In this document: piece by piece, positions 1 through 49,845 of the stretch | How the letters are laid out: each line of letters begins with the position of its first letter | Position numbering within the stretch: the first letter of the stretch is position 1 | Source: Prevotella sp. | GTDB lineage: Bacteria; Bacteroidota; Bacteroidia; Bacteroidales; Bacteroidaceae | Assembly: GCA_017619755.1 (NCBI GenBank) | Contig: JAFZRU010000058.1 | Coordinates: forward strand, 1-49,845 | DNA length: 49,845 bases | Reading direction: 5' to 3' | Position numbers and translations under genes: made by a program | Notes under the pieces: generated by a model | Databases searched by the model: none | Told to the model about the DNA's origin: nothing | Seen by the model: the letters and a program-made list of their open reading frames with translations, nothing else

Positions 1-1
1 C

Positions 2-2401
2 CGTCTGGGCATCAAGAAGTTCTTCTGGTGGAGCGAGGCCCTGCATGGTGCAGCCAATATGGGTAATGTCACCGTGTTCCCAGAGCCCATTGCCATGGCC
101 TCATCCTTCAATCCTGCTCAGGTATACAAGTGCTTCGATGTGGCCTCTACCGAGTTTCGTGCCCAGTATAATGAACGCATGCAGCGTGGCAGTGGCGAGG
201 ACGAGAAGTTTCATAGTCTCTCTGTGTGGACACCCAATGTCAACATCTTCCGCGACCCACGGTGGGGACGCGGCCAGGAGACTTGCGGCGAAGACCCCTA
301 TATGAATGCCGTTTTAGGCGTGCAAACCGTCCTCGGCATGCAGGGCGATAACGACCGGTATTTCAAAACACACGCCTGTGCCAAGCACTATGCTGTGCAC
401 AGCGGTCCAGAGCCTTTGCGCCATAGATACGACGCCTCCGTCTCCATGCGCGACTTGTGGGAAACCTACCTGCCCGCGTTCAAGGCATTGGTGAAAAAAG
501 GCAACGTGCGCGAGGTGATGTGTGCCTACAATCGATACGAAGGGGTGCCGTGCTGCACCAGCGACCGTCTGCTCGTGGACATCCTTCGCCGGAAATGGGG
601 CTATGACGCCATCGTGCTCACCGACTGCGACGCCATCAACAATTTCTTCAACAGAGGACAGCATGAAACACACCCCGACCCGCTCTCTGCTTCTGTTGAC
701 GCCGTGCTCAACGGCACCGACCTGGAGTGCGGCAAGGTGTTCATGGTTCTCACCGAGGCACTCGAAAAAGGGCTCATCAAGGAGGAGACTCTCGACGAAC
801 ACTTAAGAAAGACCTTGCTCGGACGCTTCGAACTCGGTATGTTCGACCCACCAGAGATGCTGCCCTGGGCCAACTTGAAGCCTGATGTCATCAGCAGCGA
901 GGCGAACGACGAACTTGCCGTCAAGGCGGCAAGGGAGTCAATGGTGCTGCTCAAAAACGACGGAATCCTTCCTCTCTCCAAGGAAGTGAAGACCATCGCC
1001 GTGGTGGGACCCAATGCCGATGATGCAGATTTGCTCAACGGCAATTACGGAGGAACCCCCACACCGGCACACACCCGCACCTTGCTTCAAGGCATCAAGA
1101 ATGCCGTGCCGAACGCCCGCATCATCTATCACAAGGCATGCGAACTCACCGACGAGTACAACACCGTGCACCATCTGCAGGATTTCAACGATGGCAAAGG
1201 AGTTTTCGTGGAATTCTTCAACAACAAGGAACTGCAAGGGGAGCCTGTCAAGACGGACTACTACAATGACATCAATTTCTCCACATTCGGCGCATGGGGC
1301 TTCGCAGAGGGGGTTGACAAGGATGAACTGTCTGTACGTCTCACCGGGAAATACAAGTCAACATTCACAGGAGAGATGAAATACACTTTCACGAGCGACA
1401 ACGGCTACCTGCTTGTCGTCAACGGCGACACCATTGAAGCGGCCAAACCAGGCGAACGCCAACGTGGTTTCTTCAGAAGAGAAGTGCAATACAAATCATT
1501 CCAAGTTGAAAAAGGAAAGACATACGACCTCCTCCTGGAATACAAGAAAGGCAACGGCAACTTCGCCATGCTTAGGGGTGACATCTGCGAACGCATTCTT
1601 GTTGACTACACGGATTTGGCCAATGAGGTGAAGGTAGCCGACGCCATCATCGTCATAGGAGGCATTTCCGCACGGATGGAGGGCGAGGGAGGCGACAAGG
1701 CCGACATCGAACTGCCCAAGGTGCAGCAACGGCTCGTGCATGCCATGAAGGGAACAGGAAAACCCGTCGTTTACGTCAACTGCTCAGGATCAGCCATCGC
1801 CTTTACCCCCATCGAGAAGCAGTGCGACGCCATCCTTCAAGCCTGGTATGGAGGACAAGGTGGCTCCAAGGCTCTCGCAGACATCATCTTCGGTGACTAC
1901 AATCCCAATGGCAAGTTACCCGTGACATTCTATTCCTCCACGGAAGACCTCCCGGACTTCCTCGACTACAGCATGGACAACCGCACCTACCGCTATTTCC
2001 GTGGAACAGCCCTCTACCCCTTCGGTTACGGACTGTCGTACACCTCCTTCAAATACGGCAAGGGAAAACTCTCGAAAAAGTCGATGAAGGCCAATGGAAA
2101 AGTGCAACTTACCGTACCTGTTACCAACACTGGACAGCGTGCTGGAACTGAAATCGTGGAAGTCTATGTGAAAGCCCTCGACTACCCCGACGCCCCCATC
2201 AAGTCGCTCAAAGGTTTCCAGCGCGTCGAACTTGCAGCAGGAGGAACAGCAAAGGCCGTCATCACACTCGATGGCGAAGCTTTCGAATATTACGATGCAT
2301 CCATCGATGAACTATCGACACGTCCGGGACGCTATAAAATCCTATATGGAAGTTCTTCGCTCGACAAAGACCTCCAAGCTCTTGACTTTGTGGTGAAATA
2401 G
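2..2401 (+). CDS. GH3 family glycoside hydrolase with PA14 domain, beta-xylosidase/beta-glucosidase type (5' partial)
   Basis: The reading frame is open from base 2, so the gene enters from outside the window; the signal peptide and roughly the first 60-100 residues are missing. It is a retaining glycosidase that removes terminal sugars from the non-reducing end of plant-type oligosaccharides, probably in the periplasm. Seen: the GH3 barrel with RWGRGQETCGEDPY and the nucleophile Asp in VLTDCDAI (Asp codon at 623-625); a PA14-like insertion at about 1230-1600 (TSDNGYLLVVNGD); the motif SARMEGEGGDKADIELP, whose EGEG Glu is the expected acid/base in xylosidase-type GH3 enzymes; and a C-terminal Fn3-like domain from about 2100. 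The SDC-type nucleophile motif and EGEG favour beta-xylosidase over beta-glucosidase, but specificity is inferred. An LD-carboxypeptidase gene starts 29 bases after its stop, so the two may be co-transcribed. Confidence 0.92.
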   Translation, partial: RLGIKKFFWWSEALHGAANMGNVTVFPEPIAMASSFNPAQVYKCFDVASTEFRAQYNERMQRGSGEDEKFHSLSVWTPNVNIFRDPRWGRGQETCGEDPYMNAVLGVQTVLGMQGDNDRYFKTHACAKHYAVHSGPEPLRHRYDASVSMRDLWETYLPAFKALVKKGNVREVMCAYNRYEGVPCCTSDRLLVDILRRKWGYDAIVLTDCDAINNFFNRGQHETHPDPLSASVDAVLNGTDLECGKVFMVLTEALEKGLIKEETLDEHLRKTLLGRFELGMFDPPEMLPWANLKPDVISSEANDELAVKAARESMVLLKNDGILPLSKEVKTIAVVGPNADDADLLNGNYGGTPTPAHTRTLLQGIKNAVPNARIIYHKACELTDEYNTVHHLQDFNDGKGVFVEFFNNKELQGEPVKTDYYNDINFSTFGAWGFAEGVDKDELSVRLTGKYKSTFTGEMKYTFTSDNGYLLVVNGDTIEAAKPGERQRGFFRREVQYKSFQVEKGKTYDLLLEYKKGNGNFAMLRGDICERILVDYTDLANEVKVADAIIVIGGISARMEGEGGDKADIELPKVQQRLVHAMKGTGKPVVYVNCSGSAIAFTPIEKQCDAILQAWYGGQGGSKALADIIFGDYNPNGKLPVTFYSSTEDLPDFLDYSMDNRTYRYFRGTALYPFGYGLSYTSFKYGKGKLSKKSMKANGKVQLTVPVTNTGQRAGTEIVEVYVKALDYPDAPIKSLKGFQRVELAAGGTAKAVITLDGEAFEYYDASIDELSTRPGRYKILYGSSSLDKDLQALDFVVK

Positions 2402-2430
2402 AAACACAAGACAAGAAACACATTTCTTGA

Positions 2431-3558
2431 ATGAGTAAGATAGCAACAATCATCATCATGTCAACAAGAAAAAAGAGTGTTATTTTCAAAGGGATGATAG
2501 GTTTCGTCCTTGTATTCTGGTGTATGCATGCATTTTCCTTGCCTGTATGCGCAGACCACAAGGACGATTCACCTACCAACAAAGGCAACGGCCAATGCGT
2601 GTCACCACCCTTCTTGAAACCAGGCGACAAGGTGGCATTGATCTCACCGGCATACGCCACATCGATGGAGAATGTGGAGAACACGGTCAAGGTGCTGCAA
2701 GGATGGGGATGGACACCAGTCGTCGGCCCCAACGTGGGTAAAGTATATGCAGGAAAATACTCTGGTACGGTGGAGGAGCGAGTGGCCGACATCAGATGGG
2801 CACTCGACAATCCCGACGTGAAAGCCATCATCTGCAACAGAGGAGGGTATGGAACCATCCAATATGTCAACGAGTTGACCCTTCAGGAACTCGCCTCGCA
2901 TCCCAAATGGATTGTTGGATTCAGCGACATCACCACGCTCCACGGTTTGCAGACGTGCGCCGGCGTGATGAGCATCCACGGCACCATGAGCTCTTTCCTC
3001 GGACCTTCGGGTGGCCGAGACGCCACCAGTACGTTGATGCGCGACATCCTCATGGGCATCATTCCACGATACGAGGTTCCGGCTCATCCCTGCAATATCA
3101 CCGGTAGGGCTCGCGGAATGTTGGTGGGAGGCAACATTTGCACTTTCGCTCCCCTCCTTGGCTCACAAGCCGATGCCACAGCCTTCGACGACATCATCCT
3201 CTTTATTGAAGAGGTGGAGGAGTCGATGCACAACCTCGACCGCCTCTTCAACATGCTCCAACTCAACGGAGTGTTGGCTCGATGCAAGGGTGTCGTGCTG
3301 GGAGAATTCACAGGTTGTCGTGCCGACCTTGAATATGAGAGCGTGGAATACCTCTACAGACAATACTTGGAGAAATACAACATACCCGTGCTATGCGGAT
3401 TCCCCGCAGGACATGGCGATGTGAACCTACCGCTCATCATGGGTGCTCCCGTCACCCTCGACGTACGAGCCGACGGCGCCACCCTCACCTTTGACATCAT
3501 TGGAGAGCAGCGCACCATACGCACGGAGACCATCTTGCCGGCAGACACATCCAAGTAG
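2431..3558 (+). CDS. LD-carboxypeptidase, peptidase family S66 (muramoyl-tetrapeptide carboxypeptidase), exported
   Basis: Family S66 enzymes cut the terminal D-Ala from tetrapeptide stems of peptidoglycan during cell-wall recycling. The expected Ser-Glu-His triad is visible, numbering from 2431: Ser165 in VGFSDIT, Glu260 in LFIEEVEES and His328 in PAGHGDVNLP. The family Gly-rich motif RGGYG is also present. At 375 residues it is longer than the roughly 300-residue cytoplasmic LdcA because it has an N-terminal extension with a hydrophobic stretch (GMIGFVLVFWCMHAF), which reads as a signal peptide ending near VCA-D. The ATG at 2458 (MSTRKKS) gives a more ordinary signal peptide than the one at 2431, and the choice is open. 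It lies 29 bases after the GH3 gene, but the two share no obvious pathway. Confidence 0.9.
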   Translation: MSKIATIIIMSTRKKSVIFKGMIGFVLVFWCMHAFSLPVCADHKDDSPTNKGNGQCVSPPFLKPGDKVALISPAYATSMENVENTVKVLQGWGWTPVVGPNVGKVYAGKYSGTVEERVADIRWALDNPDVKAIICNRGGYGTIQYVNELTLQELASHPKWIVGFSDITTLHGLQTCAGVMSIHGTMSSFLGPSGGRDATSTLMRDILMGIIPRYEVPAHPCNITGRARGMLVGGNICTFAPLLGSQADATAFDDIILFIEEVEESMHNLDRLFNMLQLNGVLARCKGVVLGEFTGCRADLEYESVEYLYRQYLEKYNIPVLCGFPAGHGDVNLPLIMGAPVTLDVRADGATLTFDIIGEQRTIRTETILPADTSK

Positions 3559-3602
3559 GACTTCAAAGTAGGAGGAATGGAACTATTAATTTCAGTGAAA
3601 AG

Positions 3603-3634
3603 TTTGGTGTTTTGAAAAAAAGATAATACTTTTG
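3603..3634 (+). promoter_or_regulatory. Bacteroidetes-type promoter for ispE
   Basis: The -33 box TTTG (3603-3606) is followed by exactly 20 bases and then the -7 box TACTTTTG (3627-3634), a perfect match to TAnnTTTG. Transcription should start near 3641, only about 20 bases before the ATG at 3662. This rules out the longer reading frame that would begin with TTG at 3632, inside the -7 box. Confidence 0.8.
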
Positions 3635-3661
3635 TGGCATGAACCAAAGTTTCATATTGCC

Positions 3662-4504
3662 ATGATTATCTTCCCTTGTGCAAAAATCAACCTGGGGCTC
3701 AACATCGTGTCCCGGCGGAGTGACGGATACCATAACTTAGAGACTGTCTTCTACCCTATCCCTCTTTATGACGCACTCTCCGTGCACAAGATGGACCATG
3801 ACTTCCCCAGCGACACACCGTGCGACCTGAAAGTCACTGGGATGGACATCGAGGGCGACGAGGCCAACAACTTGGTGGTGAAGGCATACCACCTGCTGTC
3901 CAAGGACTTCCGACTACCACGGATCCATGCACACTTGTATAAACGAATACCCACGCAGGCTGGAATGGGCGGCGGCTCAAGCGACGCCGCATATATGATC
4001 CGGCTGTTGGACGAGGAGTTCCACCTCAACATGGGCATTGCCGAAATGGAACGGTATGCTGCTCAACTGGGTGCCGACTGCGCATTCTTCATCACCTCTG
4101 AAACAGCATTCGCACAAGGAAAGGGCGAAATACTTGAACCCGCTGATGATGAATTCGGCAACCTCGACGGTTATTACCTGGCACTCGTGAAACCAGACAT
4201 CGCCGTCTCCACACGTGAGGCTTTCTCCAAAATAGAACCACGCAAGCCCGAAAAATGTTGTCGAGACATTGTCAGGCAACCTATCGACACCTGGCGTGAC
4301 CAACTCACTAATGATTTCGAAAAGTCCATCTTCGACATATATCCTGAAATCGGACGAATCAAGGAAAAACTCTACGACCATGGGGCGGCATACGCACAAA
4401 TGACTGGTAGTGGAAGTTGTGTTTTTGGCATCTTCAAGCATAGTCCGCAGCCCATCGGCAGCCTCTTTCCCGACTGCTTCACGCAGGTATTGAAACTGAA
4501 ATGA
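3662..4504 (+). CDS. ispE: 4-diphosphocytidyl-2-C-methyl-D-erythritol kinase
   Basis: IspE phosphorylates CDP-methylerythritol with ATP, the fourth step of the non-mevalonate (MEP) route to isoprenoids. The 280-residue protein begins MIIFPCAKINLGL, with the substrate-contacting Lys8, and carries the GHMP-kinase ATP loop AGMGGGSSDA (about residues 100-109) and LGADCAFF further on; length and motifs match the family. The start at 3662 was chosen because the family begins at this point and the promoter's -7 box covers the alternative TTG start. A Nudix hydrolase starts 18 bases after the stop, so the two are likely transcribed together. Nothing unusual was seen. Confidence 0.96.
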   Translation: MIIFPCAKINLGLNIVSRRSDGYHNLETVFYPIPLYDALSVHKMDHDFPSDTPCDLKVTGMDIEGDEANNLVVKAYHLLSKDFRLPRIHAHLYKRIPTQAGMGGGSSDAAYMIRLLDEEFHLNMGIAEMERYAAQLGADCAFFITSETAFAQGKGEILEPADDEFGNLDGYYLALVKPDIAVSTREAFSKIEPRKPEKCCRDIVRQPIDTWRDQLTNDFEKSIFDIYPEIGRIKEKLYDHGAAYAQMTGSGSCVFGIFKHSPQPIGSLFPDCFTQVLKLK

Positions 4505-4522
4505 CACCAACACCCCAACATC

Positions 4523-5023
4523 ATGGACAACCTGCAAGAACTTTTCCCCATTGTTGACGAAGATGGACGTGTCATAGGCAGCATCAACAGGAAGCAGGCA
4601 CACGACGGTTCTAAAATCTTGCATCCCGTCGTTCATCTGCACCTTTTCAACAGCAAGGGCGAACTTTACTTGCAGAAACGCCCCGAATGGAAAGACATAC
4701 AACCCGGAAAATGGGACACCGCCACTGGAGGACACGTAGATTACGGAGAGAGCATCGACCATGCCCTCCGTCGAGAAGTGGGCGAAGAATTGGGAGTGAC
4801 CGATTTCGAAGCTCATTTTATGGACAAATACGTGTTCAACGGCAAACAAGAGCGTGAGTTGGTGTATGTGTATAAAACCACTTACGATGGAGCCGTCTGC
4901 CTCAACCCCAATGAACTGGATGGCGGACGTTTTTTCAGCAAGGATGAAATCATGGAGAGGATGGGAAAAGATTTTTTCACTCCCAATTTTGAAGAAGAAT
5001 ATATGCGAATTTTCGGCAAATGA
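4523..5023 (+). CDS. Nudix hydrolase
   Basis: A 166-residue protein with a complete Nudix box from about residue 70 (GHVDYGESIDHALRREVGEE), containing the REVGEE metal-binding helix. Nudix enzymes hydrolyse nucleoside diphosphates linked to another moiety, using Mg2+. The preceding residues (LHLFNSKGELYLQKRPEWKD, then PGKWDTATGG) resemble the isopentenyl-diphosphate isomerase/YfcD-like branch. That, together with its place 18 bases after ispE, makes a link to isoprenoid metabolism tempting. However, this branch is broad and includes many housecleaning enzymes, so the substrate is not called. There is no signal peptide, so it should act in the cytoplasm. Confidence 0.9.
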   Translation: MDNLQELFPIVDEDGRVIGSINRKQAHDGSKILHPVVHLHLFNSKGELYLQKRPEWKDIQPGKWDTATGGHVDYGESIDHALRREVGEELGVTDFEAHFMDKYVFNGKQERELVYVYKTTYDGAVCLNPNELDGGRFFSKDEIMERMGKDFFTPNFEEEYMRIFGK

Positions 5024-5108
5024 TAGATTTTGGCACACTCTTTGATTAATCTCAGTAGTAATTGATGAAGAAAATAAGGTATTAAAAGAATAAGAAAGGT
5101 ATCGAAGT

Positions 5109-7637
5109 ATGACAAGCCAGTTTTCACCACGAGTATCCGAGATACTCTCCTATAGCCGTGAGGAAGCGACTCGCCTTGCCAGCAAATGTGTTAGCCCCGA
5201 GCACCTCCTGATGGGCATCCTCAGAGGGTGTTCCCCAGAGGTAAAAAGATTGTTTGAGCGTTTTTCGGTCAGTTTGCCCTCTATGAAGGAGGAGTTGGAA
5301 AACCGAGTGAAACAAAGAGCAGGAGGCGAAGTGCTCAACCCACGTGATTTGATGCTCGACGACCAAGCCAGCAACATTCTCAAACTCGCTGTGTTGGAAG
5401 CACGATTGCAACGCACGGACTGGGTGGACGTGCAACACTTGTTACTTGCCATGCTTCATGACAAAGTTGACAATGGCGCAAAGATTGTATTGGAACAAAA
5501 CAACATGGACTATTCGGAAACATTGAAATATTTTCAGCAAAAAGCCGGACAGACACAAGACGGCATAGGCCTCCCCGATGATGCGGAGGAGGATGACGAC
5601 ATGGGGGTGGGAGCCACCTCCGGCAACACGGCCCAAAACACGACGACACAAACACGGAAACCAGCCGGCAAGACACCTGTGCTGGACAATTTCTCCACCG
5701 ACCTCACACAAGCTGCAGCCGAGAGCAAACTCGACCCCGTGGTGGGAAGGGAAAAGGAAATGCAGAGAGTAATGGAAATTCTTTGTCGAAGAAAGAAAAA
5801 CAACCCCATTCTCATCGGTGAACCCGGCGTGGGAAAGAGCGCCATCGTGGAGGGTTTGGCACAGATGATTGTCAAGCACCGCACCTCGCCCATCTTGTTC
5901 AACAAGAGACTCGTCAGCCTCGATCTCACATCCGTCGTCGCAGGCACTAAATACCGCGGACAATTCGAGGAGCGCATCAAAGCCCTCATCAAGGAACTGG
6001 AGCAAAGCCCGGACATCATCGTCTTCATCGACGAGGTGCACACCATCATCGGCGCCGGCTCCACACCCGGTTCCATGGATGCCGCAAACATCCTCAAGCC
6101 GGCTCTCGCACGGGGAACCATACAGTGCATCGGAGCCACCACGCTTGATGAATACCGAAACAGCATCGAAAAGGACGGCGCACTCGAAAGGCGCTTCCAA
6201 AAGGTGATGGTGGAGCCCACCTCGTCCGAAGAGACCTTGCAAATACTGCAGAACATCAGAGACCGGTATGAGCAACACCACCACGTCAACTACAGCGAAG
6301 AAGCCCTGACCAGTTGCGTGAAACTCACCGAGCGTTACGTCACAGACCGCTCATTCCCCGACAAGGCCATCGATGCCATGGACGAGGTGGGCGCACGTGT
6401 ACACCTGCAACATGCACAAATACCTCCAGAGATCGCTGCCAAGGAAAAAGAAATCGAAGAGGTGAAGGTAAAAAAACGCAATGCCGTTGCCAACCAGAAC
6501 TATGAACTGGCAGCACGCTACCGCGACCAGCAGACTCAGATGGAGGAAGAGTTGCAGCGTATGAACGACGAATGGAGCAACGGCGACGACGGCAAACGCG
6601 AAGAGGTGACCGAGAGCGAGGTGGCCGACGTGGTGTCAATGATGACCGGCGTGCCGGTACAGCGTATGGCGGAGGCGGAAGGCGTCAGGTTGCGCAACAT
6701 GGGCAACGAGTTGAAAAAAGCAGTCATAGCACAGGACGCTGCCATTGAGAAAATGGTGAAGGCCATCCAGCGCAACCGCGTGGGACTCAAAGACCCGAAC
6801 CATCCCATCGGAGCATTCATGTTCTTAGGTCCCACCGGCGTGGGCAAGACCTACCTGGCCAAGAAACTCGCAGAGCAGATGTTTGGAAGCGCGGAAGACT
6901 TGATACGCGTCGACATGAACGAATATACAGAAAGTTTCAACGTCTCACGGCTGGTGGGAGCGCCTCCGGGATACGTGGGTTATGAAGAGGGCGGACAACT
7001 CACTGAAAAAGTGAGAAGACACCCCTACTCCATCGTCCTGCTCGACGAGATAGAGAAGGCACACGGCAACGTTTTCAACCTCCTGCTGCAAGTCCTCGAC
7101 GAAGGGCGACTGACCGACGGCAACGGACGTTTGGTGGATTTCCGCAACACGGTGATTATCATGACATCCAATGCGGGAACCCGTCAGCTCAAAGAGTTTG
7201 GAAGAGGCGTGGGATTCAATGCAGGAGGCACCTTGGGGCTGAGCCTCAACGAGAGCGACAAGGAGCACGCACGTTCCATCATTCAGAAGAGCCTTAGCAA
7301 GCAGTTCGCACCCGAATTCCTCAACCGCCTCGACGAAATCATCACCTTTGACCAACTCGACCTGGAGGCCATCAAGAAAATCATCGACATCGAACTTTCC
7401 GGCCTCTTCAAACGTGTGGAAGCCCTCGGCTATCATCTTGAAATCACCGATTCCGCCAAGGAATTCGTGGCGGTGAAGGGCTACGACGTACAGTTTGGCG
7501 CCCGACCGCTGAAAAGGGCCATCCAAAACCACATCGAGGACGGTCTGTGCGAAAAAATCCTCGGAGGCGAGGTGCAGCAAGGAGCAACCATCAAGATAGA
7601 CAAGGCTCCCGACAAGGAGGCTCTTGTTTTCGAATAA
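5109..7637 (+). CDS. clpC: ATP-dependent Clp protease ATP-binding subunit ClpC
   Basis: An 842-residue AAA+ unfoldase that feeds proteins to the ClpP peptidase in the cytoplasm. Domains in order: the N-terminal Clp-N double repeat (about residues 1-150); a linker rich in Asp, Thr and Gln (about 150-185); AAA-1 with Walker A GEPGVGKS (from residue 237) and Walker B IVFIDEVHT; a UVR-type coiled segment (KKRNAVANQNYELAARYRDQ), which separates ClpC from ClpA and ClpB; AAA-2 with Walker A GPTGVGKT (from residue 574) and Walker B IVLLDEIEK; and a C-terminal small domain with GARPLKRAIQ. Length and order match the family. The 85 bases upstream show no clear promoter. A hairpin follows the stop. Confidence 0.95.
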   Translation: MTSQFSPRVSEILSYSREEATRLASKCVSPEHLLMGILRGCSPEVKRLFERFSVSLPSMKEELENRVKQRAGGEVLNPRDLMLDDQASNILKLAVLEARLQRTDWVDVQHLLLAMLHDKVDNGAKIVLEQNNMDYSETLKYFQQKAGQTQDGIGLPDDAEEDDDMGVGATSGNTAQNTTTQTRKPAGKTPVLDNFSTDLTQAAAESKLDPVVGREKEMQRVMEILCRRKKNNPILIGEPGVGKSAIVEGLAQMIVKHRTSPILFNKRLVSLDLTSVVAGTKYRGQFEERIKALIKELEQSPDIIVFIDEVHTIIGAGSTPGSMDAANILKPALARGTIQCIGATTLDEYRNSIEKDGALERRFQKVMVEPTSSEETLQILQNIRDRYEQHHHVNYSEEALTSCVKLTERYVTDRSFPDKAIDAMDEVGARVHLQHAQIPPEIAAKEKEIEEVKVKKRNAVANQNYELAARYRDQQTQMEEELQRMNDEWSNGDDGKREEVTESEVADVVSMMTGVPVQRMAEAEGVRLRNMGNELKKAVIAQDAAIEKMVKAIQRNRVGLKDPNHPIGAFMFLGPTGVGKTYLAKKLAEQMFGSAEDLIRVDMNEYTESFNVSRLVGAPPGYVGYEEGGQLTEKVRRHPYSIVLLDEIEKAHGNVFNLLLQVLDEGRLTDGNGRLVDFRNTVIIMTSNAGTRQLKEFGRGVGFNAGGTLGLSLNESDKEHARSIIQKSLSKQFAPEFLNRLDEIITFDQLDLEAIKKIIDIELSGLFKRVEALGYHLEITDSAKEFVAVKGYDVQFGARPLKRAIQNHIEDGLCEKILGGEVQQGATIKIDKAPDKEALVFE

Positions 7638-7643
7638 ACTACC

Positions 7644-7678
7644 AGAGCGACAGGAGCATGCACATGCCCTGTCGCTCT
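7644..7678 (+). terminator. Inverted repeat after clpC, possible terminator
   Basis: Perfect 11-bp arms, AGAGCGACAGG at 7644-7654 and CCTGTCGCTCT at 7668-7678, enclose a 13-base loop. The hairpin sits 7 bases after the clpC stop and 17 bases before the mgtC-like start. No long T-run follows (only CTTCC), so it may attenuate or stabilise the transcript rather than end it fully. Confidence 0.6.
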
Positions 7679-7694
7679 TCCAATCATTACAAGC

Positions 7695-8360
7695 ATGACA
7701 ACAGAATTCATCCTAAGATTGTTTGCCGGTGCCTTGTTCGGCGGACTCATCGGCTTGGAGCGTGGCTACCGTGCCAAGGAGGCGGGCTTCCGCACACACT
7801 TCCTTGTCGCATTGGGCAGCGCACTCTTCATGGTCATTTCACAGTTCGGATTTGAGGACGTGCTCAAACTGCCTTACAACATACGCCTCGACCCCTCCAG
7901 AGTGGCGGCTCAAGTGGTGAGTGGCATTGGTTTCATCGGTGCAGGAACCATCATTTTCCAAAAGCACGTGGTGAGAGGCCTCACCACCGCTGCTGGCTTG
8001 TGGGTGACAGCGGCCATTGGCATGGCATGCGGGGCAGGAATGTATGTCCTGTCCGGTGCAGCCACCATCTTGGTGCTGTTATGCTTGGAGACGATGAACT
8101 GGCTGATGCAGCGCTTCGGCACACGCAACATCTCCATCACCTTCTCCTCCCCAACGACAACCGACGTGAGCAATGTCATGCAACGCTTGCGCAAAGACGG
8201 CCTGCGCATCGACTCGTACAACTTGCGGGAAACCACTATCGATGGTAAATTATCATACACGGTGACCATGGATGTCATCATGAAGCGAGACAAATATGAT
8301 GCCCGCGTCATGTCGATGATGGAGGAACTTGATGGAGTGAGAGTGGAGAGCATCGAGTAA
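7695..8360 (+). CDS. MgtC/SapB family membrane protein
   Basis: A 221-residue inner-membrane protein. The family signature is clear near the N-terminus: GLIGLERGYRAKEAGFRTH followed by a run of hydrophobic segments (four or five helices within the first 140 residues, including GIGFIGAGTIIF, another conserved MgtC stretch). A short cytoplasmic C-terminal domain of about 80 residues follows. Relatives are linked to growth at low Mg2+, acid survival and ATP-synthase inhibition in enteric pathogens; the role in Bacteroidota is not established, and no Mg2+-sensing leader is visible here. It follows the clpC hairpin and converges with the tetR gene only 23 bases away. Confidence 0.9.
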   Translation: MTTEFILRLFAGALFGGLIGLERGYRAKEAGFRTHFLVALGSALFMVISQFGFEDVLKLPYNIRLDPSRVAAQVVSGIGFIGAGTIIFQKHVVRGLTTAAGLWVTAAIGMACGAGMYVLSGAATILVLLCLETMNWLMQRFGTRNISITFSSPTTTDVSNVMQRLRKDGLRIDSYNLRETTIDGKLSYTVTMDVIMKRDKYDARVMSMMEELDGVRVESIE

Positions 8361-8383
8361 ATGCCCCCCACACGGGAAATGCC

Positions 8384-9007
8384 TCATAGTTTGAGCATCT
8401 CGATACGGCGGAGGCCTTTCTCCGTGCTAAAGCCGCGCAGCATGACCATGACGACATTGCGGATGATTTCCGGCAAAGGAAGGCGCTTGTATAATCCTTT
8501 TTCCATCACATGGCTCATAAACACTTCCACCATGAGGTTGGTGATGTCGTAATCAATATCGCTGCGAAAGAAACCCTCCTCCACCCCGCGCTGCATAAAC
8601 CCTCGCGAACGGCTACGCTGACGCTCGTTACGCTCATTGATGTAGTCAATGAGCTTGGGGTATTTCACCAACTCTGAATAAAAAGCCGGATTTGTCTCGC
8701 TGGCCTCCTCGATGTGAAGCTTCATAAAACATGCAAGGATGTCGATGACAGTGCTTTCTCTTTCACTCACCATATCCTTCAGCTTCTTCTCAAACATCTC
8801 ATCATGGTCGCGTACACATTCATAGAGCAAATCCTCCTTGTTGGTGTATATCTCATAAAGCGTACGCTTAGAGATGGACAGTTCATTGGCAATATCATCC
8901 ATCTTTACAGCCTTGATGCCCTTCTTACGAAAGGCCACCATGGCAGTTGACAGAATTCTGCCGCGCAATTCATAACGATAGATGTTGGTGGTGGATGTTT
9001 TTTGCAT
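8384..9007 (-). CDS. TetR/AcrR family transcriptional regulator
   Basis: The N-terminal helix-turn-helix is clear: RILSTAMVAFRKKGIKAV followed by MDDIANELSISKRTLYEIY and NKEDLLYECV. The C-terminal ligand domain is diverged, as usual for TetR proteins, and gives no clue to the inducer. The frame is open to an ATG at 9028 (214 residues), but the predicted promoter places transcript start near 9030. The ATG at 9007 (MQKTSTTNIY), which leaves a leader of about 22 bases, therefore looks more likely and gives 207 residues. It diverges from maeB and converges with the mgtC-like gene, so both are candidate targets along with itself; the target is inferred from position only. Confidence 0.88.
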   Translation of the reverse strand: MQKTSTTNIYRYELRGRILSTAMVAFRKKGIKAVKMDDIANELSISKRTLYEIYTNKEDLLYECVRDHDEMFEKKLKDMVSERESTVIDILACFMKLHIEEASETNPAFYSELVKYPKLIDYINERNERQRSRSRGFMQRGVEEGFFRSDIDYDITNLMVEVFMSHVMEKGLYKRLPLPEIIRNVVMVMLRGFSTEKGLRRIEMLKL

Positions 9008-9036
9008 GTCAGCCGTATGAATATTCATTCAAAAGG

Positions 9037-9067
9037 CAAAATTAGCATTTTTCCTGAAAACTCCAAA
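9037..9067 (-). promoter_or_regulatory. Bacteroidetes-type promoter for tetR
   Basis: Reading the minus strand, TTTG (9067-9064), a 19-base spacer, then TAATTTTG (9044-9037), a perfect TAnnTTTG. Expected start of transcription is about 9030, which leaves almost no leader for the ATG at 9028 and so supports starting translation at 9007. Confidence 0.72.
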
Positions 9068-9128
9068 ACAAATTGCAGTTTTTTCGTTCTTTTTCCTTCA
9101 ATATGACTGTTTTACGATATGTTTATAG

Positions 9129-9136
9129 TAACTTTG
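9129..9136 (+). promoter_or_regulatory. -7 element of the maeB promoter
   Basis: TAACTTTG matches TAnnTTTG exactly and lies 44 bases before the maeB ATG. No good TTTG sits 19-21 bases upstream; the closest is TGTT at 9108-9111, spaced 17. An inverted repeat TGCAAC/GTTGCA (9135-9140 and 9152-9157) begins inside this element and could be an operator. Confidence 0.6.
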
Positions 9137-9179
9137 CAACTTAAAATTTCGGTTGCATCAAATCATCACTTTAATAGAT

Positions 9180-11471
9180 ATGGTAAAAATCACGAAAGAA
9201 GCGGCCTTGGAATACCACAAGAGCGGCCGCCCAGGGAAAATTGAAGTTACACCCACCAAACCCTATCGTACACAAACCGACCTCAGTCTGGCCTACTCGC
9301 CGGGCGTGGCATTTCCATGCCAGGAGATTGAAAAAGACCCCAACGAAGCTTACAAATACACAGACAAAGGCAACTTGGTGGCCGTCATCAGCAACGGAAC
9401 GGCAGTTCTTGGATTGGGCGACATTGGCGCCCTGAGCGGCAAGCCCGTCATGGAGGGCAAGGGGTTGCTCTTCAAGATTTACGGTGGCATCGACGTTTTC
9501 GACATTGAAGTGGCAGAGAAAGACCCCGAGAAATTCTGCGAGGCGGTGGAACGTATCGCTCCCACCTTCGGAGGCATCAATCTGGAAGACATCAAGGCCC
9601 CGGAGTGTTTCTACATCGAAGAGAGACTCAAGCGCACGCTCGACATCCCTGTAATGCACGACGACCAACACGGAACGGCCATTATTTCTGCTGCAGGACT
9701 GAAAAACGCCTTGGAAGTGAACGGCAAGGACATCTCCAAGGTACGCATTGTCGTCAACGGCGCCGGGGCGGCTGCCATCTCCTGCACCAAGCTCTACATG
9801 GCCTTGGGGGCGCGCAAGGAAAACATACTCATGCTTGATTCGAAAGGTGTCATCACCAGCGACCGTGAGAACCTCAACGAGCAGAAGCGTTTCTTCGCCA
9901 CCGACCGCACCGATGTGCACACCTTGGAAGAGGCCGTGAAAGACGCCGATGTTTTCGTGGGATTGTCCAAGGGAAACATCCTTACCAAGGACATGGTACG
10001 CTCCATGGCCAAGGATCCCATCGTCTTCGCACTTGCCAACCCCATCCCCGAAATATCATACGAGGATGCCATGGACTCACGCCCCGACGTACTCATGTCC
10101 ACCGGACGCTCCGACTATCCCAACCAAATCAACAATGTCATCGGCTTCCCATACATTTTCAGAGGAGCACTTGACGTCCATGCACGCGCCATCAACGAGG
10201 AAATGAAATTGGCCGCCGTACACGCCATCGCCGACTTGGCCAAACAACCGGTTCCCGACGTGGTGAACGATGTGTACAAGGTGAACAACCTCACTTTCGG
10301 CCCCTCCTACTTCATACCAAAACCTGTTGACCCACGCCTTATCACAGAGGTGTCGGCTGCTGTGGCAAAAGCCGCCATCGAGAGCGGAGTGGCTCGAAAG
10401 GTCATCACTGACTGGGAAGAATACAAGAACACGCTACAGCAAATGCTTGGACTTCAGACGAAAGTGACGCGCAAGCTCTACGACACAGCCCGAGCTCATC
10501 CGCAAAAGGTGGTCTTCGCAGAAGGCATACACCCCACCATGCTCAAAGCCGCCGTACAAGCAAAGGCGGAGGGCATCTGCGAGCCCATTCTTTTAGGCAA
10601 CGACGAGCGCATCACCAAGCTGGCAGACCAGTTGGACCTCAACTTAGAGGGAATAGAGATTGTCAACCTTCGCCACGACCGCGAGGCGGAACGCCGTGAG
10701 CGTTATGCACACATCCTCACGCAAAAGCGGCAGCGCGACGGCTACACCTTCGAGGAAGCCAACGACAAAATGTTCGAGCGCAACTATTTTGGAATGATGA
10801 TGGTGGAAACGGGCGATGCCGACGCCTTCATCACCGGCCTTTATACCAAGTATTCCAATACGCTCAAGGTAGTGAGGGAAATCATCGGCGTGAGGCCGGA
10901 ATACGAAAATTTCGGCACCATGCACATCATCAATTCCCAGCGTGGCACACTCTTCGTGGCCGACACCCTCATCAACAACGACCCCGACACGGACAAATTG
11001 GTTGACATCGCCAAACTGGCCTCCACGGCTGTAAGGTTCTTCAACGAGAAGCCTCGCATCGCCCTCATCAGCCACTCCAATTTCGGCAGCGACCAATCAG
11101 AGGGAAGTCGAAAGGTGCGTCAGGCAGTGGCCAAACTGCACGAGCAAATGCCCGACCTACCCATTGACGGTGAGATGCAAATCAGCACAGCCCTCAACCG
11201 CGAGTTGAGAGACTCCCTATACCCATTCAACCGTTTGAAGGGAATGGATGTGAACACGTTGGTATTTCCCAACCTCACCAGTGCTCGCTCCTCATACAAG
11301 ATGATACAAGCCCTGGAACCCAACATCGAAATCATCGGCCCCATTCAAATGGGCCTTAACAAACCCATTCACTTTGCCGACTATGGCAGCACCGTGCGCG
11401 ATGTGGTGAGCATCACCGCAGTGGCCGTCATAGATGCATACGTGGACAAAATCAAGAGAAGTTTCCAATAG
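9180..11471 (+). CDS. maeB: NADP-dependent malic enzyme with C-terminal phosphotransacetylase-like domain
   Basis: Decarboxylates malate to pyruvate while reducing NADP+ (NAD+ in some members), linking the C4-acid pool to pyruvate and supplying NADPH in the cytoplasm. The 763-residue chain has the malic-enzyme N-domain ([26 protein letters not shown]), the dinucleotide fold ([16 protein letters not shown]), and from about residue 430 a phosphate-acetyltransferase-like domain ([37 protein letters not shown]). In characterised MaeB proteins the second domain is regulatory and responds to acetyl-CoA, rather than catalytic. The ATG at 9180 was preferred to the TTG at 9153 because it matches the family N-terminus. 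It is monocistronic, with its own promoter and a strong terminator. Confidence 0.95.
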
Positions 11472-11503
11472 TCGGGCATCCTTCAAGTTTGCAGAAAAAG
11501 ACA

Positions 11504-11546
11504 CCCGGTCTGCCTTGTTTCCATACAAGGGCGGACCGGGCTTTTT
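11504..11546 (+). terminator. Rho-independent terminator of maeB
   Basis: A long hairpin with left arm CCCGGTCTGCCTTGT (11504-11518) and right arm ACAAGGGCGGACCGGG (11525-11540), one extra base and a G-U pair apart from perfect. CTTTTTAG follows. It also covers the region where the convergent minus-strand gene ends (stop codon at 11545-11547), so it may serve both strands. Confidence 0.85.
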
Positions 11547-13200
11547 AGTTGTCACCCAAGACGATGGCCACCACCAACATCACATCCGTCACATTCACAT
11601 CGCCGCTGCCATCCAAGTCGGCATTCGGTAAATAGAAATGGTCTGTGGCATGCTGCAAGATGTAGTCCACCATGAGCATGACATCGGTGACATTCACATC
11701 TCCATCCAAATTGACATCACCCAACAAGCCATGGGACTGATAACCCAGCACAACGGGGTGTCCGGGAGTGCCATCATGTGCCATTGATGCGAAGGAAATT
11801 TCATGGTCGGCCACCGCCTCGTATTCCATCAATGTCTCATAGTCGTAAACCTTGAACGACAAAGCATGAGCACCGGTGTCATGGCTCCATACACGTATGA
11901 TACCGAAGTCATTGGTGTCGAAAACGCCGTATCCAACACATTTCTCATCCATGAAAGCACCTACGGCTTTGTTGGCATAGTCGTCCAAACGGCAACCATC
12001 TGCCTCCACCACCACATATAAGGTCATATCGTAGGGGCAGTCCAAAAAATCGACTTGCCAAGGCGTACGCTCAATGGACAGGTTACAACCTTCAGAAGAG
12101 AAATCATCGTTGGCGAGAATGGGTACGGTCTCTTTGCCCAAGGACAAGATGGTCACCTCGCCACCACTCATCGAGATGTCATTGTCGGCGACTATTCCCG
12201 CACACGGGATGAAGCCGCCGTTTCCATCGCTCATACCCGCCCCAAGGACATACAACTGGGTTTTGCCACCAGTGATGCTGACATAACCGCCATTGACTAC
12301 GGTGGCACCTACGGCAGCCTTCTTTCCCAAGATAGCCTTGCTCCCATTGCCAGTGACAACAATACTAAGTTCACCGCCAGACACCTCTACAGAATGATGA
12401 GCACAGACGCCCTCGCTTCCATCACCATCAACAGACAGGGAGACCACTCCACCCGTGATGGACACAATGCTGTCGGCCTTCAAGGCGGTGACACCATCGC
12501 CCACATTGACAGCCAAGGCACCTCCATTGATACGAATGGCGCCGTAATCATCCGTGTCAATGCCATCGTCACCCACCCCGGCGATGTCCACCGTTCCGCC
12601 GTTCATCAGAAAAAAATTGTTTTCACCGTCGGGCTTTCCCTTGCCACAGTGGATTCCATCACCCACCGCTCCAAGAATATTGATGTGTCCGGTGGTTTTC
12701 TTCAATTCGATGTATTCTTTGGCGGCAATGGCATGTTTCAGACGACCTGTCACATTCAGCGTGCCGGAACCTTTGAATTCAGGATGCCCTTTGAAATAGA
12801 AAGCAGCCTTTTGTGCACCTTGCGGGGCATCACTCAAAGAGTTGTTGGAGCCGTCAGAAAGCACCACGGCGATCCGTTTGCCACACTCAATGTCGATGGC
12901 TGCGCCGCCACTGGCATTGGTGAGTTGCAAGCCACGCAATTCCAAAGTGAGTTTGTAAGAACCATTGAGGACGAGGGAACCGTCATCAGACTTCCCGGAA
13001 AGAGCATAAGTGTATTCCGTGGTGGTGGTGGACGATGTGATGATGACATGTGCACCCGAAGTTGTCCAAGTAACACCTTGCACATCGTCAGGCACGCTCA
13101 CCTCCACTGTTTCTCCATTGAAACACACCTCCACGACTCCTTGGGCTTGCAAGGTAATCACCAAGGATAGGTATATGAGTAGAATAATGATTTTTTTCAT
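11545..13200 (-). CDS. Exported beta-helix carbohydrate-binding protein (Cthe_2159/DUF4353-like) with C-terminal dockerin
   Basis: From the ATG at 13200 the protein has a clear signal peptide (MKKIIILLIYLSLVITLQAQ); the GTG/ATG-like codon further upstream at 13221 gives no signal. The body holds repeated short beta-strand turns ending in Asp/Gly (GDGIHCGKGKPDG, GDDGIDTDDYGAIRINGG, GDGVTALKADS, GDGSEGVCAHHS), the pattern of the Cthe_2159 family of right-handed beta-helices known to bind acidic plant polysaccharides. The last 60 residues carry two dockerin-type calcium loops (GDVNLDGDVNVTDVMLMVDY and ADLDGSGDVNVTDVML). It begins 10 bases after the CotH-type gene, so the two form one operon. Binding of pectin-like material is inferred from family only. 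Confidence 0.85.
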   Translation of the reverse strand: MKKIIILLIYLSLVITLQAQGVVEVCFNGETVEVSVPDDVQGVTWTTSGAHVIITSSTTTTEYTYALSGKSDDGSLVLNGSYKLTLELRGLQLTNASGGAAIDIECGKRIAVVLSDGSNNSLSDAPQGAQKAAFYFKGHPEFKGSGTLNVTGRLKHAIAAKEYIELKKTTGHINILGAVGDGIHCGKGKPDGENNFFLMNGGTVDIAGVGDDGIDTDDYGAIRINGGALAVNVGDGVTALKADSIVSITGGVVSLSVDGDGSEGVCAHHSVEVSGGELSIVVTGNGSKAILGKKAAVGATVVNGGYVSITGGKTQLYVLGAGMSDGNGGFIPCAGIVADNDISMSGGEVTILSLGKETVPILANDDFSSEGCNLSIERTPWQVDFLDCPYDMTLYVVVEADGCRLDDYANKAVGAFMDEKCVGYGVFDTNDFGIIRVWSHDTGAHALSFKVYDYETLMEYEAVADHEISFASMAHDGTPGHPVVLGYQSHGLLGDVNLDGDVNVTDVMLMVDYILQHATDHFYLPNADLDGSGDVNVTDVMLVVAIVLGDN

Positions 13201-13210
13201 GGCTTGCCGT

Positions 13211-16200
13211 TTATTTGACATAAATTTTTCGGCTGACGCCGTCGGAGTATTTTACCAAATACATGCCAGAGGGTAATGTGCCGACCCGGGAGGCGCATCG
13301 CACACCACTAAGATTGTAATAGCCTTCCACGGTCCTTCCCGCAATTCCCTTAGCCAACTCTCCACCATCGAGGGGAACGATTCCGTCGGTCTCTTCACCG
13401 ATGGTCAATAGGAATGGAGTGGAAGGGGCACCCTCCACACCAGCCATAAACGGAATGGTTTCACGAATGGTGTACACAACACCCTCCATATTATCCAATG
13501 CTTTGAAGTCCAAAGGCTCGTTTCCTTCACCATGGATGGTGATGAAGATGTTGTCACCCACTTGTTTGCCCATCCCCCTGCACACTCCAGAGGAGAATGC
13601 GAGAACGGTGAAACGGTCGGCATCAACTTGCTCCCCATCCTTTGTCAAAGAGGCGATCACACCCATGACGTTGGGGTGGGCATGTTTGTCGATGCCATAG
13701 TCACGTGCTCTCTGCCCACGCATGCCAGCCCTGTTGATGTTCAGCCTTACTGACGGGGCGGCAAATCGAAGCACCTTGGCCCGGTCGGTGTGCAACATAT
13801 ATCCTTTTCCTGTTTCCATAGAGGAGAGCGTGCCAGCCCAAATACCATTTTCATAAACGGCGAAACCATCCTGACCCATCAGTTGGTCACCTTCATCGGC
13901 AGGATAGTCGGCCAACGCAGCGGTAACAGGTTGCGCACCATCCACGGGATAGCCTATCCAGTTCCATCCAGGACGAAGGGTGATGGGCATGTCACTCTTG
14001 CAAGGCTCCACAGTGCTGGTGAAAGTGTCAGCCGTCTTCATCAGCACTTTATATAGTGAGCCGGCCTCCATCGTCTTGAGCGAACCGGCCATACCGAGGA
14101 CGTCATCGTAGATGGCCTCTTTCGTCTGGCTGGTCACTCGCTGCACTTGGTTCGAAAGTTCTTCAACGCCCACGGGAATGGAGAGATTGTGAGACACCCA
14201 GTTCCATCCGGATTGGAGTTGGAGGGTGAACAGGTTGTCCTTGAGCATAAGGTTACGGTCCTCTCCCACCAAGGAGTCGGCAGTGAGCAGTGTATTGGTT
14301 TGTTCAATGGTGGGTCGCCACATTTGGTAGAAAAAGCGTCCTCCGTCGGGATGCCTTCCCACTGATTGGTCGCCCCTGTGAATGGTATAGGTGATGCCAT
14401 CGATAAAAGCGCCCATGCCGGGATGCTGGTCGAAATAGTCGGGGTTGCGGTTCACAAATTGGTCACTGCCACTCACGAGAACCATACTCCCTTCCGTGTT
14501 CGATAGTTTGAAGTTGGCATGCAGCTGCGAGATACTCTCCAGTTTGTCGGCCCATACTACAAGATGACCGCCGGCGGGGATGATGGTATTCACCACGCCA
14601 TTGCCGTCGGGGATTTGGTATTTCTGTGGCTCGTCGATGTCGTCGCTCACATATAGTCCAGCCACGTCGAGAGCCACATCGGTGTTGTTGTAGAGTTCTA
14701 TCCAGTCGCTCTTCTTCAACCAGTCGTTGATGAAGACGCTATTGCCGGCACTCACCTCGTTCACTTTGATGGGCATGGCTATGGCGGCCGACAGTTCCTC
14801 GTCGTCAACAAGCCGTTCAAAGGTGGCCACGAGGGTGAGCATTCCAAGGTTGGAGATGTCGTATTCTTCTTCGGAAGACTGGAGGTTGCCCTGCTCGTTG
14901 ACCCACCCTTTGAAGACAAAACCCTCGGGAGCCAAGGCCTTGACAACTATGGGTGCGAAGAGCGTGCCGTCAAACTTGCCCGTTGGCACGTCCAAGCCGT
15001 TCACTTGCAGTCGGGCCTCCTCCACATTCGAGGACAGTTTCACCTGCTGCCCAGAAGCCTCTATGAGAGCCGGACTCCACGTGGAAATGGCATCCATCAT
15101 GGTGTTGCGCCGAGTGGCGGTGAGCACAGCCTTCACATAGGAGGCGGTGGGTTCAGTGGAGAGGCCTTCCAAAGCCAAGGCGGGGTTCATCTCGTCGCAC
15201 ATACGGTCGATGATTTCCTTGCACCTGGTAGGTTCGAACACGCTTCCTCCCACCAAGCAATAAGTGTCAATGAACAGCTTGCGGAAGATGTCGTTTTTCA
15301 TCATATTGAGAAAAATCTCCACCAAGGGGCATCCGCTGTTGTTCATGAGGTGGGTGAAAGCATAAGCATCATAACGCAGGGCTTGGTCGATATCGAAGAG
15401 AACGATGTGAAATTTTCCGTCGTTTCCCTTGAATGCTTTGCAGTTGTTGCCCGGCCAGTCGTCACCACCAAGAAAGATTTGTGTTGCCATATAATTGGCA
15501 AACTCATCAATGTCCACTATGTCGCAGATTTCTCTGTAGGTTTTGTCATCGGTGGCGTTGGCCGACAGTTCCCTCCATTTGTTGAAGGAGTCGATGGTTC
15601 CCACCTTCACGTCTATTCCGCCGCCCAGCTCCATTTGGTCCATCAAGTCGGTGTCAATGCCGTAGTTGGCGTATGCGAAATGTTTGTTGCTGGCTTCACG
15701 CAAGTTGAGCATGCCTTGGTACTTGCCGTTGATGAAGCTGTGTATGGGCAAATAGTCCTGGCAATCAAGATGAAAGCCGCTGGAGATAATGATTTGTTGC
15801 AGCGAGGCGTCTTTGATACGGCAAAGGAGGTCGTTCCCTCCATTGCGAACTTGCAAGGCCTTTTGTTTCAAGTAGGGCTTGTTGCCAAAAAAAGGATGAG
15901 CCACGAAGTTCAGACCCTCATACTCTTTTTTTGCCACGAGTTTGAAATTGTATGGATACCATGAACGGCTCCATCCACCAAATCTCGACAAAGAACTTTC
16001 CTGACTATATGTTTCGGCGTTGTCGGGGGCGATGTAGTTGAAATTGACGGCACGCTCCCAATCCATGTTCCAGTTGCACTTGAAATTGATACCTGCTCCC
16101 GTCACACCGTTGGTGCCAGTGACGAAAACTCCTTTCTCGTCATCGTAAAAATCCTCTGGGGCTGCAATGACGGAGAGGATGGGCAACATATAGCCTTTGT

Positions 16201-18922
16201 CGTCGTATATATATGAGCAAGTCTTCACGGGGCTGGGCAACATGCCTTGCTTGAAAAGGCGCAAACGCAGGGTGGTGGTTTGGTCGATGGTGAAGAGACC
16301 GTCGGCACTCATGTCCCCCCTGTCTTCAGTCGGCGTGGCTCCGTCCAAGGTGTAGCGGAGCGTTGCGCCGTCGGGGATGTCCACATTCACCACCAATTGA
16401 CCTTTGAAGAGTTGTGATTCGTGGCTCACGACGGGCATGGCCAATCGGGGTGCGGTTGCTGCCGACAGAAATTCACGACTGTTAGTATTGGTGACACCCG
16501 GTGTAGGATAGGCAGTGATGGCCCATGGCCCGCTGCCATCAGTCGTGCGGGCATACGATGTCCTGCTGACAACTGGTGGGTATGCTTGACTAACGATGAC
16601 GTTGCCACCGGCATCGCTAAGATAGATGGTTCCACCGTCCATGTCGAGTTTGAAATCCACTTGTCCGTCGTAGGTGTCTCGATGGTCGAACCATACGAGG
16701 GCAAAACCATTAGCTGGCACGGCTCCGCTTTTAGAGGTCAGACGGCATTTCAACAGATTGGAAGGGTCATCGCTGACATAAAGATTTCGCAGAGACACAC
16801 CTTGATTAGCGGGATTGTATAACTCTACATACCCTCCATAATTGCCGGACGGGTCGAGGAACATGTCAAGATTGGAAACTTGTATTTCGTTGATTACCAA
16901 ACTATTTATGTTTGCAGTACCCTCTTCTACGACGACAGTGATGGTAGCAGCGACATTGTTGCCTTCAGCACCATTGGCAGTTACAGTGACTGTGGTTGTG
17001 CCAACGGCCTTGGCAGTAAGCATACCATTGTTGTCCACCTCCACTACGTTGGTGTTATTGGAATGCCAGGAGAGGGTGTTGTCGGAAGCATCATTAGGTG
17101 TAACCGTTCCCTCCAGCCGGTATTTCTGCCAAGGAACCATACGGAGGCTTTGCGTATTGAGTAACAAACCATCGGCATAGACGAGCCCCTGCTTGCCAAG
17201 ATATTGAAGTTGGAAATTGTCCCAACAAGCCCAGTCGTACTTATATCCCAAAGATTTTCTAACGCCTACTCGTAATGTGTTATCCGTTACCGGCACAAAA
17301 AGTTCTACAGGATATTCTCCGTCGCTGAAGGCCCCGGAGGCTCCACGTTGTGTGTCGGGAACCCATCCCAGTTCCGTGGGATAGTCGTCGGGATGCGTGG
17401 CAGATTCATGAGCGAAGTCGAAAGGTGACGGCAGCCCCACAGCCACATGGTTGGCATACAGTTCTGCCAAATGTTTTTCAAATCCCTCTTTCCGACTGAT
17501 GACAGCGTAGGGGATGGTGTACATGGCATACATATTGTTGGCGTCGTTCTCCGTCCAACCTCCCCCATAATAAGACTTGTGCTGCTCGTCATGGTAGTCA
17601 CCATAGCGATAGAAGCCTTGTGCTTTGAGGCGATACCATCCATTGGGTATGTCGTGCAGTGTTTGGTAAACGTCAAAGGTGGTGTTGTATTTCTCCGCAT
17701 TGGGGTTGCCGGAAGCCCCGCCGATGACAGGAGAGCCAGACCATCCTGAAGAACTGTCGAAATTCGGGTTCACAATGTGCGAGGTCATGTCCATGGGATT
17801 TTCAGGTGACACATCGTCGTATTCCGTCGCATCTGTTCCATCGCTGTTGACATCATAGTCGCTGTTGTCGCCCGTCTCCATCAGGGTGAGTTGCACATTG
17901 TCCCACACCGTCCAGTCACAGCCGTCTTTTTGCGTCTTCCTGATGCCGATGGTGAGTTCGTGATTGGTCACACTCACCTCCAGTTTGTTGGCGGTATATA
18001 ATTGTGCAGTGAAAGCATTGGAGGCCTCTGTCATGGAGAAGGGAAGGTCGGAGTTGGAACCAGAGAGCCCCAGTCTCCTCATGTTGTCGCGTTCGGCGAC
18101 GATGCTCATCAGTGACACGGCCATATCGTTGGCATATAGCTGTGCCAGTAGTTTCTCGGTACCCATTCGGTGTGTTTGCACAGCCACGCTATTGGTGTTG
18201 TTGTTCGTGTTATTGTATCGGTAGAATCCTTGTATGGTGAGTTGATATCTGCCGTTGGGGATGTGCTTCAAGGTTTGGAATACATCGAAATTGCCGTTCC
18301 ACACCTCGGCGCAATAGTTGCCATTGCCACCATATCCCACTTCCCCGCCAATGCTGAAAGAACTCCCCTCCCATTTGCCTTGTTCACGATTACGGTCGAA
18401 ACGAGGGTTGGAAATGAGGAAGGTGGCGTCTTGGGGGATGGCTGGGGTTGTGCCAAGCAATTCAGTAAGCATCTGTGCATGGGTGAGCAACTGCCACTGT
18501 AAAGCCTCGCTGTCGCTGTAGGCCATGATGGTCAATGCTCCCGTAGCGTTGATGCCCACATATCCTCCGTCGGGAGTGGACAGGAGGAAACAACCATTGG
18601 AGCACTCTTCGATGCCCCATGGATAGCGTGAACAGTCAAGGAACAAACCGTCGGCGGTGAGGCCAAGGCAACCGTCGTTCTCCTTTGAGAAGCCGGTGTA
18701 AATGAGCCAATTGCCATCGTCGGATTTTTTCAGTTCAAGGGGGATGGCGTGTGGACTCAACACGGCTTGAGTACCCCATAGACCTCCGGCATTGAGATAA
18801 GTGGATGTAGATTTGTTTCGTAAATACCAAGTACCTTCTTGGAGGGAGGTCTGTGCGACGGTCCATTGCACACCAAAACACAGGAAGAGAAAGGACAGAA
18901 GGAGGCGTGCGGAGCTAATCAT
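13211..18922 (-). CDS. Giant secreted CotH-kinase protein with lamin-tail, Ig-like and chitobiase-C domains and a T9SS-like tail
   Basis: 1,903 residues with a signal peptide (LLLSFLFLCFGVQWTVAQ). In order: an RICIN-like start (about 25-140); two copies of a roughly 170-residue domain, both with FDV-QTL--IPNG-Y-L--QGFYRY (about 165-345 and 375-575); a Big_2 Ig-like domain (about 590-670); lamin-tail domain 1 (INSLVINEIQVSN); a chitobiase/HexA C-like domain (ATLRYTLDGATPTED); a CotH domain with GGDDWPGNN and FDIDQ (acidic residues near 1177, the expected metal/ATP site); lamin-tail domain 2 (IKVNEVSAGNSVF); two GWNW(I/V) repeats (about 1590-1740); and a C-terminal tail YYNLSGVRC...LPSGMYLVKYSDG like type-IX-secreted proteins. 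CotH relatives are protein kinases in spore coats; the substrate here is unknown. Its start overlaps the stop of a 54-residue ORF. Confidence 0.88.
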   Translation of the reverse strand: MISSARLLLSFLFLCFGVQWTVAQTSLQEGTWYLRNKSTSTYLNAGGLWGTQAVLSPHAIPLELKKSDDGNWLIYTGFSKENDGCLGLTADGLFLDCSRYPWGIEECSNGCFLLSTPDGGYVGINATGALTIMAYSDSEALQWQLLTHAQMLTELLGTTPAIPQDATFLISNPRFDRNREQGKWEGSSFSIGGEVGYGGNGNYCAEVWNGNFDVFQTLKHIPNGRYQLTIQGFYRYNNTNNNTNSVAVQTHRMGTEKLLAQLYANDMAVSLMSIVAERDNMRRLGLSGSNSDLPFSMTEASNAFTAQLYTANKLEVSVTNHELTIGIRKTQKDGCDWTVWDNVQLTLMETGDNSDYDVNSDGTDATEYDDVSPENPMDMTSHIVNPNFDSSSGWSGSPVIGGASGNPNAEKYNTTFDVYQTLHDIPNGWYRLKAQGFYRYGDYHDEQHKSYYGGGWTENDANNMYAMYTIPYAVISRKEGFEKHLAELYANHVAVGLPSPFDFAHESATHPDDYPTELGWVPDTQRGASGAFSDGEYPVELFVPVTDNTLRVGVRKSLGYKYDWACWDNFQLQYLGKQGLVYADGLLLNTQSLRMVPWQKYRLEGTVTPNDASDNTLSWHSNNTNVVEVDNNGMLTAKAVGTTTVTVTANGAEGNNVAATITVVVEEGTANINSLVINEIQVSNLDMFLDPSGNYGGYVELYNPANQGVSLRNLYVSDDPSNLLKCRLTSKSGAVPANGFALVWFDHRDTYDGQVDFKLDMDGGTIYLSDAGGNVIVSQAYPPVVSRTSYARTTDGSGPWAITAYPTPGVTNTNSREFLSAATAPRLAMPVVSHESQLFKGQLVVNVDIPDGATLRYTLDGATPTEDRGDMSADGLFTIDQTTTLRLRLFKQGMLPSPVKTCSYIYDDKGYMLPILSVIAAPEDFYDDEKGVFVTGTNGVTGAGINFKCNWNMDWERAVNFNYIAPDNAETYSQESSLSRFGGWSRSWYPYNFKLVAKKEYEGLNFVAHPFFGNKPYLKQKALQVRNGGNDLLCRIKDASLQQIIISSGFHLDCQDYLPIHSFINGKYQGMLNLREASNKHFAYANYGIDTDLMDQMELGGGIDVKVGTIDSFNKWRELSANATDDKTYREICDIVDIDEFANYMATQIFLGGDDWPGNNCKAFKGNDGKFHIVLFDIDQALRYDAYAFTHLMNNSGCPLVEIFLNMMKNDIFRKLFIDTYCLVGGSVFEPTRCKEIIDRMCDEMNPALALEGLSTEPTASYVKAVLTATRRNTMMDAISTWSPALIEASGQQVKLSSNVEEARLQVNGLDVPTGKFDGTLFAPIVVKALAPEGFVFKGWVNEQGNLQSSEEEYDISNLGMLTLVATFERLVDDEELSAAIAMPIKVNEVSAGNSVFINDWLKKSDWIELYNNTDVALDVAGLYVSDDIDEPQKYQIPDGNGVVNTIIPAGGHLVVWADKLESISQLHANFKLSNTEGSMVLVSGSDQFVNRNPDYFDQHPGMGAFIDGITYTIHRGDQSVGRHPDGGRFFYQMWRPTIEQTNTLLTADSLVGEDRNLMLKDNLFTLQLQSGWNWVSHNLSIPVGVEELSNQVQRVTSQTKEAIYDDVLGMAGSLKTMEAGSLYKVLMKTADTFTSTVEPCKSDMPITLRPGWNWIGYPVDGAQPVTAALADYPADEGDQLMGQDGFAVYENGIWAGTLSSMETGKGYMLHTDRAKVLRFAAPSVRLNINRAGMRGQRARDYGIDKHAHPNVMGVIASLTKDGEQVDADRFTVLAFSSGVCRGMGKQVGDNIFITIHGEGNEPLDFKALDNMEGVVYTIRETIPFMAGVEGAPSTPFLLTIGEETDGIVPLDGGELAKGIAGRTVEGYYNLSGVRCASRVGTLPSGMYLVKYSDGVSRKIYVK

Positions 18923-19079
18923 TGATGTAGTTTTTGGTCGTCATATCATAATACAAGGCTTCCAACTCCTGCAAGGTGAGTTGCTCCACGGAATGCTCTA
19001 TCAGCCGAATCAATTCCTCACGGCGGTATTCATCCTGACACCCGAACTGGGCGGCAAAGGAAGTATGGCTTTCTTTCAT
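18915..19079 (-). CDS. Small hypothetical protein, 54 residues, translationally coupled to the CotH-type gene
   Basis: The frame starts at ATG 19079 (MKESHTSFAAQFGCQDEYRR) and ends with TAG at 18915-18917. The stop overlaps the start of the giant CotH-type gene: in ATGATTAG, the ATG is that of the large gene. It is rich in Glu, Leu and Tyr, predicted helical (LIRLIEHSVEQLTLQELEAL), and has no signal peptide or membrane segment. The 8-base overlap and the lack of other space suggest coupling of translation. I do not recognise a family. It could be a chaperone or regulator for the secreted partner, or simply a conserved small ORF; function is unknown. Confidence 0.6.
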   Translation of the reverse strand: MKESHTSFAAQFGCQDEYRREELIRLIEHSVEQLTLQELEALYYDMTTKNYIND

Positions 19080-19097
19080 ATTGTAGATGGTTAGTGA

Positions 19098-19187
19098 TAG
19101 TAGATATAGTAGTTTCTATAGTGTCTATAGAATCTATAGCGCCCATATATACTATAGTGAAGATAGTAACTATGGGCGCTATAATAT
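19098..19187. repeat. Degenerate 9-bp tandem array of CTATAGnnn
   Basis: Units in a fixed 9-base register begin at 19116, 19125, 19134, 19152, 19170 and 19179 with CTATAG or a one-base variant (CTATGG, CTATAA). Weaker units (TAGTAG, AGATAG, CCATAT) fill 19098, 19107, 19143 and 19161 in the same register. The array fills the gap between the MltF stop and the 54-residue ORF. A cleaner array with the same period is at 30892-30942. Confidence 0.75.
19135..19183 (-). terminator. 13-bp perfect hairpin inside the CTATAG array
   Basis: Arms TATAGCGCCCATA (19135-19147) and TATGGGCGCTATA (19171-19183) match perfectly around a 23-base loop. It lies 5 bases after the stop of the MltF-like gene on the minus strand, so it could terminate that transcript or form a processing or pausing structure ahead of the CotH operon. 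No T-run follows on the minus strand. Confidence 0.5.
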
Positions 19188-19188
19188 T

Positions 19189-20412
19189 TTAGATCTGAAA
19201 CTTGTTGGTTTTAGCCACTCTTCTGGTGGGCTCGGTGCTAACGCCTGCATAACCTGCGGCTTGAGGTGCACCATAATGGTTGCCAGTGAGTTTCTGGCCG
19301 GAATATTCCTCATAGCGTTGCCTAACACTCGACACGTAGTTGTGGGTCTCCGTACCACGCATATAGCCATGCTTGACTACTTCATCGCGGTAGTAGGCGG
19401 GGTTGCTAAGCTTGAGGATGTACTCTGACACGTCATCCCAAACAAATTTATCTGCTCCATGCTTCTCAGCCAGAGCCATGGCGTCCCTTACGTGTCCAGG
19501 GCCTCCATTGTAACTGGCAAGCACAAAGTTGAGGCGCTCAACCTCTTCGGGAACATCGCGGTAGAGTTTGATGAGGTGGTTGAGATATTGAGCGGCCGTC
19601 TGTATATTGGCTTCTGGGTCGAAAATATCAGCCACCTCCAAACCAAGTGTCTGGGCCGTAGCGGGCATAAGTTGCATCAGACCGCATGCACCGGCCCATG
19701 AACGTGCCTTGGGGTCGAAACATGATTCTTGGTAACAGATGGCGGCAAGAAGTCGCCAGTCCGCACAGGCTTCTCCTGCATACTCCTTGAAAAGAGCATC
19801 CCACTCAGAGATGATACCGGCCTCCTTGTCCAAATAGGGGGCATAGACGTGGCATTGCACGATGCCTCCATTCTCCAAAATGTTGGCCTCTAATTTTTCT
19901 GCCTCTGCTATCATTTCAGGATCGAACCATTTGTTGATGGTATCGGCAAGCTCCTTGTTGTATTCCATCACGGCCCACTGGGAATTACCCTCCTCCGGAC
20001 CACAGAACACAAGGCTGTCTGCTCCCTCGATGTTTCTACTCAATGGTAGGAGTATGATGTCGCCCTCCCCTTTCTTCAGCTTTTCGACCATCTCCAAAGT
20101 GTCGAGACATTCGTTGACGCGCAAGCCTACACCCAGTTCTTCGGCAAGTTTGGCCCCCACCATATATTGCACGCCCATCTCGGCGTTACGGAAGGTATAA
20201 TAGGAATCCTCCCCGGGGATGGTGAGGGCAATGAGTTCACCACTCTCAAGGATTTCCTTCAGGGAATAATGCTCCATGGTGTCGCAGTTTTCGTCTGCGA
20301 TAATACCCCATGGGGCAACGATAACCTTTGCCAAGTTGTCCTCATTTTTGTTGCAAGCAAAGAGGAGGAGCAACGCTATGAAAAGAAAAATTTGCTTCAA
20401 AATGCTGACCAT
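19189..20412 (-). CDS. Membrane-bound lytic murein transglycosylase, MltF-like lipoprotein
   Basis: Cleaves the MurNAc-GlcNAc glycan bond of peptidoglycan to give 1,6-anhydro ends. From ATG 20412 (MVSILKQIFLFIALLLLFAC) there is a lipoprotein signal with the lipid-attached Cys at residue 20. Next comes a periplasmic-binding (SBP_bac_3-like) domain of about 200 residues, then the SLT domain with catalytic Glu229 in ICYQESCFDPKARSWAG and the signature GLMQLMPATA, plus LNFVLASYNGGPGHV. This two-domain order is that of MltF. The frame is open to 20481, but the promoter at 20429-20460 lies inside that stretch, which supports the shorter start. The CTATAG array and hairpin follow directly. Confidence 0.92.
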   Translation of the reverse strand: MVSILKQIFLFIALLLLFACNKNEDNLAKVIVAPWGIIADENCDTMEHYSLKEILESGELIALTIPGEDSYYTFRNAEMGVQYMVGAKLAEELGVGLRVNECLDTLEMVEKLKKGEGDIILLPLSRNIEGADSLVFCGPEEGNSQWAVMEYNKELADTINKWFDPEMIAEAEKLEANILENGGIVQCHVYAPYLDKEAGIISEWDALFKEYAGEACADWRLLAAICYQESCFDPKARSWAGACGLMQLMPATAQTLGLEVADIFDPEANIQTAAQYLNHLIKLYRDVPEEVERLNFVLASYNGGPGHVRDAMALAEKHGADKFVWDDVSEYILKLSNPAYYRDEVVKHGYMRGTETHNYVSSVRQRYEEYSGQKLTGNHYGAPQAAGYAGVSTEPTRRVAKTNKFQI

Positions 20413-20428
20413 TTCCTTTATTCGCGTG

Positions 20429-20460
20429 CAAAAGTAACGATTTTTTCCCCAATCACCAAA
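20429..20460 (-). promoter_or_regulatory. Bacteroidetes-type promoter for the MltF-like gene
   Basis: On the minus strand, TTTG (20460-20457), exactly 20 bases, then TACTTTTG (20436-20429): a perfect -33/-7 pair. It sits 17 bases before the ATG at 20412. Confidence 0.8.
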
Positions 20461-20548
20461 TATTTTTGTTTTAGTTAACATTGTTTCATAGCTATGGTAA
20501 CTTGTTCATCATTAACTGATAACCCAACTTGAAACAAATCTCATTCCC

Positions 20549-22081
20549 TTACAATTTCACTTTCACCACTACACCTTTGCTCTCATTGCTCATCCTGTCG
20601 AGTGCGGACACCACATACTTGTACTTGACGGAGCCGTCACGATATGGCAGTTTGTAGTGGGTGTTAGTTGTGATGGAGACGATTTTCGAAGGGTCGGCCA
20701 AGTTGACCTTCTCATCGTTGTCAAACCTGTAAATGACATATTTTACAGCCTTGTCCTTCCATCCCCCTCCCTTGGGAGCCGTCCAAAAGAGCACCAAACC
20801 ACTGTTGGTTGTTACAGCCTTCACCTTCTTTGGTTTCGACGGAGCCTTGTCGTCAATAAACGGCATGTCAGGCTGTAATGCACGATATCTCCAATAGTTG
20901 CCCCTGAGATTGGCGCCATAGTTTCCCACATTGTCCACCGTCACCTTGGCATACCAAAGCACGGTACCCTTTACATTTGGCATTTGTTTGTGAAGTCTGA
21001 ATTTCGCTCCCATTTGGTTGATGTTCGGGTTGTCCAAATCAGCGTTCTTCACAGTCCTCTCCACGTCCTCACCGATGTATAGGGGACGGTTGGCGGCATA
21101 TTTGTTCCACCATCCAATCAACGTCTTGTAGTCGGCAGCCTTGTTGCCTATTTCCCAGTATAGTTGGGGTACGCAATAGTCCACCCATCCATTATTCACC
21201 CAAAGCAGCACATCGGCATATAGGTCGTCGTAGTTCTGCATACCGTTGGTTGCACTGCCGTTCTTTGGGTCACTCTTGCTGTTGCGATAGATGCCGAAGG
21301 GCGAGACACCGAATTTGACCCAAGGCTTACGGTCGTGTATGGTCTTGTGCATCTGCTTGATGAAAGCATTGACATTATTACGTCTCCAGTCGCCTTTGTT
21401 GCTGAAACTTTTGTTGTATCTATTGAATTCATTGTCATCGTTGATGACTTGACCAGCGACTGGATAGGGATAAAAATAGTCGTCGATGTGCAAACCGTCG
21501 ATGTCATACCTGGCAACGATGTCGTCCACCACCTTGCAAATATAATCCTTTGCTTGTGGGTTACCGGGATTGAGGATATACAGGCCGTCATATTCGAAGC
21601 AAAGTCCAGGCTTACGCATGGCTATATGCGTAGGAGCGAGCACATCGGTGGTCTTCGTCTTTGCCCGGTAGGGATTGATCCAAGCATGCAGTTCCATTCC
21701 CCTTTTATGGCACTCGTCCACCATCCACTGCAAGGGATCCCAATAAGGATAAGGCGCCTTTCCTTGTTCCCCGGTAAGGAACCTACTCCAAGGTTCGATG
21801 TCACTCTTGTAGAGAGCGTCGCACTCCGGCCTCACCTGGAAGATGATGGCGTTGACACCATCTTTCCACAACTCATCAAGTTGGTATGAGAGCGTCTGCT
21901 GCATCTGCGATGTCGTCATACCAATCCACTGGCCGTTGACAGCCTGGATCCATGCCGCCCGGAACTCCCTCTTGGCAGGTGATTGCTCTGCCTCCACCAC
22001 GGAGGTGCTGCTACATGAGATGATGGCGAGAGAAACCGCCAGTCCACAGAAAATGTTTAGAAAATATTTTTTCTTTTTCAT
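20549..22081 (-). CDS. Glycoside-hydrolase-like family 10 (GHL10/DUF187) lipoprotein with Fn3 domain
   Basis: 510 residues. The signal peptide ends in the lipobox AIISC-S, so it is anchored to a membrane. The GHL10 barrel starts at FRAAWIQAVNGQWIG and shows IIFQVRPECDALYKS, WMVDECHKRGMELHAWINPY and DGLHIDDYFYPYP, all characteristic of this family; the last about 90 residues form an Fn3-like domain (APSKPKKVKAV). E. coli YngK/DigH is a family member that acts on stem-free (denuded) glycan strands of peptidoglycan, so a cell-wall role next to the MltF-like gene is reasonable but unproven. It is transcribed towards mltF, which has its own promoter. No clear TAnnTTTG box was found upstream. Confidence 0.9.
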   Translation of the reverse strand: MKKKKYFLNIFCGLAVSLAIISCSSTSVVEAEQSPAKREFRAAWIQAVNGQWIGMTTSQMQQTLSYQLDELWKDGVNAIIFQVRPECDALYKSDIEPWSRFLTGEQGKAPYPYWDPLQWMVDECHKRGMELHAWINPYRAKTKTTDVLAPTHIAMRKPGLCFEYDGLYILNPGNPQAKDYICKVVDDIVARYDIDGLHIDDYFYPYPVAGQVINDDNEFNRYNKSFSNKGDWRRNNVNAFIKQMHKTIHDRKPWVKFGVSPFGIYRNSKSDPKNGSATNGMQNYDDLYADVLLWVNNGWVDYCVPQLYWEIGNKAADYKTLIGWWNKYAANRPLYIGEDVERTVKNADLDNPNINQMGAKFRLHKQMPNVKGTVLWYAKVTVDNVGNYGANLRGNYWRYRALQPDMPFIDDKAPSKPKKVKAVTTNSGLVLFWTAPKGGGWKDKAVKYVIYRFDNDEKVNLADPSKIVSITTNTHYKLPYRDGSVKYKYVVSALDRMSNESKGVVVKVKL

Positions 22082-22170
22082 TGTCTTGTTTTAATTGAAT
22101 GGTTGTTGGGAATGAAAAGGATGATGCAACGACTCAAGGAGGGTGATGGTGTGTAATGCCAGATTCCATG

Positions 22171-22205
22171 AAAAAGAGGGTTTCCGAGATGGAAGCCCTC
22201 TTTTT
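22171..22205 (-). terminator. Rho-independent terminator of ppiD
   Basis: Arms AAAAAGAGGGTTTCC (22171-22185) and GGAAGCCCTCTTTTT (22191-22205) pair fully apart from one G-U, around a 5-base loop. A T-run occurs on both strands, so it can stop transcription of the minus-strand ppiD gene just before the GHL10 gene. Confidence 0.88.
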
Positions 22206-22223
22206 CCTTTATATGGATGCTTC

Positions 22224-24371
22224 TTAGAAGAAGAGGTATCTGTTGTCCTTCACCTCTGCGTTGTAGTAGAGGTCCATGAAGACTGTCTGCAGCACACTCT
22301 GAGCGTCGCCTTGGGCGGTGCGGCCAGCATACTCCTTGGCATCGAATTGACCCTCTGTTGTGCGACGGTCATCCACCTTGAATACATAGACGGCGCTGTT
22401 GCCCTTGACAGGCTTGGAGGAAACCTTGCCTTTCTCCGTGGCGGCCACAGCTCCGCTGAGAGCCGGCTCGCTAGCTTGAATGGCAGTGATGAAGACAGGC
22501 GATGCAAGGGTGATTTGCTTCACACCATCCTCCACTACCTTGGCTCCCTTGGCCTTGGCGGCTTCGATGCTCTTGACATCCTTCAGTTTGGCCAGAAGCA
22601 ACTCGGCCTTCTTGTCGCGCATAACTTCCTGTTGAACCATATCCTTCACCTCCGGGTTGTCGAGAGACATGAAGCCCTTCGGATAGATGTCGGTGAGCAC
22701 CATGACAATAAGTTCATCGCGGCTGGCACCGCAGTTCATCACTGCCGACATATCGTTCTTGTCAGCCTCAAACACCCATTTAAGAGCGTCGCGAGAGTTG
22801 GCAATGCCGGGGATGAGACCTTGGGAGGTGGTGATTCTCTTCGACTCCAACACCTGATATCCCGACTTGGCGGCATCCTTCTCCATGGCCTCGAGGGTCT
22901 GGTGTCCGGCTACAAACTGGTTGAACTTGTTGCTGATTTCATCAGAGGTGGCACTGGAGTAAGTAATGTCTCTCTTGATGATGGCGACATCATACTTGGT
23001 GGTCATGGCCTTGCGGTCGGTCACTTGAACAATGAGACTACCCTGAGTCAAGGGGATATTCTTCACTTCATTGACAGCCATGGTGTTGAGAGCATTGAAC
23101 ACCAATGCGTTGTCCTTGGACATGTTAGAAGCTCTCTCATATTGAGCGGTGGTAAGCCAACTCTTCTCACCCGTCTGCCCATAGTTCTTGGCAATGGCCT
23201 CAAAATCGCCACCGTTGGAAAGAGCCTTATAGACGCTGTCAGCCTTGGTGAGTGTCTCGGCATTATCCTTGCCGACAACCTGGACGACGCGATACTCTAC
23301 GGAGTCGGGAAGGTTGTTTTTGGCCAGCAATTTCACCACATTCATCGTATTGTCCATCTGGCTTTCCACCGGGCCGATAACGGCTCCCACAGCCATGGAA
23401 TCTATTCTGTTGGCGATGTCGGAGGAGAAGGCCTTCCTTGTCACGGGAACACCTAAGTAAGAGATGGTTGACTGGCCTTCCCTTACTACTTTCTCCGGTT
23501 CGGCACCTTCCTTGAGTTGGTCTGCACATTTTGTCAGAGCCTTGGTCAATGCATTACGGTCAGCTTCTGAGGCCACCTTCTTGACAAGGATGTATTTGAT
23601 GGCCCTCACCTCTTCAGGACTCTTGAAAGTCTGCTTCATCTTCTCATACTTGTCCTTGAGGTCGGCATCACTCACCTTGACATCCTTGTCGTTGACACTG
23701 TTGTAGTCGAGGTAAGCAAGCTGAATGTCACTCTCCTGCTTCTCGGAATCAAAAGCAAACTTGGCCTCGACGGGGTTGGAGAGGATGGCGTTTTGCAGGA
23801 GGCTTTGGTACTTGCGAGCCAGAAGCTGCTCACGGAACTGCTTCACTTTGAACTGAAAGAACTTGTACATCTTGTCATAATATTCAGCAAGTTGAGGATT
23901 GGCTTTCACCTGTGTGCTGTAATCGTTGACAAACTGGTCATATTTTGCCTTGTCGAAGCGACCTGTCTGCTCGTTCACCAAACCTGTGGAATTGGCCAGT
24001 TCGCTGAGCATGGGACTGCCCTGGTTCATCAAGTTCTTGATTTCATCGTTGGTGACAGCGAGTCCCAGTTCATTGGCTTCGTTCTCAATAATCTTGTTCT
24101 GCACGAAGCTTTGCCAAGCCTGCTGTCTGAGTTGGTCTTCATCGGCTTGTTGGTTTCCCATCTTGGTGCACTCTACAAACTCGGTTTGGTAGTTTTGGTA
24201 TTCTTCCACCCCAATGTTGTCACCAAGTACCTGACCCACTCTCGTGCTACTCATTCTTCCAGTGGTCTCACAAGAGCGGAACATGTCACCGCCAATAAAT
24301 CCAAAAAGGCCCAGTCCGATGATGATAATCAGGAAAGTGCCATAGCTTCTAATTTTTCCTAATGCTGCCAT
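22224..24371 (-). CDS. ppiD: Peptidylprolyl isomerase, PpiD/SurA type, membrane-anchored
   Basis: 715-residue periplasmic folding factor held in the inner membrane by one N-terminal helix (TFLIIIIGLGLFGFIGG). A SurA-N-like chaperone domain follows (DQLRQQAWQSFVQNKIIENE, residues about 60-130), then coiled helices. The middle part resembles a degenerate parvulin domain (ALSNGGDFEAIAKNYGQTG), and the last 300 residues contain a second, weaker one. This is the usual layout and length in Bacteroidetes. It is the last gene of the OMP-lptC-CNNM-ppiD group, a common Bacteroidetes order, but has its own promoter box and a terminator. PPIase activity is not certain, as the E. coli namesake is nearly inactive. 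Confidence 0.92.
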   Translation of the reverse strand: MAALGKIRSYGTFLIIIIGLGLFGFIGGDMFRSCETTGRMSSTRVGQVLGDNIGVEEYQNYQTEFVECTKMGNQQADEDQLRQQAWQSFVQNKIIENEANELGLAVTNDEIKNLMNQGSPMLSELANSTGLVNEQTGRFDKAKYDQFVNDYSTQVKANPQLAEYYDKMYKFFQFKVKQFREQLLARKYQSLLQNAILSNPVEAKFAFDSEKQESDIQLAYLDYNSVNDKDVKVSDADLKDKYEKMKQTFKSPEEVRAIKYILVKKVASEADRNALTKALTKCADQLKEGAEPEKVVREGQSTISYLGVPVTRKAFSSDIANRIDSMAVGAVIGPVESQMDNTMNVVKLLAKNNLPDSVEYRVVQVVGKDNAETLTKADSVYKALSNGGDFEAIAKNYGQTGEKSWLTTAQYERASNMSKDNALVFNALNTMAVNEVKNIPLTQGSLIVQVTDRKAMTTKYDVAIIKRDITYSSATSDEISNKFNQFVAGHQTLEAMEKDAAKSGYQVLESKRITTSQGLIPGIANSRDALKWVFEADKNDMSAVMNCGASRDELIVMVLTDIYPKGFMSLDNPEVKDMVQQEVMRDKKAELLLAKLKDVKSIEAAKAKGAKVVEDGVKQITLASPVFITAIQASEPALSGAVAATEKGKVSSKPVKGNSAVYVFKVDDRRTTEGQFDAKEYAGRTAQGDAQSVLQTVFMDLYYNAEVKDNRYLFF

Positions 24372-24475
24372 TACTTTTTTATGTTAATTGTTTTGTATTC
24401 TATTAATTTGTTGGAAATGAACACGTTCCACTATTTTTCAAGCAGATGTCGCCACCCATTTCGCCAAAATGCGTA

Positions 24476-24483
24476 CAAAATTA
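24476..24483 (-). promoter_or_regulatory. -7 box of a separate ppiD promoter
   Basis: TAATTTTG on the minus strand, a perfect TAnnTTTG, lies 105 bases before the ppiD ATG within the 157-base gap after the CNNM gene. The expected -33 TTTG is only partly matched (ATTG about 21 bases upstream). Confidence 0.55.
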
Positions 24484-24528
24484 CGAATAAAATGGGAAAC
24501 GACGCAATTTTTGGCGTGAAAAATTGTT

Positions 24529-25788
24529 TTAATGTTTCACAATTAGTTTCACGAGTTCTATCTTTGTCATGGTGTTTTTGATGATTTTAAACTGAAACTG
24601 CCCTATGGTGACGACTTCATTGAGCTTGGGGAAACTCTGATAATCGTGCAGGATGAGCCCTCCGATGGTCATGTATTCGTCGCTTTCAGGCAACTGAAGT
24701 TGAAAAAGTTCATTCACCTTGTCAATCTCCAACCGGGCTGAGAGGAGATACTCTCCCTCTCCCACCTTCTTCGCCACATAATTGGAGTTGTCGTGTTCAT
24801 CCTCAATGTCGCCGAAGATCTCCTCCACGATGTCTTCCAAAGAAACAATGCCGCTGGTTCCACCAAATTCATCCACGACCACCCCGAGGCTTTTTTTCTG
24901 TTGCAGGAAGATTTGCATCATCTTGTGTGCCGACATGGTTTCCGGCACGAAGGGCATGGTGCGCACGTCCTTGCGCCAGTCATCGGGTTTGCGGAACATC
25001 TCCGACGAATGAATGTAACCTACGATGTGGTCGATGTCGTCGCGATAGACGATGATTTTGGAATGGCCGCTTTCCACGAATTTCTGATTGAGCTGAGCGG
25101 CGGAGCAGTCCTCCGGCACGGCATCAATCTCCGTCCGTGGCACCATGCAGTCCCTCACGCGTGTCTCCGAGAAATCAAGTGCGTTTTGGAATATTTTCAC
25201 CTCCTCGTTGATTTTCTTCTCATCGGAGGCGTTGTCAATGGTGCTTTGCAGCAGGTAGTCGAGATCCACCTTGGTGAAAGCTCCCTCGTCATTTCCGGTG
25301 TCCATCTTCACGCCAACGATGCGCAGGATGCCTCTCGCGAGCAAGGTGGCGAAGCGTGAGATGGGCCATAGCACCACATAGCACACAAAGGCCGGTATGG
25401 CGAAAATGGTAAGCAACTTGTTGGGGAGACTTTTGAATAGTGTCTTGGGCAAAAATTCTCCGGTGAAGAGCACGATGATGGTGGAGAGGATGGTGTCTGC
25501 CGGTACGGTGAAAGCAGCCGACATACCTTTGAAGATAGTGGCGTCGAAAAGTTTGGCAATGAGGATGCCATATACCACCAAGGCGATGTTGTTGCCTACA
25601 AGCATGGTACTAACGAAGTTGTTGGGATGCTTGTAGAAGAGTGAAAGGCATTTTTGCGACAACCCGTTCTTTTCCTTGTCCATTTCGGCGAGCATCCTGT
25701 TGCTGGATACGAAAGCTATCTCCATGCCCGAAAAGAAGGCGGAGAAGACCATGGTGACGAGTATGCCGATGACTAATGCGATGTCCAT
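24529..25788 (-). CDS. CNNM/CBS/CorC-HlyC domain membrane protein (hemolysin family, GldE-like)
   Basis: 419 residues: an N-terminal CNNM transmembrane block of four helices (MDIALVIGILVTMVFSAFFSGMEIAFVS..., NNFVSTMLVGNNIALVVYG), a CBS pair (DCMVPRTEIDAV, EMFRKPDDWR, KSLGVVVDEFGGTSGIVSLE) and a C-terminal CorC/HlyC domain. Relatives include CorC-type Mg2+ efflux proteins and GldE of gliding bacteria. In Bacteroidetes the gene commonly lies between lptC and ppiD, as here. It starts 2 bases after the lptC stop. The old name hemolysin is misleading; a role in Mg2+ export is inferred from the family. Confidence 0.93.
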   Translation of the reverse strand: MDIALVIGILVTMVFSAFFSGMEIAFVSSNRMLAEMDKEKNGLSQKCLSLFYKHPNNFVSTMLVGNNIALVVYGILIAKLFDATIFKGMSAAFTVPADTILSTIIVLFTGEFLPKTLFKSLPNKLLTIFAIPAFVCYVVLWPISRFATLLARGILRIVGVKMDTGNDEGAFTKVDLDYLLQSTIDNASDEKKINEEVKIFQNALDFSETRVRDCMVPRTEIDAVPEDCSAAQLNQKFVESGHSKIIVYRDDIDHIVGYIHSSEMFRKPDDWRKDVRTMPFVPETMSAHKMMQIFLQQKKSLGVVVDEFGGTSGIVSLEDIVEEIFGDIEDEHDNSNYVAKKVGEGEYLLSARLEIDKVNELFQLQLPESDEYMTIGGLILHDYQSFPKLNEVVTIGQFQFKIIKNTMTKIELVKLIVKH

Positions 25789-25790
25789 AA

Positions 25791-26456
25791 CTATTGGTTC
25801 TTGTTGATACGCCGGGGCATGGCCTGTCCTCGACCTTGATGTTTGGCGGAGTCGGCCTCAGCCTTCGACATGTTCTCGCGAGGAGAATCGCCGAAGTCGC
25901 CTCGGTCGAAATACCCCCTGGTGTATCTGACGCTGTATTTGTTCATTTTGTCATCACTCCTGAAACGGTTGCCCTTGAGTTCCTTGTCAGGGGTGATCAG
26001 ATGGGAGAACCGGTTGGAGTAAAACTCTCGACTACGTTCGTCCCAATAGAGTTCCTCGCTGCTGAAACGCACACCATTGCTGGTGAGAATCCTCACCCTT
26101 CCCCGCAATTTCCACAACCTTTGAACATCGAAATAATATGCGGTGTCGCATTGTATGTAGGACTGCACGTGCATGGCCAAGTCGAACTGCTCGAGAAATA
26201 GTCCTTTCTCAAAAATCCACCTTGATGGGTTGCGGTTTTGGTTGATTTCCCACTCTTCCGCTACAATTCGGTATTTCACGACACCAGAGTCGGAGATGAG
26301 AGTGTTGACTCCGTATGTCACCATCGTGGGTACGGAATCGCGAGGATAGATGGCCGGTGCCACATGCTCGCGCTCCTCCGAACAGCTGGCAAGTGCGAAC
26401 ATCATACATATAAAAATGGCGACGACAATCTCTCTCATATAGTGGAATGATGGCAT
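25791..26456 (-). CDS. lptC: LPS export periplasmic protein LptC, lipoprotein-like
   Basis: LptC hands lipopolysaccharide from the LptBFG transporter to the periplasmic LptA bridge. The 221-residue protein shows a signal with lipobox (FALASC-S) and LptC features: YGVNTLISDSGVVKYRI, WIFEKGLFLEQFD, WKLRGRVRILTSNGVRFSSE and LYWDERSREFYSN. The ATG used (26456) overlaps the upstream gene's TGA by one base (TGATG), suggesting coupling; the ATG at 26438 (MREIVVAIF) would give a more normal signal peptide and may be the real one. It lies between an outer-membrane barrel and the CNNM gene in a typical Bacteroidetes order. Confidence 0.92.
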   Translation of the reverse strand: MPSFHYMREIVVAIFICMMFALASCSEEREHVAPAIYPRDSVPTMVTYGVNTLISDSGVVKYRIVAEEWEINQNRNPSRWIFEKGLFLEQFDLAMHVQSYIQCDTAYYFDVQRLWKLRGRVRILTSNGVRFSSEELYWDERSREFYSNRFSHLITPDKELKGNRFRSDDKMNKYSVRYTRGYFDRGDFGDSPRENMSKAEADSAKHQGRGQAMPRRINKNQ

Positions 26457-27748
26457 CAGTCAACCTTCCATTTCATGAACCAACGCTCGTTGAAGGTAAG
26501 GCCGATGTTGATGCGGAACGTGTTCTCCTTGAGCAGCCCCGAAGCCTCCATCCTCACCCATTGTGCGCTGATGTTGAGGTAGGAGCGGTTGTTCCACACA
26601 TTAGTGATGGGTATGCCCAGTCCGGCACTGACACTGATTTCTTTCGGACCATCCTGCCCATTTATTTTATAATAAGGTGTGGCGTATGATGCACCTGCAC
26701 GGTAGAAAAGACGTTGGAAAAAACTTCTCGACGTTGCATTCTTGCGGTACTCACCACCAATTGTCACCTTGTGCCGGTCATCGAAATAGTTGTCGTTGAG
26801 GGCGAAGGACGGAAGTCCGTTCACCTGTCTGTATTCCGGGAAAGAAGTCTTGGCCCATTGCTGCAACTGGTAGTCAGCACCGATTTTTAGTTGGTTGTTG
26901 AAGTTGAACATCAAACCGCCACTGATGACGGTAGGCAACTCCAAGCCGTCTTCCACCTTGAGTGAAAGCGTGTCGGCCACGCCTGTTTGTGAATTGTTTG
27001 AAATAACCTTGCACTCCGGGTCGGCGTCGAGCTTGTGTCCCAGCCCGTAAGTGGCTCCGAGGGTTATGGATGACTTTGGGGAGAATGGGATATTGATTTG
27101 CACACCGGCGTCCACCTTATAGCTGTTGACACTTGCAGTGTAGTATTTTGAGAGGGTGTTGACAGTGTTGTCGCTATAGCTGTTGACTATGGAACGGTTG
27201 TAGTCTCCCCAAACGTATGCCCCATTGACACCGAAGGAGAAGCCCTTGAAGGGTTCCCATCCGAAACCGAGATATGCTTGATGGAAACCTCCGGAACCAG
27301 AATAGGAGTTGGTGTACGTGGTGTTGTAATGGTCGCCCACGTTGCTGGTGCTTGAATAGGAATAGCCCACATTGGTGAAAGGGAGAATGCCAAAACTGAT
27401 GCCGAGGTGCTTGAAAGCTCTGAAACCTGCCACGGCATACTCGAAGTCAGCGTTCTTGGCGTTGACACGCTTGCCGTTCTCCTCAAAATTCGTGAGTTGT
27501 CCAGACACGCCAACATCGAAAATGAAAGTGAGCGAGTCCATGGCGGAGTATGATGCCGGGTTAAGGAAATTGACGTTTTTGCCGTCCCTGAAGGCCGTTC
27601 CAAGGCCGTTCATTCCTCTATTGAACCCACTTGTCTGCTCAGCCTGTGAGCCCAGGCCGTATTGACTATATGGCGAATTGGTGCCGCTTTGTGGGAAAGC
27701 CGCAATCGACAATGCACAAAAAAGTGCCAAAATAAGCTGTTTTCTCAT
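26456..27748 (-). CDS. Outer-membrane beta-barrel protein upstream of lptC
   Basis: 430 residues with a signal peptide (MRKQLILALFCALSIAAFPQ). The mature start SGTNSPYSQYGLG and alternating hydrophobic/polar strands of about 10-12 residues (ISFGILPFTNVGYSY, FKGFSFGVNGAYVWGDYN, SSITLGATYGLGH) fit a FadL/PorV-like 14-strand barrel. The protein ends with a charged strand (NERWFMKWKVD), not the Phe common in Omp85 barrels. No function is known to me. Conserved placement before lptC in Bacteroidetes suggests an envelope role. It has a strong upstream promoter and its stop overlaps the lptC start. Confidence 0.82.
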   Translation of the reverse strand: MRKQLILALFCALSIAAFPQSGTNSPYSQYGLGSQAEQTSGFNRGMNGLGTAFRDGKNVNFLNPASYSAMDSLTFIFDVGVSGQLTNFEENGKRVNAKNADFEYAVAGFRAFKHLGISFGILPFTNVGYSYSSTSNVGDHYNTTYTNSYSGSGGFHQAYLGFGWEPFKGFSFGVNGAYVWGDYNRSIVNSYSDNTVNTLSKYYTASVNSYKVDAGVQINIPFSPKSSITLGATYGLGHKLDADPECKVISNNSQTGVADTLSLKVEDGLELPTVISGGLMFNFNNQLKIGADYQLQQWAKTSFPEYRQVNGLPSFALNDNYFDDRHKVTIGGEYRKNATSRSFFQRLFYRAGASYATPYYKINGQDGPKEISVSAGLGIPITNVWNNRSYLNISAQWVRMEASGLLKENTFRINIGLTFNERWFMKWKVD

Positions 27749-27825
27749 TTCCTAAATGGAGAGGTTTTAGCCGCATTTCAAGTTGCTGAGGTGCATTTAC
27801 AAGCATACGGCCATGAAAATTTCTG

Positions 27826-27857
27826 CAAAGGTGGCACTTTTTTTTGAAATATGCAAA
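27826..27857 (-). promoter_or_regulatory. Promoter of the OMP-lptC-CNNM operon
   Basis: On the minus strand TTTG (27857-27854), exactly 20 bases, then CACCTTTG (27833-27826), one base from TAnnTTTG. It lies 77 bases before the ATG of the barrel gene. Confidence 0.65.
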
Positions 27858-28032
27858 AGATAAAGTCAATAAGGTTATAAATTTAGAATATTTTGCATTG
27901 CAAGGCAGCTCTGAATGGCCGAACGTGAAGTATTTTATCGAACTTTTCTTGCCACAAATCAACAAGCCTATCCTTGAGTCGCCACCAAAAGCCTGTGGGA
28001 TGATTAAGGGCGATGCCCCAAACGCCACTGCG

Positions 28033-30873
28033 TCAACTTCTGCTCACTTGCAAGCCCGTTCTGCTGAGTGACATATCAACAAACCTGGCGTTGGCATTAA
28101 GGCGATTGGCCAAGAGGATCTGACGGATGCGAGCCGCCGCCTCCGGGTCCTTGGCCACCATATAAAGATAGCCACCTCCCCCGGCTCCAGGCAACTTGTA
28201 TCCTAAGCAGTAGTCGTGGATGAGCTGGGTGAGGGCTTTTACCTCGTGCGGATTGGTGCCGGAATCCAGTTGTTGGTTTTGCTCCCATGTCTTGGCCACG
28301 AGCCTTCCCATACGAGTAAAATCGTTGCACTGTATGGCCTCATACATCTCGATGGCATGCTCCTTCATCGCTCTGAGTTGTGCCAGCTGTACGTGGTGAT
28401 TGAGAAACATTCTCCTGACTATTTCCGCGAGAATGTTTTTCGCCGTACGGGTAATGCCAGTATAGAACAAAAGGTGGCAAGCCTTATAATCAGGTAGTGT
28501 ATAGACCTCCGACGGCAGCCATCTCACAGTCGGGTTTTGCTCGAACCCTCTTTGTGTCTGGAGCAGTTTCACTCCCTGTAGCAATCCGCCAAACTGATCC
28601 TGCCATCCCCCACCGGTGGTGAGGAGTTGTTCGAGCACAAGCGTACGGTGACCTATCTCATTCTTGTCCCATTTCAGTCCGCAGAAGTCATTCAGTGCTC
28701 CCAAAACGGTGGCGGCGAGGATGCTGCTGGTGCCCAAGCCACTGCCAGCTGGAATGGCGGAGAGCAATGTCAGTTCGATGCCGCAGCCAAAGTCTTCCAA
28801 CTGGTCTTGCAACGAGGTGTAAGCCAAACTGGAGAAGCTGGGCAGGAAACCAGCCAGTGCCATCGCCGCCTTGGGTATGGAGAAGGGACTTCCCACATGG
28901 TGGAAATCTGCCAACTGCTCGTAAGTGGTCACCACCTCTGCCGCACCCAAGTCGATGCTCCGTAACACAAGCTGCAGTTCCTTGGATGGCTTGATGTAAG
29001 CCTGGATGGGAGGCTGTCCGTTGAGTTCGATGGCTATGTTCACCACGTCGCCACCCTCCATGAGGCAGAATGGCGGGGTGTCGGTCCATCCACCAGCGAT
29101 GTCTATTCTCACCGGGCTCCTCCCCCATACTATTTGGTCGTCGAAAACCGACTTGACGGGTAACTGTTTGTCAGCAAGTGCCGCCTGTGTCAGTCCGTCC
29201 TTCAACAACTGAAATGCTTTCTTCTCCTGCTCCTCCCCTGAAGACCCTTTGAGCGTTCGCAGACGAGCGCGGAACATGGCGTCGTGTATCCGGGTCATAA
29301 GCGGTTCGTCATCAGGCAGTGGATGTGGCTCTGCAATGTGGTAACGGGCGAAATCCCTCGCTGCATCGTCCAAGTCAATTTGGTAGAAGATGCTATGACG
29401 GTAGTTGTTGGCAATGAAAGGCCAATTGAGCATTCGCTTCTCACGCCTCTGTTCCGTCAGCCGGACAAGGTTGGCTTCTTGTGAGATGCCATCGGCACTC
29501 AACTTTCGAACATTCGTCCAAATCATCCTCCCACCTTCTTGCCATGGCTCGGAGAGCATCCACCGAAGTACCAATCCCATGTCGTGTACGTTGTCCACCA
29601 CGGGGAACAGTTCAGCCGATTGCAGGTCTTCCCCTCCCCGAATGTCACTGATGTCGATGCGACGCTCACTCGCCCACTTGACAAAAGGCAGAGAAAGGAA
29701 CATGGTTTCTTGGTCTTCCAAAGAGCCCCTGAACATATCTTGGTATCCGTATGGTCTCACCACCCATTGGCTCTCTCCCACCGGCACGATATCGATGCAC
29801 TGCGAGGGTTCAAGCGACAGTTGCCAAGTGTTTTCCGGCACGCCAGTGACAATGTTCTCATGTGACAGCGTCCATTTCTCCGAAATGCAACTGTTTTCCA
29901 CCCAAACGTTACGGTTGTCGGCAGAAAGCGGAATCCATGTTTGTGCGTTCTGCACGAAAATGGAAGGATGCGGTTTTCTGGAGCGATGCATGATTTCGCG
30001 CTGGTCGTTCACCAGATTTTGTATGGCCAACGTCGAGGTGATGATTTCATGGCTGGTGCCATAGTGGTAGAACTCTCCTCCCGGAAGCGGAAGCACGACC
30101 ACCTTGAGTGCGTTTACCTTGTCGTCCGCTACGACGGGATGGGTGCCCAAAGCCCCTCCAAAAGTGGCATACATATCATACTCCACCACCTGGCCGTCGC
30201 GCTCGCTATGGTCCATAAGAACAGCCACCGCCTTGTCACTGAGCAACCATACGCCAATGTCGGTGAGATAGAGATGGTCGTGGCGAAGGTCGTTGAGCTG
30301 AGCAATGGAAGGCTTCTGCAACATGTGCTTGAGGGTAGATGGTGAGCGACGGTCGGCCACAAACACGCCATGGGTGGTGGCCGTCTCGTCGCTCAACCAC
30401 AGTCCGAAGCACACCACGTCGGCTTCGGGGATGACAGGCAAAGGCTTGGTGGTTCGTATGAGGACATCGCCACTCACCACCATGGTATGAAAGCTTGGAG
30501 GTGCTTGGCGCATGATACGCTCGCAAAGCGGCATTTGCAGCGAAAGGAGGTCTTGTGACAGCACTTGCCCTCGCTCCCATCTGAAGACAGGAATTGGCGT
30601 AAGCACCTTCCCCGAGGGTGCGTATGCCGGCAACCTCCGGCTTTGTCCTCCGGCATGCATCAGCACACGCTTGTCAGCAGCGAGCCATTGCATGAAGTCG
30701 GTGCCAGGAGCCTGATGTTGGTGGCATTGCCTCAGTAGCCAGGTCGAGCCACCCCCACTGCCGAGCTTGCGACCCACAGGGTCGTGGGTGCAAAACCATT
30801 CATCGGGGTCATAACCCGTGACTTGATGGAAACAACCCACCAAATTGGGGGGGAGGGAAAGGAGCTTTTGCAT
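28033..30873 (-). CDS. fkp: Bifunctional fucokinase / L-fucose-1-phosphate guanylyltransferase
   Basis: Fkp salvages free L-fucose to GDP-L-fucose for capsule and glycoprotein fucosylation, a hallmark of gut Bacteroidetes. 946 residues, close to the about 949 of B. fragilis Fkp. The N-terminal guanylyltransferase part has GRKLGSGGGSTWLLRQ (near residue 40), and the C-terminal GHMP kinase part, from about residue 580, has VRIDIAGGWTDTPPF, IPAGSGLGTSSILAATVLG and LPGAGGGGYLYMV. The start at 30873 (MQKLLSLPPNLVG) was taken instead of the GTG at 30879. It follows a multispan YfhO gene with the clean CTATAG array between them, so it is probably in that transcript. The region fits surface-glycan work with the Wzi-like protein downstream. 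Confidence 0.96.
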   Translation of the reverse strand: MQKLLSLPPNLVGCFHQVTGYDPDEWFCTHDPVGRKLGSGGGSTWLLRQCHQHQAPGTDFMQWLAADKRVLMHAGGQSRRLPAYAPSGKVLTPIPVFRWERGQVLSQDLLSLQMPLCERIMRQAPPSFHTMVVSGDVLIRTTKPLPVIPEADVVCFGLWLSDETATTHGVFVADRRSPSTLKHMLQKPSIAQLNDLRHDHLYLTDIGVWLLSDKAVAVLMDHSERDGQVVEYDMYATFGGALGTHPVVADDKVNALKVVVLPLPGGEFYHYGTSHEIITSTLAIQNLVNDQREIMHRSRKPHPSIFVQNAQTWIPLSADNRNVWVENSCISEKWTLSHENIVTGVPENTWQLSLEPSQCIDIVPVGESQWVVRPYGYQDMFRGSLEDQETMFLSLPFVKWASERRIDISDIRGGEDLQSAELFPVVDNVHDMGLVLRWMLSEPWQEGGRMIWTNVRKLSADGISQEANLVRLTEQRREKRMLNWPFIANNYRHSIFYQIDLDDAARDFARYHIAEPHPLPDDEPLMTRIHDAMFRARLRTLKGSSGEEQEKKAFQLLKDGLTQAALADKQLPVKSVFDDQIVWGRSPVRIDIAGGWTDTPPFCLMEGGDVVNIAIELNGQPPIQAYIKPSKELQLVLRSIDLGAAEVVTTYEQLADFHHVGSPFSIPKAAMALAGFLPSFSSLAYTSLQDQLEDFGCGIELTLLSAIPAGSGLGTSSILAATVLGALNDFCGLKWDKNEIGHRTLVLEQLLTTGGGWQDQFGGLLQGVKLLQTQRGFEQNPTVRWLPSEVYTLPDYKACHLLFYTGITRTAKNILAEIVRRMFLNHHVQLAQLRAMKEHAIEMYEAIQCNDFTRMGRLVAKTWEQNQQLDSGTNPHEVKALTQLIHDYCLGYKLPGAGGGGYLYMVAKDPEAAARIRQILLANRLNANARFVDMSLSRTGLQVSRS

Positions 30874-30891
30874 TATCACTTTTTTTATGGA

Positions 30892-30942
30892 CTATAGGGG
30901 CTATAGAAACTATAGATGCTATAGAAGCTATAGAAACTATAA
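30892..30942. repeat. 9-bp tandem array, CTATAGnnn x6
   Basis: CTATAG begins at 30892, 30901, 30910, 30919 and 30928, and CTATAA at 30937: six units at exactly 9-base steps, with the third part of each unit (GGG, AAA, ATG, AAG, AAA) free to vary. The last unit overlaps the TAG of the yfhO-type gene (30937-30939), and the array ends 18 bases before the fkp ATG. CTATAG is a self-complementary hexamer. Confidence 0.85.
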
Positions 30943-33441
30943 GCTCTTTAAAGATTTTTCTTTTCGTTGACGAAATTCCTGGAAGAGCGCGGCAAGGATG
31001 GCAAGGATGAGGATGCCTCCAGCCACGTAGGCGATGGTCTCTGTCGTCGCTATGGAAGTGGGATGGAAGTCAAGCACTACCTCGTGCTTGCCAGGCTCCA
31101 CTCGCATAGCCCTGAGGATGTAGTCCGCCCTTCCAAGGGGAGCCTCCTTACCATCAATAGTGGCCGTCCAACCCGGATAATAGATTTCTGAGAATACAAG
31201 CACGCCGCCCTTTCCTGACTCTACCGTGTATTTGAGATTGTTGGGCAGATAAGATGTCAGTTGCACCTTGGCTGTGGAGTCTTGCGGCACAGCTTCTCCG
31301 AGGCAGTCTTTGAATTGTTTGTCGGCCACTGCCACATGCCGCAAGTCAATGCTTCCCACCTTGTCAATTTCCTCATTGGCATTGTCGGCATACTCCACTT
31401 GGTCCACCCACCAGGCATTCCCGTATGCGTAGGGGTTGACGAGCGGCATGGTCTGTTCCTCTTTCAATGGCATGATGAAATACTTGGTATTGAGCATATT
31501 AAGCACAGGATAGATGGAGTCGCCGGGGATTTTGCTGAAATCGCCTTGCTGCTCGACGATGCTCTTCATGGCAGCCTGCATTTCAGGCATGATATGGGCT
31601 TCGATCATCTCCTGATAACGACGCAGTTTGGCGGCATGGTAACCGCCGATGCTCTTGTGGTAGTAGGAGGTTTCGTTCTCATTGAACGTATTGGAAGCAA
31701 GATTGAGCACGCGGTAGTCGAGCGTCTTGTCCTGAAGGATGGTTTCGTCGGTCTGCGTCATCAACTGAGGATTGTCCTTGACAATACTGGAGACAAACAT
31801 GGAATCGTTGAGGTAACGCTTGTTGACCGTCCACATATCTACAAGGCAGAGAGCGGTGATGAGCGACACCACCACCCAAGCCTTCACCTTGGGGGGATTG
31901 TATATGCAAAGAGCCACGGTGCCAATGACAACGATGGCGAGAGAGCGCCATGCGTCAGCGGTGAAGATGGCCTCCCTTACTTCGCGCAAGTTGCTCAGAA
32001 AGGGGGTGAGTTGGTCTGGAGGGAACTGGCTGAGTGCCTTCATCTCCGCCGAAGAGACAAAGTCGGAGAAGAAGAGCGTGGGAGCCAAGGCGAAGAGGAG
32101 GCAAGCACCGGCGGTGAGCGCAAAACTTGCAAATACCAGACGTGCCTTGGTACGAAGCAACTTGGGGTCGTCAATAATGGTCTTCAGAGCCATCATGGCG
32201 AGGAAGGGGATGGTGAATTCCGCTATGACGAGAATGGAGGCCACCGTCCGGAACTTTGAGTACATGGGGAAATGGTCGATGAAAAAGTCGGTGAACCCCA
32301 TGAAATTCTTACCCCATGAAAGGAGAATGGAGAGAATGGTTACGGCAAAGAGAGCCCATTTCATCGGTCCCTTGACAATGAACAATCCCAAGATGAAAAG
32401 CATGACCACAAAGGCCCCGACATACACAGGCCCACTGGTACCGGGCTGCTCGCCCCAGTACTGCCCTATCTGCGAGTAGAGGCTGTAATACTGAGGATTG
32501 GCTTTCTGCATAGCCAGCTCATTACTGGCTAATGGGACGGATGCACCACCTTTGGCATTGGGGATGAGCAAGGTCCAGGTCTCCCCTATCCCATAGCTCC
32601 ATTGCGTGATGTAGTCGCGCTCCAATCCGCTGTCGGTTTGGTTGGCGCTGTTCTCCTTCACCAATTCGCTTTTCCCTCGCATTGTCTCCTTGGAGTACTG
32701 CCAGGTGTGGTAGAGATTGGAAATATTGATGCAGATGCCGATGGCCGCCGCTATGACACAAACGGCAGAGGCTTTGAAGAAACGAGCCAGTTGCTTCTCA
32801 CGGATGGCTTCCACCAAAAATGCCACAATCATACAGGCGATGATGAACAAATAATAATAGGTCATCTGCACGTGGTTGGCATTGACTTCGAAGGCAGTGA
32901 ACAAAGCTGTGACCACCAACCCCCAGAAATAGTTGCCACGATATGCCAGAATGATGCCGGCTATCATGGGTGGCAGGTAAGCCAAAGCCCACACCTTCCA
33001 AATGTGTCCGGCGGCGATGATGATGAAGAAATAACTGGAGAAGGCCCATACGATTGCTCCCATGACAGCGAGCAAGGGTCTGAAGCGACACACTCTCATG
33101 AGGATGTAGAAGCCCAGCAGATAGACAAAGACATACCACACGTTGTCGGGCAACCACAGGTGATACGCCTTAACCGCCTGTATCAAACCGTCGGTGCTGT
33201 TGTATGACGGAGAGGTTTGGAAGGTGGGCATGCCGCCAAAGGTGGCATTGGTCCAGCGGGTGCGCTCACCGGTTTTCTGATAGTATTCCAATGCCTCTTG
33301 TGCGCCGCCCCTTCCCGCTGCTGTGTCATGTTGGTAAAGGATGCGCCCCTCCATGTCGGCGGGGAAGAAATAGGCGAATGCTATGCATACGAAAGCCACG
33401 ACGGCAATGAGGTCGGGCAAAATCTTCTTCAGTTTTTCCAT
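30937..33441 (-). CDS. YfhO-family multispan membrane protein
   Basis: 834 residues with about 12-14 membrane segments starting IAVVAFVCIAFAYFFPADME, with a periplasmic C-terminal beta domain containing YYPGWTATIDGKEAP, the YfhO signature (YPGWxAxVDG). Family members are GT-C-like predicted glycosyltransferases; LafA/YfhO proteins modify teichoic or lipid-linked glycans in Firmicutes, but in Bacteroidetes the substrate is not known. It lies between a GH3 gene (upstream) and fkp (downstream). Spacing of 54 bases from the GH3 stop, with no promoter box seen, fits one operon. Confidence 0.88.
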   Translation of the reverse strand: MEKLKKILPDLIAVVAFVCIAFAYFFPADMEGRILYQHDTAAGRGGAQEALEYYQKTGERTRWTNATFGGMPTFQTSPSYNSTDGLIQAVKAYHLWLPDNVWYVFVYLLGFYILMRVCRFRPLLAVMGAIVWAFSSYFFIIIAAGHIWKVWALAYLPPMIAGIILAYRGNYFWGLVVTALFTAFEVNANHVQMTYYYLFIIACMIVAFLVEAIREKQLARFFKASAVCVIAAAIGICINISNLYHTWQYSKETMRGKSELVKENSANQTDSGLERDYITQWSYGIGETWTLLIPNAKGGASVPLASNELAMQKANPQYYSLYSQIGQYWGEQPGTSGPVYVGAFVVMLFILGLFIVKGPMKWALFAVTILSILLSWGKNFMGFTDFFIDHFPMYSKFRTVASILVIAEFTIPFLAMMALKTIIDDPKLLRTKARLVFASFALTAGACLLFALAPTLFFSDFVSSAEMKALSQFPPDQLTPFLSNLREVREAIFTADAWRSLAIVVIGTVALCIYNPPKVKAWVVVSLITALCLVDMWTVNKRYLNDSMFVSSIVKDNPQLMTQTDETILQDKTLDYRVLNLASNTFNENETSYYHKSIGGYHAAKLRRYQEMIEAHIMPEMQAAMKSIVEQQGDFSKIPGDSIYPVLNMLNTKYFIMPLKEEQTMPLVNPYAYGNAWWVDQVEYADNANEEIDKVGSIDLRHVAVADKQFKDCLGEAVPQDSTAKVQLTSYLPNNLKYTVESGKGGVLVFSEIYYPGWTATIDGKEAPLGRADYILRAMRVEPGKHEVVLDFHPTSIATTETIAYVAGGILILAILAALFQEFRQRKEKSLKSL

Positions 33442-33495
33442 ATCGTTCTATTGTTTCAGCTACGAATAATCATTTCATTGGTCTTTATAAAAGTC

Positions 33496-35973
33496 TCAGA
33501 TGTTGGGAGTGTCCCACTTTTTTGTCTTTTTGCAATTGACATTGGTGGTTTGGTTGCCGATTTTGAGTATGAAATCTCCCTCTTCCAAAATCCATTTGCC
33601 ATCAGCCCCAACAAATGCAAGTTTTTTAGCTGGTAGTTGGAAAGTCACGGTTTTGCTCTCTCCCGGCTGCAATTCCACCTTGGTGAAGTCTCTCAGTCGT
33701 TTGTTGTCAGGCACGATGGAGGCTACGAGGTCGCTGGAGTAAAGAAGGACGGCCTCCTTCCCTGCCCTCTGTCCGATATTTTTCACATCCACACTGATGG
33801 TGAGCATGTCGTCGGCATCAAAGAGCGTCTTGTCCACTTTGATATTGCTATATTCATAGTTCGTATAGCTCATTCCATAACCAAATGGCCACTGTAGCGA
33901 CACCTTGGCGTCGTAGTTGTATGCTCCGGCCATGGTGCCCACCTCCTCGCTCACCTTGTAGTCGTATGTGTTGAGTGAGTTGATTTCCCTTGGATAGGTA
34001 TAAGGCATTTTAGCAGAGAAATTGGCATCTCCAGCCAAGAGGTTGACCAGGGCGTCTCCTCCGTAGTTGCCGGGGATGAGAATGTCCACCACGGCTTTAG
34101 CCAACGGTTCAATATCGGCGATAAGGCGCGGGCGTCCCTCATTGAGAACGAGAATGACGGGCTTACCTGTTTTGGCGAGCTCTTTGACAAGATTGCGTTG
34201 GTTTTCCGAAAGCCATAGGTCTGTAAGGTTTCCCGGACTCTCCGTATAGGAGTTCTCACCAATGCAGGCAATGATGATGTCAGCTCCCGCCGCCGCAGCA
34301 ACGGCCTTTTCAATTTGTGGTTTGTTCTCATCATACCAGGCACCGTTCTCGTTGTAGGTCACTCCTTGTTCAAGGATGATGTTTTCTTTGCCAAACTTGT
34401 TGCAGAAGGCTTCGTAAATGGTGTTGTATTTCTCTGCGAGGTCTTCCGCATTTGAACCTTGCCACGTATAGCTCCAACCTCCATGAAGGCACCGCATCTG
34501 GTTGGCGTTGGGGCCGGTGAGCAGTATTTTCTTTCCTTTCTGGAGTGGCAGGATGCCTCCTTCGTTTTTCAACAACACCTCCGACTCCTCGGCAGCCAAC
34601 AAAGATTTTTGTGCGAACTCTTCGGAACCGAATTTCTCATACCCCTTGCCACCGGTGTTGGGTTGGTCGAAGAGGCCAAGGCGGTATTTCACTCTAAGGA
34701 TGCGGCGTACGGCATCGTCGATTCGAGTCATGGATACCTTCCCTTCCTCCACCAACTCCTTGAGCAAAATGCAGAACTCCACACTGTAGGGGTCCATGGA
34801 CATGTCAATGCCGGCATTGATGGCAATTCTGATGGCGTCCTTCTTGTCTTTTGCCACCTTCTCACGTGAGAAGAGGTTGTTGATGTCTGCCCAGTCAGTG
34901 ACAAGCATGCCATCCCATTTCAAGTCTTCCTTGAGCCATTGGGTGAGGTATTCGTAGCTGGCATGCAGAGGAACGCCGTTGACGGAGGCGGAGTTGACCA
35001 TCATTGTCAGCGTACCGGCGAGTGCAGCTGCCTTGAAAGGTTCGAAATATTTCTCCCTAAGCAACTGTGGTGAAAGGTAGGCCGGCGTGCGGTCCTTGCC
35101 TGTCCATGGTGCTCCGTAGGCGAAATAATGCTTCGTGCTGGTGCCCACGTGCCAAGCGTCTATGTGGTTGGGGTCGTCGCCTTGGTAGCCTTTGATTTCC
35201 GCCTCCACCATGCGGGCGTTGACGAGGGCATCCTCGCCAAAGCTTTCCCAAATGCGTGCCCACCTCGGATCGCGCCCTAAGTCCACAACGGGATTGTACA
35301 CCCATGGGCAGTTGGCTGCACGGCTTTCATAGGCAGTGATTTCCGCACCCGTGCGAGCCAGTTCGGTGTTAAAAGATGCTGCGATGTTGATGGGTTGCGG
35401 GAAGAGGATGCCACCTTGAGTGTAGGTGACACCATGGTTGTGATCGAGGCCGTAGATGTCAGGTATGCCGATGTATTTCATCGACTTCTTTTGTATAAGC
35501 CGAATCCACTCCTGCCACTGTTCCACGGTCGAGGCACGGGTTCCCGGGGCATTGAGAATGGACCCCACCTTCCATTTGGAGATGATGGTATCGAGCATGG
35601 TTTCGTTGAGTTTCCATACCCTTTTTGTCTCTCCCTGATAGATGTCCACTGGAAAGTTGCCCAATTGGTCGATGATTTGCTGGTCGCTCATTTTGAGAAT
35701 GGCCTCAGTCTCTTTTTCCGACCTGCCATACTGCTGCATGACCTGCCTGACCTTCTCACGGTCCACCTTGGCGTTCTCCACCGTCATCTTTCCCATGACA
35801 TCAAGATTGAGCTCAAGCATCTGCCCTATCTTCTCGTCAAGCGTCATCTTCGAGAGGGTCTTCTCTATTTTCGCCTCCAACGCCGCATCGCGGGGGATGG
35901 CGGGCTTCGTGACTTGTGCCATCAGTCCCAAGACGGCACAAGGAAGCAACAATGCCAAAAAATTTCTTTTCAT
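33496..35973 (-). CDS. GH3 family beta-glucosidase, exported
   Basis: 825 residues with a signal peptide ([20 protein letters not shown]). GH3 motifs: [10 protein letters not shown] at the start, [31 protein letters not shown], and nucleophile Asp in MLVTDWADI (codon at 34896-34894). In the second domain [10 protein letters not shown] supplies the acid/base Glu, the pattern of barley-type glucan glucohydrolases. The C-terminal Fn3-like domain follows [14 protein letters not shown]. It differs from the xylosidase-type GH3 at the start of the window, so the two enzymes probably have different substrates. A -7 box lies just upstream and yfhO/fkp follow, but no PUL genes (susC/susD) are in the window. 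Confidence 0.93.
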
Positions 35974-36005
35974 AATGATTTTTGAGGTTGTATGATTATA
36001 TGCTG

Positions 36006-36013
36006 CAAAATTA
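36006..36013 (-). promoter_or_regulatory. -7 box of the GH3-yfhO-fkp transcript
   Basis: TAATTTTG on the minus strand (36013-36006), 32 bases before the GH3 ATG. It matches TAnnTTTG, but no TTTG is found at the right distance upstream. Confidence 0.5.
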
Positions 36014-36116
36014 CAAATAATCCTTGTGATTATGTAGAAAAATCTTCTTTTTCTATGTTTTTCGGGAAACTATGCTATCAGACATGGTCAAATTCATCAC
36101 AAAAAAGCGTTGCTTG

Positions 36117-36875
36117 TCACCCTTTTGTCGCATCCTGCAACACCAATCCGGCAAGCATGAAACCGAAAATGGCTGTGATATGAACCAAAGAACCATTTAT
36201 TTGAGCTTTTATGGGTCTCCAACCTTGGTTGGGAGTGGAAAGGTTGTCAGCTTCGTCATCCTTTCCTCTGTTTTGGAGGAGTTCGTCAGAATAAACACAT
36301 GAGAAATGGTGTTTGGGGAACTGTTTCATCGATTTGAACTTGTTTCTCAGAGCACGTGCCAAGGGGTCTCCTTTCACCTTCCAAAATTCTGCCACCTTGA
36401 TGCGAGTGGGGTCGAGTTTGAGAGCAGCACCCATGGAAGAGAAAAACTTCGCCTGCGTCTGACAAGCAGTCAGGATGAGTAACGCCTTGTCACGGAGAGA
36501 GTCGATGGCATCCACCACATAGTCATAATCACCGATGCCAAACTCCTCAACCGTTGACTCATTGAAAACTTTCTTCATGGCATGGATTTCGGCGAAAGGG
36601 TTGATGGTGAGCAGTCGCTCTCGCAACACCTCCACCTTCGGTCTTCCCAAGGTGAGCGTCGTAGCCATCAACTGACGGTTGATGTTGCTTGCACAGACGA
36701 CATCGGCATCGACAATGGTCAAGTGCTTGATACCGCTTCGTACCAGCCCCTCCGCGCACCAAGAGCCCACTCCTCCCACTCCGAAAACAATCACACGTTT
36801 CTCGGCCAAATGCTGCATCGCCTCGTCACCCAACAAGCGTTCTGAACGAGCGAATATTTCTTTATCTGTTGTCAT
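36117..36875 (-). CDS. tcdA: tRNA threonylcarbamoyladenosine dehydratase (TcdA/CsdL), ThiF/E1-like
   Basis: ATP-dependent enzyme that closes t6A at position 37 of ANN-decoding tRNAs to the cyclic form. The frame from ATG 36875 (MTTDKEIFARSERLLGD) gives 252 residues, near the E. coli length of 268. The E1-like fold shows VIVFGVGGVGSWCAEGLVRS (dinucleotide-like loop), DADVVCASNINRQLMA and the adenylation Arg/Asp pattern, followed by VVDAIDSLRDKALLI. The frame stays open upstream to 37022, but that stretch is low-complexity and not family-like. It is divergent from the esterase gene. Confidence 0.93.
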   Translation of the reverse strand: MTTDKEIFARSERLLGDEAMQHLAEKRVIVFGVGGVGSWCAEGLVRSGIKHLTIVDADVVCASNINRQLMATTLTLGRPKVEVLRERLLTINPFAEIHAMKKVFNESTVEEFGIGDYDYVVDAIDSLRDKALLILTACQTQAKFFSSMGAALKLDPTRIKVAEFWKVKGDPLARALRNKFKSMKQFPKHHFSCVYSDELLQNRGKDDEADNLSTPNQGWRPIKAQINGSLVHITAIFGFMLAGLVLQDATKG

Positions 36876-37032
36876 TTCACAAAAAATAGATGTAACGATT
36901 AATTGTTCGTCGTGCCCACACATTCCAGAAGAAAAGCCTTGTTTTCCATGAAAAGAGTTGCCTTTATGGCGGTGCATCAACAAATTTGATGCAAAATTAA
37001 AGAAAAAGGAGCAAAATGTCATGAAAAAAAAC

Positions 37033-37040
37033 TACTTTTG
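37033..37040 (+). promoter_or_regulatory. -7 box of the esterase gene
   Basis: TACTTTTG matches TAnnTTTG exactly and lies 39 bases before the ATG at 37079. The -33 side has no TTTG at 19-21 bases. Confidence 0.5.
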
Positions 37041-37078
37041 CAAAGTAAAATATCATCTCCAACCCAAACCATCAACCC

Positions 37079-37894
37079 ATGAACAAATTTTTATCCTTTT
37101 TCTTGGCTTTGTTTTTAGCTGCTATAGTAGCCAAGGCTCAAACCTACCGTCAAATCAACGACATCAGTTATACCCAAAAGACGGATTCGTATTCCTTGGA
37201 AAGGCTGAAACTTGACGTGTATTACCCCGAAAGGATGAACGATTGTCCTGTCATTGTGTGGTTCCATGGAGGTGGATTGGAATTTGGCAACAAGGAAATT
37301 CCATCGAAATTGAAAGAGAAAGGATATGTTGTTGTTGGAGTCAACTACCGCTTGTTACCCAAAGTGACCATTGACAAAACACTCGACGATGCAGCAGAGG
37401 CCATCGCATGGGTGTTCGCACACGCTGGCGAATATGGCGGCGACACCAAGAAAATGGTCGTCACGGGACATTCCGCAGGAGGTTACATCGCCATGATGCT
37501 TTGCCTCGACAAGAAATGGCTCCAAGCATACAAGGTGGATGCAGATGACGTGATGATGTACGTACCATTCAGCGGTCAGGCGGTCACGCATTATAATGTG
37601 CGCAAGATGAAAGGCATCCCGCCTCTGCAAGTCACCATCGACGAATACGCGCCCATCTATTGGGTGCGTAAAGACTGCCCGCCTTTGGTGCTCATCTGTG
37701 GTGACAGGGAACTGGAACTATACGGCCGATATGACGAGAACCAATACTTGGCTCGCATGATGAAGTTGGTCGGACATCAGGAAACTTACTTGTATGAACT
37801 GGACGGTCATGGACACGGCGCGATGGTGGAACCCTCCTTTCATATTCTGGAAACCCATTTGAACAAGATGCTTGGAAAGGAAACCAATCCATAA
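37079..37894 (+). CDS. Exported alpha/beta-hydrolase (esterase/lipase, BD-FAE-like)
   Basis: 271 residues with a signal peptide (MNKFLSFFLALFLAAIVAKAQ). The oxyanion-hole motif IVWFHGGGLEFG and the nucleophile motif VTGHSAGGYIA are typical of the hormone-sensitive-lipase-like/carboxylesterase family; the acid and His residues fit CGDRELELYG and DGHGHGAMV near the C-terminus. Substrate is unknown; acyl-ester or carbohydrate-ester cleavage is likely by family. It stands alone, with its own -7 box, followed by about 190 bases holding a possible gene remnant. Confidence 0.9.
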   Translation: MNKFLSFFLALFLAAIVAKAQTYRQINDISYTQKTDSYSLERLKLDVYYPERMNDCPVIVWFHGGGLEFGNKEIPSKLKEKGYVVVGVNYRLLPKVTIDKTLDDAAEAIAWVFAHAGEYGGDTKKMVVTGHSAGGYIAMMLCLDKKWLQAYKVDADDVMMYVPFSGQAVTHYNVRKMKGIPPLQVTIDEYAPIYWVRKDCPPLVLICGDRELELYGRYDENQYLARMMKLVGHQETYLYELDGHGHGAMVEPSFHILETHLNKMLGKETNP

Positions 37895-38117
37895 ACCTTC
37901 ATTCTGTGAATTGTGTAAAAAAACAGCAAACAAAGGTGAGAGAGCGACTTTGGAAGGTGAAATCGACCAACAAGGTCGCAAGGTGCTTCGTGAACTCATC
38001 AATGGGCAGACAAACAGACACTGGTATGACGGTGTTCTGAAAAATGGCTCATTTATTGGTAAATACAAATCGGCAGATCGAGATCATGAGATGGATTTCA
38101 AGGTATATATGGAGTAA
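37863..38117 (+). pseudogene. Possible gene remnant without an ATG start
   Basis: The frame is open from 37863 to TAA at 38115-38117 but has no ATG before its very end; the only starts are TTG/GTG. The encoded residues (SFCELCKKTANKGERATLEG, then NRHWYDGVLKNGSFIGKYKS) look like a normal soluble protein and read as a C-terminal piece. A truncated gene whose 5' end was lost is the simplest reading, but a real small gene started by TTG at 37872, or chance, are both possible. It overlaps the Wzi start by 32 bases. No family recognised. Confidence 0.3.
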
Positions 38118-39666
38118 GAAAGGGAGCCGACGTGTCACGATGACCACTTTGCTGGCGTGTTTCGCAATGGGAAGCACCGCTCAGACCGACCTCTTTTATA
38201 GTATGGAGATGCAAGGTTCTCTCTCCCAAGGGCGCACCCCCTTGTGGCTGAACGCCAACAAGCACGGCTTGTCATCATTGGAAGAGGCAAACGGCTACCT
38301 GCGCACCGCTGTGGAACGCCCCCTCTCCACAGACTCCATAAAACGCTGGGGATTGGGGTACGGCGCAGACATCATTGCCGCCATGGGCTACGACAGCCAT
38401 TTCCTCGTGCAGCAGGCATACGTGGAGGCAAGATGGCTGCATGGCGTATTGTCGGTTGGCAGCAAAGAACAACCCATGGAACTGAAAAACAATCGCCTCA
38501 GCTCTGGTTCACAAACCCTCGGCATCAACGCACGCCCCGTGCCTCAAGTACGTCTGTCAATGCCACAATACTGGAACGTGCCAGGCACCAATGGGTGGCT
38601 CCATTTGAAAGGACATGTGGCATACGGCATCGCCACCGACAACCGATGGCAGAAAGATTTCACCAATGGAGAGCAGCCGCATACCGAAAACGTGCGCTAC
38701 CACACCAAGGCGGGTTACCTGAAAGTGGGAAAAGAGGAATACTACTATCCTCTCTCCTTTGAAGCGGGATTGGAGATGGCATCACTCTTTGGTGGGAAAT
38801 GCCACGCGAGAAGTGACGACGGTTCCATCATCACCTATGAAGGTGAAAAAGGGTTGATGGCATACTGGCACGCTTTCAAGCCCGACGGCCACGATGCAGG
38901 AGAAGAAACCTACCAAAACGTGGCCGGCGACCTCTTGGGAAGCTGGGTGGCACGAGTCAACTACGACGAAGACACTTGGCGACTGAGCCTCTATGTCGAT
39001 AAGTTCTTCGAGGACCATTCCGCCATGTTCCAACTCGACTACGACGGTTACGGAAGTGGCGAGGAGTGGACGGAAAAGAAAAAGAACAGGTATCTCATCT
39101 ACAATTTCAAAGATATGATGCTCGGAGTGGAACTGGCATTCAAGTACGACTACTTGGTGCGTCATGTGCTGTTGGAGTACATCTACACCAAATATCAAAG
39201 CGGCCCCATCTACCATGACCACACCGTCAACATACCCGACCATGTGGGCGGCGACGACAATTTCTACAACCACCACCTCTACCGAGGATGGCAGCATTGG
39301 GGGCAGGTGATGGGAAATCCCCTTTTCCGCTCACCAGCCTACAATGACGACCAAACGGTGATGGTGAAAGACAATCGTTTCAAAGCCCTCCATTTCGGTA
39401 TCGACGGCGGTAGCGGACCTCTCGACTACCGCCTCATGGCCACCTGCCAAGAAGGTGTAGGCACTTATCAAGACCCTTATCACCACTCGCATCACAACGT
39501 CAGTGCCATGGCAGAGGCCTCCTGGCATTTCACCACAGGAACGCTGCGGGGATGGAGTCTCAAAGGAGCCTGTGCCATGGATCTTGGCGGCATTCTTGGC
39601 AACAATTACGGTGTTCAGATGACCATCGCCCGGCAGGGCATCTTCCCTCAAAAATCTCGCAAATGA
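38086..39666 (+). CDS. Capsule assembly protein Wzi-like outer-membrane protein
   Basis: 526 residues from ATG 38086 (MRWISRYIWSKKGSRR, then TTLLACFAMGSTAQT as a signal peptide); the start at 38140 would lose the basic n-region and the one at 38044 adds nothing. The body has many short amphipathic strands and aromatic residues (WHLKGHVAYGIATDNRW, FKDMMLGVELAFKYDYL), and the early stretch GRTPLWLNANKHGLSS is typical of Wzi-like proteins in Bacteroidetes. Wzi anchors surface capsule in E. coli; here that role is inferred. It ends in ATGA with the next lipoprotein's start. Confidence 0.85.
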   Translation: MRWISRYIWSKKGSRRVTMTTLLACFAMGSTAQTDLFYSMEMQGSLSQGRTPLWLNANKHGLSSLEEANGYLRTAVERPLSTDSIKRWGLGYGADIIAAMGYDSHFLVQQAYVEARWLHGVLSVGSKEQPMELKNNRLSSGSQTLGINARPVPQVRLSMPQYWNVPGTNGWLHLKGHVAYGIATDNRWQKDFTNGEQPHTENVRYHTKAGYLKVGKEEYYYPLSFEAGLEMASLFGGKCHARSDDGSIITYEGEKGLMAYWHAFKPDGHDAGEETYQNVAGDLLGSWVARVNYDEDTWRLSLYVDKFFEDHSAMFQLDYDGYGSGEEWTEKKKNRYLIYNFKDMMLGVELAFKYDYLVRHVLLEYIYTKYQSGPIYHDHTVNIPDHVGGDDNFYNHHLYRGWQHWGQVMGNPLFRSPAYNDDQTVMVKDNRFKALHFGIDGGSGPLDYRLMATCQEGVGTYQDPYHHSHHNVSAMAEASWHFTTGTLRGWSLKGACAMDLGGILGNNYGVQMTIARQGIFPQKSRK

Positions 39667-40124
39667 AACGACCATTCATCTCACTCCTCATCCCTCTCGC
39701 ATTCCTCGCCTCATGTGAGTTTGAACAAGCTTCCCATGGAAGCCTGTACGGCTATTGGCACCTCATCGCCGTGGACACCATCGCCCTCGACACCGCCACA
39801 CAGTCCGCCTCTACCATCTCATCGACCGACCTTAGGCAGCAACGACTATTTTGGGCGATGGAAGGACACTTGGTGGAAATGAATGACCGCGACCAACAAC
39901 ACAGCACACTTGTAGGGCGTTTCGTCAGAGAGGGAGACTCACTCTTCGTAGAGCAACTGTATTTCAGCAATCGTTATTCAGGGGACCCCGAGGTGACAGA
40001 ACTGCCAGACCTCCTGCCTTTTGGCATCGACACCGTGAAGCCGCGTCTGCTCATTGAGCGATTGTCGTCGGGAGACTTGGCCTTGAGAAGCAAAAACAGG
40101 AGACTAAAATTCAAGAAAATGTGA
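39663..40124 (+). CDS. Small lipocalin-like lipoprotein
   Basis: 153 residues from ATG 39663, whose A-T-G overlaps the Wzi stop (ATGA), so translation is probably coupled. The signal ends in the lipobox AFLASC-E, giving a lipid-attached Cys at about residue 18. The mature part, GSLYGYWHLIAVDTI... and RLFWAMEGHLVEMND, resembles the lipocalin-like lipoproteins common in Prevotella and Bacteroides (start with a G-x-W motif, then alternating strands), which have no known function. Its coupling to the Wzi-like gene hints at a joint role in surface glycan anchoring. Confidence 0.8.
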   Translation: MKRPFISLLIPLAFLASCEFEQASHGSLYGYWHLIAVDTIALDTATQSASTISSTDLRQQRLFWAMEGHLVEMNDRDQQHSTLVGRFVREGDSLFVEQLYFSNRYSGDPEVTELPDLLPFGIDTVKPRLLIERLSSGDLALRSKNRRLKFKKM

Positions 40125-40178
40125 CACTTGTCAAGAAGAAGCAACAAGATGAAAACTCGCTTATTACAGGTTTAGAAT

Positions 40179-40211
40179 CACCAAGGACTTGCTTTTGGCA
40201 AGTCCTTGGTG
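40179..40211 (-). terminator. 14-bp hairpin terminator after tRNA-Tyr (bidirectional)
   Basis: Arms CACCAAGGACTTGC (40179-40192) and GCAAGTCCTTGGTG (40198-40211) pair perfectly around a 5-base loop. It begins right at the 3' end of tRNA-Tyr (40212) and could also end the + strand wzi/lipoprotein transcript. There is no strong T-run. Confidence 0.7.
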
Positions 40212-40294
40212 TGGGTGCTGATGGATTCGAACCACCGAAGTCGAAAGACAGCAGATTTACAGTCTGCCCCATTTGGCCACTCTGGAAAACACCC
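40212..40294 (-). tRNA. tRNA-Tyr (GTA)
   Basis: 83 nt class II tRNA. The acceptor pairs GGGTGTT with AGCACCC; the anticodon arm CAGACTGTAAATCTG has GTA in the loop; a long variable arm and the T-loop TTCGAAT follow; the discriminator base is A. No CCA is encoded. It is the second tRNA after tRNA-Val in one transcript. Confidence 0.92.
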
Positions 40295-40302
40295 ATCGAG
40301 TG

Positions 40303-40377
40303 TGGACGTTGGCGGATTCGAACCGTCGACCCTCTGTCTGTCAGACAGATACTCTAAACCAGCTGAGCTAAACGTCC
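40303..40377 (-). tRNA. tRNA-Val (GAC)
   Basis: 75 nt class I tRNA: acceptor GGACGTT/AACGTCC, D-arm GCTC/GAGT, anticodon arm TCTGT-CTGACAG-ACAGA with GAC at positions 34-36, T-loop TTCGAAT. One A-C mismatch lies in the T-stem. Reading the loop one register off would give GTC (Asp), but then T33/purine 37 would not fit, so Val is preferred. Confidence 0.85.
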
Positions 40378-40396
40378 AAATGTCTTAAAGCGAGTG

Positions 40397-40427
40397 CAAA
40401 GGTATGCATTTTTTTTTAACTGACAAA
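40397..40427 (-). promoter_or_regulatory. Promoter of the tRNA-Val/tRNA-Tyr operon
   Basis: On the minus strand TTTG (40427-40424), 19 bases, TACCTTTG (40404-40397), a perfect Bacteroidetes -33/-7 pair 20 bases before the first tRNA base. Confidence 0.78.
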
Positions 40428-40517
40428 CATTTTAGACAATTTTTTTGCAAAATGATGTTATTCTTGCATTGACGGGATGTACAAATCACTCGTGGAGCAA
40501 TTATCATCCGCACCTTC

Positions 40518-42899
40518 TCAGAATGGATATCCTATTGCCAAATGGAAACTTTGCCCATCCCTGAACGAGGGAATGTTGTAATACCCTCCCTTCCCGGTGT
40601 CGTATGGAGCATGAATGCCGATGCCCCAGTCAAGACGCACAACAAAGAAATCGAGGTCATAGCGCAGCCCGATGCCCGTTCCAAGTGCCGTCTCGTCCAA
40701 CAAATTCGAGAATTTGAATTTTCCACCTTCCAAATCCTCCTGCTCCTTGGTATTCCAAACATTGCCGGCATCGAGAAAGAGCGCACCGTGGAGTTTTCCG
40801 AAAAGACGCGTGCGATATTCCAGGTTGGCCTGCAACTTCATATCGCCCACCTCTTCCACAAACCTCCACCTCTTGTCATCGGAGTGGTATTTCCCCGGCC
40901 CAAGGCTCTTGACATTGAAAGCCCTGATGCTGTTGGCACCTCCCACCCAGAATTGCTCTGTATAAGGAATGTATTCCGAGTTTCCAAAAGGCCAGGAATA
41001 ACCAGCGAAGAAATGACCCACAAGTTGTGAACCCTCGCCCATTCTCCAAAGCTTGCTCACCTCAGTCTCCACCTTCACAAACTGCGCGTAAGGGTTTTTG
41101 AAGAGCTCTTTGTTTGCTGTATTCCATTCCTTTCCAGCCGCTACATAACCGAGTGAGAGCAAGTTGCCCGCCTCGCTGACGGAAGTTGACCAATAGAAAG
41201 GATTTCTGCTCTTGGTAGCGTTGGAATAAGTAATGGTATATTTCATCTTGTTGATGAAGACATCCATCATGGAAACCATAAGATAGGGATGCTCCATCAA
41301 CATGTCAATGAATCTGTCAGTCCTGCGGTTAAAATAGTTGTACTCCACAGACAAAGGAGTGAACAGGTGGGTCCACGACACGTTTTTCTGAAAACGGTAG
41401 GTAAGTTCGCCCGACACGATGTGCCGCCTGAAATATCCAGACCTGTTGACCATGTTGCTGGAAGCCTTGACGATGGTGGCCGGTGTGGAGAAGAAGCGAC
41501 GACGTCGGCGACGGGTTGTCGAAGTGCTTGCAGGGCGTTCAGCCAATGTCGTAGTATGCTTTTTGAAAAGGTCCCAGGGATACCAGATGCGGGGAATCTC
41601 AAGGGATGCGTCACCGCCATATTCGTAGGAGTTGATTTTCGACGAGGTGTCGTCAAACTCATGCCCAGTCTGCCATTCGTAAGAGCCATGGAGATTGATG
41701 TCAAGTTTTTCACCTCCTTTCAGCGCATTTCTCTTGGTGAAGCCAACGATGAGTTGAGGCCCTATGAAGCCGGTGGTCTTGCCCTTCATGTTGGTTTCCA
41801 CATAAAAGTCGTAAGGCTTGTCAAAGACGCAATTGAGCGTGAGGTCGAGGGTGTCGCATAAGGCAGAGGAGTCCCTGGGAGTGAAGGAAAAGTCCACCAT
41901 GCTGAAAATGCCGTTGCTGCTCAACTTGCTTGCCGACTCCATATAGTCGTCATAGCAGAAAAGCCTTCCCGGCCTTATCTTTAGGTCGTTGAGAATAACT
42001 CCCATACGCAACGGAAGACTATTCCCATTGTAACGGATAGTTGTCCTGCGTCGCACCACCTGTTCAGTGAGTTGCTCCATGTATGTCCTCCGAAGGTTGA
42101 ACGTTATTCTTCCCACGTTCCATTTTCTCAAGGCCTGGTCGGGGAGGCTGTCGGCCAACTGTAGTTTCATCTTCGCCTTTCCCTGCAAGGCAAAAGTGTC
42201 AGCCAAATAGGAGGAATAGCCAGACTGATAATAATAATATCCATTGTTTCTGAAGAGGGTGGAAATCCTTGAACGCTCGGCATCAAGCGTTTCCACGTCG
42301 AAAGGCACGCCTGGTGTGATGTAGGTTTCGCTCCTTGTGCTGTCAATGAGGGCCATGGCCTCCCGTGGAAAGTTTTCGTAGGTGAGGGTGTCGATGGTGT
42401 ACAGCGGTCCCATGTCCACTTGATAGGTCACCTTTTCTTTCTTGGGATTGGACTTGGCCACCGTGTTTGCCTCCACCTTCCCTTGGAAATAGCCATGCAC
42501 GTTGAGAGTTGACTGAGCCACGGAGGCCCTGAGCTGTGGTTTGACGTTGCCCATGAGAACAGGTGCTTTCCCAAACGACTTGGTCATCCATTTGGCAAAT
42601 TTTGTATCCTTGTCATGATATTTGTTCCAGATCCACAACCGCAATTGAAAGGGCGACTGGTAATAGGAACTACCAAAAAGTGCGCCGTTGGGAGGACAAT
42701 CGAGCGCGGCGAGCACTTCCTCTTGCGTGATGGTGGAATGTTCGTTTCGCTCGTAGTTCTCAAACTTCACCTTGTCTATCCCTGCATACAGTTTTTCGCC
42801 CTCCGGCACCCCGCTTGTTGTAGAGCATGCGGTGAACAGAAAGGATACGGCGAGTGCGAGAAGCACCAGGGTGTTATTATGGTTGACTGTTGTCTTCAT
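40518..42899 (-). CDS. tamL: TamL-type Omp85/BamA-family outer-membrane lipoprotein
   Basis: 793 residues; a lipoprotein signal (LALAVSFLFTAC-S) as in Bacteroidetes TamL, unlike BamA. A POTRA-like region (residues about 35-330, with VKFENYERNEHSTIT and GNSLPLRMGV) is followed by the Omp85 barrel. The loop-6 motif reads NSIRAFNVKSLGPG, with RAF in place of the classic RGF/RGY. The chain ends in a hydrophobic ...AIGYPF strand with C-terminal Phe. Together with TamB, encoded just upstream, it forms the trans-envelope lipid/protein transport pair. Its start lies inside the tamB end (23-bp overlap), which predicts coupled translation. Confidence 0.92.
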   Translation of the reverse strand: MKTTVNHNNTLVLLALAVSFLFTACSTTSGVPEGEKLYAGIDKVKFENYERNEHSTITQEEVLAALDCPPNGALFGSSYYQSPFQLRLWIWNKYHDKDTKFAKWMTKSFGKAPVLMGNVKPQLRASVAQSTLNVHGYFQGKVEANTVAKSNPKKEKVTYQVDMGPLYTIDTLTYENFPREAMALIDSTRSETYITPGVPFDVETLDAERSRISTLFRNNGYYYYQSGYSSYLADTFALQGKAKMKLQLADSLPDQALRKWNVGRITFNLRRTYMEQLTEQVVRRRTTIRYNGNSLPLRMGVILNDLKIRPGRLFCYDDYMESASKLSSNGIFSMVDFSFTPRDSSALCDTLDLTLNCVFDKPYDFYVETNMKGKTTGFIGPQLIVGFTKRNALKGGEKLDINLHGSYEWQTGHEFDDTSSKINSYEYGGDASLEIPRIWYPWDLFKKHTTTLAERPASTSTTRRRRRRFFSTPATIVKASSNMVNRSGYFRRHIVSGELTYRFQKNVSWTHLFTPLSVEYNYFNRRTDRFIDMLMEHPYLMVSMMDVFINKMKYTITYSNATKSRNPFYWSTSVSEAGNLLSLGYVAAGKEWNTANKELFKNPYAQFVKVETEVSKLWRMGEGSQLVGHFFAGYSWPFGNSEYIPYTEQFWVGGANSIRAFNVKSLGPGKYHSDDKRWRFVEEVGDMKLQANLEYRTRLFGKLHGALFLDAGNVWNTKEQEDLEGGKFKFSNLLDETALGTGIGLRYDLDFFVVRLDWGIGIHAPYDTGKGGYYNIPSFRDGQSFHLAIGYPF

Positions 42900-45800
42900 A
42901 GGTTTCGTTATTGATGGTGTCGGCGGGGGCTGTCATCCTCAACCTCATGGTGCTGTCGCGTCGTAAGGAGGGAATGGTGGTTGTTTCATTCTTCCATTTG
43001 AAAATGTCGCTGAAATGCTGTAGTTTCCTCCTCCACAGGAAGCCCACACCATACTCGCCTATCTCACCCTCAAGCCAGTCATAGGAGTCTCGGTCGTAGA
43101 ACACTTTGAGGTACTGGTTGGAGGTGGGGCTGAGCCTGTATTCCGCCGTTGCATTGGTGAAGAAAGAGTTGTTGCCGCTTTCCATGCCCCCTCCCGTTGA
43201 CACCTTTCCACCGATAACAATGCGCAAGCGATTGTTCCAAAACCTCTTCGCAAACTTGAAGGAGTAGTCGGTGTGCATAGTTCCGGAGGCATCGGTGGCA
43301 TTGTCCACGCCAATGGTGAGGTCAAGGGAGCGTAGGGCGTTGCCGGTGATGTTGTTGATTTCGTTTTGCAGGAATGAGCTAAGTGCCCCGTTCATGGTGA
43401 AGCCGCTGGTGTTACCATCCGCGAGATACATACCAGTGGTGAGCATGGTGACGGCCACCTTTCCCCGCTCCTCTGTCGTCATGGATGCCAGTTCGGAGTT
43501 GATGGTGACATCGTCGGGGGCATTGATGATGAACTCCAAACCCATGTCGTTGAGTGTTTGTGAAATGACCACCCCACAAATGAAATCGACACTTCTGGTG
43601 ACTCCCTCTTCACCCTCCACGGTGGCCTTTCTTTCCTCGGTGGCGGTGATGTGCAGGACAGGATTCATAGGCTCTCCCCTGAACTCAATGTAACTTCCCT
43701 CTTGTATGGTGAACGTCTTAAGGGGTATGATGGGTAAAGAGTACTTCATCTCTCCCTCATTGAGGGTGTATTTTCCAGTAAGCATAAGGTTGTCAATGAC
43801 ATTGTACCTCATTCTCAAGCTTCCCCCTCCCACCAGGTCGATGTAGTTGCTGTGGTCGGCGTTGAGGTCGCACTTGATGCGCGCCCCCTGGTCCACGTCG
43901 AGGGTGAGGTCCATATTGAAGCCGGAAAGCATGGGCCTTGCCACCACCTGCTCGGTGGAGTCGTTGAAATCAACGAAGCGCACCAACTCGTCAAGGCGGG
44001 TGTCAGCGGTGAGAGGAGAGTCTTTCAGCACGTAAGTCATGTCGGTGGAACCGAGGACGTCCACCTTACCCCTCATGGAGAGCGCGTCGAGTGGTCCCCT
44101 CATCACGCCGAAGAAATTGACAAATGCCTTTCCGAAGGCTTCCGACTTAGGTGTTTCCTTGGCATTGACCACCATGAAGTTCTGCGTCCTCATACGTAAG
44201 TCAAGACTCATATTGTCAAGCCTTGAGAAGTCGAACTTTCCTGAAATATTGAGGGGTGTACGGTTGGCGTCGAAGATTTCGAAATTCTCAAAGAGGAGGT
44301 TGCTTCCCACAATGCGCACCGGGTCGTCGGCCACTTGTAGCGAGATGCCGTATGGTTCGCTGAAAATGTAGGTGTCCTGCAGGTATAGCTCTCCATTGAC
44401 ATCGGGTTTGTCAAGAGGTCCTTTGACCGTGAGGTCTCCTTCTGCTGTGCCACGGAAACCTATGAGTTGGTCGGGAATGAAACTATTGACGAGCGACAAG
44501 GGCAGTTGGTCTGCGTGGAGTTGGGCGTCAAGATATCCCTCCCCTTTGGGGTTGTAGGTGCCAACGAGTTGTGCCACTTCCTCCCCCTCGGAGAACAAGA
44601 CGCCATCCACATGGTGAGAACCGTCCTCGTTGGGCATATAGACGAATTCCGTTCCGAGATTGCCCATGGAAATTCCCTGATAGGCCATCCCCTTGACATA
44701 GAGTGAACTGGAGACAGAGAGATTGTCTGTAGTCTTCACGATGTGGAAGTCACCATCTGCTATGCCGGCTATCTGTGGCATAAAAGGCAGGAAAGAGATG
44801 ATTTTCTGCAAGTCCACCTTTCCCAAGCTGAGAGTGAGGTCTTGCAACGCTTCTTGATTTTCGTCATCGGTGTATAATTGTATGTGCATGCCGTCCTCTG
44901 ACTTGAGTTTGAGGTTGGCCGAGAGGCGCCGGTCATCGCCTATGAAAACATAATTGTCATCATTAGCCTCAAAGGGAATATACCCTATGACAGGATGGCT
45001 GTCGGTGAGGTTGACCCTCACCCCCTGTTGTTCTATGGACGCGACGGCTCCTATGTCAAGTGCCAGTTTGTCGCTTTTGTCGAAGAGTTTGGCTTGTATG
45101 TCAGCCCCTTTTTCAAGAATGGCCCCATTGAAGACTGCATTGAAGCAATAGTGGGGGTTGTCAGGCAAGTTCTTCACCTGCCCTGTGTATTTGAAGCCGG
45201 TGCTGTCGGTGAGTATGTTGAAGGCCACGGAATCGAGTTGTATGCTATCGACAACGAGTTTTCTCATATTGATGGTTCCGTTGAGTCCACTGACATGGGA
45301 AGCGTCGAGGTCAACGAGCAGTCGGTCGAACATAACACCCTCTTCCCTGGCTAAGTTGACGAAGAAGTTGTCATGACCGCTTTCGAGGTATATACTGGCG
45401 TCGGGGAGTTTGCTTCGCAGCGTTGTCTGGTCGAAGTGCTTGTCTTTCATCTGCTTGGTGAGTTCCTTGGAGAAGGTCTCTGCTTGCTTGAGCATGGCCT
45501 CGTATCCTCCGTTGCCGTTCATGTGGAGCAGGAAATCTCCGCTGGTGACGTGTGCGTAAGTGGTGTCTCGCTTGGTGAGGATGTCAAGGGTGAGGTTATC
45601 GGGTCTGAAAAGTGTGTTGTTGTAGGTGATGGCCATGTCTCCCAAGGAGCCTTCCACTTTGTAGTATTGTTTGAAGTCGGTGTCGATGTCGAGATGTGCA
45701 CAACCTCTGAAATTGAAAGGTTTGTCAAGGACATGCAGCCGGAAGAGGTCTGCTTCAGTAAGGTCGCATGCGAAAGTGCCCTGAAGTCGCTTGGAGTTCA

Positions 45801-47673
45801 TGAGGGCGTCGAAGGAAATGTTTCCATTGAGCAGCGGGTTATGGCTGTTGATGTCGGCGGCGAGTCTTCCATTGGAAAGCGTGGCGTCGGCAGTCATTCC
45901 ATCGAGATTGTATTTGTCGTAGTGAAACTTTCCTATCCTGGCTTTCACCCGAGCCTTGGTGTTGGGTGACATAAAGTCAGTGCCTTGACCGTCGGCCTCG
46001 ATGTGGGCAGTGAGCGGCGAGAGACCCATACCGGGTACGAAGTGCTGCAAGGGGAAGCGGTCGGTGTCAATCGTGGCGGAGTATTTGTTGCGGTCGGTGT
46101 CGTATGCAAGGACGGCTTTCATCTCTCCCCCACCCTCGGAGGCGACGAAATCGGCTGCGTATTGGTGACCATTTGCTTTGACGTTGCCATCAAGAGTGAT
46201 GCCGTTGGGGATTTTCACATTGTCGGTAACGCTCTTGTCGAGGAGTGAGGTAAGGAAATCGAGGTTGGAGGTGGAGCCTTTCACATTCACGTCTGCCTTG
46301 AGGCGGTCCGGGTCGGTGACATTGGCTACATATCCGTCGGCACGGAGTTGGAGGGCGGTGGGGAGCGAGACATTGAGTCCTTTGAAATCCACACGTTGCA
46401 TATTTCCTTTGGCCTTTCCCTTGATGGCGAGAGGTTGGTTGGGCCATTTCCTGACAAAGTCTTTGGGCATATTGCCCATGACACGCATGAGATCCTGCTT
46501 GCCAAGGTATGCGTCAATGCTGGTGTCTAGTTTTCCGGGATTGCGCTCGTCGAAAGTGTTGAGGTCCATGTCCACCTGTGCCTTGACTTTGGAGTCAGGC
46601 GTCTGCAAGTAGAGGTTGTCAAGGTGGAGGGTTTTGTCGTCGAGTGCGAGCGCTGTCTTGAGTTGCTCCACGTGAAGACCGCTTTTTTCCTTCAATGTGC
46701 ATGACTCCAAGTCGAGGGCAAGTCCGTCGGGTGAGTAGGTGATGGTGTTGGCCTTGACGTGTATGTCTTTGGCTTGAAGGTGATTGGTGTCGAGGCCGCT
46801 CACAGGTGACTGTCTGTCATCATGGTATTCAGCAGTGCCTCCATTCCATTCGAGGCTTGCCAATTGGTAGTTTTCTTCTTCCAGATCAACAATGGCCTCT
46901 TTGACCACAGCCTCCTGAATAACGGCTTTGGCACGCTTGTTGTCAGGGAGGGTGGTGGTGACATGTGTCTTTTCCAAACTGAGGCTGGAGAGTTGGTATC
47001 GATTGGTTTTCAAGTCGATGTCGGCATCGACGGCCTTTGCATCACCCACGTAGGCTGCTACGGCCATGGCTTCGCCAGGCATCCTCACGGTGACATCAGC
47101 TCTTGATAGTTGGAGGTCTGCCACTTTGATTTTCCAGTCCACAGGGGTTTTGGTGGTGTCGGGAGGTACGGTGTCAGCCAGGCAAATCTCGAGTCGTGCG
47201 CTGTCAAGACGGGCAGCGTCAATATTGACGAGCGACTTGTTGAGGTCCACGCCGTGGCATTCCACATCCAAGTGTTCTACATTGCCTTTTATACGGAGGT
47301 CGTCGATAAAGCCGTTGGTGTTGAGTTTGAGTTGACGGAAGCCGAGGGCGTCGATTTCCACCTGCTTGTTAAGGAGAGGTTTGAGTTGGATGTCCACAAA
47401 GAGTTTGCCCACATCTGCGATGGTGTCGCGCATCCCGGGGATGGAGTCGTTGTCCTTGATGGCTTTAAGTGAGTCGATGGTGAGGTCAAGGGGGAAGCGC
47501 AGGGAGACATGGCCCACGGTGATGTCCATGCCCGTCTTCTCAGAGGCGTAGGCAGCAACTTTCTTCGCCGCCCAATTTTGCACGGGCGGTGTATAGAGCA
47601 ACACTGTTGCGAGAAGGAAGAGGAGGATGGGGACAATCAAGATGACGGCACCCCATTTCAGCACTTTTTTCAT
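42877..47673 (-). CDS. tamB: TamB, translocation and assembly module inner-membrane protein
   Basis: 1,598 residues. One N-terminal membrane anchor (AVILIVPILLFLLATVLLY) is followed by a long periplasmic beta-taco body of short repeated strands (DITVGHVSLRFPLDLTIDSL near the start), the layout of AsmA/TamB bridges that move phospholipids between membranes. The C-terminal DUF490 domain is seen in LTGKYTLNEGEMKYSLPIIP, DFICGVVISQTLNDMGLE and EYRLSPTSNQYLKVFYDRDS. Length is typical of the family (about 1,250-1,600). It ends inside the tamL start. A weak promoter (TTACTTTG near 47729-47736) precedes it. Confidence 0.93.
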   Translation of the reverse strand: MKKVLKWGAVILIVPILLFLLATVLLYTPPVQNWAAKKVAAYASEKTGMDITVGHVSLRFPLDLTIDSLKAIKDNDSIPGMRDTIADVGKLFVDIQLKPLLNKQVEIDALGFRQLKLNTNGFIDDLRIKGNVEHLDVECHGVDLNKSLVNIDAARLDSARLEICLADTVPPDTTKTPVDWKIKVADLQLSRADVTVRMPGEAMAVAAYVGDAKAVDADIDLKTNRYQLSSLSLEKTHVTTTLPDNKRAKAVIQEAVVKEAIVDLEEENYQLASLEWNGGTAEYHDDRQSPVSGLDTNHLQAKDIHVKANTITYSPDGLALDLESCTLKEKSGLHVEQLKTALALDDKTLHLDNLYLQTPDSKVKAQVDMDLNTFDERNPGKLDTSIDAYLGKQDLMRVMGNMPKDFVRKWPNQPLAIKGKAKGNMQRVDFKGLNVSLPTALQLRADGYVANVTDPDRLKADVNVKGSTSNLDFLTSLLDKSVTDNVKIPNGITLDGNVKANGHQYAADFVASEGGGEMKAVLAYDTDRNKYSATIDTDRFPLQHFVPGMGLSPLTAHIEADGQGTDFMSPNTKARVKARIGKFHYDKYNLDGMTADATLSNGRLAADINSHNPLLNGNISFDALMNSKRLQGTFACDLTEADLFRLHVLDKPFNFRGCAHLDIDTDFKQYYKVEGSLGDMAITYNNTLFRPDNLTLDILTKRDTTYAHVTSGDFLLHMNGNGGYEAMLKQAETFSKELTKQMKDKHFDQTTLRSKLPDASIYLESGHDNFFVNLAREEGVMFDRLLVDLDASHVSGLNGTINMRKLVVDSIQLDSVAFNILTDSTGFKYTGQVKNLPDNPHYCFNAVFNGAILEKGADIQAKLFDKSDKLALDIGAVASIEQQGVRVNLTDSHPVIGYIPFEANDDNYVFIGDDRRLSANLKLKSEDGMHIQLYTDDENQEALQDLTLSLGKVDLQKIISFLPFMPQIAGIADGDFHIVKTTDNLSVSSSLYVKGMAYQGISMGNLGTEFVYMPNEDGSHHVDGVLFSEGEEVAQLVGTYNPKGEGYLDAQLHADQLPLSLVNSFIPDQLIGFRGTAEGDLTVKGPLDKPDVNGELYLQDTYIFSEPYGISLQVADDPVRIVGSNLLFENFEIFDANRTPLNISGKFDFSRLDNMSLDLRMRTQNFMVVNAKETPKSEAFGKAFVNFFGVMRGPLDALSMRGKVDVLGSTDMTYVLKDSPLTADTRLDELVRFVDFNDSTEQVVARPMLSGFNMDLTLDVDQGARIKCDLNADHSNYIDLVGGGSLRMRYNVIDNLMLTGKYTLNEGEMKYSLPIIPLKTFTIQEGSYIEFRGEPMNPVLHITATEERKATVEGEEGVTRSVDFICGVVISQTLNDMGLEFIINAPDDVTINSELASMTTEERGKVAVTMLTTGMYLADGNTSGFTMNGALSSFLQNEINNITGNALRSLDLTIGVDNATDASGTMHTDYSFKFAKRFWNNRLRIVIGGKVSTGGGMESGNNSFFTNATAEYRLSPTSNQYLKVFYDRDSYDWLEGEIGEYGVGFLWRRKLQHFSDIFKWKNETTTIPSLRRDSTMRLRMTAPADTINNETYEDNSQP

Positions 47674-48006
47674 GACCTTTCCTACAACTATGGGTTGATA
47701 TTGAAACCCTTTGTTGGTATTTGAGGTGCAAAGTAAGCAATTTTTTGGGAATTACGTCAAGGGAAAGAGGAAAAAAGTTGAAGAGGCCATCATTTTCCCA
47801 CTTTTCCCGCATTTCCCGCTTGAATCAATCACCTTCTCCGTCCTTCTGTCCACAAGTGCCTATATTATGTGAAACACGTGACACCTGGCAAAGCCCTCTG
47901 CCTATTCTATTCAAGTGACGACGGAGGCTTTGTCGCATTTGCCATAAGTGATAGTTTCTTTGTAGAACTATAAAAATCTGTTACCCTTGTCGGATTATTG
48001 TGTTTA
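47674..48006. other. 333-base non-coding gap between tamB and the RHS-linked gene
   Basis: Only a weak minus-strand -7 box for tamB (TTACTTTG at 47736-47729, one base off TAnnTTTG, poor -33 match) and a small inverted repeat (ATAGTT/AACTAT near 47950-47970, after a run of A/T) stand out. No ORF with coding character was found. The G+C content falls sharply to the right of this gap. Confidence 0.4.
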
Positions 48007-49128
48007 TCAATTCTGCTTTTCAAATATTGCTTTTACGAGTAATTCTGTAATACCATTTTCCCTGAGTTTGCTGAAATCTTTGATTCTACGATAGCATTCA
48101 TACCAATGGTTTTCTTCAATGTCATAGAGGTTAAGATGAATCCAATCTTTCTTAATATCTATAAGAAATCCCGTAGATTCTATATATTCGTCTTCGGTTT
48201 CATCAGAAATTAAGGAAACAATAGTTCCTTTTTCTTTTGCGTCAAGAAGTATAGATTTCAACTTATTAGAATCGCTTATTATGATAATATCTTCCTTTGA
48301 GTTCTTTGATATCTCATTTGTATAAAGCAACCCAATCCTATCTAAATATGAACCACCACACCCGAAGGTCACAATTTCTTTAATATCGTATTCTTCTTGA
48401 CCACATTCTATGCCATCATCATTAATTTTTCTAAAGCATATTCTATCATTTCTTATTGATTCAACATAACCAACTATTGCCTCTTTGTTTTTAATATCTG
48501 TCGAGTTTTGCACATCAACAAGTATCTTTTTATTCATAGTTCTATGGAAGAAATCACTACGAATGTCAATTGATTCTATGTGATATTTAGCGATTTCTAT
48601 GCGATTTTCGTATAGATAAGGGTATATATTCAATTCTGGTTTGTAAACACAGATTTTCTCAATTGTGTCTATCGGGAAACATATAATACCATTATCAATA
48701 TTATAATATGGATTAAATGAGCGTAGAATAATAGTATTCTCATTATATCCTATAAGATATGCATAAAATTCGTCTTTAACAATAGTATGATATAATGCTG
48801 GAATTTCATTTTCCCATAAATAATGCAAATGTTCGCTAACTTTACTTCCAGTGATAGTTCCCTCTTTTTTTGTCGTGAACTTATCCTTGTTGTTGATTAC
48901 CTTTGTGAGATAATCAGTATTAGCACTATTTGTGTCAAAACTGACAATATCTGAAGATCCAACTTGTATAATTGTATTTTCTTCGCCCTTGTCGTCATAA
49001 GCCAAAAAATCCAATAGATTATCTTTATATTTGATAATCTTTCCATAGTAAATATTGTCGTAAGAATCATCAATTGTACGTAATCCGACAATTACATCCT
49101 TTGATAATGCTTTTATAATTTCTTTCAT
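48007..49128 (-). CDS. Hypothetical protein with four Sm/SH3-like repeats, RHS-tip neighbour (candidate immunity protein)
   Basis: 373 residues, not recognised. It is A+T-rich (Ile, Asn, Lys, Tyr), unlike its left neighbours. By eye it contains four degenerate repeats of about 60-90 residues (about 10-80, 110-180, 200-270 and 290-365), each with a strand like YYGKIIKYKDNLLDFL, FYAYLIGYNENTIILR, AIVGYVESIRNDRICF or ESTGFLIDIKKDWIHL, then a charged loop, and ending DI/DT(I)-x-x-(I/V). This spacing resembles Sm- or SH3-like small beta barrels, but the claim rests on visual alignment. It begins 24 bases after the RHS stop (or 7 bases after the stop of the alternative frame), the usual place for the immunity partner of an RHS toxin tip. 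No signal peptide, so it is cytoplasmic. Confidence 0.75.
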   Translation of the reverse strand: MKEIIKALSKDVIVGLRTIDDSYDNIYYGKIIKYKDNLLDFLAYDDKGEENTIIQVGSSDIVSFDTNSANTDYLTKVINNKDKFTTKKEGTITGSKVSEHLHYLWENEIPALYHTIVKDEFYAYLIGYNENTIILRSFNPYYNIDNGIICFPIDTIEKICVYKPELNIYPYLYENRIEIAKYHIESIDIRSDFFHRTMNKKILVDVQNSTDIKNKEAIVGYVESIRNDRICFRKINDDGIECGQEEYDIKEIVTFGCGGSYLDRIGLLYTNEISKNSKEDIIIISDSNKLKSILLDAKEKGTIVSLISDETEDEYIESTGFLIDIKKDWIHLNLYDIEENHWYECYRRIKDFSKLRENGITELLVKAIFEKQN

Positions 49129-49135
49129 ACTATTT

Positions 49136-49327
49136 CTATTTTTTGTTAATAACTATCCCCTTATTTCTATGTTCATCAGCTTTTTTCCTTTTGTTATTTT
49201 GTGGTTTGAAGTTCGGTTTTGGACCACCTCCATGTGTTTGGCCATGCATATGTCTGCCTTCTGTTTTTTTCTTACTTCCAGTACTTTGTTTCTTGGGGGT
49301 ATGTGCCTTCTGAGAAACAGTTGTCCT
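49136..49327 (-). other. Alternative reading frame for the RHS tip (likely true C-terminus if a base was lost)
   Basis: Reading -1 relative to the RHS frame from 49327 gives 63 codons to TAG at 49138-49136, with the stretch HMHGQTHGGGPKPNF and a basic, Asn/Lys-rich end (NKRKKADEHRNKG). The in-frame tail instead reads LFLRRHIPPRNKVLEVR. Upstream of 49327 the alternative frame is Trp/Arg-rich and not protein-like, so the switch must occur near GGTGGAGGACAAC (49332-49320). One missing G (GGAGGGACA) would repair it. Confidence 0.55.
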
Positions 49328-49845
49328 CCACCAGCCACAGTGCCACCTCCTGATGTAACAATTGAATATGCAGTTCCTGCGGCAACCATTAGCGCTCCTC
49401 CTGCCATTATTAAGATTCCGGTTCTTTTATAATATTCGCCTCCATTAGTTCGCATAGATTCTTTTCCATCAGGATCAATACACATCACGGGATTATTCGC
49501 ACAATATGCATACGGGCTGATGCTGTAGTACTTCTCGCACAGCGGGTCCATCCTGTCCCATTTGCCGAGGACCGGATTGTACTGCCTTGCCCCATAGTCG
49601 TAGGTGTCCAGTCCGTGCATCCTGTCAAGCTCCTTGCCGTTGACTTTCGGTCGATTTTTCTCACGCTCTGAAGAGAAAGCAAACTTTCTCTTCTCTCGCT
49701 CAATCGAAAAATTGTACTTGTAGGGCTGGATGTTCACACCCGAAATCTCCGTCGAGCCGGCGTATTGCGCACCGAACTTTTTCGCTAAGCCAAATGAGCA
49801 GAGTGAAACTTGTTTCAACTCTGCCATGGCGAGAAAAAGTCGCCG
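49153..49845 (-). CDS. RHS repeat-associated core protein, C-terminal end (5' partial), probably frameshifted tip
   Basis: The frame runs off the window. The RHS core signature DTYDYGARQYNPVLGKWDRM and YYSISPYAYCANNPVMCIDP ends at DPDG, after which the exchangeable tip begins: KESMRTNGGEYYK, a hydrophobic stretch (ILIMAGGALMVAAGTAYSIV) and a Gly-rich bend. In RHS/polymorphic toxins the core auto-cleaves and releases such a tip, the effector. Base composition turns A+T-rich just here. The core shows in-frame palindromic inserts (49639-49713 and about 49771-49843), and the tip is likely frameshifted near 49327 (see separate entry), so this gene may be inactive or misassembled. The upstream ATG at 49827 is probably internal. 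Toxin type was not recognised. Confidence 0.8.
   Translation of the reverse strand, partial: RRLFLAMAELKQVSLCSFGLAKKFGAQYAGSTEISGVNIQPYKYNFSIEREKRKFAFSSEREKNRPKVNGKELDRMHGLDTYDYGARQYNPVLGKWDRMDPLCEKYYSISPYAYCANNPVMCIDPDGKESMRTNGGEYYKRTGILIMAGGALMVAAGTAYSIVTSGGGTVAGGGQLFLRRHIPPRNKVLEVRKKQKADICMAKHMEVVQNRTSNHKITKGKKLMNIEIRG
49639..49713. repeat. In-frame palindromic insert in the RHS core
   Basis: Between YKYN and GKELDRM, which adjoin in RHS cores, lie about 24 extra residues (FSIEREKRKFAFSSEREKN and a few more). The DNA is a hairpin: GAAGAGAAAG (49670-49679), loop CAAA, CTTTCTCTTC (49684-49693), and outer arms ATTTTTC (49654-49660)/GAAAAAT (49706-49712). Confidence 0.6.
49771..49843. repeat. 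Second palindrome in the RHS core
   Basis: Inner arms GCAGAGTGAAAC (49798-49809) and GTTTCAACTCTGC (49812-49824), one bulge, with outer arms resembling GAACTTTTTCGC and GCGAGAAAAAGTCG. The same GAAAAA(G/T)TCG flavour as in the first insert suggests one repeat family. Confidence 0.5.

What the first reader, a model, noticed from the sequence alone, without database searches (positions are those of the whole stretch)
49136..49335. RHS toxin tip appears frameshifted; a better tail lies in the next frame
Near 49327 the minus-strand RHS frame turns from a Gly-rich bend into an odd tail (LFLRRHIPPRNKVLEVR). A second frame opens at the same place, reads TTVSQKAHTPKKQSTGSKKK and HMHGQTHGGGPKPNF, and stops 7 bases before the downstream gene. 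Upstream of this point the second frame is not protein-like (repeated Trp/Arg). A single missing G in GGTGGAGGACA would join the two. Either a real mutation has silenced the tip, or the base is a sequencing or assembly error; both matter when assigning toxin activity.
Basis: partly seen in the sequence, partly recalled or inferred. Interest (0 to 1): 0.8.

Follow-up and report, generated by a model that had tools for sequence, protein, structure and literature searches.

The report
Broken RHS toxin tip, immunity kept
The end of an interbacterial RHS toxin gene in a Prevotella-like genome has lost about 113 bases and with them its reading frame, while the neighbouring gene that probably protects against the toxin stays intact: most likely ordinary decay of a spare toxin cassette, although this toxin family itself looks undescribed.

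Summary
The frame switch is real, but its proposed cause is not supported. The RHS frame (49845-49153, minus strand) leaves its homologous tip at 49319/49318. The tail that continues the homology lies in another frame and stops at 49136-49138, 7 bases before the next gene. Searches gave two relatives. Against the nearer one (Prevotella sp. UBA4330) the window lacks 113 contiguous bases at the junction. The other (a buffalo-rumen Bacteroidaceae MAG) has a spacer of similar length there. So this is most likely a deletion, not a one-base error. The second frame is the selected one: dN/dS against the rumen copy is 0.11, versus about 3 in the odd tail's frame. All 3 known copies are broken, each differently. 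The downstream gene (48007-49128, probable immunity gene) is open in 3 of 3, with dN/dS about 0.2 against the rumen copy. This fits a decaying rhs-CT/immunity cassette whose immunity gene is kept. Neither protein has a significant match in the libraries searched, so the toxin's activity is unknown. No reads could be inspected, and the gene runs off the contig end, so an assembly fault is unlikely but not excluded.

The parts
49153..49845 (-). 3' end of an RHS gene, 230 codons, open at the contig end
   Evidence: window is the whole of contig C6
49465..49662 (-). RHS-associated core domain, ending ...NNPVMCIDPDGK
   Evidence: TIGR03696, E 1.3e-15, 57.7 bits against a cut-off of 32.5, residues 62-127
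49319..49476 (-). first part of the variable tip, in frame with the core
   Evidence: 152 of 158 bases identical to UBA4330
49318..49319 (-). junction where 113 bases present in UBA4330 are missing and the frame changes
49136..49318 (-). homologous tip tail, in the second frame, stop included
   Evidence: 73% protein identity to G049, 97% to UBA4330; dN/dS 0.11 against G049
49153..49318 (-). odd tail read in the RHS frame after the junction (out-of-frame reading of the same DNA)
48007..49128 (-). intact downstream gene, 373 aa, probable immunity gene
   Evidence: follows the tip in 3 of 3 loci; dN/dS 0.20 against G049 and 0.46 against UBA4330; no significant family match
49639..49713 (-). 24-codon in-frame palindromic insertion in the RHS core (exact edges ambiguous by a codon)

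Best explanation
This is the 3' end of an RHS polymorphic-toxin gene of the GTDB genus that includes Prevotella sp. UBA4330. Its tip/immunity cassette was exchanged at the conserved IDPDG boundary. After exchange, a deletion of about 113 bases inside the tip removed roughly 38 codons and shifted the frame, so the protein now ends in a meaningless tail and the toxin part is not made. The downstream immunity gene survived. The same cassette is broken in other ways in both known relatives, which suggests that in these spare cassettes the toxin is dispensable while the immunity gene is kept, probably to protect against neighbours that still deliver the toxin. Shown: the deletion relative to a relative, the selected frame, the three breakages and the open downstream gene. 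Inferred: that the downstream gene is the immunity gene, that the tip was toxic, and that protection is why the gene is kept.
For: The window lacks 113 bases at 49319/49318 against UBA4330, with 152/158 and 163/170 identity on the two sides. Distances from IDPDG to QKAH are 164 nt (window), 277 (UBA4330) and 300 (G049), so the outgroup supports loss in the window. The second frame is selected. UBA4330: the RHS frame slips at a run of A and stops before the tail. G049: the tip frame is uninterrupted, but the RHS core remnant just upstream is in another frame. The downstream gene is open in 3 of 3, dN/dS 0.19-0.20 against G049. The cassettes match at 98% over tail plus downstream gene (1273/1303), while the RHS core just upstream is only about 68% identical (derived less). 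G049/RGIG8161 carries three cassettes in a row and UBA4330 two, as in published orphan CT/immunity arrays (PMC3150448, passages).
Against: Only three copies are known, and all come from draft assemblies. The contig ends 527 bases from the junction, so whether the window's RHS gene is a full gene or a detached cassette is unknown. dN/dS of the downstream gene between window and UBA4330 is only weakly below 1 (0.46, 28 changes), and its last few residues differ in UBA4330. Selection on the second frame between window and UBA4330 rests on 4 changes. No toxicity or protection was tested, and no library names the tail a toxin.
Confidence: 0.75

Rival explanations
1. The missing segment is an assembly fault of a draft genome, and the strain carries an unbroken tip.
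Against: The breakpoints share one base, and within 40 bases either side the longest shared word is 5 bases and not at the breakpoints, so there is no repeat to collapse. Both flanks have the same distance to UBA4330 (96%), so no strain chimera is needed.
Confidence: 0.12
2. Base-calling error or single-base mutation.
For: The frame change alone would allow it.
Against: 113 bases are absent relative to UBA4330, and the more distant copy also has a longer spacer there.
Confidence: 0.03
3. The in-frame tail is a functional alternative tip reached directly in the window and by recoding elsewhere.
For: The same frame is open in all three copies, and UBA4330 has an A-run where the frame slips.
Against: In that frame dN/dS is 2.96 (window-G049) and 1.79 (UBA4330-G049), with changes concentrated at the second frame's third positions. 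Openness is expected by chance given the second-frame peptide.
Confidence: 0.04
4. The extra segment is an insertion in UBA4330, and the window shows the older state.
For: Window and UBA4330 alone cannot polarise the change.
Against: G049 has a spacer of similar length (144 nt against 133 in UBA4330 and 20 in the window, Gly-rich bend to QKAH).
Confidence: 0.05

Closest known systems
Orphan (silent) rhs-CT/rhsI and cdiA-CT/cdiI modules (Poole et al. 2011, PMC3150448; passages seen)
   Same: Variable tip after a conserved boundary motif, exchanged with the gene behind it; detached cassettes in arrays; toxin fragments not expressed or interrupted while immunity genes remain expressible.
   Different: In the window the tip has an internal deletion rather than only lacking a start or carrying an IS insertion; the tip and downstream families are not in the libraries searched; detachment cannot be judged because the contig ends.
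Orphan immunity arrays left by effector displacement, Vibrio cholerae T6SS (Kirchberger et al. 2017, PMC5361080; passages) and Serratia Rhs (PMC10539506; passages)
   Same: The immunity gene persists after loss of the effector function beside it.
   Different: Here the effector remnant is still present and merely broken; secretion route unknown.

Membership tests
rhs-CT/rhsI toxin-immunity module | RHS core domain upstream of the tip | tested here: met
   TIGR03696 at E 1.3e-15. No RHS repeat (PF05593) match on the window's contig, which holds only the last 230 codons.
rhs-CT/rhsI toxin-immunity module | Boundary motif PxxxxDPxG between core and tip (motif as given in PMC3150448) | tested here: met
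   PVMCIDPDG in P0001; followed by K where the published motif has L.
rhs-CT/rhsI toxin-immunity module | Tip and following gene exchanged as a unit at that boundary | tested here: met
   98% identity over tail and downstream gene, 152/158 in the first tip part, about 68% in the core just upstream (derived).
rhs-CT/rhsI toxin-immunity module | Gene behind the tip neutralises it | not testable with these tools
   Only position and co-occurrence in 3 of 3 loci.
rhs-CT/rhsI toxin-immunity module | Tip is a working toxin | tested here: not met
   Reading frame broken in the window; biochemical activity of any copy untested.
orphan (detached) module | No full-length RHS gene or start upstream | tested here: inconclusive
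   The window ends at the contig edge. UBA4330 has a short 268-codon RHS ORF, and G049 only a core remnant out of frame.
A catalogued toxin-tip family | Match over the curated cut-off in Pfam or NCBIfam | tested here: not met
   0 families for the tail; P0004 only SCO2400_fam at 15.1 bits against a cut-off of 55.

The most novel reading that the evidence does not exclude
The frame changes are not decay but a device: slippage at the A-run in UBA4330-type copies, or internal deletion as in the window, switches the tip between two overlapping reading frames, so that the cassette makes either a toxin tail or a harmless tail while the immunity gene stays on.
Probability: 0.04. Interest if true: 0.65.

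Novelty: new member of a known kind. Interest (0 to 1): 0.3.

Why it matters
It stops a false assignment: neither the in-frame tail nor a one-base-error story should be used to predict toxin activity for this gene. It also adds a tip/immunity pair with no significant match in the libraries searched, in which the toxin is broken in 3 of 3 known copies while the neighbouring gene stays open. That is a small, testable example of immunity genes outliving their toxins in rumen-type Bacteroidales.

Tried and rejected
Family searches: no significant Pfam, NCBIfam, PADLOC or PHROGs family for the tail or the downstream gene (the UBA4330 tail was not scanned). Sub-threshold rows dropped: Pept_S41_N 0.28, Npun_R1517 0.22, SCO2400_fam 0.026. 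PDB sequences: 0 for the tail; 2 chance rows at E 0.41 for the downstream gene.

Structures: both models were poor (mean pLDDT 43.9 and 42.9), so no fold search was run.

I suspected four repeats in the downstream protein; a shuffle test gave no support (best pair reached by 31 of 500 shuffles).

Wider searches: tail protein in 3 of 201 family genomes (own, G049, and a weak G036 row at E 0.009 dropped as chance). Downstream gene in 2 of 150 genus genomes, 3 of 399 family genomes (G003 a partial match at 2.2e-8, not beside an RHS frame in the ORF list) and 2 of 395 phylum genomes (G842 weak at 8.9e-4, not followed beyond a glance at its first bases). Tail profile in 1 of 395 phylum genomes, own only. 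UBA4330 tip DNA in 7 of 398 genus genomes: own, G227, and five short matches of 50 bases or fewer; four of these lie at the start of an ORF that I recognise from memory as ATP synthase alpha, the fifth in another ORF; all five rejected. Plasmids: none for the rumen tail or the downstream protein. Viral contigs: 29 candidate stretches, none confirmed. Genome contigs: 98 candidate stretches, 2 confirmed. The pattern stage needs short exact peptide matches, so distant relatives can be missed.

Papers: passages only of PMC3150448, PMC5361080 and PMC10539506; all others as search listings.

Full report
What the sequence shows. The window is the whole of contig C6 of its genome, and the contig ends at 49845 inside an RHS gene. 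On the minus strand the RHS frame runs from 49845 to a stop at 49153. Its RHS core is recognised by TIGR03696 (E 1.3e-15) and ends at NNPVMCIDPDGK. The tip then reads through a Gly-rich bend to GGGQ and turns into LFLRRHIPPRNKVLEVR... A second frame over the same DNA reads VSQKAHTPKKQSTGSKKKTEGRHMHGQTHGGGPKPNFKPQNNKRKKADEHRNKGIVINKK and stops at 49136-49138, 7 bases before the ATG of the next gene at 49128. Upstream of the junction the second frame has 4 stops in 49 codons.

Relatives. A scan of 84,980 species genomes gave 98 candidate stretches and 2 confirmed loci: Prevotella sp. UBA4330 (DGTS01000029.1, L017) and a Bacteroidaceae MAG from water-buffalo rumen (RGIG8161, JAFZWM010000018.1, L018). 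Wider sampling added no good relative of the tail: 3 of 201 family genomes including own, G049 and one chance row, and 1 of 395 phylum genomes, own only.

Cause of the frame change. Against UBA4330 the DNA is 152/158 identical from IDPDG to 49319 and 163/170 identical from 49318 on. Between these two blocks UBA4330 has 113 further bases (L017 5888-6000). The distance from IDPDG to the QKAH motif is 164 nt in the window, 277 in UBA4330 and 300 in G049. The outgroup therefore supports loss in the window's lineage. The two breakpoints share one base, and no word longer than 5 bases is shared within 40 bases of them. This argues against a repeat-driven assembly collapse, but reads were not available. 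A one-base error does not explain the data.

Which frame is real. Between window and G049 the tail has dN/dS 0.11 in the second frame, 2.96 in the in-frame odd tail and 0.71 in the third frame. For UBA4330 against G049 the values are 0.18, 1.79 and 0.63. Of 32 differences, 19 fall at third positions of the second frame (p = 0.002). Between window and UBA4330 there are only 4 changes in the stretch compared (3 synonymous in the second frame), too few to judge. The odd frame is open in all three copies, but that is expected by chance: 19-24% (window) and 64-78% (G049) of random synonymous recodings of the second-frame peptide leave it open.

All three copies are broken. Window: deletion and frame change. 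UBA4330: the RHS frame stops after ...ESIKKNRFH at 5990, at a run of A, before the tail, which lies in another frame. G049: the tip is uninterrupted, but the remnant of RHS core just upstream is read in another frame. The gene behind the tip is open in 3 of 3 (P0003, L017 6192-7343, P0007), with dN/dS 0.198 (window-G049), 0.194 (UBA4330-G049) and 0.457 (window-UBA4330, 28 changes). In UBA4330 its last residues differ.

Context. UBA4330 carries two short RHS cassettes, at L017 5184-5990 and 7434-8000, between tRNA-Asp and tRNA-Arg genes. RGIG8161 carries three cassettes in a row, at L018 1025-2520, 2528-4140 and 4359-5761. Tail plus downstream gene are 98% identical between window and UBA4330 (1273/1303). 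The RHS core just upstream of IDPDG is only about 68% identical, a figure I derive by subtracting the 152/158 from the 267/326 HSP, whose end was cut from the display. This is the cassette exchange described for rhs and cdi loci (PMC3150448, passages seen).

Mechanism. Most likely the cassette once encoded a small basic toxin tip (17 Lys/Arg and 5 His against 3 Asp/Glu in 60 residues) and its immunity protein (66 Asp/Glu against 47 Lys/Arg). I guess that it acts on nucleic acid, but only from charge; no family match and no usable model supports a named activity. The toxin has been lost by deletion, and the immunity gene remains, as in orphan immunity genes shown elsewhere to protect against competitors (PMC10539506, passages). 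That the downstream gene is the immunity gene rests on position and co-occurrence only.

Verdict. The cause is a deletion of about 113 bases in a decaying toxin cassette, a known kind of event in an apparently uncatalogued tip family. Interest is modest.

Noticed in passing
window 49639-49713 (minus strand): A palindromic insertion of 24 codons sits in frame in the RHS core, between YKYN and GKELD. Its family (ends GAGCGAGAG...GAGCGTGAG, stems that differ in sequence but stay self-complementary) has 8 places in 5 of 50 genomes, with 0 control matches in the rows shown; 4 of the 8 lie in frame in a same-sense ORF, one of them another RHS gene in a different family (L041). It resembles in-frame palindromic elements known from Rickettsia (recalled).
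   Followed up: partly
window 49780-49845: The contig breaks in a second palindromic repeat found at 5 other places of the same genome at 79-91% identity.
   Followed up: partly
L017 5960-5990: In UBA4330 the RHS frame is lost at a run of A just before the tail; a sequencing error, real slippage or length variation could each explain it.
   Followed up: partly
L018 2528-5761: Two further short RHS cassettes follow in the buffalo-rumen MAG; one tip has a sub-threshold Peptidase_M78 match (17 bits against a cut-off of 22).
   Followed up: no
L009 (G000 contig C28): The same genome has another RHS gene end whose tip carries a GHELIH motif, metallopeptidase-like by recall.
   Followed up: no
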